Source: Exobasidium rhododendri (taxonomy: Eukaryota > Basidiomycota > Exobasidiomycetes > Exobasidiales > Exobasidiaceae). From it: a stretch of DNA of 64,000 nt. Position 1 is the stretch's first letter, and the number at the start of each line of letters is the position of its first letter. The notes under the pieces are model-generated. The model was given only the letters and a program-made list of their open reading frames with translations. It had not been told where the DNA came from and ran no database searches. The DNA is taken from NCBI GenBank assembly GCA_026210745.1, contig CP110632.1:4215001-4279000 (forward strand), read 5' to 3'. Positions 1-64,000 of this stretch are shown piece by piece. The position numbers were made by a program, and so were the translations under genes.

Positions 1-371
1 AGAGTCGTGAGCGACGTACTGGCTTGTAGATTGCCAGTGTGGCTACTCCAGGGCACATCACCTCGGTAGTCCTCGTCTTCGTCAGCCGAATGAAGTGGGA
101 TGAGGAAGGTGGAGTCTTGGAAGCCGGATGCTATCAACGTATCCTGTTCAGCCAGACCGCTTTCGTCTATGTCATCAGTTCCCTCATTGATGTCGTCTTC
201 GACCTGGTAAGGCCCATCGATTACCTCGAAATCTTCGCCATCCAAGCTCGAGATGTCGCTGATGTCAGTAGGAAAAGATACGGTTGTGCGAGATGAAGAA
301 GAGAGCGCCGGAGAAGTGGCACGATCACTCGCATCCGAGGATGGAGGCGAGAAGCGAGGATTGGGAAGCAT
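1..371 (-). CDS. partial hypothetical protein, runs off the left edge
   Basis: An open frame on the minus strand begins with ATG at 371 and stays open for about 123 codons to the first base of the window, so the 3' part of the gene is missing. The visible N-terminus is rich in Ser, Pro and Asp/Glu, with acidic stretches around residues 45-75 and again near 95, and looks disordered. I do not recognise a family. Upstream on the same strand, a good splice donor (GTAAGT, first base at 553) suggests a 5' UTR intron or an extra upstream exon. The frame is closed by a stop shortly before the chosen ATG, with no earlier in-frame ATG, so the start is reasonable unless an upstream coding exon exists. 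The reality of the gene rests on composition and frame length only. Confidence 0.5.
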   Translation of the reverse strand, partial: MLPNPRFSPPSSDASDRATSPALSSSSRTTVSFPTDISDISSLDGEDFEVIDGPYQVEDDINEGTDDIDESGLAEQDTLIASGFQDSTFLIPLHSADEDEDYRGDVPWSSHTGNLQASTSLTT

Positions 372-1288
372 GACGTCAACGTGCTGAGATTGACCAGCTT
401 GATGTGAACTTGTGCTAGATTTGACTGAGATGGTACGGAAAAAGGTGAAGTGATTAGACGTCTTTGCACTGATGCGCAGTCAAAAGAGCTTGCAAGACAC
501 TTGCCCCTCGCCCAAGCCGGAACGAACGGAAGCTAAGCACATGACTGACTTACCGTGCGCCTTCAGCAATGAGTCAATCTCTGGTTGAGTTCTTCGCTGG
601 TAGGTACTATTAAAGAGGCAGGCTGTGGGGTATGCACAAGTCGATGGTGATGGTGAGGTGGATGTTCCTTTGGATTCACTTATGATTGCAAAGAATCAGG
701 CGGAAAGTGGACGTTTATCTCTCGCCGTAAAGTCCTTGATTGTAAAGCACACTCTCCTCCCTCTCCCCTCTCTCAGCTTTTAGCAGCCTCTGATAGTGGC
801 TAAATGCGTTAAAGTACCAATTACCACCCCCGACTCCAAAAAAAAAGTAAAATAATCGACCGAGCACGGACCACCCGAGAAGTGTTGGTCGATGCAGGCC
901 ACGCGACCAAGACGCAGAAATGGCCAAGAGTGCTGAGAACAGTTGTTGTATGCTACCAAGGAAGAAAAAGAAAAAAAAAGGTTTGTTTGCGTTCACTGAT
1001 ACTCTCGACCAGACACTTTAATATTCCACTTTCATACACAGCGCCGTCTCGAAGGCTTTTGAGAGAGAGAGAGAGACGTCCAACCCAACGCTGCATACGC
1101 TTCAGAGGTGGTGATAATCTCTGCATACCATCAAGCTTGTCAGAATCCTTCTTTCTTAGGGCAGCGGGCACGAAGGGGTGCATCGGCCAGTCGCTGGAGG
1201 TACCGAGCAGGTAGAGAGGAAGTAGAGGAGGAAGAAGAGGAGGCAGTAGGAGAGAGAAGAGGCATCACAAGGAGCAAGGGCACCGAGG
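372..1288. promoter_or_regulatory. divergent intergenic region
   Basis: This 0.9 kb lies between the divergent partial gene and LOS1. It holds a candidate minus-strand splice donor at 548-553, an A-rich run at 838-846 and a short GA run near 1063-1074. The small open frames on both strands overlap each other and show no domain or conserved feature. I read it as two promoters and 5' UTRs and see no separate gene. Confidence 0.5.
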
Positions 1289-4200
1289 ATGGAGCAACAA
1301 CTACTGCAAGCTATCGATATTGCACAAGGTGGAGGACAAGGCAGCAACAACCCAAGCATAGCTCAAGAGGCATTGGTATACCTAGAGCAGGTCAAGCAGA
1401 ATACTCCTCAGGTCTGGCAGCCAGCGTGGAATATTTTTGCAGCAAGGAACGAGTCAACTTCTCGACCACTACACTCTCAAGCCCAGCGCTTCTTCTGTAT
1501 CTCTCTAGTTGCCTCGTTCTTAGAAGATAGGTGTGTTCTGGAGGATAAAGGGCTGGTACTCTTTTAGTTCCGGCCCTCTAAGCTGACTGAATGCTTTACC
1601 TTTCCAAACAGTCTTGTGAATTATGCCGATCCCTCCAGCGCAGTAGCTTATCTGCAAACGGAAGCACTTAAGTTCTTCGATGATGAATATGTGGCGGGGT
1701 TTGGAGAAGACGGAACAAGCTGTGCGTGCTGAAATTCTTCACCCAAAGAAGAAGAGACCCCTGGTAGAGATTTTGTTGCTGACCGCCTACTTCCCGATCC
1801 CCCTTCTTCGCTGGCAGATATGACAAACAAATTCGCTCAATTCCTGTCAAGTCTTCTCATTCAAACATATGCACTGCCCCAGCCGTTCACTCTACTACCA
1901 AATTTACTCGCTCGAATGCGTTCGATTCCCTCATCGACTTCGACATCGACGCTCAACCCAGTCTCGACAGATTTGGTACTTCGTCTCCTCCTTGAAGTCT
2001 CCTTGTCTTTGGGATCTGATGTGACGCTACGAGCAATACGATCTCGAGAACGTATTGCCCGCGACACAGCCATTCGTGATGAAATTAGATCATCGCATGC
2101 AGTCAACATTGCAGAATCAGTGTGGAAAATAATCGAAGACGGTTTGTCAAAGGTGGAAGAATTCCGTCACCAAGGTGGTCTCGTCAATTCGAGTGACATG
2201 CAAGGATGGAATTTAGCAAATTCGATCAAGGTCACATGTGAAGCGACGAGAGTTATGGGAGATTATGTCTCATGGATTGATATTGGACTTGTTGTCACGC
2301 CACAGACGATCTCGCTTCTTTACCGCTTACTACAACACAATGAACCTACTTTGCGAACGGCGTCGTCTGATGCTCTTCTTGGTATCGTGTCAAAAGGAAT
2401 GAAAGGAACGGACAAGATTGAGATCCTGCAGGGCTTGAACCTTACTTCTACTGTCTCGGAACTGGAAAAAGGAACACGGCGTGCCAAAGGACAGGTCAGC
2501 ATGCCAGACGAAGAGATCACCTTTCGAGAGCACCTGGCCAAGCTTGCCAATGGGGTAGCAATGGAACTTGCGAGGGTTCTTGACGACGAAAAGACCGACG
2601 GAAAGGTACGAAGCATAGCTGATGAAATGCTCCTCACTCACATGGGTCTCGTCTTGGACTTTCTCACCGACGAGTGGGACGAATTAGCCGAGGCAGTCCT
2701 GCCCTGCATCACTATCACGCTCTCCATCTACAAGAAATTGAAGAGAACAGTAAAGGCGGCGATCTCTGGCACTCCCATCCCACCGAGTCAAATGGCCGCT
2801 ATCTACACCCCGGAAAAGGCCGACTTTCTAGCTAGACTGATGGGTATACTACTGATCAAGATGAAGTTCGACGACGAAACAGAGTGGAATGGCGGTGGGG
2901 GAATCGAAAACGAGGGACAAGACGATGAAGACGATGATGACGACGATGAGGATGAAGATGTCGGTAAATTCCTGCAACTTCGAAAGGTTGGTGATCTCGA
3001 TGCGTTTAGTAGATTGGCCACTTTCGTTTTGCTCACAACTTGCCCTCTCCTCTTTCCCTTTTTCGATTTTACAGCAACTCCAGCAGAACGCGGCGGCCAT
3101 TGCAGCTATTGATGAGCAGATCTTCCACGTACCGACGCAACGATTAATTCTCGAGACGCTTAATGCGTGCGACGCTTACCTCTCCAACACTGGACCTCCG
3201 ATCACTTGGCAACAAGCCGAATTGGCCCTCTTTGCTCTTTACTTTTGTGGCGAAATCTTCTCCACGACTGCTCAAGGTCAAGTGAAAGCCGGGGTGAATG
3301 CCTCTTCGTTTGTGCATCTACCTCCCGACGTTACCAAAGCGATGCGGAACAAGCCAGTCGATGGGTACTTCATTCCCTTGACTCTCAATTCTCTGGGAGA
3401 GATTGCCCAGCGATTCTTTCAGAGTAACATTTCCGCTTTTCGACATGCAGCCGTTCAATTGCAGTACTTTGAATGCTCGGTACGATACGCTGCTTTCTTC
3501 ACCGCCAGGCCTGAGTCACTAGGAGATGCTCTAGCACCTTACTTGGATTGGAGAGGTATCCATCACGAGAGATCGACGGTCCGACATCGTGTTGACTACC
3601 TGTTCTTGCGTTTTATCAAGGACACAAAGGATCAGTTTCGTCCTAATTTCGTGCAAGGTATTCTCGAAGGTATGCAGGACGTCTTGGTAGTTTCTGCTAA
3701 GCTACCTTCCGTAGAGCCGAACGAGGATCCTCTTGAAAAGGCGGTGAACAAATCGAGCGGTTTCGATCATCAGCTGCACCTCTTTGAGGCCTGTGGTGTT
3801 GTGTTACGTCTGCTGAAGAACTCGCCCAACGACCAAGTGGTGCTGCTGAAGATCATAGTCGACCCGCTTTCGAAGCAGCTGAATGAAGCCGTGCAACAAC
3901 ATCAAGCAAACAAAGGCGACCTTCAAGTTATTCTTCAGATACATCACCTATTCTTTGCTTTGTCTAATCTTGCGAAAGGCTTCCCAGAACTGAATGGACA
4001 TGGTTTGTCGAAAGGCGAAGAGACTCCTCTGTGGATGAATGTCTTCAAGGTCGTCACTGAGCAGATCCTGTCGTGCCTTGGAGTGGGAAGTCTAAACAAC
4101 TACAAAATCATTCGAGACGCAGCAAGGGGTGCCTTTAGTCGAATCGTAGCCACCACTGGACTTGTCATCCTGCCCTACATCCCAAGTCTGCTCAATGCAT

Positions 4201-5130
4201 TGCTATCTCAGATCAGCGCTGGCGAGCTCATGGACTTTCTCAGCTTCTTGGGGCTAGTAGTCAATAAATACAAGACAGATGTAGAAGCCGTCTTTGACGA
4301 GCTACTGACGCCACTGTTGGAGAAGACTTTCTACTTTTTGAATCAAGAAGTCGCCGGTACAGATGATCAGATTCAAAGACAGCACCTTATCCGAGGATAT
4401 GTTGCTTTCCTGTCCACCTTGATCAGCGTCAATTTGGACGGAGTACTGCGATCAGAACGTAATCAACCACAATTAGAGACCATCCTACAGTCGCTCGTCT
4501 TCTATGCCGCCAACTCCGAAGCGTCCACTGTGAGGACAATCTTTAACATTCTGACGAGAATCGTCAATTTATGGGGCGGTCGAGTAAGTGTGGAAGCGAC
4601 CACGAACAAAAAAGGATCGCTCGACAAGGCCGTAGGAGAGAAACCGTTGCCTGGATTCGAGAATTTCATCTACAAGACGCTCGTGAATCTCATCTTTGAA
4701 GTGCCTGGCAAGCCAGACTTTGATTTTGCCGATGCACAGACACAGATTGTGAGTACGATAGGGGCAAGTATGAAAGGGGGAGAAAAGATTCAAGTCGACT
4801 CGAAAGGCAGACCTGCTCACGTTTTCTTTTTCCCTCCCTCAACAGGCTCTCACGGAGATATGCAACCTCGCAAAGGCAATCTATGCCAAGCGTGGCCAGG
4901 AATTCATCGATTTCCTGACCAAAGTCTACTTTCCCAGCATCAATTGTCCCGCTGAAATGGCCAATGACTTTGTCGTCGGGTTGCAAACGCAGGAGACGAA
5001 GCAATTCCGAAAGTATCTCGAAGTAAGTCGACTCATGTGGCAGGACATGACTGCTCGACACGTTTGAGCTGAAGTGTTAGCCCACCTTCTCAATCTTTTG
5101 CAGTCTTTCATTCTTCGCTCTCGAGGTTGA
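1289..5130 (+). CDS. LOS1: exportin-T (tRNA nuclear export karyopherin)
   Basis: Exportin-T is an importin-beta-type karyopherin that binds mature tRNA with Ran-GTP and carries it through the nuclear pore. My model has six exons: 1289..1530, 1612..1721, 1818..2986, 3075..4748, 4846..5022 and 5104..5130, giving 1132 residues, close to the family norm of about 1000-1100. All junctions keep frame. Donors are GTGTGT, GTGCGT, GTTGGT, GTGAGT and GTAAGT. The N-terminus reads MEQQLLQAIDIAQ, and the exon 2/3 junction rebuilds the family-typical SYMTNKFAQF stretch. HEAT-like helical repeats fill the rest. An acidic run of Asp/Glu (about residues 475-500, just before the third intron) is an insertion-like linker. 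The last exon codes only eight residues plus stop. The intron with donor GTTGGT is the least certain. The gene is divergent from the partial gene on the left and convergent with the NECAP gene. Confidence 0.9.
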
Positions 5131-5557
5131 AAGGGAGCTCGCTCAACAGACTAGCAAGATTTTCCCTATGCCACCCTCCTTCTCAGTCTACCAAATGTCA
5201 AGCTCCGACACATCACTTACAAAAGTGGCAGGCACACCACCGTAACCGTTGTACAGTAAATATGGCCGTTCCCTCTCCAACAGGCTCCCCCAGCGCAGCG
5301 CATCATCTAACCCTTTACCCGACAAGCCGCGTGTCCGACCCAGTTCTTTTCGCCCCTCTTCACCCACTCCGCCTGCTTTCCAATCGGCGCAACAACGCTT
5401 TCCAACTCTCTCTTCATCTCCTTTCAATCGCCCCTCCCCCCACCATCTCATGTCATTGCTGCACTCTCCAAGAAGGGTGGGCAATCAGTCATTGTAATTA
5501 CAATCAAATTAGAGAGGCAGTAATGTAGTGCGCAGAGACCTGTGAAGAATTGTCCTT
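5131..5557. other. convergent intergenic region
   Basis: These 427 bases separate the 3' ends of LOS1 and the NECAP-type gene. They are C-rich on the + strand. Open frames on both strands across 5127-5528 look like by-products of low-complexity composition. I see no gene; 3' UTRs and polyadenylation sites are expected here. Confidence 0.4.
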
Positions 5558-6519
5558 TCAACCGCGCCGACTTGGTGGAGGAGGTAGGAGAGGCCCTCCT
5601 CCGAATCCACCTAGACCAGCGGCAGTATTTGTGTTGCTGTTGCTTTCCCGAATCTTTCGACCGACCCCTGTGCCAGGTATCTTTATGCTGAATGTCTGTC
5701 CTTCTTTAAGGCTGTAGTCCTGCTTTGGGCCAGAGGGTAGATGAGGTGAAGGACCTACATCACCGTCTTCTGAAGGAGGTGCCTTGGCTGCTTTTGCTCG
5801 TCTGTGAGTGGAGAGTGGGGCAGGAAGGGTGAATAACGGCGAAGTATGATCCACCAACAGAAGATCTTTCACCAGAGGACTCACTTTGTCCAATCTTGTA
5901 GTGCTACATTGAAGTCGAAAGAATCACTCCGATCTTGAAACTAGCAGTAGCATCGCGACCCCAAGGAATGATTGTGTGTAAAGATAGGAGGAGTATGAAC
6001 ACCTCCTTTCAAGTACGGTCAAATAGCATTTCAGCACAACTCACACCCATGCCTATAAAGGCTTTCTTCTTCGGACCGCCATCTGGACTTTCGTTCTCTA
6101 CTCTGAGCACAAAGTATCTAGATGAATCAAGCACTGGCTCTACTGATTGGCCTGAGACGTCATACGGACACAGCGCGAACAAGTCTCCTAGAGTAGGCGG
6201 AAAAACAGAAAGAATTTGGCAGAGTCAGACCATGAATTTTCTTCCTTTCTTTGTCTTTTCCGCTAATCCTCTTCCTTCCTCGGTGGTGCCTATCAATCTA
6301 CTGCCAGCACTCACCAGAGTCTTTATCTTCCAGTCGAATCGCACACTCCTCTCCCTTTTCTATGATGCGGAGTCTACCCTTCCATAGGAACGCTTCCATA
6401 TCACCCCATTCTGCTGCCTTGTAACCCGCTGTCGTCTTACGAGGTGGAATCCGATACACGAAACATTCTCGAACTACGAAAATGACCGTCTCAAAAACAT
6501 CGGATCCCAGATCGTTCAT
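5558..6519 (-). CDS. NECAP-family adaptin-ear-binding coat protein
   Basis: NECAP proteins bind AP-2 and clathrin accessory factors during endocytosis through an N-terminal PH-like domain. I rebuilt four exons (minus strand): 6519..6315, 6187..6045, 5940..5885 and 5801..5558, giving 215 residues with all phases consistent. The first exon holds the diagnostic FETVIF...ECFVYRIPPR segment followed by a GR-L-R-I-EKG stretch. The second gives DLFALCPYDV and YFVLRVEN. The third gives FQDRSDSFDFNVALQDW, the family signature. The last carries a LKEGQTFSIKIP motif and a Pro/Gly-rich tail. Introns have GTGAGT donors. I start at the Met at 6519; an earlier in-frame Met at 6594 would add a hydrophobic 25-residue leader that the family lacks. 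The protein is shorter than animal NECAPs (about 265 residues), mostly in the tail. Confidence 0.9.
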
Positions 6520-7715
6520 TGCCGGTAGATTGCAAAAGAAGGAGACGAAGAAGAGCAGGTGGAAGAGATTGACAGCTTGGAGATTCCGTAACAATAGAAA
6601 GCTGTGGCCTATTCGAACATTCGCCGTGTTTCGTGTGTTGTAAAATCGGAGGCACGGTAATGTTTATTATTGGGTCGTGCGTCGACTTGGCGTACAGACC
6701 AAGTGAGCCTAAGATATAGGAGGTTCTGGCTCGGACACGTGGAGTAAGCTCTCGCACGGACCCTTGCTTTGTCTAGACTTACTCCACACCGCCGCACTGA
6801 AATGCTCGAGAACATGACTCCTTCAAGCGAGGACGCGGACTGCGGGGAGGGCGGTCAGGAACGGCACCTTCGTCGCTGCCACGATAAGTGCAACTCGGCG
6901 CTATCCTCTGTACGACTAATTCCGCGAAGGTCTCACAGCAGGAGCGGGACTTGACCGATCGAGCGAGCGGGACAAAGTCAGATTGGATCTTGCATCTAGA
7001 GACAAGCCTTGGCTAGGACGCGCCGGGTGGGGTCTGCTGCATTCAATAGTGGGGAGGTAATGGAAGTGGCCCACAGACGAGCACTCGCACACACTTCGCT
7101 TTTCCCTTGTAGACCGGCATTCGCAAGCTGCATGAGCACTGCTTTCATTCGGTCCTGCCGCCTACATCCTCTTACACTCATTGTCCCCAAATCCGTTGTC
7201 CTTGTCAGTCCTTTCCATTCGATCAGAGGTACGAGCTGAAGGGTTAAGTAACACTCCCCACACACCTACACGCGCAACATCAGAAAAGCAGCAGACTCCG
7301 ACGTCTTTGCCTTTGGACCTGGCCAGGAGTAAAGGGAGGTACTTGGCGTAGGAGTACTCCCATTTTGCGCCCTCAGGAATTTTACACATATCGATTGCTG
7401 AGAACGACGGGGCATAACGACGAGCACATCCTGTTCCTCTCTCCCTTCGCCTCTTCACTCGGAACACCGGTAAAGACTTGTCACATCGCTGATACAATCT
7501 CTTGTATGGACCTCCGCCGTACACACTCGTCGAGCGTTTTTACTTTCCCCGCATTATAACGACCTTCTTTGCTTTGCCTCCTGAACGGACCGATCCGTCT
7601 CAGTCCACCTCTCCGCCTTCGACAGAAAAGGAGAAAGAGACGGTCGCCTCTGCTCTCCTTTCTTTTCACCTCAAGCCTATCGAAGCGCAACATCGTAATC
7701 CACCAAGCAGACAAG
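6520..7715. promoter_or_regulatory. divergent intergenic region, no gene supported
   Basis: 1.2 kb lie between the divergent NECAP-type gene and the AreA-like regulator. Overlapping frames of 60-120 codons exist on both strands (for example 7162..7524 minus) but none shows a domain, and each is matched by an antisense frame. The last 100 bases before 7716 are pyrimidine-rich, as expected for a 5' UTR and transcription start region of the downstream gene. Confidence 0.45.
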
Positions 7716-10700
7716 ATGCCCACTTCTCTTTCCGATCCAGTGTTGGCACTCTCCTTGATAAATCTTGAAAAGCTTCCTGATATCAACGTGGACCAGCTGG
7801 CAAATCTCTGGAATGGTGAGTGATAGGAGTATTTCCCTGCTTGGCTGTGCCCCTTTCTTTTCCTTTACTTGCGCTGACAATTTCGAGACCATGCCCCTTG
7901 TTTCCTATGATTGATTTACCATGAATAAGTGTTTACAAAGTGCAAGGAGTCAATCGAATCGGGGAGGAGACTGGAGAATCTCTCTTGGCGATTATGGTTT
8001 CGAGAAGCACATCTGCTGCCACCAGATACATCGCTCTCGGAAATGACCGACTACACTCCATTGGACACGCCATTGAGGAGTCGGCAGGGTAGCGTAGCAG
8101 AGAGTGCTCTCTCCGGGCGCGCGACCTCGATGGCTATCTCTGCCAGTCGTCTACAAGGTCTGCCTACTGACACCATCCAGAAGGAACTGATCACAAGTCA
8201 GTCCCTCTCTGATCCAGAAGATGGCAATTGGAGTGACGATGGGGACGAAGTGGAAGCCGCGGACGAAGCAGAGATCAAAGTAGAAATCAAGAAAGTGATG
8301 AAAGCGAGGGAGGAGGAGGAGAAGAAAGACAAAAGCAAACCCGGCAAGGATGCTGGGGCCGAAGATGTTCAGACTAGCAGAGGAAGGATCCCTTCCGACC
8401 TTGGTTTAGAAGTATCGTCTGCACCTGGCGATCGCAAGAGAGCCGTCTCCTCCTCTTCAGCGTTTGGAAGCCGGGCTAGAGTGGTGAAGCAGAATACGAT
8501 TCGCCGAAGAAGACCTTTAAGCTTTCAGCAGGCCATCGAAAGTCTCATTCTGAACAACAAAGAAGACTTTCGCTTGAATGACAAAGATGCCGAGCCTTTC
8601 CAGGGACGTAAATCTGCATCGCTTCGAGAGGGAATGACGGATGTAGGCGTCGAAACGGTTGGCACCAACAATTGGAGGATAGGATCGCTCGATGGTATGG
8701 GAGAAAAAGAAAAAGAAGAAGAAGAAACGATGGTGCAACAAAGCAGTGCACCGGCTGAGTTCAGTCAACCAAACACACCTTCGATCAGTCTGATGGCCAG
8801 TCCAAGAAATTCCTTGCTTCAATCTCAAATGGAAGCAGAACGAAGCATCATGCCGCCCCCTGTCGGCGTTCCAAATCGAAGCAAAGCAGCGACACAAGCG
8901 ACGGCGACGAAAGGAGAAGAAGAAGAAAGACCGTCGAAAAAGAAGAAAGACTTGAAGTTTTTCGTTGCCGGTCAAAGTCTGGAAGACGATGCTTCATCCA
9001 GTTTTGTTCCTTCTCAGGACATGCAAGCTTTCTCGAGTCAGAGACTGTCTAATGACGCCTCCGATCAGCCGCCTCGACTGAACAGGTCAACTTCGGACGC
9101 AGCTAGCGATACTAGTCAACGTCTGCTTGGAGCAAGCAGGGGTCACACCAAGAGTCAACATGGTGGACACTTGAGTAGCAACAGGAATCGATCGATGGCA
9201 GGTTTGAGTCGAGGCCAGAGTCGTAATCGGGGTCAAGGCAGGAACTCCAGTACGGGAAAGGGTCTTAATGTGCTAGGAAATGTCACCAAGATGCCAAGTG
9301 AGCATGCGGCGGTGGTGCCGCAAGAGAGGTCTGCTGTCGAGCAACACAGGAGGAGCCAGGAGACAGAAAAGGAGAAGAGTGCCTCTCCTTCCCTTAAAGG
9401 AGTCAAGGCAGCAGTCGCACCCGTTCGAGCACCGGTGAAATTTACCATGGGGGGCGGGGACGATGACGACGACGACGAAGACTTTACCGATGACGATAGC
9501 AGCAGTGGGGAAGACGAGAAGAAGGCGAGGAGACCTACTGAGGTGGTGATGGGCAAAAAGAAGGAGGAGGAGGAGGGCGAGAAGAGCAAGGACAAGGCGC
9601 AAGAGAGTAGCGAAGAAGAAGAGGAGGAGGGAGGGGAAGACGACGACGAATGGTCAAGTGACAGCTCCACTGACTCGCAAGAAATAAAGAGAAGAACTCT
9701 AGCTACGAAGAAGCAAGAGGAAGAAGAAAGACAGTCGTCCATGTTCAAGAAGGTGCCCATCAAGTCGGCAAGTACGGCTGACGTTCGCGGTCTCGGACGA
9801 AGGGGCTCTGGTCCGTACGGTACTCATCACAATGTAGAGGAAGAAGATGCTCCTTCTGCGAGTCCGCCAGTGCAGCCAGTGCGAGGCTTGTTGAGTAGTA
9901 TGTTCCACCCCGAAGAAGACCCCCATCCCCCGCCAGGTCAGCTAGCCGGACGACCTCATGCCAGCGCTGCAGACTTGCGACGATTGTCCGACAGTCGAAA
10001 CAAGAATGAGAAGGGGACTGCAAAGAGTGGTGAAGCGTCTGCAGTACGACGGACGCCATCTTCCACTCAAGTGCCATCGATGGGAGGAGGCGGCTTGAAG
10101 CTCAGCAAGAGTGCCGTTGCGCTGCCCGTTCTGAGTACGTTGGGAAGTCGATCAGAGGCAAAAGGAGCACGCTCAGAGGTGCAGGGATCCAGAAATACGG
10201 CCGTCTTTGACGATGACGAAGACGCAGAGACGGACAACAGCGACAGTGAGGCGCTGACCCGATTGAACCGGCTTGCGAGCAGTAGCCAAAAGGGTAAATA
10301 CAAAGCCCAAGCAAAAGGAAAGAAGAGGTCTTCTCAATCTTCTCTGAATGTAGAAGTCTCTCCGGAGATAAACGAGGAAAGCATGAAGAACGACCGGAGT
10401 CAACGAGACGCGAGACAACCGGCTGTGGCTACAGCTGCACCGCTCTCGACTCATCGTAGTCCTTCCTACAGCAGCATTCCCGAAGTAGGGCAGCCGCAAA
10501 CACCTAGAACGACGAGGAGGAACATGCTTCGAGATGAGCTATCGGAAAGCCTACGTCAGAATCTGCTGTGGGAAAGGCAGAGCCGCAATCGAATGATGGG
10601 GATCGGTGCCGCGAATAGCAGCAACAACAACAACAACATCGTCAACAACGATACTGCGAGTAATATCACCAATACTCACAGCAACAGCACTGCACGATCA

Positions 10701-10886
10701 CAAAGCCAAGTGGCACCGATCAATCGCAATCATAGTGTTCTAGCAGGAGGAGCACTACGGCCCTTGACGGCAAGTAATAGCGCCACGACCATCTATGATC
10801 AAGAAGAGGAACAAAGGCGTTTGAAGGAGAAGAAGAGAAAAGAGAGAAAGCAGTATACTGGTGACTTTCATCACGCAGGTTGGTGA
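7716..10886 (+). CDS. AreA/GATA-N-terminal-like and DUF3295-like nuclear regulator
   Basis: Two exons, 7716..7815 and 7930..10886, give 1018 residues. The 114-nt intron splits a codon inside the most conserved part; joining restores LWNVFTKCKES followed by GRRLENLSWRLWFRE (about residues 29-62), the N-terminal domain shared with nitrogen regulator AreA and related fungal proteins (DUF1752/GATA_AreA). The C-terminal part has RRNMLRDELSESLRQNLLW (about residues 890-915) and a KKDLKFFVAGQ patch, features I associate with the fungal DUF3295 family. Between them are long Ser-rich and acidic disordered stretches, including a run of Asp near residue 550 and poly-Glu. No GATA zinc finger is visible, so it is probably a regulator or co-regulator rather than a GATA factor. 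The ATG at 7716 is the only start that joins the intron phase. Confidence 0.75.
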
Positions 10887-11541
10887 AGAGAAAGGCTCAA
10901 CTCCCGTCATTGTCTCCCCCGCCCTCGATATCTGATGTACCATACAAACTTTACCATTGTCACCTTTAATCGTAGCAGCTCCCTCCTATCAGCCGCCTTC
11001 CTCCCAGCAGCGTCCTAGGGTCTCACCCACAAGTTGCCTGGTCTGCTCTCCTATGACTGTACCCTAGACACCTTGTCTTCTGTCTAGAGTCGAAAATAGA
11101 AGGAAAATATGATCATTCGATGGTAGGATCGAGAGTAATGTGGAGAGACAAAGAGTAACAAATGATGCGTGGAAGGGAATAATAACCTTGATGTGGTCAG
11201 TTGTTGAAGGAATAATACAGTACGTGAGGAAGCAGGGGAGACTGTGTGGGTAAGAAGAGAAAGGGGTCTGTGTTCGATGGTGCCTTGAACGATTGGGAGG
11301 GGGGAATATTGATGAATGACGTGTATGAGGGGTTTCGGGCACGGTTGCTTGCCTGCTTGCTCGCCTCTTTCCCGTCCCTCCTACCAGCACCTGCCAGGCT
11401 GTCACCTTTCTTTCATCCCCCCTCTTTTGTGCATCCTATCCCGGAACAAATATGTCGCTGACTCTTGCAGTGTTTCTTTTGATTGATTCTGTTTATCTAA
11501 CGATGTCGATGTCGCTGTTGCTTCTACGTCTGCTACGTCTG
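10887..11541. other. convergent intergenic region
   Basis: 655 bases separate the 3' ends of the AreA-like gene and the CENP-B-type gene. Short frames on both strands are not supported by any feature. 3' UTRs are expected; nothing else is seen. Confidence 0.4.
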
Positions 11542-12046
11542 CTACTCTTGCTCCTGCTGCGGAGGCTGCTGACTCTGATTGGCAAGTGCGCTGAGCGTAC
11601 CCTGCAGGTTTCCTAAGACGAAGTAGTCGCTTGGACTCAGATTGGCAGGTTGACGTGCTATGAATGCAAGGACAAGATCCAGAGATTCCCTCGCTTCCAC
11701 TAACGTCACTTGACGATCTTCATTCAGTCCGGCAGGTGTCAAGAGAGAGTAAGTGGGCATGGTAGGGGTGATTGCACTGTGAATTTGACCCTCAGTGGTC
11801 ATTTCATGTGGTATGACGGAGCGATGGAACGGTGATCGGTCTACGGGACTAGATGTGGTCCGTTGGAGTCGCACAGTCTCTCGGTGAGGTAGGAATACGA
11901 TGTCGCTGCTGTCGTTGTTGTTGCTGTTGTCGCTGCTACTCTGCTGATTCATGGGATTGGCCCTTTCCAGAGATGAAGCGTCGTTGGGGGCATTGATGAC
12001 GGCCGGTGTGACAAGAGCTGGTTGTTGCTGTGGCTGTTGCTGTTGC

Positions 12047-12078
<32 letters not shown>

Positions 12079-14532
12079 CTGCTCTACTTGACGTGGAATG
12101 TGCGGCATCAACGGCATAGCAGAGAAAGAAGAGGATGGCACATGCTGGTCTCTAGCATCGCCGTACGTCCGTTTCCAGTGAGCTCGAAGACTGTCAAAGT
12201 GACGACTTCTGCATTGTTCCGTTTGCGTTTGCGTTCGATGATGATGATGATGATGATGGCCTCCTTGCTGCTGCTGCTGCTGCTGCTCAAGAGACATGGG
12301 GAAAGACGACGGAGTGTTGCCTCCCTTTCTTCGCTTTGATGCCGACGAAGGGAGACTGTGAAATATGGTGTCTTCCAGCGCTATCGAGTGGATGTCTTCG
12401 GCAGTATTTTCCTCCAATGTCAGCAATTGATCTTCCTGTGGACGTTGTAAGAATTGCATCCTAGCCATGCTCGAATCAATGGAAGACCCTATCCTCTGAC
12501 TCGTGTCGATATCATCGTAATGCCGTTTGGAAGCTTTCGGAGTCTCGTGCGTCGTCAAGCTAGCCGTTTCGTCGTTCGAGATTGATGACGAAGAAGGTTC
12601 ATTGCGAAGAGTGTTTCGGAAAGGTGAAAACAGACCAGTCATCTCCACTTCCTCTGGCGAGCTCGGTTCTTCTACAACAAGTTCCTCACTATCGTCTGTC
12701 GAGACCAGGTTCTCCCCATGTGAATCCGATGCTCTACGATGGAGTTTTCGTCGAAGTGCGGCAGTCTCACTCGATGGTTCGATCACCAGCGTCGCAATCT
12801 TGCCATGAGCGGCCGCGTTGGGTAGCGTCGAGGGCACTGGCTTGGGCAGATCATGACGATCGCGAAACTTTTCGATCCACCCAATGGAAGCCTTGAACGA
12901 GTCGACGCCGAGTCCAAATTCTTTTGCAATTTCCAGAGCTCGATGTTTGATGGTAAGATCAAGTAGCAAACGACCCTTTTCGACTTCATGCCTTGCCCAC
13001 TCCGCTAAAGTAGCTTCGAGTTGCGGAAACTTGCCATTTCTGTGCTTGATGATCATTGCCCCTTCACTTTCTTCTTCAATAGCTAACCACTTATCCTTGT
13101 TCTTCAACGTCTTGCTCACCGTACTTCTTTCAATACCAAATTGTGCGGCCAGATCTTCTTGTCGAATCTTTGGATCATCTCGAGCAGCTTCACAGATCAT
13201 CTTTCGGTCTATATTGCGCAGCCTCGTCTTTCCCTTGTTGGCTTTCTTGGGCGACGAAGCAGACGTCCCGATGGACAAGAGTTCATCAGACGTGGAAGAG
13301 CATCGACTCGGATTCGCCGACATGGAAGTCACGCTGTTGGAAATGCTGTCGATTGAGGTGTCGACAGAAGAATCGCCGCCGTGTCGCATCGTCGAAATGG
13401 ACGTATGAGGAGACATGGCTCCAATGAAAGCAGTAGAAGAGACACTCCGGTCTGAGGGAGACGGTGATCGAAAGGATGACGACTGTGAAGGAACACGACT
13501 CTTGACAGCGAACCGATTCAACGAGTGCGAATCGACCGGAGCTAAAGGGGAGCCATTCAATCGCAGCAAGCCGTCGTGAGCACTGGTGTTCAAGTCTGTC
13601 CCTACTTGACCCATGCTGCGAGCTTGGCGATAGAAGTGGTGGACGACATTGTCATGCTCCGCCAAGTTGCGAGTGCTGTTGGAAGAAGGAGCGGAATAAT
13701 GCATTTGTAGTTGCTGCGATGCTTCCAGGCCTTCCATGTGCAAGTTCATGGACGCGGATGGTGATTGTGAGGGTGCCAACCTCTTCCCTTGAGACATTGC
13801 TAGGTTTTCGTTGCAAAAGGCGTTATTATGATCGTGAAATTTCGATGTGGACGTGTGTTGACTGAAAGCGACTCCAAGCACATTATTGCTCATTTGTCCC
13901 TCATTGCAAAGGTATTGTTTCGATGGTGGGAAGGGGTGGCTTGCAAAGAGATTCTCTCGATGAGTCAGGTTACCGTAATTGTCAATAAAGGTCGTTGTTG
14001 ATGTCGCTGCCTCTGTTTCATGAAGTCGATTGCCTTCCGGCAGGGTATAGTAAGGAGAATTCTGAAGGGAAGATGGACCACTGCTGTGCGAGTAGATGCC
14101 TTCGGGCATGGTATTGGTGCTGTTGCTCCCAAAGGATGCCCAGTCAGTAGAGCCACGGAGCACGGTGCTGTGATCAATGCTGGAGAGAGCGCTGTGGGTG
14201 CCCATTCTATCAGAATCGTTCGCTGCACTGGCATGGGACGAGCTGCCAAATGCGAGCGAGTCCAAATTTCCATACTGGTTCAGATTCGTATGAGATATGT
14301 TCGTCGAAGAAGTTACTTGGGCCTTTTCAGCATTACCCTCGGCATGGGCTTGCCCTTGTTGGGATGGGATCCGACTTTGAAAGCCGCCATCATCGTCAGC
14401 AGCATTTGGGAGCGATGGATCTGCGTAATTCCGGCTCCGCAGTCGGGAAGACGAGGAGGAGGTAGAGTCCGTGCCGGACAGTAGGTGCGAGTCTGCCTGC
14501 AAAGCTGCCTGCTGATTACGGGTCAAAGGCAT
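11542..14532 (-). CDS. CENP-B-type HTH DNA-binding protein with polyQ tract
   Basis: A single exon of 996 residues. Roughly residues 436-562 form a CENP-B-like DNA-binding region: a psq/Tc5-type helix-turn-helix (IDRKMICEAARDD, then QEDLAAQFGIERSTVSKTL) followed by the second HTH (FPQLEATLAEW ... ALEIAKEFG ... ASIGWIEKFRDRH). This architecture derives from pogo/Tc5 transposases and is kept in centromere-binding and transcription factors such as fission yeast Abp1 and yeast Pdc2. No DDE transposase core follows; the rest is Ser/Asn/Gln-rich, with seven His in a row near 12240, a run of 16 Gln (broken by Pro, then QQQ) near 12022-12081, and an acidic TGLFSPF-containing segment. A domesticated DNA-binding factor is the most likely role. 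Start at 14532 is the first ATG of a long open frame. Confidence 0.75.
12022..12081 (-). repeat. CAG/CAA repeat coding for polyglutamine
   Basis: The tract reads as CTG/TTG codons on the + strand and codes 16 Gln, Pro and 3 Gln on the minus strand within the CENP-B-type protein. Mixed CAG and CAA codons should make it less prone to slippage than a pure CAG repeat. Its antisense gives a spurious Leu-rich open frame on the + strand. Confidence 0.9.
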
Positions 14533-16933
14533 CTTTATGCGTCTCTCTGCTGTGAATAAGATTATATGACAAAGGTGCGTTGGAAGATTGTGAATGTCAG
14601 TACTAGATCATCTTCACTTGACGACAACCAGGAGGACAGAAACAAGGTACGGTGACACAGACAGACGAGGTAAAAAAGGGGTCGGAGTGAGACTTATAAG
14701 GGCCAAGGAATTCGAGTGAAGAAAAGGAGGTAAGCAGTCTGAAGGGAGGGAGAAGAGTAGGGCGACCGGACGCCATTTCTGCTCGGCTGCCGCCCATGCT
14801 CGATTCATTCTCTTGGCCTTTTTCTTCCACCGAAACGCCCGCTTCAGAGCCGAGCTGAACCTTCCGACTACGGGATACAGAAGCTGAGCTCGAAGAAGGT
14901 ATCCTGCTCCAAATGTGATGTATGCTGCATGAACCGTTTGCCTTCATGCATTCGTCTCCTTCTTAGTCTCCCGCCTCTCTTCTCCTATTCTCTTCCTTCG
15001 TCGCCGATTCAATTAGACAATGTCCAACACGGCACCGTAGCTCCGAACCTTTTCCATCCAAGGAAAGGCCGAACAGCAAGTACCTTCATCCCTTCTCCCT
15101 TCTGCTCCGCGACTGCTGTCCCAGATCTCTCGCTGGATGAGCGCCACCTGCATCCTGCGCCTCCTCACTCTACTAATTCACCTCATTCTTTGACAGCCTC
15201 GACTGAATCACGTTTTTCACTCACCGAAGTTCAAAGAACTGATTCTTGGCCTTTCATCAGCAATGCACTCAGCAGTATAAAGCTAACCAGAGTTCGCAAA
15301 GAAGTGTGTGTGTGTGTGTGCTGATCTGTTCCGCGGCTTGCGGCTTGGTATGGTGTGAATGCAGAAGCAAGTTTCGCAGGATATAAAGAGAATGGTAGTA
15401 GCGTTGTCGTAGCAGAGAGGTCTTTGGTCGTATCGCTTAGATGTTCATAAAGAGGTGATCGAAATGAGAAGATGACAGGACGGGGCAGAGTAATGAGGTA
15501 GCCGCCTACACTGAAGGGTCGGGGGTATATCGAAATGTCGTTAAGTGGGTGCCCCTTTTGTTGGCGGATTTGCAGAAATCGGTGACGATAACACCTCGTC
15601 AAGAGCCCACCCAGTAAGAGTCGAAAAATGAGTCTTGTGTTTGAAGGCCTTGTGCTATGGCTTGAGTCTGGTCCACCCGACTTGGACTTGAATCCCTAAG
15701 ATCAGCAGTGTCCTTAGGAGATGCCTTCTGGTGATCGCACTGACCAGGGACTGGCAAGGGCAAACGAGTCCAGTCTCGGAAAAGGTAAATTCAAGGGTCA
15801 AGTGGCTTGTCAAAACTTTTCTGTACAAGGAAATAGACTAGTTGTCCCCTTGTTACTCCGGATGTCGATCATTCTGACGAAGCACGTAAGACTCCAAGAC
15901 AACAAACAACACATGGTCTTCTTTTTGACCTGTCCAAGGTTTTTCATTTACAGTACTATTCTTTCTTCGCTATAACGCCTCCAAGCGACGACAATTGCAA
16001 TTTGGTGGATTTTTTCATTTCTGCGTCAGGTCCAAACCCCGAGCTAACTAAGAACAAGGCTCAGCTCAGATTGTGTACCCTAGCTCGGTAATGAGGCAAC
16101 ACAAAAAAAGGGCGAAGTTTTCGTCCGGTACTACTACTGTTACTATCCCATTCGCATACGTGCGTATGAAGTAGTGTAAGAACTGTACAGGGATTTCCTT
16201 AATGATGTACAGCTTTTTAGTGTGTATGAATCAAAAAAGAGCAACAGTCAGACCAGAGTCGTCCCGACGCGCAGATCGTTTACTCTTTTCCGTGGAGCGT
16301 TTCTAGTTTCATTTTGACATCACTATACGTGGGTGCATGAGCAGGGAGGGAGGGAGGGCCGCAGAACCGGGACGTGCGGGTACAAGAGTGCGGAGAACGC
16401 CAAGCAAATGCCTCTATTTTCTTCCTCTCACAACTGGCAGGGCGGCGGTGCCTGTCTGAGAATATGCTGACCGTTACAGACTGCTCCAAAATTTTAGGAG
16501 AAGTAAGTTCTACACGGCGACGATCATACCTGCACCACCTTTGGTAGTCACTGCCCCTCGGGAGTGTGAAAGGAAAAAGAAAAGTGGTCACTCGCACGGA
16601 CGTCGAGGTGCAGCAACGCGTCTCGGCAAGTGTTGCTCTCTAACCCCGCCATGATTCGACGCGTCTTTTGCGAAGAAAGAGAAAAAGGAGGGAAAATTCA
16701 AGAATTGAGTTCCCAATCCTTCGCAGTAAGCCCCTCTGGTGTGGCTCGTACTGTTCGCCGCTCGGTGTGCGAGATTATGCTGTGCTGAATTATTATGAGT
16801 GGGACGATATTGTAGGGTAAGAATACAGGTGTAGAGAACGGAGAACGTCAGCGCGCGATGGTCAAATTAAAGAGGCGAGGGGTCTAGGGTCTTTCGCGGG
16901 CAAGAGGTGTCGAAATTTGGCCAGCGTTCATTT
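14533..16933. other. 2.4-kb region without a recognisable gene
   Basis: This is the longest gene-free stretch of the window. It lies upstream of the CENP-B-type gene and downstream of the 1031-residue gene, both on the minus strand. It holds a 17-nt (GT)n run at 15304-15320 and a near-palindrome CATACG-TG-CGTATG around 16153-16166. Frames of up to 131 codons (for example 14929..15324 plus) are opposed by antisense frames and show no domain. A long 5' UTR, a non-coding RNA or a rapidly evolving small gene cannot be excluded by eye. Confidence 0.45.
15304..15320. repeat. (GT)n microsatellite
   Basis: Seventeen bases of alternating G and T, uninterrupted, in a gene-free region. Confidence 0.85.
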
Positions 16934-19900
16934 TCATGATGATGTTTGATGTAGCTGTGAGTCATTCCGTAGCTTTGAGAGCCGCTCATGCAGTTCATCT
17001 TTTTCCAAAGCAGGCAAGTGAACATCCTCTAGAAGTTCACCTTCGATCGAATTGATGATGTTACCTAATGCCCGATTGTATAGTGCATGGGAGGGTCTTG
17101 AAGCAGAGCCTGCTAGTCGCGGAGCCATGCAGGGAGACGGAAGAGAATTCTTTGAGGGAGACATCCTTTCTCGATCCAAAGCAGGTCGATGAGGATCGGT
17201 GATCCAGTAGACATGATCTTCGTCTGCTGCTTCTTCTGGTGCAGACTTCTTTGCCTCGAAAGGTGGCGGTTCACCGAACCAACGATTCAGCTTCTGCTGC
17301 CGTCGAACTCTCACTTTGTGCTCCTGAAGCTCCTGGGCTGCATCGATTGCACAATCGTCACTGAGGGATATATGACTGGTGCGATGATGAAGATGGTGAT
17401 CCATGGAAGAGCCAAGATCGTCGTTCGAGGATGAGGTACTGTCGCTTCTAAAGTTAGCACTCCGGATGGGGTGCGTATCCGTCACTGTAGTAGGCAAATT
17501 TGCACGAGACGCAGCAGATCGTTCTCCTCCTTGCGCATCTTCTACCACTGCAGAGATGAATTCGTCCAATAGGGGTGGGTTCTTCTTTATCAGATATTCC
17601 AGAGAGTCAATTGAGAAACGGTATTGATTGCTTCCTCTTTGGGTCGACATGGTGTTCCAGGAAGCTCTGTCGCTTGTCCAGGCTGGTTCTTCAGTGCTGC
17701 GAAGGGAAGGAGTCGAAGTCGCTAAGCGCGTGACAGTGGTGGGAGAAGCAGAACGGAAGACTCTTGTCCGTTGCTTGCCTGGTGACTCCGCCTCCTGGCC
17801 TTCCGAGAGGCAAGCAGTCATGGAGGTGGAACCACGACGTTGTCTTCTATTCTTACCGTCGTTACTCTCGATGACCAGATCTTGCGGTGGCATCTCACCA
17901 AATACACTTGTCAATTTGTGATTCCGCTTCACGTTGGCCATCCTCTCCACTTCACTCAACGGCGAGATCAGCTCTGTGTCGGTTTTGCGAAGCGGTAGTG
18001 AATACTGAGCGCTTCTTTCATTCGAGAGATCCGAAGCATTCTTCTTGCCCAACTTTGCATGCGAAGCTGCCCTGGCTTTGAGGACAGTATTACCTGTCGT
18101 AACTTCGGGAGATGATCTGGTCTTCCCACTGGAATGGATCGGACTTCCGGTCGTGTAATCCGTGATGGTAGACGAAGGTACATCGTCGAGGACGTACCCT
18201 ACTTCTTCTGCTCGCTCTGAGAAAGGGTACGCTTCAGGAAGTGGTCGAATCAGGTGAGGCGGCACAACTGCCCCCAGCAATTCACTAATCTTCCTTACCC
18301 TTCTCCGCCGCTCCATTCGATTAATATCTGTCTCGGTGTCATCGTCCCAGCCTTCCTCTCTATCTTTATGATGGTAGTCGAAGACCCTCCTGAAGGTGAC
18401 ACTTTCTTTCGACTCCTGTGCCGACAAAGGATCCGAGTCCCTGAGCATCTCAATAGTACTTGAAGACGAATTTAATTCGGTCAAAGATCCCTCCCTATGC
18501 CACCTTCTTGAGAATGTGTCATGCGGCGCGCTCAATGGAAGGCCTAGCAAGGCCGCTGCTTTGGGATGAATGTCGAGCGGAGGTGATGACAGCGGTTTCC
18601 ATGGAGGCGTACCACGGATTGGTAACGCATCACGCCTCAGATTGCTACTACTGCGAGATCGTAAAAGCAACGGCTTCCACCGTGCTGAGGTTGCTCTACC
18701 GACGTATCTCCCACGATATTGTTCTTCCAAGACAGAGCTGTCGTGCACCTCGTTTCTTCCTGTCCAGTGTTGAAGATGAAGCGGATCGCTCTTTCGCCGA
18801 AACAGGTTCACTCGTTCGACTGCAGCGACTTTCAGAGGACTACTGTTCGTCTCTCTATCCATCCTGTCGACGAAGGGCTCTTCGCTTCCTCTCCACCATT
18901 CGTTCCCTAACATACTTGCCAGCTTCTTAGATCTCTTCATTTGATCCACTTTGTCCACGTTTGAAAGCACGTTGCTCGTCTTTGGCTTTCGAGGGGGTGT
19001 GTCTTTTGACTTGTGCGAGAAGGTTATGCTTCTTGACCGAGTTCGTCCTGCTCGTTGGTCATCGATCGGAAGTACAGGCAGACCTTCTGAAGCACGACGA
19101 GGTACATGTTCAGGACTGCTTGGTAGCGGCACATCTCTGATTCTCTCACTTCCTCCACCTAACTTGGAACTGGCAGTGGACATGAGTGATTTGGCTCTTT
19201 GAAGGGCATCCATCGAGCCTCGTCTGATGTCCTGAATATGATTCTCATTGGGAGTGGGCGCCTTCTCCTTCTGTGATGAAAGCGCCTCGAGTGCTCGATG
19301 GTAGGCTGAAGCATCCCTCTCCTTTGCTAATGTGAGAGCGCTCTGAGGGGAGGATGGCGAGGCGACTGCATTGGGCGAAGATTGCATTGTTGCAAATGGT
19401 GAAGTGGTAGGAAAGGGTGATGTCGCAGAGAACTCATTTGACCGATTGCTGTGCACTCGCTTAAGAAAAGAAGGACTGTGTTGATCTTCAGCACCAAAGA
19501 GCGAGGCATGATCAAGATCCGATTTGGGCAGCAACGCCGACTTTGCCAGGGACGCTTGCGGCTGATAGCGAAGTGCGCCGCAGGAGCTTCTCCTTTCCTG
19601 TAACGATTGCCAATCTTTCTCTGCCTCTTCTCGCCAGTCTTGCAGATGCCCTTGTCGCTCCTGTTTGCTGCCTTGGCAAGCGATCGGATCAATGAAAGCC
19701 TCGACCTGCTCTCGAACTTCGATACGCTCTCGTCCCATTATTTGAAAAGAGTGCAAAGGCTCCACTCCTTTCCTGGGGGTAATGCGATCACTCAATATCT
19801 CGTCTGCCTCAGTAAATGTGTCGTATGGCGAAGGCGAGGATTGCGATACAGGTAACGATCGAATTGTCGAGGTTGCCGGAGTAGATGACGAAGAAAGTCT

Positions 19901-20029
19901 CGTCACATTCGACGACGATACCGACTTGTTCTCCCTTCGAAAATCATTCGGGGTGAAAGGTCGTTCCGACGTCTTTTGAGTTGGGGGAATTTTGGATGAA
20001 GACGGCTCTAGCGAATGCATTGTGGCCAT
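16934..20029 (-). CDS. 1031-residue serine-rich protein with four KLxxx[FL]G motifs
   Basis: A single long exon of a protein I do not recognise. It is Ser/Arg/Pro-rich and mostly disordered, but contains four spaced copies of one short motif: MKRSKKLASMLGNEW (about 364-378), RRRVRKISELLGAVVPP (about 575-591), KRNHKLTSVFGEMPP (about 701-715) and VRRQQKLNRWFGEPPP (about 908-923). The shared core is basic-x2-[KR][LI]-x3-[LFW]-[FL]-G, usually followed within two to five residues by Pro. Two more ordered patches are a DWREEAEKDWQSL helix near 130-145 and a C-terminal segment YNRALGNIINSIEGELLED with a charged helix. No signal peptide or TM segment is visible. Start at 20029 is the first Met of the frame; a second Met three codons later is equally possible. 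The repeated motif suggests a multivalent scaffold, but this is inference. Confidence 0.7.
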   Translation of the reverse strand: MATMHSLEPSSSKIPPTQKTSERPFTPNDFRRENKSVSSSNVTRLSSSSTPATSTIRSLPVSQSSPSPYDTFTEADEILSDRITPRKGVEPLHSFQIMGRERIEVREQVEAFIDPIACQGSKQERQGHLQDWREEAEKDWQSLQERRSSCGALRYQPQASLAKSALLPKSDLDHASLFGAEDQHSPSFLKRVHSNRSNEFSATSPFPTTSPFATMQSSPNAVASPSSPQSALTLAKERDASAYHRALEALSSQKEKAPTPNENHIQDIRRGSMDALQRAKSLMSTASSKLGGGSERIRDVPLPSSPEHVPRRASEGLPVLPIDDQRAGRTRSRSITFSHKSKDTPPRKPKTSNVLSNVDKVDQMKRSKKLASMLGNEWWRGSEEPFVDRMDRETNSSPLKVAAVERVNLFRRKSDPLHLQHWTGRNEVHDSSVLEEQYRGRYVGRATSARWKPLLLRSRSSSNLRRDALPIRGTPPWKPLSSPPLDIHPKAAALLGLPLSAPHDTFSRRWHREGSLTELNSSSSTIEMLRDSDPLSAQESKESVTFRRVFDYHHKDREEGWDDDTETDINRMERRRRVRKISELLGAVVPPHLIRPLPEAYPFSERAEEVGYVLDDVPSSTITDYTTGSPIHSSGKTRSSPEVTTGNTVLKARAASHAKLGKKNASDLSNERSAQYSLPLRKTDTELISPLSEVERMANVKRNHKLTSVFGEMPPQDLVIESNDGKNRRQRRGSTSMTACLSEGQEAESPGKQRTRVFRSASPTTVTRLATSTPSLRSTEEPAWTSDRASWNTMSTQRGSNQYRFSIDSLEYLIKKNPPLLDEFISAVVEDAQGGERSAASRANLPTTVTDTHPIRSANFRSDSTSSSNDDLGSSMDHHLHHRTSHISLSDDCAIDAAQELQEHKVRVRRQQKLNRWFGEPPPFEAKKSAPEEAADEDHVYWITDPHRPALDRERMSPSKNSLPSPCMAPRLAGSASRPSHALYNRALGNIINSIEGELLEDVHLPALEKDELHERLSKLRNDSQLHQTSS

Positions 20030-21072
20030 CTTCCTTCCCTATTGAGAATAAATTTATGCTTCTTGAGCGGGGAAAGAAAAAAGCCTAGAGAAGAGAGGGG
20101 AGACAAGAAAAGAAATAGGGCCAAAAGGGGAAAGATCAAGCAGTCTGCCTACCGCTTTGCCATACCCTGCTTCTATCCTCCTCCCGCCCAAAAGCACAAG
20201 GGTGTAGGTAGTATACAATTCCTCTATTCCTCCAGGAAAAAGGGAATGTCCGCGCTCCCTTGTCGGAAATTAGGTGTAGCCAGCAAGTGATGGGGTTTCC
20301 CGGCGTCAGGAGCTTCTTCGAATGAAAGGTGTATGCGAGGCGATGACGATAAGCTACGAGGGAGTGGTAGGGTGTCTGAGAAGTTAAAGTAAAGCACTGG
20401 GGGTCGCTCGTGTGTCTGTCGTGCTGCGATTGTCGTGAATACTACAGGAGCTCCTATTTCGTAAGAAGGGAGGAAGGAAGGACAGAAGGAGGGGGTAAGA
20501 GGTCTGTGTGAGAAAACTTAATATCAGAAGGATCCAGGGTGTCTCAGGATGACGAAATTTTGTGAGATTCTCGATACTGCCTTTTCCTCTTTCTCTCTCT
20601 CTGATTCCTAGTGTTCCTCAATCGTCCAGAGGCCCCTCCCTCGGTTCTGAGCCTTTCCGCTTTGTGCCTCTCGTTAGCGCACTGCATTGAGTCATTTAGC
20701 ACCTCGCTCGGATCGCACGAAGGCGTCAAGCAGTAGGTAGGGTACACGACAAATTCCCCACCCCCCTTGCTTGACGTCTGAAGGGGCTACAGGGCAGCAC
20801 CTCCAATCGTCCTTTTAGGGTATTTTATTGCCGCACATTAGTCTGGTGCAGCTGGGCGGCCCATGCACTAGCCAGCATAGTAGCCCTGAGCACCAGAGGG
20901 GAGGGAGGGACACGACGAGCCTGGATCGATTTGAAATAATCCTTACGCCAGTGTGTAAAAATAAGCTTTTCATTCGCATTTGGAATAATACACAAGGGGA
21001 AGAGTAGTGAGGTGATAGTACAGAAATTTTACGTGAAAATTAGACCACTCCATTACATGGAGAAAGGTCGCA
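20030..21072. promoter_or_regulatory. 1.0-kb intergenic region, no gene supported
   Basis: Upstream of the 1031-residue gene and downstream of GEM1 (both minus strand). It contains purine-rich and pyrimidine-rich blocks and no convincing frame. Probable promoter and 5' UTR of the former and 3' UTR of the latter. Confidence 0.4.
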
Positions 21073-23496
21073 TCACCCTTTTTGGTGACTGCTTAACCAC
21101 GCTAGCCAGTCACTGCTGAGTCCTTTGCTGTCGACACCTCCTGCCTTATTGGCCTTGCCGCCGTATCCGCCCGCCCATCGTGCAGCAGCATGTACCCTTA
21201 ATCCAATGTTGCTTCCCCTCCAATCTACGGTGGTAGAGCGGATCCCGACTAAAGCAACGACGATCCCACCTCCCAGCACAATCGCGCCAATGTAGAAGAG
21301 CCATGATTGGCGGAGGATCCTCGTCATGACGCCATCTTTGCTTGCTCCTCCTGGAATCGCCCCCCTAGGATCTTGAGCAATAGTGCAGACGACAGCAAAG
21401 ACGTCAGCTAGCTGATCCATCTTCACACTGACATGGATTGGTCCGCTGTTGCTGCTTTCGACACTTGTAAAGGTGCCGCCAGGAATGGACAGACCAAGTT
21501 TGCTGCAGTAAATTTCAGGCTGTACTTCGTGCCTCTGTTGAACAAGATCCAGATCAGATTTCGTCGCCAGGAACAGGGAGGGTCGATTGACCAGTAAAGG
21601 GTACTGCTGTCGTAAGTTGGAGATGTAAGAAAACGAATTGGTGTCACTCGAATCGTAGAGAAAGATTATCACGTCGGCCATATGAAGTTTGGAAGAATTT
21701 CGCAAGATTTCAGCCTCGTATCTTGACCCGAACTCTTGAAGTACAAGATACTTCTCCCCTCCTGATTGCTCCACTGCACTGACAACGCTCAGAACTTTCC
21801 CAGTAGGGGTGTACTTTTCGTCCCACTGTTTACCGACAGTATGTCGTAACAAAGCGGTCTTGCCGCTCCCCGCCGCGCCAAAGACGTATGCCAGATACAC
21901 GTTTCTCTGGCTCTTATTCTTCTTCTTGTCTTTGCTTTTCCCTCCCTTTGTCAATTTTAAAGCACTGGTGGTCAGTAGCGGTTGCAGCGGTACCTTGGTA
22001 GGTGATGAATGCTTGCGATTGCTTCCCGGCGGTGACGTTGTAAATCCTGTATTGTGGAGAGATGGTGTTCCTGGGACATTCCCGTTGGAGCCACTGCTGC
22101 CATCCCCTCCTACAAAGCTGGGATAACCAAGATAAGCAAGATAGGCCAATGTTGTAGGATAATCCAACAGAGTCGTCATACTCCACTGAGCTAGCCATCC
22201 TTGTAGTGTGACCGCACCATGCTCATCAGTGATGGTGGTATGGGGGAAGTCTGTTCCGGTCCAAGGGTGCCTTCCATCAGGTGCAGTCAGGAAAAGGTTC
22301 TCCAGTTCTTTGTTGCTCAGAGCACCATCATGATCTTTGTCGTGTGCTTCAAACACGTCCGTCAAGAATTGATATCCATGAGGACTCAACTCTACGCTGC
22401 AATCGACCGGAACATGAAAGGAAGGCTTCACAAAGCTATCCTCCAGCGTCAAATCCGATCCATATCCGAATGTGCGCAACACTGTCCACGTAGTCTCGAG
22501 TCTGCCACGCTGAATGAAGAGAGTGTGCAAGTAGAGAAATCCAGAGAGAGTCAGGTAGCCATCACGAAGATGCGGATGAGGTCTTTTTGATGGAGTGGAC
22601 TTCGATACTCCATTTGCGCTCCCCATACCGGCGCTTGAGGTGCTCCCTGACGCACTGAGGTGATCAAATGGAAATCTGGTTCCAGCTATGGGAGCTTGCA
22701 AAACCAGGTCCTTTATTCCTTCTAATTCTTGTGCTTGAAGAGGAGCATCAAAACACTTTCGCTGAAAGTCATTCAGTTCAGCATCACTGAGTACGCCATC
22801 CTTGTCACTGTCGCAAAGTCGAAATATGCGTCGTAGTGCGTCTACGCAGGCAATTTTCAGAGCGTGTTCCTTACTGTCGTATAGTGGTGCTGTTGGGTAT
22901 AGGACTGCCTTCTGTGCAAAGTAGAATACTTCACTGACGTTGAGCGGGATCTTCGCACTGCATTCGACACACGTCTCCACCTCCTTGAACTCGGCCATGA
23001 CCGGTGCCAGTTCCTCCTCCAGTGCTGCGTTGGTCACATCGCCGGAACGCAGGTCAATCTTGTTACCGACAAGTACGACAGGCCTATTCACTCCCAGCGA
23101 TCGAATGTAGGGAAGCCAGTACGTCGGTATCCTATCGAATGAAGAAGGGGCTGCTATCGAGTAGACCAGACAAATGACCGACGCTCTACGCAACTCAGAC
23201 TCGAGATGCGGGCGTCTCTCAGGTGCAGCTGGAAGGGGCAGTAAGTGTATTTTAGAGCTTCAACACTTTCTATGCGGGCCATCGTTATGTCTACAGGTAC
23301 CACGCCTTCACTTACGACTGGTATCGACAATCTTGGTAATGACGCCCTCAGGAGCTACCTCGGGAGGCAGGGTGATCTCCGGCACGATGGCTTGCACACG
23401 ATCAATAAAGGTTTCCTTGATGAGCGATGTGATAAGAGTCGACTTGCCGGTGTCGTCGTCGCCTGCCAGCACGATGCGCACATCCCGGTGTTTCAT
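21073..23496 (-). CDS. GEM1: mitochondrial Rho GTPase (Miro/Gem1)
   Basis: Gem1 is a tail-anchored outer-membrane GTPase controlling mitochondrial morphology, inheritance and ER-mitochondria contacts. Two exons, 23496..23316 and 23228..21073, give 778 residues. GTPase 1 has a P-loop GDDDTGKS near residues 12-19 and NKID at about 116-119. The two EF-hands are DSDKDGVLSDAE (about 200-211) and DKDHDGALSNKE (about 357-368). GTPase 2 has GAAGSGKT (about 511-518) and TKSD. The C-terminal anchor SWLFYIGAIVLGG... spans about 702-723. Two things are odd: at 778 residues it is longer than the usual 620-670, through Ser/Gly-rich linkers near 245-280 and 434-502, and about 55 residues follow the membrane anchor, whereas the family normally ends soon after it. 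The first intron (87 nt) sits in the typical VDTS/PAPERRP region. Confidence 0.95.
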
Positions 23497-23949
23497 GCTG
23501 TCCTCCTAGCCGAGGCCCTAAGTCGCCGATCGATGCAAGATGTGTCGAGATGGAGGGAAGCAAAGCCAGGACGATTTGATTGTCTATCTTAACTTTGTCA
23601 TTCCTAAAGATCTAAATAACTGCATTCCGATGTTTTCTTTTTCCGCCATCATTTTAGGCTTCTTTTCGGCTTCGTCAGTCCCTTTTTCACGTGTCTCTAG
23701 AGCGGGGAGTGGCCACTGCTGCTCAAAGCCGGTCGAAACACAGCAGGGACGGTCGAAGTGGCATATGTGAGTAACATGTAGTGAGAACATCACTTGTGAA
23801 GAGGCGCAGATAAGGTTATTGGGTAATAGTATAATGAGCAGGGTAAGAGTCATTTGTACAGGCAAGTGGTATGGAGCAATGAATACTTAGTGGAATCCGT
23901 GCGAGTACGACTCTGCAGTATTTGTTGTAGCAAAGGAAAAGAGGAGCAG

Positions 23950-24043
<94 letters not shown>

Positions 24044-24066
24044 TGACGAGGATGAAACGAACAAGC
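23497..24066. promoter_or_regulatory. GEM1 upstream region and PNS1 3' flank
   Basis: 570 bases between the GEM1 start and the PNS1 stop, both on the minus strand. Apart from the large GA microsatellite close to the PNS1 end there is no supported feature; frames across the microsatellite only translate the repeat. Confidence 0.45.
23952..24041. repeat. perfect (GA)45 microsatellite
   Basis: Ninety bases of uninterrupted GA on the + strand, ending 25 bases downstream of the PNS1 stop codon. It reads as CT in the PNS1 transcript direction and would fall in its 3' UTR or just beyond. A perfect tract of this length is expected to be length-polymorphic among strains. Confidence 0.97.
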
Positions 24067-25784
24067 CTACGAATGGTCCACCGCGTGGACAACTTGCGGG
24101 TAAGCTTGACGAAGTGCTTCAAACAGCTGTGGGTCCCGCTGTGCAACGACTTGGGGATCTTCAGCAAGACAGACAAACATCGTAGTCACACCCGAACCTA
24201 TAGCGCCACTTCCCAGAGCAAGGGCGATGTTGATGCCCAGACCGACGGAAAAGAGAATGACAACGGAGTAGTAATTCGAATCCCCTTGCACATAGCTTGG
24301 GTTGGTAATGTAGAGCCAAGAGTAGGCCGCGATGCCAGATAAGAGCCCAATCGCGTAGCTTCCGAAAGTCCAGACATTGTTGACAAGACAATCATTGACT
24401 AAGGCGTCGATACCTTTCGCTTTGACTAGATGCCACGTCTCTTTAGAGGCAGTCACGAACGAATTACCGTAGAGGGCGATGTTCGTGTATGCCAGTCGAT
24501 TGAAGAAAGTGATAGCCCAATCGATGCAGCCCACTAAGCATCCAGCGACGCAGGCCAAGGCGGCACCGACCATATCACCATCTTGGCTTGCCTGACTTTG
24601 TAAGATCTGTAGGATGGCTCTGGTGATAAATAGAGGAGAGGGAATGTGCTCTGACTGTCAGTCAAGTAAGGCAGCAGCGTCCAGAGAAGAGTCTCGAAAC
24701 ATACCGAATGATATCTAGCAGTGCCAAGATCAGCGAGCCAAAGCAAAGCGAACCAAACGAGTAGGTAAGGCATCTCTTGAGACTGCTCAAAGCGGCATGG
24801 GCTGGCTTTGTGGCAGAATAGTACCATGTGCCATACACGCCGGCACAGGTAGTGTACGCTAGTGCTTTGATCAATTCTGAAGTCCAGTAATAGGCAAAGA
24901 CGACGAGAACGACTAGTCCAGTCACGGCGCCAGAAGAAGCGCTACTTCCGGCACCTTGCGCACCGGGAGTAAAACGTTGGTAGACAGCTACCAGCGTCCA
25001 CGCAGTCCATACAGACCAAGCAGTCTGGACGATCAAGAAGAATAGCGCGAGAGCATAGACGGATTTGTAATCGTCGGCAGCTCGAATAACTGACACGAGA
25101 ATGATCTTCGCGAGCGGGATTCTCTTCCTCATAAACCAATAGCTGACAATGGCGAGGACAGCAAAGATGGTCATGACGATTGCGCCCGCTGTCTGTCCCT
25201 CCACCCAAAGGTAAACACTGTGCGCGGAAGATAGAACGAACGTCAGCTGTGATAAGATGTCATTTGCCGTTTTCCCACATGCCTGGCACGCACCAGTAAG
25301 CCACCGTTGTGACGACACTAAGGATCAAGGTAGCCTCGAGGATGAACTTAGGAAAGGCTCGGACAAGGAGGATATAGAGAAAACTTAGGATCAGACTGAC
25401 TGCAGAACTGAACATCAAGATGACGGCAGTCTGACCATTCAGCGTCACTCCGACCGTGCTTTCTGCCGAGATACTTCCACTGGAACCGTTGCTGAACCCG
25501 CGTAAAGAGATGACCGATGTCGCTACGAATCCACCAAAGACCAAGATGAAGAGGATGGCGAAGGGTATGTCATGAAATTTGGGCTTCTCCGGAGCAAATC
25601 TTTGTCCCTCGAAGCCATTGGGAGCTAACGCCATCTTGGCATCGTTACCCTGGTAGGGCTGCTGTTGAAAGCCACCAGGTTGCTCGCTTTGTTGGTTGTA
25701 CTGCTGCTGATTACCGCCATTGTAGGGCGCCTGTCCGTTGTACGGACCGCTCTGATTCATGTCTATCAAGGGGCGAGAAGACAA
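24067..25784 (-). CDS. PNS1: choline-transporter-like protein Pns1
   Basis: Pns1 belongs to the CTL/SLC44 family of multi-pass plasma-membrane proteins. My model has three exons: 25784..25294, 25217..24705 and 24619..24067, giving 518 residues. A hydrophilic N-terminus rich in Gln, Asn, Gly and Tyr (residues 1-70) is followed by about ten membrane segments. Family hallmarks are FHDIPFAILFILVFGGF, the SYWFMRKRIPLAK stretch, YWTSELIKALAYTTCAGVYGTWYY, SLKRCLTYSFGSLCFGSL, the DIIRAILQILQ join rebuilt by the second splice, and NRLAYTNIALYGNSF near the end. Donors are GTGCGT and GTATGT. The start could also be the Met nine codons later. Yeast Pns1 is not essential and its substrate is not settled, so transport of choline is a family-level assignment. 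Confidence 0.93.
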
Positions 25785-26305
25785 GCGTGGTAGATGACGA
25801 TGTATTTTATTTATGGGGGAGGGATGGCAGGAAAAATGTCTGCTTGTTTAGACAACTCGGGCAGACCCTTCTTTTAAACAAACAACATTCTTCCTCATAC
25901 GATTAAATGCATGGAAAAAGACAATTAAGAAATCCCTGCACGTCAGCATCTGAAGATTGAGCTGATGAACTTGATGCCAAGACTGCAGATAGACCACACG
26001 TGTGCATATAACCCCCGATCTCGGATTCCATGATGCATTGGTCTGTGCGCGCGTCTTCTAAGTAATGTGCGAAGGCGTGAATTTGTGGGTAGGAAGCAGA
26101 ACAATGGGGAGGAAAGCCACCTTTGTCTCTCCCTTTGTCACCGCCGAAACAAAGGGAAGTCGAAACCGATGGCCTGCATCCAGGATGGGCAAGAAGTGTG
26201 GTCGTACACCGACTACCTTTTCCTTTCGCTCCTCACTCTTCCTGTCACCTGTATTACCATACATACTTTTCCTCTAGTAACGCCGCGAAATTGGGCGAAA
26301 AGGAA
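25785..26305. promoter_or_regulatory. divergent intergenic region
   Basis: 520 bases of shared promoter space between PNS1 (minus) and the single-pass membrane protein gene (plus). The latter's frame is open upstream to 26123, but the first Met with a plausible context is at 26306. No other feature is seen. Confidence 0.4.
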
Positions 26306-28249
26306 ATGTCCACTCGTCAGCTAATCTCACCTTCTCAGCAAAAGAGCGCTACAGCGTTCCGTCTTCAGCCACCACCACATAGAAGAAAAGATCAGCGCAG
26401 AGGACGGATCTTGTCAGGAGAGGGCGCTGGACGACTCTCACAGCAGGACGACAGACAGAGTCTGCTAGACACGATTGACAACACTGATTTAGCCACCGTA
26501 CTAATCAGAGACAATTGCCGATCATCCTGGAAACCTGTGTCTGTTGCGTTGCTTGCGAGCTTGAACAGTGTCGACGATACCAAAGACGACGACGACGACG
26601 ACGATGACGACGACGGAGCCAGCACCATTCATGGCGATGATTTCGATCTGTATGCGAGACCGAAGAGACTGCTTCACGGAGACATAAGACTGTTCTACCC
26701 AGATGACGTAGACACAGAGCACAACAGAGATGGAAGTCTTTTGACCTCTCCAGTGAAAAGTGGAGTCACAGGGAGATCGTTACAAAGTGAGACAAGGGGA
26801 CAAAGCATCAGCATGGTGATAAATACGGCAGGGGAGGAGGAGGAGGAGAAAACAAGCAACTTCACAGAATTCGGCCCCCTTCCTACCTCTGCAACTTCGT
26901 CCTACAGTGGTACAGCCCGTTCTACTTTTGGGGTCAATCTCCGAAAGCGTGCCAGCCTCCAGTCAGTGAGGTCACCGACAAAGATCGAGAATGCCCTCCG
27001 TAGTCCAGTAAACTTGTCTGACATTTTTGAAGAGCGGCACACGGTCGTCAATCTTCTGCCCATGTCGCCGATCACTCCTACGAGATCTTATGCTCTTCAT
27101 ACACCGAAATTCTTGCACTTTGACGAGCCGAAAGTCAGCAAGCCTCTCGTGGTCCCGATCAGGAAGCACGACTCGGAGCCTCTGAGTGCTACCTTGAGAA
27201 GACTAGGAGCCGCCAGAGAGAGTATGAGCAGCAATGAGGAGCTTTCTGCTGGCTGCCTTGGGTCGAGAATTGAGGTCAAGGATGAGAAAAGCAGCTTAAG
27301 CAACAGATTGGAGCATCACAAAAGAAGAAGAGAGCTGTTCGAGGCCAACCAACTCGCTCTACAAGGATCAGAAGGCTTGTTTCTCTCAAGAGCGATCGGT
27401 GCAGATGGTGAAGCGGATCATCTTATTGAAGGGAGTCGCAAGCCAGTCGGATCTTGCTTTGACGTTGACCCGGTTAATCCAGCAAAGAAAGACAACAAAC
27501 CCTTCTACCACCACATTCAGAGTACCACTCGCGGCGGTCAACAAGCGAAGTCTCCGCGATCTACATTGGGCCGATTGTCGAAGCTTCTTACCGGCTACAT
27601 GTATAGCAATTGTGATGAGACGAAGAGGAATGTCGACAATGATCACGAAAGCATACCAATGAACGCCATGAGGGTGGACGAAATCTCTCGTCCGGGGCAC
27701 ACTGCCTTCAAGGCGAAAGGAGATGGCTGGGGTGGCTTAAGGCCTCATTTGAGCTGGTGGCCTGACGCCAAGCTTGGACCACTTATGAGTCCGACCCGCT
27801 CTACTGCAAGTCGTTTGCGGTCCTTTCGGTTGCAACCACACAGACAGGCTCGCGATGAAAATGCCTGGGTGGACGAAGAGGAGGAGGAGGAGGAGGAAGA
27901 TGGAAATCCACCCTTGCCAGAGCCAGTCGAGGATGCTCCACACTCGATCAGGAAATTTCGTGTCAAGTTTCCAAGCTACCTTCCCAAGCCTAGCCAAAAT
28001 CGTCAAGCAAAGCTTTGCAGCAGCAGCAGCATAGACAGTGGCGGTGACGATGAGATAGTGGTAGTCAATTACACAAAGACGAGTGCCGAAGGTCGCCCTG
28101 CCTCAAGGCGAAGCGGTGTCAAAGCTGTTTACTTTCTTCGACGAAATTGCGGTTTGATGGTAGCATTCCTCCTCGTTCTGAGTATGATTGCGATACTGGC
28201 CGTCATTGCGACATCAACGTTCGACCACACCAAACTTAATGCTCCTTGA
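26306..28249 (+). CDS. disordered protein with a C-terminal membrane segment
   Basis: A single exon of 647 residues that I do not recognise. About 600 residues are hydrophilic and look disordered, with an Asp run (about residues 93-103) and Glu-rich patches. A single hydrophobic segment near the end (GLMVAFLLVLSMIAILAVIA, preceded by RRN) leaves about a dozen residues after it, so the protein is probably a tail-anchored or type II single-pass membrane protein with a large cytosolic region. There is no signal peptide. The frame is open further upstream to 26123, but the Met at 26306 (MSTRQLISPSQQ) is the natural start, and upstream sequence has promoter-like composition. No catalytic motif is visible, so a function is not proposed. 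Confidence 0.7.
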   Translation: MSTRQLISPSQQKSATAFRLQPPPHRRKDQRRGRILSGEGAGRLSQQDDRQSLLDTIDNTDLATVLIRDNCRSSWKPVSVALLASLNSVDDTKDDDDDDDDDDGASTIHGDDFDLYARPKRLLHGDIRLFYPDDVDTEHNRDGSLLTSPVKSGVTGRSLQSETRGQSISMVINTAGEEEEEKTSNFTEFGPLPTSATSSYSGTARSTFGVNLRKRASLQSVRSPTKIENALRSPVNLSDIFEERHTVVNLLPMSPITPTRSYALHTPKFLHFDEPKVSKPLVVPIRKHDSEPLSATLRRLGAARESMSSNEELSAGCLGSRIEVKDEKSSLSNRLEHHKRRRELFEANQLALQGSEGLFLSRAIGADGEADHLIEGSRKPVGSCFDVDPVNPAKKDNKPFYHHIQSTTRGGQQAKSPRSTLGRLSKLLTGYMYSNCDETKRNVDNDHESIPMNAMRVDEISRPGHTAFKAKGDGWGGLRPHLSWWPDAKLGPLMSPTRSTASRLRSFRLQPHRQARDENAWVDEEEEEEEEDGNPPLPEPVEDAPHSIRKFRVKFPSYLPKPSQNRQAKLCSSSSIDSGGDDEIVVVNYTKTSAEGRPASRRSGVKAVYFLRRNCGLMVAFLLVLSMIAILAVIATSTFDHTKLNAP

Positions 28250-28643
28250 AGTGTCCTTCGCGATGTATTCTCGTTTCTCCACCGCGCTGCCCCCTCCCAT
28301 GTAATGTAGTCCATAGTAGGGAGGGCCACTCATCACTGACAATCTACGTCGGGTTCCTCCATAAGATTAGTCGCCAGCCTTTGGACCACCACAACATTGT
28401 GCTCTTTTCTTGTGACGAGGTGCTGGAGACACATGTCCGCAAATGTACGCCTGAACAAAAATACACGTATTTTAAGATATGTAGACGAGTGCGCTGCCCA
28501 ATCGAACATAATCTTGGCGCGCAATAATATCCACAGAGCGCACACCTTTCGCCTCCGTCTTTTGGGGAGTCCGGGACCCCTCGAGGGCGTACGACTCCCT
28601 CTTCCATCCTTCGCTCAGAGAGTGTGATATCATCTTCGCTGGC
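28250..28643. promoter_or_regulatory. intergenic region upstream of the GH5 gene
   Basis: 394 bases between two + strand genes. No supported gene; several short frames on both strands overlap each other. Confidence 0.4.
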
Positions 28644-30469
28644 ATGTCAATCCCTAACAAGCTCTGCGATGGTACCCCGAACTTTATAGTACTACTCTTT
28701 CTCCTCTGTGCTCTGATGTATGGACTGGAGAGTATCAGAGAGGAGTCAGGCAGGTGCAGGATGAGGCTTGCAAGTCTATTGGTCGGACCTCAAGCTGCAG
28801 CAGATATCGTCAGTCAGACCAGCTACCCTATGATCGAGGCAGATGATTTTATTCAGGTCGACAAGCTTTGGTTGTGGGACAGCAAGGGAACGCCTTACTT
28901 CGTTCAAGGTAAGTTCAGGTGGATCAAGGACAATGAGGGGTCCTGAGTTCATTGACATTTTCATGCAACTGTCTTCAGGAATGAACTACTGGTCTTGTAT
29001 GAATCTAGGTGCTGATGAGCAAGTAGGTGGAGACTTGCTTCGACTCAAGATAGAGCTGGATCAGTTGGCTGCTGTTGGAGTCAATCATATTCGTGTCATG
29101 GCCGCTACAGAAGGAGCAGAGCATAGGGAGCCATTCCGGATACTACCCGCACTCCAACACCTGCCAGGACAGACTGATGAAAGGATCTTCAGAGGACTAG
29201 ATCGATGTGTTGCAGAAGCTAGCAAGAGAGGGATACGCTTGACTATGGTAATGGGAAACACTTGGCAGTGGACAGGAGGTAATGCTCAATTGTATGCGTG
29301 AGTGTTAGAATGGAGAGCGCTGTGCGTCTTGTCTGTAGCTTACACCGAACTGATCGGAATAATCTCAGTTGGGCAGAAGGAATTAAAGAGATTCCCTACC
29401 CTCGCTCCTGGAACTTGTCGCTGGGACCTCAACGCAATGACGGATACGTAGGCTGGGGTAATTGGAGCATCGATAGCGGGGGCTTTGAAGACTTTCAAGG
29501 ACGGTTCTACACCAGTCTTAAAGCGCAGGACATCTACCAAGAGCATCTGGATAAAGTTTTGAATCGTATTAATTCTGTCACTGGACGAGTATACAAAGAA
29601 GATGCGACCATCATGACGTGGGAGCCGATCAACGAGCCTCAACTCACGCCTGATGAGAATGGCGGAGATGCCATGATAGCTTGGCACAACAAGATCGCCA
29701 GACACATCAAGACTGTAGCACCAAAGCAGCTAGTCACGACTGGCTTCGAAGCAAAGCAAGGTCTACAGGCATACGTGGATCTTCACAAGGGTCCGCATGT
29801 CGATTATGGTTGCGCTCACATGTGGCCACAGATATGGGGTCATTACGACATGCTTGATCCGAGGAAAGGAAACGTAGAGACAGCCAAACGTTGGACAAGC
29901 GAGTACATACTGGAGGTGGAAGGATATAGCCGAGAAGTGGGCAAGCCTATGTTGCTGGAGGAATTTGGGATGCCGAGAGACAATTGGATGAACAATGTTG
30001 CACCTGGCAAGTACCTGTACGACACCTCAGCAACGACCACAAGTCGCGATGCAGTCTTTTCCTCCGTCTACGAACTTGTTGCCTCTCAGTTCAAAGCCAG
30101 AAAAGGATTGATTGGACTGATGCCGTGGAGCTACGGGGGAACATATCGTTCTGCCAAGCAGAAATACAACAACCAGGGCATCCTTATTGCCGGAGATCCA
30201 CCCCAAGAACGTGAGTAGGGTAGATATGATCCTACCTCCTAGATTAAGTGCTAATTATCTCGAACGCTCGCCTTGTAGCTCCTGGCTGGTTCAGCATTCT
30301 CGACACTGACAACGTCATGCAGACGATAGCAAAGACACACGATAAGGTCACAAAATTTATCAGGGCATATAGGTCTAGCAGCAGCAGCAGCAGCAGCAGC
30401 ACCCATCATACCCAACTCCACAAGCGAGAGGAGCCCATTGTACATTACTCAACTTGCACACATCAGTGA
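28644..30469 (+). CDS. GH5 glycoside hydrolase, beta-mannanase-like
   Basis: Four exons, 28644..28908, 28979..29297, 29369..30210 and 30279..30469, give 538 residues. The fold and motifs are those of glycoside hydrolase family 5, closest to endo-1,4-beta-mannanases: GMNYWSCMN at the barrel start, HIRVMAATEG, the acid/base WEPINEPQ (Glu about residue 284), GCAHMWPQIW and the nucleophile motif LLEEFG (Glu about residue 393), then GLMPWSYGG. The N-terminus (FIVLLFLLCALMYGL, about 14-28) is a hydrophobic segment that could be a signal peptide or signal anchor; a positively charged start is weak. The last exon codes a Ser run and a His-rich tail after the catalytic domain. Likely role: cleavage of mannans in plant or fungal walls at the cell surface or outside. 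Exact substrate cannot be fixed from sequence by eye. Confidence 0.87.
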
Positions 30470-30742
30470 TCCATTCAACAGTCTTCTCTTCTTGCTTCGT
30501 AATGAGTGCCGCGCGATTGGCCTGATTCGAGTGACGGACATTAACGTATTCGCGATGTGGAGTCGGGCGAAGGCGAAGGTGCTGAGCCCCATTTTTTAAC
30601 TACGCGCGCATAATGTATACCTTCCTTCCTATCTATGTATACATGCTAAGACAAGAGGTGACCTTTTTCAGACGATTATGACACTTCACTGTGCCTACGG
30701 CGATCCCCTTGAAACCATTCTTGCTTCCACCGATCGCTCAAC
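30470..30742. promoter_or_regulatory. short intergenic region
   Basis: 273 bases between the GH5 and PB1-ZZ genes, both on the + strand; T-rich and AT-rich patches near 30594-30645 are compatible with a terminator region and promoter. Nothing else is seen. Confidence 0.35.
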
Positions 30743-32862
30743 ATGTCTGCTCTACAACAAACCCTCCCGCTCGGTGTTCCTCTCATTCTCAAGGCCAGCT
30801 GCGATGAGCGGATCAAACGTATTCGATTCGCACCTGAACTATCTTCACTAGACTTCAGCGAATTTCAGCAGAAGATAGCCAGATCACTACAATTCGAAGG
30901 AGTGGATTTCTGCGTCACTTGGAAGGACGATGATGGAGAACATGTGAGAGACCCCAAGAGCTGGCTTCGAGCGCAGGTCAGAATAATCACTGAATTATTT
31001 TGTCACAGTGCGACATCGCCAATACAGACGACCTCCATGAAGCGCTCCTATACTTTTGCCCATCAGAGTCAGACTCTTCGCTAGCTGCGCTTACTATGAG
31101 AGTAAATGTGCGAGTAGACACCAACGTCAGCTTGAGCGACTTTGGCAGCTCAGTATGGGGAGGGAGTGACGACGAAGGTACTACCTATACCAAGCATTCA
31201 AAGACTTCCTCTCAAAGAAGCAAAAGAAGCGTGACGACCACGAGCTCTGGTCTTGGCAGTAATGACAGCGACAATCCCTCTTTACGCTTATACGAGACAC
31301 CTCATGAATCAGCAGAGTCATCAAGTAGATCGCCAACAAGGAGCATTGCAAACTCATCTCGGCGTGGTCGTGCCTCTCACTCTACTTCATGGGGGAATAA
31401 ATTCTGCTCTCGATGGGTGCACAAGAATGAAGTGGATCCTCTAGAATCCAATGGAACAAGCTTCGAATACGATGATGCTCTAACGAGTATCGATAGTCTA
31501 TCTTTCGCACCTTCAGAAAAGGCAAACGGGTATTGCGATTCCGAGGCAGAATCAGAGGGGAGCGCCGTCACAAGAGGACCGAAGTTGTTCTCAAAGATGG
31601 TAACGAAGCGAACTGCTGTAGCGTTGGAAGATGGGACTAGCATTCATAGTGGTGTCAAGTGCAAGGCATGTCATATGTCACCCATCATAGGGATGCGGTA
31701 TCACTGTGCTTCTTGCGTCAAGGGAGCAGACTATGTGAGTTGATCGCGGACAAGGTAGACAATCTACGAGACGTTCTGACTGAATTGAATCAACCAATAA
31801 AAGTGCGCCGACTGCGAAAGGACTGGCTATGCGTTTCGAGCAGGGATAGGGCATGAACTTTCTCACCTCATCATCCGTCTAGCGGCCCCGTTGGATACTC
31901 CGCAAGCTGTCGACGCTCTCGGTGCTATTTTACTGCAGACTCAAGAGCGCCTCGCAGAACGAGTCCGGTTTTCCTTTCAAACGCCATCTTCAGCGCTTAC
32001 CAGGACTATCAACACTACAGTGTATTCGAATAAAGCTATCAAGTGCTCGTTTTGCATCTCACCCATTCTGTCTGGTCCTCGTTTCCTATGCGCGAATTGT
32101 CCACTGGTGTCTCCTACTACCTTGGAAGGCTTCAACCTCTGCTCCTCATGTCAGGAGCATTCCTTGCAGTGTCATGATCCGTCTCATTTCTTCATCAAAG
32201 TGAATCCCATACCCAGAAAGACGGACAAGAGGAATCGAATCCCATTGGGTGAAAGGTGGGAGATCCAGGAGATTACAAAAGGAGGTCCTTTACTACCCAA
32301 TCTATACGCCTTTGTAGAGAAGAGGAATCCACTTCAGCCGCCCAATGGAGACTATCCTTTTGGTCGAAATACTTCGGTAAGGGCTGGTGATGGCACGATT
32401 AATGTCAATGATGGTGATGTACGATTGACTTCAGGATCGAGAGTAGGTCCATTGGAGATTCGCACAGGAGGCGGCAACAACTCCATCCAATTCGGAAGCT
32501 GGAACCTACGAACGAACAGCGCAGAAGCGACAAGACGAGCTCAAGAAATCGAAATGACTGCTTTGAAGGAATCGCAGGCGAGATATCTGGTACCATTGGA
32601 GACGTTGGTCCATCCGTCGATCTTATGCGACAATTGCTTTTCGGTGATCAATGGTATCTGGTATCGATGTTGCCATTGCACGACCTCGTTTGATCTTTGT
32701 GAGATGTGCGAATCCCGCATCTCGCACGATCCCAGTCATTCCTTTGCGGTATTCAAGCAGCCGGTGGACTTGGATCTATTCAAATCATGCGTAGATCATC
32801 AAGATGCAGGAGAGGGATTGATAGGCGCCTCCCGTCCGATGCTGGCGTTTCCTTTGCTGTAA
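30743..32862 (+). CDS. PB1 and triple ZZ zinc-finger protein, Nbr1/p62-like
   Basis: Three exons, 30743..30976, 31009..31734 and 31804..32862, give 672 residues. The N-terminal 100 residues look like a PB1 domain (ILKASCDERIKRIRFAP, then FCVTWKDDDGEHV with the acidic OPCA-like patch). A Ser-rich linker follows. Three ZZ zinc fingers, each with three C-x2-C pairs and a His pair, lie at about 296-341, 401-448 and 595-632. PB1 plus ZZ is the hallmark of p62/NBR1-type selective autophagy receptors, and fission yeast Nbr1 also has three ZZ domains. I see neither the FW (four-tryptophan) domain nor a UBA. A role as cargo receptor for autophagy or vacuolar delivery is therefore an inference. The first intron is very short (32 nt) but is needed to join the PB1 halves in frame. 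Confidence 0.8.
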
Positions 32863-33875
32863 AGAAAAAGAGCCCGGACAAGAGAACAGAAAAGAGGGGC
32901 TGAGAAGATCACCCCCAAGTCAGTCAGGAACACCCAAGACACAAGTGACGTTATCCTGCAAATCTCGCAAATATACACGCAAAGCACACAGTCGAGGGCA
33001 CGACACTGCATGACTTGCTCTTATCTCTCTCGGTCGAGTGCGACGAGAACTCCCAGCACAGCTTGTCTATCGGCACACGGCTCGGGCTGAGATGAGCACG
33101 ATAAGCAAGCTATGGCACGCAAAAAGAGAAAGGGCGCATTACGGAAATTGGGCAAGCTGAAAAATTGGGCTGAGCTTCGACGCCAGAAGACAGTCGTGAT
33201 TATTGACGAGTTGAAGTCAATACAACATCCTTTCCATCTATATTTCTCTCCTATTTGCTAAGCACCTCGTCATAGCTACCGAGGCGGGGGCGACGTACAA
33301 TGAGCGACATACGTTAATACCAGCCATTCTTCTCGCAAGGAGACACTCATGCAGTGTCGTGCGACTGAAGTCCTTTGATGCTTGCCGCTGGGATCGAAAT
33401 CGGAACCGACGACGCAGCATCGCCTCTCAACAAATGGGTCTTCTTTGGGCTGATTGATAAGAAAAGACGGTAAAGGGTTAGGAGCATGAGATGTAGCCAG
33501 AGCAGAAGCAGAGGGTGGCCCTATCTCGACGCTGCTTAAAAAAGAGAGATTAGCCGATCGTCTGAGAGGGAATTAAATTGCATATAAGGAGAGGGGATTT
33601 CCATGACGCTCTCTCTTCGACGCCCTTTCTCATTGCATTCTCCATATCTCTGTTGTCTGGACAATCAGGTGTATAATTCTCTTTATTGCTTATACCTTTT
33701 ACTCTCTCTCTCTCTTTCTCCCTTCACGCCACCTCACACCAAGTCCGTCTTCCACCATCTCTCTCTCTGGCTGGCCCAGACATTCACTACTTATTAGCCC
33801 TTCTCGGAACACACCCCACCTGCCTATCTCCATAGCCTTACCTCACCAGCACTCAGTCTACCCCTAACTTACAGG
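32863..33875. promoter_or_regulatory. 1.0-kb upstream region of the permease gene
   Basis: No supported gene. The last 250 bases before 33876 are strongly CT-rich, typical of fungal 5' UTRs and transcription starts of well-expressed genes. Short frames (for example 33238..33420 minus) have no recognisable feature. Confidence 0.45.
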
Positions 33876-35540
33876 ATGGCCAACATTGAAGAGATCAAAT
33901 CACTCTCGCTAGGGAGCGACACCAAAAAGGAACCACTCGAAGTCGTCAGGAAAGAAGAACACACTTGCACGATCCCACCGCCGCAAGATGCATCGACAGA
34001 CTTCCACCAACTGAGTTGGCAACGGCTTACCATGTGTTTGGTCTGCGAAGCTATCGCCCTAGGTTGCTTGAGTATGCCGTCGGTCTTTGCGACCATGGGC
34101 ATGGTGTGGGGCGTCCTGGCAACGTGAGTGGGTGTGCAGTGCCAGAATGAGTCAGTCTAGTGAAACGTGTAGCTCACACGTCTTGCGTCAATGTCCTTCT
34201 TGCTGGGATCTGTGCCAGTATCGGGATCGGCTTGCTGGCCATCTACTCTTCCCTGATCGTCGGAGAAACAAAGTACAGAAATCCACAGCTAAAAGACTAT
34301 GCAGAAATCGGAAGACTGTTGTTTGGAGAATTTGGCTGGTACGCAATCGCGATCATGCTGGTGTCGAATCTTGTGCTCATCACTGGTAGTCATGTCCTGA
34401 CTGGAATCGTTGCATTTCAAGCATTGTTCGACCACAAGATTTGCTCCGTCGTCTTTGGCGCCATCTCTGCTGCGCTTCTCTTCCTTTTGGCTTTGCCGAA
34501 AACTTTCCACAAGATGGCATTGCTGGCGTATCTCGACTTTGCCAGTATCACGTTGGCCGTCATAGTCACCATCGTGACTTGCGCCATCGAAAGCAAGGCA
34601 AAGGTGGGAGGAACAGACGCTACAACGTGGTACGCTTTCCTGCCGGCCGATCAGAGACCTGGATTTTGGAAAGTGATGCTGTCCATCACCAACGTCGTAC
34701 TTGCTTATGCTTTTGCGCAATGTCTGCCGTCGTTCATGTCGGAGCTGAAGCGTCCTCAAGATTACAAAAAGTCGCTGTGGACTCTTGGCATTATCGAGAT
34801 TGCATTCTACACCATCATCGGAGCGACGATATACTACTACAAAGGTCAAGAGGTGAAGTCGCCTGCTCTACTCAGCATTTCGCCCCTGATGCAAAAGGTA
34901 GTCTTTGGCATCGCCCTACCCGTCATTTTCATCTCTGGAAGCATCAACAGTCAGACGGCTGCAAAATTCCTCTACGACCTGATCTACTTGAACTCGCCCA
35001 AACACAAGTACATGAACACTAAACAGGGAATCGCGACATGGATCGCTTTAGGTGTCATCGTCACTGGTATTGGTGAGTGAAGTCTGTGCGGGGGCTCGCC
35101 TATACTTTGGCAGATGCTGACCGCGCTCTTGATGACAATGGCCGCTCCTCTTTCTGGTCTCCTATCAACAGCCTTCGTATCAGCTGAAGTGATCCCTGAC
35201 TTTACCACTTTTCTGGGTCTGCTAGCAGCTCTTTTTGCAGCTTGCTTTACCTTTACCTTGCCTGCTTGTATGTACTTTTTGGTCCTACGCAAGGACACGA
35301 TGAGAAGTCCTCAAATGGGCTATTACAAAACATTGGAGACTGGCCTGAACGGATTCATGTTCATCGTCGGCATCTTTGTCCTCTTCATCGGATGCGGTGA
35401 GTGCAGATTTCTTATCATTCTACTTCGGCGTGATAGCAGGCTGACACGTCTTCCTCCCCCCCCCCTCTTACTCAGCTGCTTGCATCATTTCTCTGATAAC
35501 CCACTTCAAGTCTGGTGTATCTGCGCCGTTTGCTTGTTGA
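33876..35540 (+). CDS. AAAP-family amino-acid permease
   Basis: Four exons, 33876..34123, 34219..35072, 35172..35396 and 35476..35540, give 463 residues with about eleven membrane segments. Family features: LGCLSMPSVFATMGMVWGVL at the first helix, GIGLLAIYSSLIVGETK after the first splice, the ALLAYLDFASI and GFWKVMLSITNVVLAYAF stretches, SELKRPQDYKKSL, and the end THFKSGVSAPFAC, which matches the usual ...GTPF-x-C terminus of fungal amino acid/auxin permease family members. The second intron's acceptor was chosen at 35171 because it joins GIAFVSAEVIP; an upstream alternative at 35113 breaks the frame. Likely role: proton-coupled uptake or vacuolar export of neutral amino acids; substrate unknown. 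Confidence 0.88.
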
Positions 35541-35839
35541 TCAGATTGCGATGCCTGCTCTCGTCTAGGGAGCTCGGTATTTTTGTACAGTATTTCATAT
35601 CATATTCCAGTGTCAATCATAGTCTAGTTGTCACCGATCTTCTGCAGGAAGTTCTCTGGAGGGGGGGAAAAGGGCTCTTTCTCGCAGAAACGCGCGGGAC
35701 GCAAGAATCCAGGTCGCGTCTTGATGGTGCCAGTAATTAACGCGGCTAGAAGAAGGATGACAAATTTGAGAAGCAGTCCTTGGCGAGCAAAGGCACGCAC
35801 GCACGTACCCTATTGAGACACCCTCCTTGGCCACACAGC

Positions 35840-37907
35840 ATGGACGATGACGATGAGTAGTGAGTAGGCGTCTGCAAGACCAGTAGAAAAGTTTCAGAGT
35901 CAGTAATGTATTTCAAACTCTTCACAGCGAACAGGAGCGGCTCGCAAACATCAAGCGAAATCAAGATCTGTTGAAAGAACTGCATCTTGTCGGCATCACT
36001 TCAGCTCCACCTCCGAGACGATCAGGTGCTGGTCCGTCAAGGGCAGCAAATGGCAAAAAGCAGGCAGCGAGAAAAGTCGAGCCACAACGAGTTCAGCCTC
36101 GTAGGAGTAGTAATAGATTAGCTGGTGTAGAAGCAGATAGCGAGACTCTAAAACGGAAATATGAGGTGGGTCTGGCCTCTCGGGGGGGGGGAGGAGCATG
36201 TGGACTAACGATTTAATGAATTTCTCTTACTCCATAATTGAAACACATCATTCAGGAAGAAGCAGAGGCAGTACGAGAGGCACAGGATCGAGCCAGAAGG
36301 GCACGTCATGAAGATCACGACTTGAACTTCCTGCTGGGCGGCGGTGACGACGTGGATGAGAATGTCAAGTCTGCTTTGGCGAATACCTTTGATAAGATTG
36401 CTTTACGACACCCTACTTTGGCCAGTGAGATCTTAGAAGAGATGAAAGAGTCGAAGCGTCGGGTGAAGAACGAGGGTCATGCTGGCGACGATCGATACAA
36501 GGAGCTGAAGAGTGTGCTCAATAAGATGGACTTGAGGAGTACGGATAAAGTGACGAAAGCGAGGGTGTACAGTATGGTGATGCATCCAAGTGTCGATCAG
36601 GACCTCGTTTTCGTGGGTGACAAAGAGGGTAATATTGGTATTTGGGATCCGAATGGAAGGGAGAAAGGCGATGACGAGGAGGAGGAGGAGGAGCAAAACG
36701 ATTCTGGCGTCAAGACTGGCCGGAGCTGGAGCCTGCAAGTACATGGGAAATCGCCCATCACTTGCCTTCGACTGGATCCTATCGCTGCTGATTCCCTCTT
36801 CTCATCATCGTACGATTCGACGATTCGAATGCAATCTCTGCAAGGTGGTACTTCCAGAGAAGTCTGGAATGGACAAGAAGACGTTTTGATCTCCATCTTT
36901 GATATTCTAGCACCTCAGTCGCATCCTAGCGCCTTTCTGAACACACCAAGTCATGGTCTAGATGAGAGGAGCTTGTGGATCGCCGATCACCGAGGCGGTC
37001 TGAGTCATTACGACATACGACAGGCTTCTCGAAAGGCAGCGAAAACTAGCAGGTGGCAAGTATGCGAGAAGAAGGTGGGTAGAGACGTGCTTCTCTTTGT
37101 TGGTGAAAGTAATTGTCAATGCTGAAAACTTCACCTTGCCTTCCCATGGTCAAGATTGGAGGTATGTCAATCAACCCTGTCATCTCTTCCTGCATCTCAG
37201 TCGCATCACTCGACCAGCAAATTCGGCTTTTCGATGTTCGTAATCTGCAGACCTTACCAACGACCAATGAAGCGCCATACAATGCTAGAGCGGTGGATGC
37301 TGAAGTGCTTGAACTGGCCGAGGAGAAAGCACAGATCGGAAGCCATCGAGCTAAGCTTGCATGCACCAGTGTAGATTGGGACGCAAGCGGGAAAAAGTTG
37401 GTGGGCGTAAGCTACGACGATGTGGTCAAGCTATGGGATCTACAGCCCGAGTGGCTCCATGTAAAGGAAAAGGGCAGCGTCAATAATACGACGACGACGA
37501 GGCGACCAAAGGCGGAAAAGAAGGTGACTGGGTTGACTCGCTGGATCAAAAGTGAAGACGGAGGGCTAGAGGATGGGGACGATGCAAGTCTCTCACAGCG
37601 ATCGAGACCCGAGGACGTGCTTGCCAAACCGATTCAAATCCCACACAACAATCAAACGGGAAAGTGGCTGACGCTCTTTCGTGCGAGGTTCAATGCGAAT
37701 CCTGCTGTCGAGAGTCACTTCTCGATGGGCTCCATGGTTCGCCATGCCGAAATCTGGTCGGATGAAGGCACTCTACTCAAGTCGTTCTACAATGACGACT
37801 ACGTCACGGCTGTTCCTGCCGTCACTTGCACGCACCCAAGGAGGGTAGGCCGACTAGGAACAGGTAACGCGTCTGGCAAGTGCACCTTCTGGGCACCTCA
37901 AGATTAG
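35840..37907 (+). CDS. CMR1: WD40 DNA damage-binding protein Cmr1/WDR76
   Basis: Cmr1 is a nuclear WD40 protein that associates with chromatin and damage-related intranuclear quality-control sites. Four exons, 35840..35859, 35928..36165, 36256..37074 and 37155..37907, give 609 residues. The first exon codes only MDDDDEY (20 nt); joining restores DDDDEYEQERLANIKRNQDLL, the family's N-terminal helix. Other hallmarks: ARVYSMVMHPSVDQDLVFVGDK, SPITCLRLDP, SLWIADHRGGLSHYDIR, KKIGGMSINP across the last splice, TSVDWDASGKKLVGVSYDDVVKLWD, and the end CTFWAPQD. The propeller fills most of the last 450 residues. An acidic EEEEEE loop lies near residue 230. Donors are GTGAGT, GTGGGT and GTGGGT. Confidence 0.92.
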
Positions 37908-38485
37908 TGCTGTGTCGTTGCGTGTTGCAGCCCACTTCCAATTCTCTCTCGTCTATGTATGTATATGACGCGCTCGCACGGACAGTCGGCGAGGAACACG
38001 AACGGCGTAACGCTACGCAAACTATTTCATTATTTTAGTGTCTCCAACGGGCGCGGGCACCTCGGCAGTGTGGCTTCGCATCAGTCCTGTACCCACGGAC
38101 TCCTACTAGTGAAAATTGGGCGTTTGCTTAGCTCTCTTGTAAATCGCCATGAGAAATTCGTGTATGCTCCTTCGAGTCTGGTGTTATGTGTGAAGAGGGA
38201 GCGGGAACACGCCACCAAGGCTCGAAGACAGCATTTGCGTTGGATTGCCATTCATCATGCTGGGGAAGGTTTCTGCTCCTCTCGCTAGCGTTTGCTGGAA
38301 GAGTGCTGGCCTAGCCTAGCTTCTTGCGCCCGTTTCCTCAACGAGGGGTCAGCTTATCGTATAAAGTTGGCCATTCCGATCATCTCGTCTCAATCCCACA
38401 AGAGATTTTCATCCCTCTCCCTGCATCTTCTTTCATTGTTCCCTCTCCTCCTCCTCCTCCTCCATCTCCTTCTACTTTCGCAATC
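37908..38485. promoter_or_regulatory. upstream region of the seven-TM gene
   Basis: 578 bases, no supported gene. The last 70 bases before 38486 are a CT-rich run of CTCCTCCTC units, typical of a 5' UTR. The frame of the downstream gene is open upstream to 38324, but that stretch is low-complexity and lies before the strong start at 38486. Confidence 0.45.
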
Positions 38486-40000
38486 ATGCTGAAATCCGCC
38501 ATCATCAACGACATTCGGGGGGCAACCACTCTGGCAGTACTAGGCGCTGTTTTAGTACCGATCGCCTTTGTCTTTGTACTCTTCAGCACGCCTCGATCTC
38601 GTCAGACACCAATCTTCTGGATTCAATGCTTTGCTCTGGCCTTGGCGATGGCCCAAGCTGCTATTGAAACATCATCATACCACATTGACATTGAAACCAA
38701 CGGCTTGCATCCTCAATTGTTCTTCAACCTGTGTGCTGCTCGCGAGTCTCTCAAGTGGATTACACCATGGGTCACCGATTGTGCTTTGGTCTTCAAGATT
38801 CTCTACTTCTACCCTCGAACTCTCTACAGTCGAAAGAAGCAAGTGAGCATCGGAGCCTTCCCAGCTCTAATCAAGGTCCCTCGATTGGTCGTCATCATCA
38901 TCAATCTGGTCATCATGTGCCGTGCGTTTGCTAAGCAAGAAACAACTTGGGCGTCCGGTCTCAAGTTCCAGGTAGCAGAGATTGCCATGCAAGTAGCAGA
39001 CAATAGCTACTGCTCCTCTATCCTACTCTACAAAAGCTGGAAGTTTTACAGTGCTTCTTCTGGTCACGTTTCTAGGACAGCCAGAGCTCAGAGGAGAGCA
39101 AGACACATTGTGGAAAGTATTGCCATGTCCTTCGTACCGGCTCTTTGCATCCAGATTGCATTCTTGGTCGTACAGGCCATTCCAGGTGACAATGCATACG
39201 AGTTGCTGGAAGCACAGAATTATCTTTTCATCTTCAACGTATACGTATCTCTCATCTTCTCCATCCTTGCTACTTCCTGGTCTTCCATCTGCAACGTCGC
39301 CGAGAGAAATCGCCAAACTTCAGCTAGAATGAATCAACGATCGCTACAATCATCAGCAGGATCCAGCGGTGACGATTTTAGGAGAGATGGGAAACGCAGC
39401 GGCGGCAGTAGCTCTGGCGGTGGCACGACGATGGAGAAGGAACTTCCCGAACACCGCACATTACTTCAATATCTTACCAGCAACGATGATGTGGAGGAAT
39501 TGATGTCCGTGTCGGAAGATGGTCATTCCTACAATTCGCACGAATCCAGAGAGAAGAATGGATTTGGCGAGCCTAGAGAGCTTGAACGGGGTGGCATGCA
39601 CTCAAACGTATTCAGCCTACCCAAAGTTCAATTTGGCTTTGCAACTCGACGCAAGGCATCGTCCCCCTCCTTCACGAGTGCCTCTGATGGTGTGATAGTG
39701 CAACAAGAAAGGCTTAGAGCTACTTCTCCTAGAGCTGGCACACCTCCAAGAGGTGCCGACCCTCAAAGAAGCGGGGGAGGATCGAGGGGAGTGCCCCATC
39801 TGAACAGGGACATTGCGGCAGATCAGACGAGAGTCGCTCCTTTCACTTCTCCTCAAGTCGTTCCTTTCCGTTTTCAGGAGGACTGCGACTCCTCAAAGAA
39901 GGACAGTCGCGGCGATGTTCACCCTTCTACCAACACAGCAAACGCATCACTCCATTTAGAGCAAGATGCTGTCTCCTTGGATGACATGCTTCGAGAGTAG
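38486..40000 (+). CDS. seven-transmembrane receptor-like protein
   Basis: A single exon of 504 residues. The first 280 residues hold seven hydrophobic segments: about 12-38, 45-65, 90-112 (weaker), 132-152, 167-188, 213-236 and 245-270. The remaining 225 residues are a hydrophilic, Ser/Gly/Arg-rich cytosolic tail with no motif I recognise. The topology (short N-terminus, seven TM, long C-terminal tail) fits a fungal orphan G-protein-coupled-receptor-like protein. It does not look like the pheromone receptor Ste3 family, PTH11 (no CFEM), or microbial rhodopsin (no Lys in helix 7). The Met at 38486 starts MLKSAIINDIRGATTLAVLG directly before the first TM. Signalling is inference only. Confidence 0.7.
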   Translation: MLKSAIINDIRGATTLAVLGAVLVPIAFVFVLFSTPRSRQTPIFWIQCFALALAMAQAAIETSSYHIDIETNGLHPQLFFNLCAARESLKWITPWVTDCALVFKILYFYPRTLYSRKKQVSIGAFPALIKVPRLVVIIINLVIMCRAFAKQETTWASGLKFQVAEIAMQVADNSYCSSILLYKSWKFYSASSGHVSRTARAQRRARHIVESIAMSFVPALCIQIAFLVVQAIPGDNAYELLEAQNYLFIFNVYVSLIFSILATSWSSICNVAERNRQTSARMNQRSLQSSAGSSGDDFRRDGKRSGGSSSGGGTTMEKELPEHRTLLQYLTSNDDVEELMSVSEDGHSYNSHESREKNGFGEPRELERGGMHSNVFSLPKVQFGFATRRKASSPSFTSASDGVIVQQERLRATSPRAGTPPRGADPQRSGGGSRGVPHLNRDIAADQTRVAPFTSPQVVPFRFQEDCDSSKKDSRGDVHPSTNTANASLHLEQDAVSLDDMLRE

Positions 40001-40468
40001 GCACACTTCCCTTCTCTTTTTCTCGTCTCGTATCTCGTACCCTGTATCATATAGATCCACCGACCTGTACTCTGTATTTTATAGAAATCGTTATGGTATA
40101 CAATTCTTTCGAAATTGGTCTAAGACGGCTTAAAGTCAATCTACACGATCCGCGCTGCCCATATATTGGCAACGTGTTTAGTGCTGGATTATGTAAGCTT
40201 TACTGATGCTATTCATTTGGATATTCCCCACTTGTCTGAGGAGGACAATCTGGTATGTGTCTCTTAGCGTAATCTTGATCACTATGTCGCAACGCATGCA
40301 TCTGGCTCCATCATTAACAGGAAGATTTCATCACCAACATCATCATCATCATCACCAACATCATCATCATTATCAGCATCATCATCACCATCTAGTATAC
40401 TTTTGCAGCCCCGTGTCACTTTCGTCACCATCTCAACTGGTTCTAGCCTATAAGAGGAGAGACCTCAG
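40001..40468. promoter_or_regulatory. intergenic region upstream of NTAQ1
   Basis: 468 bases between two + strand genes. It holds an imperfect (CAT)n tract. No gene is supported. Confidence 0.4.
40329..40392. repeat. imperfect (CAT)n microsatellite
   Basis: About 64 bases of CAT units broken by CAC, AAC, TAT and CAG triplets, ending about 75 bases upstream of the NTAQ1 start, so it may lie in the promoter or 5' UTR. Confidence 0.9.
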
Positions 40469-42376
40469 ATGAGGAACTCTGATGCATTTAGCATTTATTC
40501 AACGTCGACTCTAGTGGGAGGAGGCGAAGATGAGGCTCGTGATGAAGTAAATCTTCGACGCTCCATGGCTAGAAGACCGCCTCATCATATGAGCTTGCCT
40601 GGTAATGTCGAGAGTCGCTATCAAAGGTATCCCCAAGTCGACCTATCACGATTCGGAGATCAAGTGGTAGGACGCTCGACACTTTCGAGGCAAGGATCGC
40701 TCACCACTTTACACGACAATCAATCTTCTTCCACGAGGAGGCGTAATTATGGCAATCATTCGAGGATATCTGCGCCCACGCCTCGACCTCGCATCGCCTC
40801 CGTGTCAGAAAGCTTGGAGATTGAAGAGAGCGATCTGCAAGTCCCATGGTGGTCTCCCATTCTACCAACACCAGTGGTGGGCAGGAATAAAAGTAGTAGT
40901 GGCAGATCACGACTAGCACTCAACACCCAGGCTTCAGATCGTGCCCCTCTTAGCATTACTCAAAGCACTTTGACGCCAAGTATGGCAACCCCGTCCGGCT
41001 CATCACAGCCGACTGACTATAGCCAACTGTCACAAAAGTTATCAGTTCCACCACGACCAGCAAACACTATGCAAAAGAGCAGTAGTAGTGGAAGTGGACT
41101 ATCGCCTTCTAGACGCGATCGCAATGCTAATGAGCAGTCGCCCCCACGAAAGCCTACGACTGGCACATCTTTGCAGTTCCAGATGGACACCCCCATCCCT
41201 CCTCCGATGCCTGCTACCTGGCCTCTTTACGCCCGATGCTACTGCGAAGAGAATGCATACCTCTTGGCAGCTTACTTATTCAATGTCTGCCAATCTTACA
41301 ACGAGCGCGAAGCGAACAAGTCCAACGAATTCCGAATTAGGTGGGAAGTAGACGTTATAGTCGTCAGCAACAAGAACCAGACGGTGCTAATGCGGGAACA
41401 GAGAGCTGTAGAGGAAGGGGTACAGGTCATGTGGGATTATCATGTCTTTGTCGTCGTGAGCTGTCAAGTAGAGGGCAAGACGGATGCTACCAGGAAGGGA
41501 AAGGAACCAGCCCAATCTTCGCGATCGTCTCTGCTATCCAAAAGGAATTCCGACACTCAAAGTACCCCAAGGAGTGAGAGAGTCTTCGTTGCACCTTTCG
41601 CTTCATGGGTGTACGATCTGGACTCTCGACAAGCGAGTCCTACCCCACTAGCAACCTATCTCTCTGCTACGTCTGGTCTGAAGGAAGACGTCTACACCAA
41701 TGTTCTGAAGCGACATCGACCTGTTTTCCGAGTCGTCCCAGCTACCACGTATTTTACACGCTTTGGAAGTGATCGAAGTCACATGAAACGACCTTCCACG
41801 ACGAATCCCTCCAGAGATGCATTTGAGTGGGCTGCTCCTCGACCTGAATGGGATTTAATACTCGGTTCGAAAGCACATCATTCTGCCACTTACTTTATGG
41901 ACTCATTCGTAGATATGAGAGTCCGAATAGGTGATGGCCGATTTGGCTTTGTCGTCCAATTGGAAGACTTGATGAAGGGAGCAGGGCTCATGATGGAAAG
42001 GGCAGAAGTGGCAGAGACCTGCTCCACACACTTAGCGGCGGGAGTGGCCGTCTTACTGGAGAGAGTCGAAGAAGTGGGTAGCGAAAGACAAGGACCGAGC
42101 GTTGCTGCACCGAAGTGGACTCGCTTCAATCTTCCCGAAGCTTTGGAAGAGGAAAATGAAGAAGTGACCTCGCCGGGCTTCTTGATCGGCAATGTAAGGC
42201 ACTACGGCATCCGACCACCACCACCACCACCCGGTGAGATCGTTCCTCCCGTTCATCGCGGCAAGAGAGTAACAGATCCTCTCTTTCCTGCTTACATGCT
42301 CAGCGTCTTTGAGCATCGTGCGGCAAAGGCTCGTACTAGCATGATTCTGTCTCGAGATACCCAATTACCAGCCTGA
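40469..42376 (+). CDS. NTAQ1: protein N-terminal glutamine amidohydrolase
   Basis: NTAQ1 deamidates N-terminal Gln to Glu as the tertiary step of the Arg/N-degron pathway, feeding Ate1 arginylation. The single exon codes 635 residues. The catalytic triad is visible in family motifs: CYCEEN (Cys about 259), WDYHV (His about 325) and VYDLDS (Asp about 383). FRVVPATTYFTRFGSDRSHM follows as in the animal enzyme, and GIRPPPPPPGEIVPP matches the Pro-rich region near its end. About 240 N-terminal residues are a Ser-rich extension absent from the roughly 205-residue animal and plant enzymes, and there are inserts between the His and Asp motifs and in the C-terminal part. Budding yeast uses the unrelated Nta1 instead. 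The start at 40469 is the first Met in the frame; a later start would only shorten the disordered part. Confidence 0.92.
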   Translation: MRNSDAFSIYSTSTLVGGGEDEARDEVNLRRSMARRPPHHMSLPGNVESRYQRYPQVDLSRFGDQVVGRSTLSRQGSLTTLHDNQSSSTRRRNYGNHSRISAPTPRPRIASVSESLEIEESDLQVPWWSPILPTPVVGRNKSSSGRSRLALNTQASDRAPLSITQSTLTPSMATPSGSSQPTDYSQLSQKLSVPPRPANTMQKSSSSGSGLSPSRRDRNANEQSPPRKPTTGTSLQFQMDTPIPPPMPATWPLYARCYCEENAYLLAAYLFNVCQSYNEREANKSNEFRIRWEVDVIVVSNKNQTVLMREQRAVEEGVQVMWDYHVFVVVSCQVEGKTDATRKGKEPAQSSRSSLLSKRNSDTQSTPRSERVFVAPFASWVYDLDSRQASPTPLATYLSATSGLKEDVYTNVLKRHRPVFRVVPATTYFTRFGSDRSHMKRPSTTNPSRDAFEWAAPRPEWDLILGSKAHHSATYFMDSFVDMRVRIGDGRFGFVVQLEDLMKGAGLMMERAEVAETCSTHLAAGVAVLLERVEEVGSERQGPSVAAPKWTRFNLPEALEEENEEVTSPGFLIGNVRHYGIRPPPPPPGEIVPPVHRGKRVTDPLFPAYMLSVFEHRAAKARTSMILSRDTQLPA

Positions 42377-42546
42377 CTTCCTTAATCATCTTTTTGTACA
42401 AACATCATTCATTCCAGATCATCATGTTTCCTTTCAATGTCAAGTATAATAATCAATCTATTCCTGCTTTACAATATTGGGTGAAGAGAAAAGCAGAGGG
42501 TAAAAGGCAGCAGCAATAGAAGCAGAGGGAAAAGAAGGGGGAAACC
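42377..42546. other. short convergent intergenic region
   Basis: 170 bases between the 3' ends of NTAQ1 and LSB5; only 3' UTR function is expected. Confidence 0.35.
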
Positions 42547-44501
42547 TTAAACGGCAGTGTAATCAAGACGAGCCCCACTTGCACGAAGAGGTGCGAAGTT
42601 CTCGAGTCGATCTTGAGGGTCAGCGAAGGGATCATCGTCGTCGTCGATGTCACCGCCACCATCATCATCATAATCATGCAAGAGACTGTCGGGACCGATT
42701 CGCGGCTGGTGATTGGCGATAGGAGCCCAAGCATTTGCGTCATCGTCGTCTGCACCGTTGCTCCACCTCTCGCTACCTTTCTGTCCCTGACTTTTGGCAG
42801 CAGCCACTTCTTCGTCCGAGTCTTCAGACTCATAATCACTATAGTCGGAAAGAGACGCACCGCCCTGGTTGCTTGGTCGCGAGGAGGAGGATGGAGCTGC
42901 ATAGCTTGTATTTCTGCTGCTATTACTGTGCTGATGATCATCGAAATTCAAGTCCATCAAATCTTTCAAGTGTCCATCTCCAGCTCTTGAATGTTCATTC
43001 TGACCACTTCGAGTATTTTGACTTCTGTAGCTGTTGTGCCTTTCTATCTGAATCCGTTGCTTATCTTGAAGGGATTCCAATTGCCCTTCATCGAGATGAG
43101 CAGCTGCTAGTCTCTTTTGCACAAATCGGATTTCGGCTTCTTCTGCTTCAGCCCGGTCATGAGCCTTTTCAGCAGCACTTTTACTTCCACTGATATTTGC
43201 CAATGGCTCGTTGCCTTCCTCGTCACTATCGGCGTCGGCTGCCTTGGAGAGCTTATCGTAAAGCTCGAGGGAAAGAATGATCTGATCGTTTGTAGAGATC
43301 AGTCCGCCCAAATACTCCTCATCTCTGACCAATTGAACTGTCGAGAGAAGATGGAACGTCACTCAGAAACGCTCACACGAATTACAAGCTCGCAGCCTAC
43401 TCACTGTACCTGACAACCTTCTTCCTTTCCACCTTAACTCTACCGAGATACATCTGCACGCGCTCGTTGACTGTCACACTCTCCTTCTCACGATTGACGT
43501 GCTGTAGAGCATTAACCAGAGCTGTAGCTGCTTGCTGAGATGTGGCCAAAGTGCTCATGATGGCTGGCTTTTCCTGTTGCAATTTAAAGATCGCTGGGTC
43601 AGCATGTGTAGACGTTCCCCGCGTTCCTCCACTGGTTGCTTACCTTCTCGAAATCAAACGTCGGTCTCTTTGCTCCCCCTTTCTTCTTCTCTTTTGCTCG
43701 CTTCAGGTCTTCTTCCTTTTGCATTCTTTCTGACGCTTTCTTGTCCATTCTAAGTTGTCTTTCTCGATCATCTGCGTCTTTCTTTTTCCGGAATGACTCG
43801 GCTGCATCACCTTTCAGTTGAGCATCGCTTTTCCTTCCACCACCACACGCTGCATACAGTCCCGCTACCAATCTCATGGAAGGTTCGTTCTTGAAATGAT
43901 TCTGCCAGGACAAAAGTACCCTCATCAGCTTCTTTCGAACACTGGCATCGACCAAAGGATCTTGTGACATTAGTTTGATTCTTTCAACCAGTTGAGCATC
44001 GGCAAAGGTCGATTGAAATCGAGGCCCGCAATTCTCCACTAGAGCATTCAACATCGTTATAGCTCGTTTTTGACCATGCACAGTACCGTACTTGAGCTTC
44101 TTCCTGATTTGTCGACTCGCTTCCGTGGGTCCAGTAGACTGTATGTTGATGGCCTCTACAAGTTCAGGGATTCTGGCATTGGAAACAATCAGAGTCCTCA
44201 GTCAAAGTCAGTGCGCTCACGTAGCCTATCCGACGACTCACCCGTCGTAGTCATCCTCTGCATACTACAGGATCCAATCGTCAGGAAGGGAATCGTTCAG
44301 TCCACTGGTTATCGTAAGACTTTAAGCATTACATCCTTGCGCTCACCGACGTGGAAGATAGGCGATCAATCCAGACAGACACTGAAGTGAAGGGCTTTCC
44401 AGCACCCAATGCTTGGTCCGCAAAATTCTGTCAGGGTAGGACCCCTATCAGTGAGATGCAGGTGAAGGGATCCTCGTCTTCAGACCACTCACTCTCATCA
44501 T
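42547..44501 (-). CDS. LSB5: VHS and GAT domain protein Lsb5
   Basis: Lsb5 links ubiquitinated cargo, Arf3 and Las17/WASP-driven actin at endocytic sites. I rebuilt six exons: 44501..44493, 44427..44347, 44264..44242, 44172..43644, 43573..43405 and 43337..42547, giving 533 residues. VHS motifs: KPFTSVSVWIDRLSS, YAEDDYDGIPELVEAIN, GPTEASRQIRKKLKYG, AITMLNALVENCGPRFQ and SVRKKLMRVLLSW. The GAT part is NALQHVNREKESVTVNER...VRYIQLVRDEEYLGGLI...LSLELYDKL. The tail is acidic, with a DPFADP motif that could be a clathrin/adaptor-binding element. Exon 1 codes only MMR (9 nt) and exon 3 is 23 nt; both are needed to keep frame. The tiny first exon is the least certain part. Confidence 0.88.
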
Positions 44502-45120
44502 CTTGCCAGCACTGTCCGCCTATGATGACGACTACAGATCAAGGACTGAAGCAATCACCCCGCGCACTTCGGAATGAAACACTTTCACTGGCGTATCTCA
44601 TGCAACACACGCATGGACACTTGGCCGAGGTTGAACTTGTCTAACAAGCACGGATGAGTACTTCATTAAGGGAATGCCTCAGGCGTCTATTACGTAATAA
44701 CCACGCCAGAGGACCGAGTCCGTGGCTTATCGGTGTCTAAACCGACGAGCTCGGATAGGGACAACACCCATGGGACTGGCACACGGGATACCCTCCTATC
44801 AGCTTTTGTCACCACCCTGTCGTCGACTCGAAAAGAGACAGTGAGCTCGGAGGCAGTCACGCAGGCCTGAATTGCAACACGGAAGCTTCAGCGCGAATTG
44901 TCTGATTGATTCTGTGAAATCGACGCCTGACTTTGTTTGACATGGGGGAAAGAAGGTTTCGATTTGGCGGAAGTCGGGAGAGAGGGACTATCACAAGTGT
45001 AGGAGAGTACACACAAGAAAGTATTGCTCGGCCTCGTTTCCCACTTTTCGATAGCAGATATACATCACCTCCCTCCCGCCTTTCGCACGTCCGTCGTGGC
45101 TGGAGGAGACCGACACGATC
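44502..45120. promoter_or_regulatory. divergent intergenic region
   Basis: 619 bases between LSB5 (minus) and the alpha/beta hydrolase (plus). No gene is supported. Shared promoter space. Confidence 0.4.
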
Positions 45121-46595
45121 ATGACGATCGACAAGATTGAATCGGATTCGTATCACCGTCATGCGTGGTCTGTCTTCGTATGGTACCTCGTAGAAGGCTT
45201 TCGAATCTTTCTGGAACCGGTACTGTGTCACATTGGCTTGATGACGCCTGGCTTTGGAGATCCAACGTACGGGCGTGCAGCTTTACCCCGATCAAAGGAC
45301 GAGAACGATATCATCTTTCAAAATGCCGAAGTGAAAGTACAGGAAGGATTGGTATACCTTCAAGATGAAGCGATACGAAAGGGAGGTAGTTGGGATCGCT
45401 CTGGTAGCAGCTTTGTAGCCTACTCTATATGGCAACAGGACGATGCGATGGAGAAGGAGAAGCTCAATGCAGACATCGGTGAGAATTATACATGTAAGGA
45501 GCGACAGAAAGAGGTTTCCCTTGCTGATCGTAAGTGTCTGGCCACCTTTCTCTCTCCTGGTACCACAGTCTTGCTACACGGGATCAATGGCTACGGCGGG
45601 AAATCGGCTGCCTTGGGTAGATACTACACTGAGAATGGGTTCCGAGTCATTGTGATAGATTTACCATCTTTCGGAAGATCTTCAGGACTTCACTCCTATC
45701 TTCCTTCTCTGCGGATCTTGGTGGAAGCTACGCATGCCGTCATCAAAGACGTAATCAAGAATGATGCTCCGGAGATGCAAAATCGAAAGATCTTCCTACA
45801 AGGAGAGTCAATGGGCGGTTTCACTGCTCTTTACTATGCTGCGCTATATCCTCCTGTTTCACCGCCATCTCAAGGTGGACCAGATCTGAAAAGGATGGCG
45901 CAAGAAGGTCAGGAGTCCGTGGATTATATTCGACCAAATTTGAGTGGTGTTGCTTGCTCTGCTCCTATGCTTGCCATTAGCCCGCAATCCCGTCCTGCTC
46001 CTGTTGTAGAAAAGATTGCAAGAGGGATCGCATTCATGGCTGGTCGCTTGCCTTTTGCTCCTGGTGTGAAAGGGAATGTCAGCAATGATATTCGAGTCGA
46101 GAATGAATTCCTTGCCGATGCTCAAACATACAAGGGCTGGATACGTATCGCTACTGGCCTTGCCATCTTATCTGGCTTGACGGAGCTTCAGATGCTTGCT
46201 CCTAGGATTACAGTGCCGTGTATGTTTCATGTGAGTTCTTGCTTGTCTGTGTCGCAGTATGTAGCCGTCCAGGAACTCACCCGCTCTGCATGTACGCTCC
46301 CTTCCCAGCATGGCAAGAATGACCGAGCGACATCATACAAGGGCACAGAGGCATTTTGTGAACGCATAAGTTCTCCAGTAAAGTCTTTCAAGTTGTGGGA
46401 CGGGTACGAGCACATGTAAGTCCAGCTCGAGCAGCGCTTAAACCCTATCACGCACATGAAAGTTGACCTCGACCTTCGCCGCTCAGCATGCTCAAGAACG
46501 TCAAAGGACAGAGTGAGGGAGATAATCTGAAGCGAATGGCTGTACTGGAAGAAATCTTAGCATTCTTCAAGGAGCAGGCTCGCAAGAGCTCGTGA
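45121..46595 (+). CDS. alpha/beta hydrolase, monoacylglycerol-lipase-like
   Basis: Four exons, 45121..45478, 45569..46230, 46309..46415 and 46487..46595, give 411 residues. Hallmarks are the oxyanion-hole strand ADIVLLHGINGYGGKS (rebuilt across the first splice), the nucleophile elbow GESMGG (Ser about 200), VACSAPMLAISP, HGKNDRATS carrying the acid Asp, and GYEHIML with the catalytic His completed by the last splice. A hydrophobic N-terminal stretch (AWSVFVWYLVEGFRIFLEPVLCHIGL, about 15-40) could tether it to a membrane or lipid droplet. Likely substrate: monoacylglycerol or another lipid ester (family-level inference). The first two introns (90 and 78 nt) are multiples of three with no in-frame stop, so retained forms would still be translatable, and annotation pipelines may read through them. 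Confidence 0.83.
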
Positions 46596-46812
46596 GCTTT
46601 AATATTGCCCGCTCTTTCTAATTCCCAGATCGAGCATTTCCATCGCATTGATCATGTCTCTGCTAGCACCCTCCGACTACCAGATAGAAATCCTGCATAC
46701 CTATGTACATTTTTGAAGCAATCATCATCTTTCGCGGGGGCGTTTACCTACCCTACAGCCTTAGCCCATACTTTGAGTGTCTTTTTGAGCACTGGCCTTT
46801 GCATTCAGCACG
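46596..46812. other. short convergent intergenic region
   Basis: 217 bases between the hydrolase and DUF4336 3' ends; no feature other than expected 3' UTRs. Confidence 0.35.
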
Positions 46813-48064
46813 TCAGACCTTTGCCTTTCCATCTTCGCCGAGATACTGTCATTGAGAGAAGGAGAGAAGTATTTCAATGTTAGTGAAGCGGCTGAGACTA
46901 TTAAAAAGTGATGGCTGACTCCTCACCTTGCTGAACGCTGTCAACCAGTTCTTCTTCGCATCGACTTCAATCGAGTCTCCGTGGGATGGAATGATTCGGT
47001 CAAAGTTCCATCCTGCGACCACTTCTGCATCTTTGGCAAATCGGCTTCTCCTTTCCTGCGCGGAAGTACCCGTCTTTCCTGAGTTGGAAGGGAAGTCTGC
47101 TCCGGCTCCTTGGGCCCAAAGGAAGGTCTTGTGAAAGCTTGTCATGGGACTCAACGAAGGTGCAAGATGGCCCATAAAGGGAATCCACGACGTTGGCTTC
47201 TTGCTCGGGGCATTTTGGTACTGCCACTCATCGTCAGTCAGTAGGGACTCGCTTTCTAAGGGCAGATTTCACCGTCTCACCTGCTCTTTTGGTGGAAGAT
47301 TAAATAAGATATCGACGACCAGAAGGCTCTAACAGAAGTGTCGGATGCTACTGTCAGTCTGTCTTTCATGTATCCGACTCGTTGCCAGTCGTTGATCTCG
47401 CTCACCTTGCTCTCCTTGTGCAGAAAAACGAGATCTTTGTTTCCAAAAGTAGGGAAATATTGTGCGGAGATCTGATCATCGACTAGCTTAGCATCACGAC
47501 AATCTCACTAACATACCCACAGAAGCCTGCTCACCTCATCCTCAAAGCCATACGTCGTCCCCTCAGGATCCTTTCCGTAAACTTCAACACAAGGAAAGTA
47601 AGCTTAACGTGCCTATGTTTCCCATGCGGACCAGTCTGGCAGTGTCATACTCACCACCATCCCACTTCAGCTCTGGTCGCTTTTCAGGGAGTCCCTCCAC
47701 ACCGATAAGCTTGGCTTCGGGGTATGCTTTTTTGAAGTCACCGACGTACAAATGATGGACGACATCACCTGCGACTACGTATCTATCCCAAGGACAGAGA
47801 AAGAAAGTCAGTCAAGCTTTTCAGTCAGCAGATGACACTCCTGCTAGTCGCTCACTTGACCTGACCCATCTCTTGCAGCTTAGCCTTGGTTTCTTCATCA
47901 AGTGGAGTACTGGCCATCACCCAAACGCCCTTGTCTCCGCTCAGCTTGACCGCCGTACTCCTGCCTCCAATAGGGATCACGCCAAATCGACTGAATGGCA
48001 TCGAAAAGGTTGTGAGGTTGGGTGAGATATTGCGGATGACGGGGGGTATGCTGCTGGAAGGCAT
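46813..48064 (-). CDS. DUF4336 family, metallo-beta-lactamase-like protein
   Basis: Seven exons, 48064..47856, 47782..47655, 47581..47535, 47471..47406, 47328..47281, 47220..46927 and 46845..46813, give 274 residues; every junction keeps frame and every donor is GTGAG[TCAG]. The product starts MPSSSIPPVIRNISPNLTTFS and contains STAVKLSGDKGVWVMAS, YVVAGDVVHHLYVGDFKKAYP, KDLVFLHKESKSLLVVDILFNLP and IIPSHGD. This order resembles DUF4336 proteins, which have a degenerate metallo-beta-lactamase fold: a His pair in the second motif and an HGD near the end occupy the positions of metal ligands. Enzymatic activity is not established for the family. It is the most intron-rich gene of the window for its size. 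A short C-terminal exon of ten residues ends it. Confidence 0.82.
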
Positions 48065-48393
48065 GGCTGAGAATGATCGTAAGGAGGCTGTTGTTTAAAT
48101 TCAAGACGATAGCAGGATAAGTAGCCGATAAGGGAGAAGGATGTAAGAGCTGAGTAAGGAAGGGAGGACGCCTGAATCCCATCCCATTCATCTAATTTTT
48201 TAACAGGGTGGAGGGCTAGCCTTTTCTACAACTTTACACCCTTTTCGGGGACATTCAACTCAATATAATAAGGCGGGCAAGCAGTTCTTCCTAGTCTACA
48301 GAGGCCAATGCGATTAGATTGTAGTTGACTTCATCCGGATTTAAGCTCATCTGAGGGTGGTGGGGGGGAGGTCAAAGAATCGGGATGAGCATA
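48065..48393. promoter_or_regulatory. DUF4336 upstream region / UCH 3' flank
   Basis: 329 bases between two minus-strand genes, with a G-rich run at 48355-48370. No gene is seen. Confidence 0.35.
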
Positions 48394-49095
48394 TCAGGAT
48401 GGTGCTTCACTGTCTGATCTGCCTTCACTACTTACATAGTTGTCTGCGACCCATTGAGTGGCTATCTTGAGCAGATCCTCCTGTTTGGGAATGTGTACGT
48501 TCCTGTTCACTGGCCCTCGTCGTCTGCCATCAAGTTCGAACAGCTGCTGACTTTTGGGGTCTCTGATGAAGCTGACAAAGTGAAGGTCGACTGAATCATC
48601 TGCCGAAGGTGCAGCAGTTTGGCCAGAAGCCGCGGCAGTCGTGTGTGCTTGTGAAAGTGACTTTGATGTCTGAAGATATGCCGCTCGATCAGTGGCATTC
48701 AGGGAAAGTGCCTCCCTCAGCAAGACGGCCAGAGGCGAGGACTGTGTGAGGGTATCGCGAGCCGAGGTATTGCATATACTGTGAAGCAAACCGATCGTCC
48801 CACACGCATTGCCGATTGTTTGCTTGAACCAGATCAAGTCCCCTTCTTTCTCCGGTCCCAGGAATGGTTCTTGTCGGCTATCCTCCTCTAGTCTCTTCTC
48901 CTCATACTCCTTTGTGACTGGAAAGAGGCAAAGCACCGCTTCGACTGGCTGAGGTACCATGCTGAGAAGCTCATCGTCCAGTCCGTAAATGTCGACAAAG
49001 GCGTATTTTGACGTGTCGAGGCCCATGGACGAGGACCATGATGAATAAAGTTCTGGATTCGACTCTAGCGGGACCCAGCGTAAAGTATTTGACAT
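48394..49095 (-). CDS. ubiquitin C-terminal hydrolase, UCH-L3/Yuh1 type
   Basis: UCH peptidases release small adducts and C-terminal extensions from ubiquitin or Nedd8/Rub1. The intronless gene codes 233 residues, the normal size for the family. The starting strand is RWVPLESNPE; the catalytic residues are Gln about 92 and Cys about 98 in QTIGNACGTIGLLHS, His about 172 in DLHFVSF and Asp about 189 in ELDGRRRGP. The active-site crossover loop is replaced by an Ala/Ser-rich stretch (about 140-165). No C-terminal ULD/INO80-binding tail is present, which places it with UCH-L1/L3 and yeast Yuh1 rather than UCH37 or BAP1. It diverges from the ArsB-type permease over a 215-base promoter. Confidence 0.93.
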   Translation of the reverse strand: MSNTLRWVPLESNPELYSSWSSSMGLDTSKYAFVDIYGLDDELLSMVPQPVEAVLCLFPVTKEYEEKRLEEDSRQEPFLGPEKEGDLIWFKQTIGNACGTIGLLHSICNTSARDTLTQSSPLAVLLREALSLNATDRAAYLQTSKSLSQAHTTAAASGQTAAPSADDSVDLHFVSFIRDPKSQQLFELDGRRRGPVNRNVHIPKQEDLLKIATQWVADNYVSSEGRSDSEAPS

Positions 49096-49310
49096 CTTGC
49101 TAAGTGAAGGTCAACGGTGGGCAAACCGAGGGGAAGAGGTGGATCTCGAAGAAAAGTAAGGCTGAATGCCAAGGCCCGTGCATACCGCGGCGCAGGACGA
49201 TTTTCATTTTGACTTTTGCTACTTTGCCAAGACAACGTTGCCTTTCCCACAATTACTATACATACTTCTCTCGATCGGAATTCATCAGCATGAAATTGAG
49301 GTAGCAGACA
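49096..49310. promoter_or_regulatory. 215-bp bidirectional promoter
   Basis: Start codons of the UCH gene (49095, minus) and of the permease gene (49311, plus) are 215 bases apart, so both transcription starts must share this segment. I do not see a clear TATA box. Confidence 0.5.
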
Positions 49311-51322
49311 ATGGCGGACAACGATCGAACATCGCTGAATGGACACGGGGTCTTTGCCGTCATAGTGTTTGCCGTTGTTGCTCTTATTTGCATTCAGCCG
49401 ATCTACATTCCTGTTCCCCACACTGTCGCCAGGGCAGCAACAAGGCTGAAGCATCGACTGGTTGGAGAACACGAAAGCGCGAAAGCACGAGGAGAGGATG
49501 ATGTTGACGAAGCAGCTACAAGCGCAGGCGTTGCCACTCGTCGTCATGTTGTCTTGAATCACGTCTGGACTCCGGCCATCGGAATACTGTTCCTCCTCGC
49601 AACAAAGACAATCGGAGGGGAGCAGATAAAAGTGGGAATTGTCGGAGAAGAAGGAGTTGAACCTTACGACGTCCTCTCACTGTTCATCAGCTTAGCATAC
49701 ATAGCTATCAGTTTGGATGCCACCGGCCTCTTGCGGTATCTGGCATTTCAAGTATGTCTGAAAGCTGGCACGAACGGATTCGGTCTATACTTTATACTAT
49801 TTGCCTTCTTCTGGATTCTGGGAGTATTGGTGGGCAATGATCCAGTCATCCTGAGTGGAACAGCTTTTCTGATACACCTCACCAGGGTGGCAGGCATCAG
49901 TCCCCCGTCCGCTTGGATCTGGGCTCAGTTCGTGGCAGCTAATATCTCCAGTGCGGTTCTCGTGTCGTCCAATCCTACCAATCTTGTCATTGCGACTGGC
50001 TTCAACATCACCTTTCCCGTTTACACTGCGTATATGGTTCTACCTTCTTTGGTTTCTGCACTTGTATCTCTGGGCATGCTTCTTGTGTTCTTTCGGAACA
50101 GAACCAATACATCAAGGGCCGCAAAAAGCAAGAGGGACAGACGCATACGACTAGATCACATTCGAGGATGGGCGAAGTCTTTTCATCTGCCCCGCTCTGG
50201 TCTACATTCTCGAACACAACGTCACAGCGTCTCGAGACCGTCCACTGATAATGTCATTGTTATGTCCACCATGTCTACTGATAGAGTCACGCCGGCGCAA
50301 GAGAAAGAGGAGAATGAAGAAGCAGAAGAAGAAGAGAGGAGAGCACCGCTGATATACATTCCACCAACAATCATTCGCCCAGACGTCGATGCAAGAGCGG
50401 CTCTTGTAGATATCAAAGGCGCCATATTCAACAGCTGTGTCATGGCTGCTACGTTGATTGCTCTGATAGTCACTAGTATCTTCGGAGGTGTCAAGGTGTA
50501 TGAGATCGCTGCACCGGGCGCCGGTGTCTGTCTCATCAGAGATGTTATTTACGACTGGTATACTTGGCGCGCCGTCAGAAAGGACGCCACCTCTGCAAAC
50601 GATGCCGAACGCCCGAGCAGCTGCCAACAAGGACAAGAGACAGTGGATACGGCAAGAAATGAATCACATCAGACGAAACCACTCTTGAGCTCCATCACTC
50701 ATGCCTTGGACCATCTGGCGAAGGTGTTTCCTACTGTGACATATGTCTTGGCCCGACTACCTCTCCCACTGCTTCCGTTTGCGTTTGGTATGTTCATCCT
50801 CGTCCAGAGCCTGAGCTTTGTTGGCTTCATCAACATCATGGCAGGTGGAATCGGTCAAGTATGCTCGAATGGACCGGCTACCTGTGCTTTCTTCATCTCC
50901 GTCTTGGCCGTCTTTCTGTGCAATGTGAGTGGAGTATCGTGCAGCGTCTCGCTTTGACAGGCTCTCCTCCTGATGCTCAAGGGTCCCGTTGGCAGCTGGG
51001 AGGAACGAATATCGGCGCAACCATCCTCTTGACAAAAGCACTGCAATCCTCCTACTTCCAATCGCACTTGGATCCGTCCAATGCTGATCTTGTCACAAAA
51101 GTTGGCTACTTCTCCATCGCTTTTGGTTCGAACGTTGGTGCGCTCGGAGGGACCTTCTCAGCTAGTCTGGCAGGGTTGCTGTGGCGTGATGCACTGCGAC
51201 AACGAGGTGTGATAGTGACAAAGAAGCAGTTCTTGTTGTGGTGCAGCGTCGTCATCCTGCCGGCCACCTTTTCGGGCATAGGCATTCTCCTCCTGGAAGT
51301 GCAGCACTTTTACAACGTGTAA
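49311..51322 (+). CDS. ArsB/NhaD-type ion permease
   Basis: Two exons, 49311..50924 and 50996..51322, give 646 residues. The 71-nt intron ends at a CAG that joins LCN to LGGTNIGATILLTK, the second conserved half of the ArsB/NhaD superfamily. Other motifs: VGNDPVILSGTAFLIHL in the first half and SSNPTNLVIATGFNI. About 10-12 membrane segments are visible, in two inverted halves separated by a hydrophilic, charged loop (about residues 265-360). Members exchange arsenite, silicic acid, Na+ or organic anions; sequence alone does not settle the substrate. Related fungal genes are often annotated as arsenical-pump-like proteins, but no arsenic-resistance genes are neighbours. A second acceptor in the same intron (50960) is out of frame. 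Confidence 0.85.
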
Positions 51323-51533
51323 CATGCGCTTACATTTCGTAGATACGCTGTAACAGGATCCACCTGGGCTGATTTGGGTGTTGTGCATTTCTCTTTGTCG
51401 TGCTGCTTCTTCCCATTGAAGTATATAGTGCTCGCACCGGCTGAACGACTAGAAAGACATAACCGGATCTCCTTGATGGCCCATGCACGCATCTTTCGCT
51501 CTACCAACTCGAGTCCCCTCTCCGCATCTCATT

Positions 51534-52549
51534 ATGTCTGCCTATCCTCGCCCGTACACTGCCTTTGGTAAGACTGAATATCATACACTGACACTTGAAG
51601 CGTACAGAGTCCTTCGTGTCAGCTTCAATCGAGGAGCGGTCAATGCTTGGATCGAGCCGATGTGGCGTGAGTTCGACGCCCTACTCAAGTTCATCAAATA
51701 CGACGGAGACGTGAATGCCATCGTGCTCAGCGGCGAGAATCGATGTTTCACCGCCGGTCTGGATTGTACGTGGGAGATCATGTGTTGCGTGTAAGTGAGA
51801 GACCTCTGTAAGACTCACAGACACACCTCTTTTCCTCCTCCTGTCTAAAGTAAGCTCCGATTCTTTGGGGCGGGTGATGGAAGAAGGAAGCGATCCAGCG
51901 CGAAAGGCAATTTTGGTTCACGACTGGTTGTTGCAATTTCAAAATGCCATCTCACAGCTGGAGAAGTGCAATAAGCCTGTCGTGGCTGCTATACACGGTA
52001 TAGCGTATGGTCTAGCCATTGACATACTCAGTGCTGTAGACATTCGATATGCAGAAGAGGCCGCGCGATTCTCAATAAAGGAGGTGGATGCAGGTTTGGC
52101 GGCGGATATTGGAACGCTGCAAAGATTCCCCAAGATTGTCGCAAACGATTCATGGGCAAGAGAACTCTGCTTTACAGGAAGAGAATTCACCAGTCAAGAA
52201 GCCCTGCAGCAGGGTTTCCTCAGTCGTGTAGTCACAGGAGGAAAGGAGGGTGTACTCAAAGCTGCAATCGAGACTGCCTCACTGCTAGCAGAGAAGAGTC
52301 CAGTAGCCTTACGTAATACAAAGCATCTGTTGCTGCATGCTAGAGACCATACTGTACAGGAAGGGCTGGAGTATACAGCAGCGTGGAATTCAGCAGGTCT
52401 GCAGAGCGATGAGATACCTGAAGCGGTGAGTCGTGCGGTCGCGATACGCAGTCACTCGACCCAATCAGCCTTATTGATGCGGACCGATAAATTGCCTCTA
52501 GATGCTGGCTGTTATGCAGAAGAAGAAACCCACTTTCGCCAAGTTGTAG
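51534..52549 (+). CDS. peroxisomal delta3,5-delta2,4-dienoyl-CoA isomerase
   Basis: This crotonase-fold enzyme isomerises 3,5-dienoyl-CoA to 2,4-dienoyl-CoA in oxidation of unsaturated fatty acids with odd-numbered double bonds. Three exons, 51534..51765, 51851..52425 and 52520..52549, give 278 residues. Motifs: CFTAGLDLSS (rebuilt across the first splice), KPVVAAIHGIAYGLAIDILSAVDIRYA, and SIKEVDAGLAADIGTLQRFPK, whose acidic residues are diagnostic of dienoyl-CoA isomerase rather than enoyl-CoA hydratase. The last exon codes only KKKPTFAKL, so the protein ends in AKL, a type 1 peroxisomal targeting signal. Reading through the second intron would lose it. An upstream in-frame Met at 51483 exists; the Met at 51534 (MSAYPRPYTAF) fits family starts better. 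Confidence 0.9.
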
Positions 52550-52807
52550 TCTATGTCTGTTCAGGTCAGCTTGTGTATGGTGTATAATTACCCGTCGTCA
52601 TATTTTACTACGTCTGACTGTTGAAAGAAAGAGAAGAGCGCCTCGGATGTCGTGATACGTGAGGAACTACCGAGAGGTAGCATGGGTTGACTCGCGCCTG
52701 AATTCTAATTTAAGGTTATATTGTGAACGCAGGGAAATTTCCATGACTCATTCAGGCTTCAGTTCGCTGCTACTACCACTTCTTCCTCCTCTACCTTGCT
52801 ATCGTTC
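52550..52807. promoter_or_regulatory. short intergenic region
   Basis: 258 bases between two + strand genes; the 60 bases before 52808 are CT-rich, as in a 5' UTR. Nothing else is seen. Confidence 0.35.
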
Positions 52808-54340
52808 ATGTCTTTACAGAGCAACGGCAGACTGCCTGCTCCCGGCTCAGCCACAAGAGCCCTACATGCAGATGATGTATGTGGGAGAAAGGGGTGAGGG
52901 AGAGATGCTGATTAAGAATCCCAGCTGACATTGTCAAATTCTTCTTGTATAAGCCTCCTCGCGAAGAAGGTAGCAGTCATCCCATCGCTCCAGACATGCA
53001 GCTCAGCACCACCTTTCGACGACCAGGAAGCAACTCAGAAGCTGGCCGCATGTTTGAAGAGCTGGGTGAAGCTGGCTTGAACTGGCAGGATCCACCCGCC
53101 CATGTCTATTCACGATACACCACCGAAACGAGAGGAAGAGTAGAAAAGGTCCTATCCGGCATACTAGATGCTCATGCTCTCACCTACGCCAGTGGATTGA
53201 CTGCTGCATACTCTGCTATCCTTCACTATTCACCCAGAGTCATTGCAATTCGGAAGGGCTACCATGGTGTACATGCTGGCATCGAGACCTACCAAAGGGC
53301 GCATGACGTCAAGGTAATCGACTTGGACGACGATTATCCCCAGCTGGAGACAAGAGCGAGGGGAGATGCTGTCAATCGAGGTGTACTAGTCTGGGTCGAA
53401 TCACCTCTCAATCCTACCAGTGAAGCGAGGGATATTCAACACTACGCCGATCGAGCTCACGAGGTGGGGGGAACAGTGATCGTCGACTCTACTTTTGCAC
53501 CTCTACAAAACGTCTTTGATCACGGAGCAGACATGGTGATGCACAGCGCTACCAAATACTTTGGCGGTCATTCTGACTTGCTAGCAGGCGTGCTGGCGGT
53601 CAAGTCAAAGCTACAATGGACACAATTATTTGTTGATCGTAGTAATATCGGTGGAATGCCAGGCAATTTCGAAGCATGGCTCTTGCTGAGATCTCTGCGT
53701 ACATTGCAAGTTCGTTGGAAGCAGCAAAGTTCAACAGCACTGAAGTTGGCTGACTGGCTACAGAGCCTGGTAGCAGAGTCGCCTCGACCAAGTACTGAAA
53801 AGGGTGACGAAAAGATCTTGAAGAGCAAAATTGTGACGAGAGTGTGGCATGCAAGCTTTCAACCTAGGACGGATCCCGATCTTGCCAAGGAGCCTCGATT
53901 TGAGGAGGGGGGAAAGAAATTTGACCCTAGTGTGCAGATGAAAGCAGGCTGGCCAGCCACATTTGCCTTTCGGGTAAGGAGCGGATTGAGATGCTTCAGA
54001 GGGTACACACTGCTGACTATCCCTTTCTCCTTCGCTCGTGTTGCACAGCTTGCCAGTCAGAAGTTTGCGAATAGACTTGCTCATGAGACGGAATACTTTG
54101 CAGTGAGAATATCTGGCACACTATCGTATACTAAAGAAGATGGTGGTGCTGACCTCGATGTTGCCTTTCTCGTCCCAGCCTGCTACCTCGTTGGGTGGCG
54201 TGGAGTCGCTTCTGGAGCATCGATTGGGAGCTGATCCTACCGAAGACCCATGCCTAGTTCGCATCAGTGTCGGCTTAGAAGACGTAGAAGACTTGAAACA
54301 AGACTTGAGGAGGGCTCTTGAAGCGCTGTTGATAAAGTGA
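52808..54340 (+). CDS. cystathionine gamma-synthase-like PLP enzyme
   Basis: Four exons, 52808..52893, 52974..53973, 54049..54102 and 54179..54340, give 433 residues of the Cys/Met-metabolism PLP family. The first exon codes MSLQSNGRLPAPG...ALHADDV; the splice gives GRKGSHPIAPDMQLSTTFRRP, matching the usual start of fungal members. Core motifs: HVYSRYTTETR, LTYASGLTAAYSA, IRKGYHGVH, VWVESPLNPTSE, IVDSTFAPL (PLP-pyridine Asp about 200) and MHSATKYFGGHSDLLAG (Schiff-base Lys about 223), then PATSLGGVESL and EDPCLVRISVGLEDVEDL. The protein could act in transsulfuration as synthase, lyase or a related lyase; I cannot separate these by eye. One intron (53974..54048, 75 nt) is a multiple of three without a stop. 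The 3' end is only 30 bases from the convergent RCC1 gene. Confidence 0.9.
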
Positions 54341-54370
54341 TAATACCTAATAGAATGACAGCCATCGCCA

Positions 54371-56212
54371 CTATCTACCTGCCCACCGACCGACCTCGTC
54401 TTTGCCATCTTCCACGAGGACCCACATGACGTCTCTTCCATGCGCGACTTCTTTCACTCCTGCCCCTCTCTGACCTTTGCCCGCCCAGCTCTGCTTCCAT
54501 CCGCTTGTGGCGCTGGGTTCCCACACACGCTGCTCAATGTCATCGGGTGTGAAGCGACTTGCGATCATGTAGCTAGGCCATGGCTTTCTACCACCGATGC
54601 CCAACCGCCCTGCCGGTGTGTTAAGACCCCACACCAGCAGGCTCGTCTCCTTTGTTTGAGGGTCTTGCACCACTGCAGAAGCTTGCTCCAGTCCAGTCGA
54701 GATGCTAGTAGCATTGGACAGTACCTTCTTCAGTTCCAGAGACTCGATCTTCTTTTCGCCTCGTCCAAGGGCTCCAAAGCCAGCAGTGTAGACGTTTCCG
54801 GCCTCTGATGAAGGATGGATTAGTATTAGCTCTCACCTGAACATTGTCCCTCATCCTGTCTGGCTTTTCAGCTCACCATCAAGCACGACGACAAAGCAGC
54901 CGCCCAATCGAATGTCGACGATTCTGGCCTCAGTACAACGAGCAACATCTACCGATGCCTCTGTCGGTCGGTCAATTCGATCGATTGCCTTGCCCCCCAC
55001 AAGACACTGCCCGTACTCGCTATTGCCCCAAGCCCAAATTCGACCGCTCGATGTCCAAAGAGCAGATGAATCTCCCCCTGCTGATATACCCACTATGGGA
55101 TCGTGAGATGTATGAGGAAGCGGTGGCTCAAATTGATTTGGATCGAGTCGAACAAGGCTCGGGGAGCTTATCCTTACCTCTGGATCACCGAGCTGGCCAT
55201 CTGTGTTGACTGTATGGAGGGAGCAAATGGTCAGTCGTCTGTGACGCTGCACAAGTGACACGACGATCACTCACTACCGCAAGTTGCTACTACTTGGACG
55301 CCATCGACATTCATCAACACGACCGTGTGGTCCATTCCCACTGCGATTTTCTCTACTGTGGCATTATGAAAGTCTTTCATTCCTACCTTTCGAGGGGATG
55401 AGAGCAGTTGTAGCTGTGGCTCGCCTCCTTCGCTCAATGCATGCGGTCGTGCTGCACCACCAAGTCCAAGCTGACCAGAAGTGTGGTCTGACAAAGAAAG
55501 GCATCAGTGAGGAGCCTTTCGGGTCATTCATACGACTACACTCACTTCCAAACGCATACAGCTGTGATGTGGCTTTGAAGGAGGTAGCGTGAGACACACT
55601 CTTCGAGAAAGCCAGCCCCTGTGCCCGTCACTCACACTCTGCTGGCCTTCCTTCTCCGGTCACCATCCAGCTGCTCCCAAGACCGCACTGGATGGAGCTA
55701 ATTCCCCCTCTTCCTTCGAAGCCACTTGTCACCATTCCCCACGTACTCTCTTGGCTAGAAAAGCCAAGCCCTAATTCTCCGAACGTATTGCGACCGACTG
55801 CAACGACTTTGTGGAGACCAGAAGGATTGACTCTAGCCTTTCCGAAGTCGTCTTTCTCGGCAGTGTCGTGTAGCGAGACAGGCAGGGCAGGCGGCAGGGT
55901 CGTATAAGACAGGAGAGAATGCGACATTGAAGATGCGAGATGCGTGAAAGAAATGCCCTGCTCTACATCCGCTTGCACGCCTAGCGATAGCAGCCAGTCC
56001 ATCGGTACTTCCTGCAAAGAAGAGCTCTCGCGGTCCAAGACAGATCCAGCCCACAACAGACGCTGTACATGCAGTCTAGCACTGCAGCTGATGCTTCGCG
56101 AACAGTGACGAGACTTCACTGCTGGCTTTATGAGACCTGCAAAGCGATTCCAGAGCATCGCAGGATACGACAAGGGATTAAATGGGGCGCTCGATGCTTG
56201 GCAAGACAGCAA
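54371..56212 (-). CDS. RCC1-repeat protein, probably mitochondrial (RCC1L/Fmp25-like)
   Basis: Five exons, 56212..55636, 55572..55546, 55487..55275, 55209..54877 and 54804..54371, give 527 residues. RCC1 blade signatures recur: VVAVGRNTFGELGLG, QLYAFGNHTSGQLGLGG, NTDGQLGDP, IWAWGNSEYGQCL, GNVYTAGFGALGRG and LLVWGLNTPAGRLGIGG, with the typical gap after each. The N-terminus (MLWNRFAGLIKPAVKSRHCSRSISCSARL from a second Met at 56158) is basic and rich in Ser and Arg, like a mitochondrial presequence, and the architecture resembles human RCC1L and yeast Fmp25 rather than nuclear RCC1. The 27-nt second exon is a micro-exon; its acceptor (55573) was chosen because the other nearby one breaks the frame. 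The start may be 56212 or 56158. Confidence 0.85.
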
Positions 56213-56402
56213 GAGAAGGAGCGAGGAATGGTGTAATTATTTGCTTCTGAACCGTGCGCGAGAAAGGGGAGCGCTCATGAGAAAAAGATTCACAAGAAGC
56301 GACGTAGAGGAAGTATGGATACCTTCGCGCTCCTGTTCTGCCACTGCCACTGCGTCTATACACCTCTTTCACATCGTTCTTTTGAGTCGTCAGTTGCCCG
56401 GC
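56213..56402. promoter_or_regulatory. 190-bp divergent promoter
   Basis: Segment between the starts of the RCC1-repeat gene (minus) and the NIP30-domain gene (plus). The downstream frame is open to 56130, overlapping the RCC1 gene, so I place the start at the later Met. Confidence 0.45.
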
Positions 56403-57198
56403 ATGGAAGCCAAGAGTCTTGCTGCGGGTAGCGTTGCCTCTCGTTTTGTGAGCCAGACGCAGCTCACCGAAGCACAAAAGAAGCGAGAGGAAGATATTCG
56501 GGCGGCGTACGCTCGAATGGGTCAGTCACCCCCGCCGGAGGCATTAGAAGCAAAGGAAGTGTATGATCCCAGGACGCTGTATGAAAAGCTGCAAAGTCAA
56601 AAGGATGCAAAACAAGAGGCTTTTGACGACAAGCTAAAACTTTCGAATCAATTTAGAGGTATTGATGACGCTGAAAGTGAATTCCTGGCGGAGATTGCCA
56701 AGGAGAGACAGCAGGAGCAGTGGCAGAGAGAGAGGGAGATGAGGCTAGAGCTGGATGAGTTCAGGAAGTGAGTTGGGGTAGCGGTATTCAGTGGCTGTTG
56801 ATGAGACTCTCAAACGATGATTGTTTCTCTCTTACCCTCTCAGAGCGGCCTTAGCCAGGGAATCCTCGCCCCCTGGTGCTGTAGGGGCAGTAGCATCCAC
56901 CTCCAAAACCGAGGTTGGCGCCATTTCGCCAATACAGAAGACAGGCTCCACAGCCAGCAAGACGAAGAACAAGCGTAAACGAGAAGGTCTCCTTGGCGTG
57001 GTGAAGAAGAAAGCACCCACGAGTAGCACCTCTGAAACGTCAACGACACAAGGCAGCAAGAGCACGATCGAAGACGGCAAGATAACGCCTAGTAATGACG
57101 ATAAATCGGTAGACACATTAGAGGGCACAGGGGCTCGTACGAAGAAAGTCAAGACACTTGAAGAACAGGAATCCCACACCGTCATCACAAAGGAATGA
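56403..57198 (+). CDS. NIP30/FAM192A-domain nuclear protein
   Basis: Two exons, 56403..56767 and 56844..57198, give 239 residues. The N-terminal half matches the NIP30 (FAM192A/PSME3IP1) domain: SRFVSQTQLTEAQKKREEDI, then EVYDPRTLYEKLQSQKDAKQEAFDDKLKLSNQFRGIDDAESEFL. In animals this protein binds the proteasome activator PA28-gamma; fungi lack a clear PA28-gamma, so the function here is open. The second half is Lys/Ser/Thr-rich with a KKNKRKRE-type nuclear-localisation patch and looks disordered. I start at MEAKSLAAGSVASRF because the upstream frame, open to 56130, overlaps the divergent RCC1 gene and gives an Arg-rich non-family sequence. Confidence 0.88.
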
Positions 57199-57369
57199 GA
57201 GGACCGTGTAATACGAAGGAAGGAATAGCCAGGTCGGAATTGGGTGCCGTGTAGCATGCAGCGAAAACGATTTGAGGAGCGGCGAAGTGCTAATAGAATT
57301 GCATCTTTAGCATGGCCATGGCATGAGCTTGGAACCAAGAAAAAGTACAACACTCACAAAGGCTGAAGA
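57199..57369. other. short convergent intergenic region
   Basis: 171 bases between the NIP30-domain gene and the first secreted-protein gene; no feature other than expected 3' UTRs. Confidence 0.35.
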
Positions 57370-58224
57370 CTACTTTTTGGCAGACTTATACACCGTCACC
57401 TTGTGAAGATTCTCCGGTAGATAATCGTGCGGCAATGGGTATGTGCATTTCTCACCTGCTTGTACTTTGAAAGTTGCAGCATGAATTGCAACCATCATTT
57501 CATCCACAAGCCGGTCGTACTTTGCACGAACGAAGATGGGCTTTCTGCTTGCATTATTGATCTCAAGTCGAGACGTTCGAGAAGAGGCCACGACCGTGAC
57601 CTTTTCTTTCTTCACCTTGAAAGTCGCCAAACTCTCACCCTGGACATACCTCGTGGCCAGCTTTTCCAGGTCGAAGCTTGCAGTGAACGAGCTGTCGACG
57701 AGGCAAGTGAAGGAGTCGCAGACGTTCTTGCACTCTTTGACCCTGTGATCGCCGCTCCTCGACTGGATCTGCGGCGACAGTGGACCTTTGTATGCGGTCA
57801 CAGACTTGACAGCATTCACATCTAGAGAAGAGGTCCAAGAATGGCTGCAGGATTGGTCTACCGGAGTCAAGAGCATCAAGGTGTGATCTTCGACAACTCC
57901 CTCGTGATATCGACTGTACTTGATCGCCACGCGGAGCTCCTTTTCTTCTTTGTTGTTGATGGTCGTGAGTGACGACGTTCGACCCACTGCAACATCATCA
58001 AAGACGACTTCGACCTTGTGCTTGGATGCAGGATTTGAAGGGTAATAAGTGACGGACTTTTGATCGAAAGGCTCGTCGAAGGACACTCTTCGGAAGGCAG
58101 AGTAGAGATCGTAGTCATCGGTGGGACACGTTTCGGCGTCACAAACGACTAGACAAGGCTTGCTCACTTGATGAGCGACGACGATGGAAGGTATCAAGGT
58201 GATCAGATGGATGAAGAACTTCAT
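57370..58224 (-). CDS. secreted protein with two tandem four-cysteine units
   Basis: A single exon of 284 residues beginning with a signal peptide (MKFFIHLITLIPSIVVA, probable cleavage after Ala17). The mature part contains two copies of one unit. Unit 1: Cys24, Cys28, Cys33 and Cys126. Unit 2: Cys165, Cys169, Cys174 and Cys260. Both have Cys-x3-Cys-x4-Cys, then 86-93 residues rich in beta-type Val/Thr/Lys alternation, then the lone Cys followed about 15 residues later by a KSVTAYK / HKVTVYK strand. Both also share an INN plus K-Y-[SD]-R stretch in the middle. I know no family with this pattern. The same layout recurs singly in the two neighbouring genes on the + strand (58966 and 60205). No enzymatic motif or TM segment is seen; a secreted structural or effector-like protein is likely but unproven. 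Confidence 0.85.
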   Translation of the reverse strand: MKFFIHLITLIPSIVVAHQVSKPCLVVCDAETCPTDDYDLYSAFRRVSFDEPFDQKSVTYYPSNPASKHKVEVVFDDVAVGRTSSLTTINNKEEKELRVAIKYSRYHEGVVEDHTLMLLTPVDQSCSHSWTSSLDVNAVKSVTAYKGPLSPQIQSRSGDHRVKECKNVCDSFTCLVDSSFTASFDLEKLATRYVQGESLATFKVKKEKVTVVASSRTSRLEINNASRKPIFVRAKYDRLVDEMMVAIHAATFKVQAGEKCTYPLPHDYLPENLHKVTVYKSAKK

Positions 58225-58965
58225 GTCGAGGTAGGAAGAGGGAAAGAGGGAGAGACTGTCAGAGAGACGAAAAGGAGAAGAGAGAAGAAGACATAATCAA
58301 TTTAACGTGTAGCAGTTCGTCGCTTGTATGTGCAATCTCAACTCCGCCAACAAGACGATCTTGGTTCCTGTGCCCTTCCCGAGTGTGGCAAGAAGTAGAG
58401 TCATTGCTGTGATCGTGCGGTCAAGCAGCCGAGAACTCGCAAATGTGTTCCTGGCGTCAGCGCGATCACATCAGAAGACTCGCCCTTGTCAAGATCACTG
58501 CTGCATGGGGGCGGCTTTAGCGGTGGTCTACTCATCAGCGATGAAGCGGAAGAAGATGTATTCCAGCTGGTCACATTCTCAGCGTTCATCGCACTGCAGA
58601 GATCGGGCACTGTATGGTAATAGACGACGCTGTGTGCAGAGTGTGATAGGGTCGAGTAGCGTTGTCTGCAAAATCATCGGTAGGAAAAGACGCCAGATCT
58701 CTCGCTTGCTCTATTGCAAAAACTTCGTCGATGTCGGAGTGTCGTGTTCAGCTGTTTAAGCGGAGAAAGGCCGCTCCTGTGGCGCTCCCAGTAATGTAGC
58801 ACCGTCCAGCGCTTGTCGGTCTACAGAGGAGAGTGATGAAAATGGTCCTGCCACACACGGAGGCACCACCAGCCCATCCTCTCCATTCCCTGTCTCTGCC
58901 TCATCTTTACCCCTTCCTACCCAAGGCCTCCAGTCTAGACAGACCATCGCTGAGTCACGCTCGCA
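58225..58965. promoter_or_regulatory. divergent region between secreted-protein genes
   Basis: 741 bases between the two divergent secreted-protein genes. Frames of 62-143 codons exist (for example 58328..58759 plus and 58756..58971 minus) but lack a signal peptide and the cysteine layout. I see no extra or broken copy of the unit. Promoters of both genes must lie here, so co-regulation is possible. Confidence 0.45.
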
Positions 58966-59514
58966 ATGCACTCGCCACGCTTCATCCTCTTTTCATCCGT
59001 CGTGTATATCTTCACAGCCTTGCGCAGCTTGGTCGCCGCCGCACCATCGCAATTGAATCAAGCACTACCCTGCACCGAGTGTGTTGAGCCCGACTGCGAT
59101 TTGTCCATCATACACTTCAAGACGCCACTACGAGAAGCGGGTCTGCCTGTTCCAGAGCAGTCGTTCATCGAAAGAAAGTACTTCTACGGCGCCAACTTTA
59201 ACGTCACCTTCTTCAGGGATCAAGCATCGCACACTTCTCAGGTGTTGACAAAGGGGGTCATCTCCAGTAGGCTCTACCCACACGACGCTGTCATCAGCTT
59301 TGACTCGGTCTGGATCGATAATCCCTATAAGAGGCAGTCCACTACCAACAGCATTGTAGCCCACGAGAACCCACCTCCTACGCTTCTCTACTACCTAGTT
59401 CATCAAGGGGAGACATGCACATTTGACACCGCAAGCAAAATGGTCGGCTTTCCAGAGCAAGGCGGTAACGCCGACGTCTTTACAAAGTTCAATGACTTGG
59501 TGCCTTACGGCTGA
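58966..59514 (+). CDS. secreted four-cysteine protein
   Basis: A single exon of 182 residues. A signal peptide is visible (hydrophobic FILFSSVVYIFTALRSLVAAA, probable cleavage near Ala26). The mature protein has Cys36, Cys39 and Cys44 (C-T-E-C-V-E-P-D-C) and a lone Cys151 in QGETCTFDT, 107 residues later. These four are its only cysteines, consistent with two disulfides. YFYGANFNVTFF and AVISFDSVWID align with strands in the neighbouring copies. An NVT site could be N-glycosylated. The protein resembles the units of the flanking genes in spacing more than in sequence, as expected for a fast-evolving duplicated family. Function unknown; no homology recognised. Confidence 0.83.
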   Translation: MHSPRFILFSSVVYIFTALRSLVAAAPSQLNQALPCTECVEPDCDLSIIHFKTPLREAGLPVPEQSFIERKYFYGANFNVTFFRDQASHTSQVLTKGVISSRLYPHDAVISFDSVWIDNPYKRQSTTNSIVAHENPPPTLLYYLVHQGETCTFDTASKMVGFPEQGGNADVFTKFNDLVPYG

Positions 59515-60024
59515 GACATGCAAGGTAAGGATGCTTATGAGTTCAGCAATACCTACCTTCCTGTGCTGACCCACATTCTCTCCATCTCAAGCATCCCTCG
59601 CCTTGTTTGCTCATCAAACGAGCACATGATGAATGTTGTACCTCTCTCAGACTGTGATAACATCGATGCTGTCGCTATACCTCTGATAGGGTGATCATGG
59701 CAAGGAGTGACGTTTGGATTTTGTGACGTGCCAAGGGGGGAGTCCCTCTATACTTTGTCCCATACTTGAAAGGCACTGGTAGGCATGAGCCATTTATCAC
59801 AATTATGTGACTCAGTAGCAGAACGTTGACAACATCGAGGAATTAGTGACAGCTGCGGTTGGATGCAGACTCTTTGTCTTGCTCTTTATGCAGACGTCAC
59901 ATCACTCACGTTGATCAGCCGCATCTTTGAAGAGCTCTAGATGCTCACACACCGGTACCGTCGTTGTTTCTCACACAATGGACAGCCACGCCGACTCTGG
60001 CCTCGGAAGGGGAGTCCCCCTTTT

Positions 60025-60062
60025 CTTGCCGGGAGTAGCGATTGCTTCGCTGATGCGGCAAG
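60025..60062. repeat. inverted repeat, two-tier hairpin
   Basis: CTTGCCG (60025-60031) pairs perfectly with CGGCAAG (60056-60062), and inside it AGCGA (60037-60041) pairs with TCGCT (60047-60051) around a five-base loop. It lies about 140 bases upstream of the third secreted-protein start, before the TATA-like box. It could be a protein-binding inverted repeat in the promoter or an RNA structure; it is not a tRNA. Confidence 0.6.
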
Positions 60063-60113
60063 CCCTCCCACCTGCGCCACCGACATAAGTCCCCTCCCTG
60101 ACTACATGAAGGC

Positions 60114-60120
60114 ATAAAAG
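60114..60120 (+). promoter_or_regulatory. TATA-like box
   Basis: ATAAAAG in the context GGCATAAAAGAGG lies 85-91 bases upstream of the start codon of the third secreted-protein gene, a usual distance for a strong fungal promoter. It is the clearest such element in the window, but assigned by eye. Confidence 0.45.
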
Positions 60121-60204
60121 AGGTGGCACTTTACCTTCTACATCCTTACCCCATCATCCAAGCTCTCCCAAAGTCTCCTGCCTTTCCCATTATTAAGAGT
60201 CGCC

Positions 60205-60777
60205 ATGCTCCAAGTGTACCGCTTTGTCACCGCACTCGCGTTTTTCGCGCTCTGCAATCTTGTCCTCGCCTACACCGATCCAAGCAGCAACGCTTCATTC
60301 GATTTCAGTCGCCTGTCCCCTGGCGATTCTCTCATTGAACACTGCGAGATCTGCGAATATCCTAGCTGCAACATCAAAGACTACACGACCTCTACATCCT
60401 TGAAGGATCGTCTCGTCCCTGACACCAACACCAACGAAGGCGCTCAAAAGATCTACTATTCAAATGATCTAGTGGTCATCTTTGACGAGAGTAAAATTGC
60501 CACTGTTTTTATGGGAGAAATTAAGAATAGTCACGGCTCAGATATCGTCGTCTCCGTGGACAGTGTCATCGACATCTCCCTTCTCGACAGCAAAGCTAGG
60601 AACGGTGGTGAGGATGACTACAAGCCTTCCAAGATGGCCAGAGTGGTGGAGACAAAGCCCATCTACCTGCTCAGTAAGGCCGGTCAGAGATGCCAATTCA
60701 ACTTGTACCCCAAGGGACTTAAGACGCTGGACGGCAAAGTGACGGCGCACTACAAGAGCTTGTCTTCAGAAGACTAG
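60205..60777 (+). CDS. secreted four-cysteine protein
   Basis: A single exon of 190 residues with a signal peptide (MLQVYRFVTALAFFALCNLVLA, probable cleavage after Ala22). The mature part has Cys47, Cys50 and Cys55 (C-E-I-C-E-Y-P-S-C) and a lone Cys163 in KAGQRCQFNL, 108 residues later, almost the same spacing as the upstream gene (107). IYYSNDLVVIFDE aligns with the TYYPSNP...VEVVFDD strand pair of the two-unit protein, and IVVSVDSVID with AVISFDSVWI of the second. An NAS site near residue 29 could be glycosylated. A TATA-like box and a hairpin lie upstream, and a 15-base direct repeat follows the stop. Function unknown; a secreted, possibly host- or wall-directed protein is inferred from the layout alone. 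Confidence 0.85.
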   Translation: MLQVYRFVTALAFFALCNLVLAYTDPSSNASFDFSRLSPGDSLIEHCEICEYPSCNIKDYTTSTSLKDRLVPDTNTNEGAQKIYYSNDLVVIFDESKIATVFMGEIKNSHGSDIVVSVDSVIDISLLDSKARNGGEDDYKPSKMARVVETKPIYLLSKAGQRCQFNLYPKGLKTLDGKVTAHYKSLSSED

Positions 60778-60822
60778 GTCTTGGATGGAACGAAACAGAC
60801 TTTGCGCACTTTGAAAAGGGAG

Positions 60823-60856
60823 AAAGACTTTTGCAAGTGATAAAGACTTTTGCAAG
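60823..60856. repeat. 15-bp direct repeat with 19-bp period
   Basis: AAAGACTTTTGCAAG occurs at 60823-60837 and again at 60842-60856, in the short space between the third secreted-protein gene and MCC2, probably in their overlapping 3' UTRs. Confidence 0.85.
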
Positions 60857-60911
60857 GCATAGACACATCTCCCCAAGATTTGTAATACAGATCAGGCACT
60901 GACTGGCCCAT

Positions 60912-62706
60912 TCACATTCTATACACACCGCTGGCATGATTGTTCCCGTCCCAAGCGGTATGGCCCTGGCCCCTTTCCCTGCTCTTTCTCCGTCCTTCGT
61001 TGGCGACGCTCAGGGTGAGTGCCAGCACGGCACGGGTATCCATTGGTCTGATGATACCATCGTCCCAGAGTCGCGCGCTAGCATACTTTGGCATGCTTTG
61101 GGCTTCGATTTGATCTCGCAGTCCACTTGTCTTTGTAGGGTCAGATGAGATGCTTGACATGACACTGGCGAGCTGATCACTGCCCATCACGCCCACCCTC
61201 GCGTTCGGCCACATGAACAAGAAGCGGGGACTGTATGCTCTGCCGTTCATTCCGTAATTGCCAGCACCGTAACTGCCGCCAATCTAAGAGTGCAGGAGGA
61301 GTGTACAGTGTGTGTGTACGAGGTTCAGCTAGTCGCCTTCTACATACATCCCTCTCCTTAACTTCACTTACGACTATCGTGATCTTGGGAACGTCAGCAC
61401 ACGCTACCGCCCGGACCATCTTAGCACCATCTTTTGCAATGCCAGATTGTTCTGCTCTTTGACCGACCATGTATCCAGTCACGTTGACCAAGAAGACCAA
61501 GGGAATCTGACGTTGATTGCACAGTTGCACAAAGCTCGTAGCTTTCTTGGCCGCCTCGCCAAACAGTATGCTGTTATTCGCAATGATGCCGACCGGCTGA
61601 CCGGCGATAGAAGCAAAGCCAGTGACGATCGTCGTGCCGTAGAGCTTCTTGAATTCATGGAAACGAGAGCCGTCTACGATGCGAGCGATCACGTCTCGCA
61701 TGTCGAAAGGCTGTCGAAGGGATGTAGAGACAATGCCGTGCAGATCGGTCGCAGGATACAAAGGCGCATCAAACGTAGGCGCTGTCTCCTTGCTGCTTCT
61801 CGTCGTCGTCGTCCCTGCTGCTATCCCTAAATTCGCCATCGCTTCCCGGGCGAGCTCGATTGCGTGTGAATCATCGATTGCCAGATGATCCGTCACACCA
61901 CTTTCACTCGAATGCATCAGGCCACCGCCCAACGTCTCGTCGTCAACAATCTCGCCTAGCGCTGCTTTCACTAGAGGCGGACCTGCCAAGAAGATGGTCC
62001 CTTGATTCCGAACAATGATGTTCTCATCGGCCATGGCAGGAACATAAGCTCCACCTGCGACACTGATACCGTGGACGACACTAATCTGAGGAATCCCAAG
62101 TGCGCTCATCTGAGCCATCTCGGCAAAGATTCGACCAAAGTGATACTGATCCGGGAATACTTCAGCTTGGTGGGGTAGAGCCGCTCCTCCTGATTCGACC
62201 AAGTAGATGCATGGTAGTCGATTCTCTCGCGCTATTTGTTGTGCTCTGAGATGTTTCTTGACAGAGATAGGATAGTAGGATCCCCCCTTGACAGTGGGAT
62301 CGTTGGCCAGGATCAACGTCGGAGAGCCTTGAACGTTTCCGATTCCAGTAATGACTCCTCCAGCTGGAACTTCATCTTCTTTCCCATACATACCCCACCC
62401 CGCCAACGTGCTGAGCTCCAAGAAGGGACTGCCAGGATCCAGGAGAGCACCAATACGATCTCTGGCCAGCATCTTTCCCTTTGCTATGTGCCGGTCTCTT
62501 GCCTTTGAAGAACCTCCCTTTGCTATCCGCGTATGAAGGGAGTCCAGGTCGTCTACAAGGGCACTCATTGCGGCGTGGTTATTCCTGTATCCCTCTGATG
62601 CGCTATCGACATTGTTGGACAGCACACTGAGCGAGCCCGAGCTACCAGAATACCTCCGATTACCACTCGCATGACATACAGTCCGAAATGCCGTCCTGCT
62701 GAACAT
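60912..62706 (-). CDS. MCC2: 3-methylcrotonyl-CoA carboxylase beta subunit
   Basis: MCC carboxylates 3-methylcrotonyl-CoA in mitochondrial leucine breakdown; this subunit holds the carboxyltransferase. Two exons, 62706..61372 and 61283..60912, give 568 residues, the normal length. The N-terminus [20 protein letters not shown] is a presequence-like start. Family motifs: [104 protein letters not shown] and [11 protein letters not shown]; the second exon opens with [34 protein letters not shown]. The tail [15 protein letters not shown] is typical. An upstream in-frame Met at 62826 is not preferred because it would precede the presequence with unrelated residues. The alpha (biotin) subunit is not in the window. 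Confidence 0.95.
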
Positions 62707-64000
62707 CCTTGACAACTTCCCGCGTTGCTGCGATGTACAAAAGATGTAAGTGAATGTTAGGGACGACCAGGGAAAAATTAGAGTCGCCAAGTCTGAATTG
62801 TGCGGGGGTGAATACAATTTAAGCATCTTATAATTTCCGGCCCTTTTTCCGGCTCGTGCGAGACAATAGGAAGGAAAGGTGCATGCTTGCCTTTCTTTGT
62901 ATGCTGAGGAGGCAGCTTCTGAGAGAGAGAGAGAGAGAGAGAGAAAAGAATGGTCATACGCGGCTCACAGTGGCAGGCCCACAGAGGAGGTGAAATGAAG
63001 ACATGATTGAAGTCTGACGAACCATCGTAGTAGCGAGACTGCGTGAGATTAATCGAAGCGACTTGACAACGCTCGGAGCTTGTCCGCTCGATGACCCCTC
63101 AACTTATTCCTCTGAACCCTCTTTCCCCCTCCCTTCCGTCCGTCCGTTCTTGCGATCAATCATGCTCCCGGATTCTCACAATCTTTCTTTGGTAACCTTA
63201 GATGCTCGTCAGCGGTGATGCCCTGACGTTAGGCCGTCGTTTCCCTTCTCGCTCCTTGAGCGGACCAAATGTCCGTGGATGAAAATCACACACATTGCGT
63301 GTCATTCGTCCTGTGAAGACCGGAGGAGATCGTCAGAGCAAAGAAAATGTGCCGAAATCGTCGCAAGAGCCCTTGAGATCTGGCTCGATTGTTCTGCCAA
63401 GGAGCACACAGCCGAGGGTCCTCATTGCAAAGTGGCATAAAGGACATTTTTTTAAGCTTTCGTCCTTGATGATGATGCTGATGCTGCTGCTGCTCCCTAG
63501 GCACTTTCACGCAGGCGAGCTTTGTCCTTGCCCCTGTGACGAGTAGCGGCAGGTGGGACCACCCTCCTTTTCCCCGATTCGCATAGCAAAATGGCCACGG
63601 AGTCCCGCAAAAGCCACGTTAGTTCTTTAGAGCGACGTAAGGTACCCCTTTGCGTAGACCCCCTTTAGATGCAACCGCGACGAGTGACATCACCGTCTCT
63701 GCGTCTTTACCATATTATAATACAAAAGACACGCGTCCTCGAGAAAGATTTATATCGAGAACCAAATGATAATACGTCATATTGCATATAGGCAGATACA
63801 TTCTCGCGTCTTGTGGTACTATTGCCGATCTCAGATGTATAGCGTGGCTCTCCCGCTATGCTCGATTAGACATCGTAATGTCGCATCGTAGATTCTAGAT
63901 TGAGGCCAGACCGGATTGAGTCTTCGATGAGCGACGGAATATACGTGGAAGATGGGGCAGGAGAAAAGGATAAATAGAGGAGGATTTAGGGTCGTACACC
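62707..64000. promoter_or_regulatory. 1.3-kb terminal region without a gene
   Basis: Upstream of MCC2 to the right edge. It includes a 24-base GA run, CT-rich and AT-rich blocks (notably 63705-63800), and no frame with a recognisable domain. It probably contains the MCC2 promoter and perhaps that of a gene beyond the edge. Confidence 0.4.
62921..62944. repeat. (GA)12 microsatellite
   Basis: Twenty-four bases of perfect GA, about 215 bases upstream of the MCC2 start codon, therefore in or near its promoter or 5' UTR. Confidence 0.9.

Follow-up and report, generated by a model that had tools for sequence, protein, structure and literature searches.

A cluster of predicted secreted four-cysteine proteins in Exobasidium rhododendri, a candidate effector family

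Three neighboring genes of Exobasidium rhododendri encode proteins that share an arrangement of cysteines at low sequence identity. Do they belong to one family, and what could their products do? We addressed these questions in a window of 64,000 nucleotides (contig CP110632.1, positions 4,215,001 to 4,279,000) and in further searches of the genome and of public databases. Positions in the window are numbered from its first nucleotide.

The gene cluster and its cysteine layout

Genes A, B and C are adjacent, intronless and read without interruption from ATG to stop. The initial annotation had described three such genes with four copies of one cysteine layout, and the copies and their spacings were all reproduced from the open reading frames (ORFs). 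The features are as follows.

57370..58224, minus strand: gene A, 284 aa, predicted to be secreted, two tandem four-Cys units (ORF, translation, Cys positions)
58174..58224, minus strand: gene A, putative signal peptide covering residues 1-17 with VVA|H as candidate cleavage site, from hydropathy and the (-3,-1) rule
57847..58155, minus strand: unit A1, gene A Cys24 to Cys126 (Cys layout, AlphaFold model)
57445..57732, minus strand: unit A2, gene A Cys165 to Cys260, homologous to A1 by Cys-fixed shuffles
58225..58965, no strand: intergenic stretch of 741 bp that separates gene A from gene B, the two being transcribed divergently
58966..59514, plus strand: gene B, 182 aa, predicted to be secreted, one four-Cys unit (ORF, translation, Cys positions)
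58966..59043, plus strand: gene B, putative signal peptide covering roughly residues 1-26, several candidate cleavage sites
59071..59418, plus strand: unit B, Cys36 to Cys151 (Cys layout, alignment)
60113..60119, plus strand: TATA-like CATAAAA, 92 bp 5' of the gene C ATG, a motif match only
60205..60777, plus strand: gene C, 190 aa, predicted to be secreted, one four-Cys unit (ORF, translation, Cys positions)
60205..60270, plus strand: gene C, putative signal peptide covering residues 1-22 with VLA|Y as candidate cleavage site, from hydropathy and the (-3,-1) rule
60343..60693, plus strand: unit C, Cys47 to Cys163 (Cys layout, AlphaFold model)

Housekeeping genes flank the cluster, and Exobasidium, in the Ustilaginomycotina, is a smut relative; both parts of the proposed setting agree with what we found. 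Of 2000 stretches drawn at random from the window, 39 equalled the codon score of gene A and 23 that of gene C. That of gene B was equalled by 315 of 2000 and is not discriminating. The only repeats listed between 54000 and 64000 were a two-copy repeat of 22 nt and an inverted pair of 21 nt.

The N-termini of all three proteins carry a 10-aa stretch with a mean hydropathy of 2.4-2.6, followed by candidate cleavage sites under the (-3,-1) rule that include VVA|H, VAA/AAA and VLA|Y, in agreement with the signal peptides first proposed. Beyond residue 30, the mean hydropathy of every 15-residue stretch is at most 1.67. Judging from the sequences, the products are very probably secreted.

The cysteines are located at residues 24/28/33/126 (A1) and 165/169/174/260 (A2) in gene A, 36/39/44/151 in gene B and 47/50/55/163 in gene C, which has one more, Cys17, within its predicted signal peptide. 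The third and fourth cysteines are 93 (A1), 86 (A2), 107 (B) and 108 (C) residues apart. The strict layout, C-x2/3-C-x4-C...C, is found in 3 of the 257 ORFs of at least 120 aa in 316,354 bases of this genome, and all three are genes A, B and C. Among the 73 signal-peptide-like ORFs it is present in 3, whereas residue shuffles of the same 73 give an expectation of 0.01. A relaxed layout with a second gap of 4-7 is unspecific, since it occurs in 12 of the 257 ORFs and in 6 of the 73. Six other ORFs with the relaxed layout have no signal-like start. The G-[EQ]-x-C context of the last cysteine is present in A2, B and C, and A1 has SCSHS, as originally described. The proposed alignment of strands between the cysteines stands in part: V-x-V-[FI]-[FD]-like strands are found in A1, B and C, but A2 has VTVVAS instead and the D-S-V strand is confined to B and C.

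Relatedness of the units and extent of the family

The local alignment score of A1 and A2 was reached by none of 1000 Cys-fixed shuffles, and that of B and C by 3 of 1000. By these comparisons A1 and A2 are homologous, and so are B and C. Both pairs have nevertheless diverged, consistent with the low identity, kept layout and local duplication proposed at the outset. Internal duplication of one unit would have produced gene A, and a duplication of a whole gene the pair B and C.

The sequence link between the two pairs is weak. Local scores of the A units with B or C were reached by 58 to 211 of 1000 Cys-fixed shuffles. Global alignment scores were reached by 9 (A1-C), 8 (A2-C), 121 (A1-B) and 368 (A2-B) of 500 shuffles, and the profile-profile score of A and BC by 9 of 200. 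The single family of the initial annotation therefore holds for A1-A2 and B-C by sequence, but not equally between the pairs. That all four units form one family is fairly likely, a view that owes less to sequence than to layout, locality and the similar matches of the models.

Alternatively, A and B/C could be unrelated secreted families that acquired a common cysteine layout by convergence. Their pairwise local scores are close to those of shuffled controls, and the profile score of BC with D, a probable further member, was reached by 44 of 200 shuffles, as expected if this were the case. However, convergence does not readily account for an identical strict layout in three adjacent genes, given its expected frequency, or for the small numbers of shuffles that reached the A-BC profile score and the A-C global scores. 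The models of A1 and C also match an overlapping set of sandwich structures, ToxA included. We therefore consider convergence rather doubtful, and a single family remains the preferred reading.

Two probable further members, E (C3:4300764-4301387) and D (C3:4328366-4328887), lie to the right of the cluster at distances of 25 and 53 kb, and the array as a whole covers about 56 kb. Over 81 columns, D matches the A profile with a score reached by none of 200 Cys-fixed column shuffles, and by this comparison A and D are paralogs. The family probably extends beyond 57370..60777, with two more members within 56 kb.

Searches of the whole genome with one protein at a time (A, B, C, D or E) matched nothing except the query itself, and the stretches sampled from C1, C2 and elsewhere on C3 (L001-L008, L027-L036, L038-L041) contained no member above the inclusion threshold. 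A relaxed-layout ORF in L041, which has no Pfam match, was rejected as a CV-repeat artefact. At the DNA level, a pattern written for one variant of the N-terminal Cys clip, which by design misses A, B, D and E, gave seven sites: gene C and six that, by eye, have no family-like continuation and were discarded. In phmmer searches of 5.8 billion proteins, no relative of gene A or gene C was found at E<=10 among 521 and 109 word-sharing candidates, respectively. A six-unit profile returned two proteins at E<=1 from the protein database, both from the lineage of member E.

Predicted fold and probable role

No Pfam or NCBIfam family matched the cluster proteins above cut-off. Sub-cut-off matches to PRK11366 (NCBIfam) and to HEPN_LA2681, MPM1 and DUF5008 (Pfam) were set aside. 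The ASH/Hydin immunoglobulin-like domain (PF15780) matched gene A with E=0.0002 from two stretches, the best at residues 68-102; membership was rejected at 21.9 bits against the Pfam gathering cut-off of 27. The same domain gave 12.6 bits (E=0.15) on unit A1 alone and no match at E<=1 on A2 and D. ASH proteins are intracellular, and the match is therefore only a fold hint.

The AlphaFold models of A1 and C are both all-beta and have overlapping matches, which agrees with a common fold, but at medium confidence only. Natural structures matched by both models include Ptr ToxA and Avr2. In the Foldseek search with the C model, no ToxA chain was among the best 50 matches listed. Model matches to TRAP, arrestin, MATH and CBM29 were dismissed as common sandwich noise. 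Sequence profile searches of the PDB found no ToxA-like chain; their hits included 8z3i (E 0.061) and 8hku (E 0.18). Single-protein searches of the PDB gave no match better than E 0.5. The models make a beta-sandwich the probable fold of the units, and its detailed topology is inferred.

Each unit would be a domain of roughly 130-150 residues, in which disulfides tie the N-terminal C-x2/3-C-x4-C clip to the remainder of the fold. In the pairing that we infer, at least one disulfide would involve the last cysteine near the C-terminal strand. Strands and loops could then vary freely while the disulfide-tied fold persists.

E. rhododendri forms galls on rhododendron. Exobasidium species are biotrophs that cause leaf spots, witches' brooms and galls; putative effectors have been counted per Exobasidium genome, with no families described in the parts of that paper covered here (PMC13010171). 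Our limited search of the literature on Exobasidium genomes, effectors and secretomes found no description of a secreted family of this layout. On balance, we slightly favor the explanation that the genes belong to a family of secreted, disulfide-stabilized beta-sandwich proteins that was duplicated locally and has diverged, most likely host-interaction proteins (effectors). An effector role, taken by itself, is moderately probable. If correct, the array provides a defined candidate set for how Exobasidium alters its host.

Comparison with known effector systems

The initial annotation considered the signature unrecognised. This is correct for Pfam and NCBIfam above cut-off, but the general kind is not new, since Mig1-like four-Cys families (PMC12503489) and ToxA-like sandwich families (PMC9632046) are described in the parts of those papers covered. 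Membership of the cluster in either family is unproven.

The Mig1-like secreted proteins of Ustilaginales combine four conserved cysteines and two disulfides with local clusters and extreme divergence, and the cluster could be their branch in Exobasidium. According to the portions of the sources covered, the U. maydis family has 13 members with four conserved cysteines and two disulfides, some encoded in one genomic region (PMC12503489), and three related proteins of S. scitamineum are 185-197 aa long and carry signal peptides, while a fourth has 203 aa, the locus tags being nearly consecutive (PMC9409688). Like these relatives of near 190 aa, genes B and C agree in size, predicted secretion, clustering and number of cysteines, and both systems belong to the smut lineage. 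However, the likeness is by description, and protein searches with genes A and C and with the six-unit profile returned no Ustilaginales protein. Two disulfides are reported for the Mig1-like proteins, and each of our units has four cysteines. Gene A has two units, and the fungal class and host differ. We consider this origin unlikely. It is equally unlikely that the proteins, instead of being directed at the host, act on microbes or serve as lectin- or carbohydrate-binding-like modules at the cell surface or wall: the all-beta fold and the saprotrophic dimension of Exobasidium named in a paper title (PMC13010171) would fit, and CBM29 chains top the Foldseek matches listed for C, but with probabilities of 0.09-0.20 and rmsd of 14-18 Å these matches are at noise level.

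For the preferred effector family, the Tin2-like cluster of U. maydis offers a parallel by description: as far as its source was covered, the secreted proteins of that array look unrelated, and divergence from one ancestor is given as the explanation (PMC9816061). Of the features of a SUSS (sequence-unrelated, structurally similar) array, clustering and the Cys frame are present here, and the kept fold is seen at the level of medium-confidence models only.

The ToxA-like effectors, Ptr ToxA, Fusarium Avr2 and flax-rust AvrL567, resemble the models of the units in their all-beta structure and similar size, and a long-range disulfide of Avr2 has a span similar to the long Cys spacing of the units. 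As the hallmark of this group we took the ToxA topology in a beta-sandwich of seven or eight strands. The units differ from the group by the extra N-terminal cysteines, the lack of a sequence match in the PDB profile searches and middling Z scores, and gene A also by its two-unit form. Toxin_ToxA (PF11584) has no match in this genome, and likewise none in 14 control genomes. In the part covered of a study on Venturia, identity among the ToxA-like proteins compared did not exceed 12.7% (PMC9632046). Motifs given for the group in the part of another paper covered are LxVxIxN, LILTxY, WxxQ and WxxN(S)NxIxVxI (PMC8715435); by eye, the resemblance of A1, A2 and C to these is limited to a looser N-[NS]...[IL]-x-V-x. 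It is possible, and we propose it tentatively, that the genes represent an undescribed Exobasidiales effector family in which a ToxA-like sandwich with an N-terminal three-Cys clip was multiplied both across a 56-kb array and, inside one protein, in the form of tandem units. If true, the ToxA-like fold has expanded independently in this branch of smut relatives, and an effector array of this kind would provide a test of the expansion of ToxA-like or Mig1-like folds outside the known lineages.

Three four-cysteine genes

The initial annotation described three adjacent genes for secreted proteins sharing a four-cysteine unit. An ORF scan with translation recovered all three at their coordinates, open throughout:

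57370..58224, minus strand, gene A, with four-Cys units A1 and A2
58966..59514, plus strand, gene B, with one unit
60205..60777, plus strand, gene C, with one unit

The cysteines are placed as described, with spacings of 93, 86, 107 and 108 between the third and the fourth. Signal peptides are predicted as well: all three products have hydrophobic N-termini followed by plausible cleavage sites, and a hydropathy scan found no later strong membrane span in them. By these rules (hydropathy and cleavage site), the products are predicted to be secreted, and likely are.

Codon usage bias across the genome is weak. The codon score of gene A is reached by 39 of 2000 random window stretches and that of gene C by 23 of 2000, while that of gene B is unremarkable (315/2000). 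GC3 in the three genes is 0.60-0.65, higher than the 0.47-0.53 of the ten large window ORFs used for training. When the 4.2-kb stretch was Markov-shuffled 300 times, 18 of the shuffles contained an ORF of at least 182 residues, so ORF length by itself is weak proof of genes. Unlike length, three adjacent ORFs of this kind that share a Cys layout and all have signal-like starts are real evidence, and the three-gene cluster is a real observation.

Further candidates and rarity of the layout

Two four-unit profiles were searched over 144 kb. Two candidates to the right of the window, D (E-values 0.04 and 2.3) and E (4.6 and 6.4), matched below the inclusion threshold, amid chance matches, and were afterwards picked out by eye from the Cys frame, a start resembling a signal peptide and the C-terminal motif:

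C3:4328366-4328887 (L016:9366-9887), member D, profile match, then by eye
C3:4300764-4301387 (L014:1764-2387), member E, profile match, then by eye

The Cys frame is looser in D (gaps x3, x7) and E (x2, x5) than in the window genes, and each unit contains one additional Cys. The start of D is marginally hydrophobic (2.15). Codon scores of D and E are unremarkable (reached by 1415/2000 and 369/2000 random stretches). Together with the window genes (C3:4272370-4275777), they make five genes in about 56 kb. Beyond these genes, 50 kb farther right and 87 kb on the left contained no match above the inclusion threshold.

The layout was also scanned in 257 ORFs of at least 120 residues from 316,354 bases (window, flanks and samples). 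The strict form (gaps x2/3 and x4, 60-130 Cys-free residues, then Cys) occurs in three ORFs, all of the window cluster, a rarity that applies to the scanned DNA, ~194 kb of which (out of 316 kb) come from the surroundings of the window. Among the 73 signal-peptide-like ORFs these three compare with 0.01 expected per scan from residue shuffles of the same 73. Widening the second gap to 4-7 gives 12 of the 257 ORFs and 6 of the 73 (0.81 expected), namely A to E and one ORF in another sampled stretch (L041). The latter was rejected as a family member, being a repeat artefact.

Kinship and database relatives

Local alignment scores were judged against shuffles with the cysteines kept in place. A1-A2 (z 9.2, 0/1000 shuffles reaching the score) and B-C (z 4.0, 3/1000) stand out; the four pairs of A units with B or C are weak (58 to 211/1000). 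Global alignment is better for A1-C (9/500) and A2-C (8/500) and weak for A1-B (121/500) and A2-B (368/500). In leave-one-out profiles, with A1 and A2 removed jointly, the real score was reached per 1000 shuffles by 98 for A1, 9 for A2, 53 for B, 4 for C, 35 for D and 4 for E. In profile-profile comparison with Cys-fixed column shuffles (n=200), none reached the A-D score, over 81 columns; the counts were 2 for A-E, 9 for A-BC, 21 for BC-E, 44 for BC-D and 146 for D-E. These scores support the groups {A1, A2, D} and {B, C}. Joining the two groups and adding E depends on the layout, the shared location, weak scores and, in the case of A1 and C, model matches. The window cluster is likely one diverged family.

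A profile search returned two proteins at E-value ≤1 among 425 candidates from 5.8 billion proteins, both relating to member E. P0006, 'hypothetical protein CBS101457_006689 [Exobasidium rhododendri]', is the C-terminal 161 residues of E. P0007, a metagenome protein of 222 residues, is identical to E at 96 of 132 aligned domain residues and 22 of 75 before the domain, and is evidently an orthologue, judging by sequence. Since E was part of the profile, neither match tests its membership. Public CBS101457_006689 begins at residue 48 of the E ORF (L014:1764-2387), hence without the signal peptide; the signal-peptide-like start of P0007 supports an upstream start. Conservation of E in P0007 is high within the domain (73%) and poor before it (29%), unlike its orphan neighbours. 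Member E could possibly be slow-evolving and ancestor-like.

No phmmer relatives of C or A were found at E-value ≤10 among 109 and 521 candidates, respectively, negatives of limited force because the search requires shared five-residue words and missed the window's own genes and D. The profile included A-D sequences and returned no database entry for them, though it returned E of the same assembly. Genes A-D may be absent from public annotation; alternatively, the database may omit the window's own proteins.

Setting and comparison with known effector families

E. rhododendri (Exobasidiales, Ustilaginomycotina) itself causes galls on rhododendron. Its genus is described as biotrophic, with spots on leaves and fruits, witches' brooms and galls as symptoms (PMC13010171). 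The 17.6-Mb genome is in four contigs, three of chromosome size (7.1, 5.5 and 5.0 Mb) and a small fourth, C4, of 88,290 bases. Products of neighbouring genes include citrate-transporter-like, enoyl-CoA hydratase, Cys/Met-metabolism PLP enzyme, Fyv6-like and carboxyl transferase proteins, with a Ytp1-like protein right of the window. The repeats listed in 54000-64000 are limited to a 22-nt repeat in two copies and a 21-nt inverted pair. The family members are plausible candidate effectors. The family is new, in a little-studied plant pathogen, yet the pattern is familiar, and fold and function are putative.

Genes A and B are transcribed divergently, 741 bp apart. Fusarium has effector pairs in this arrangement, Avr2-SIX5 for example, but the partners there come from different structural families (PMC10942635). 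The Mig1-like proteins of U. maydis comprise 13 members with four conserved cysteines in two disulfides, and some of their genes share one genomic region (PMC12503489); the Tin2-like array consists of secreted, seemingly unrelated neighbours with a common fold (PMC9816061). ToxA-like families are known from Ascomycota and Basidiomycota (PMC10942635), with identity of at most 12.7% in a Venturia study that mentions, by citation, a few U. maydis members (PMC9632046). The counts of a gall-former study speak against the latter: among well-characterised families it gives U. maydis only three KP6-fold proteins and one RALPH-like protein, and Taphrina deformans two ToxA homologues (PMC12503489). A literature search on Mig1, ToxA and fold in Ustilago maydis listed that study alone. 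The window family is a new one of the general Mig1-like, Tin2-like or ToxA-like kind, and we file it under none of them.
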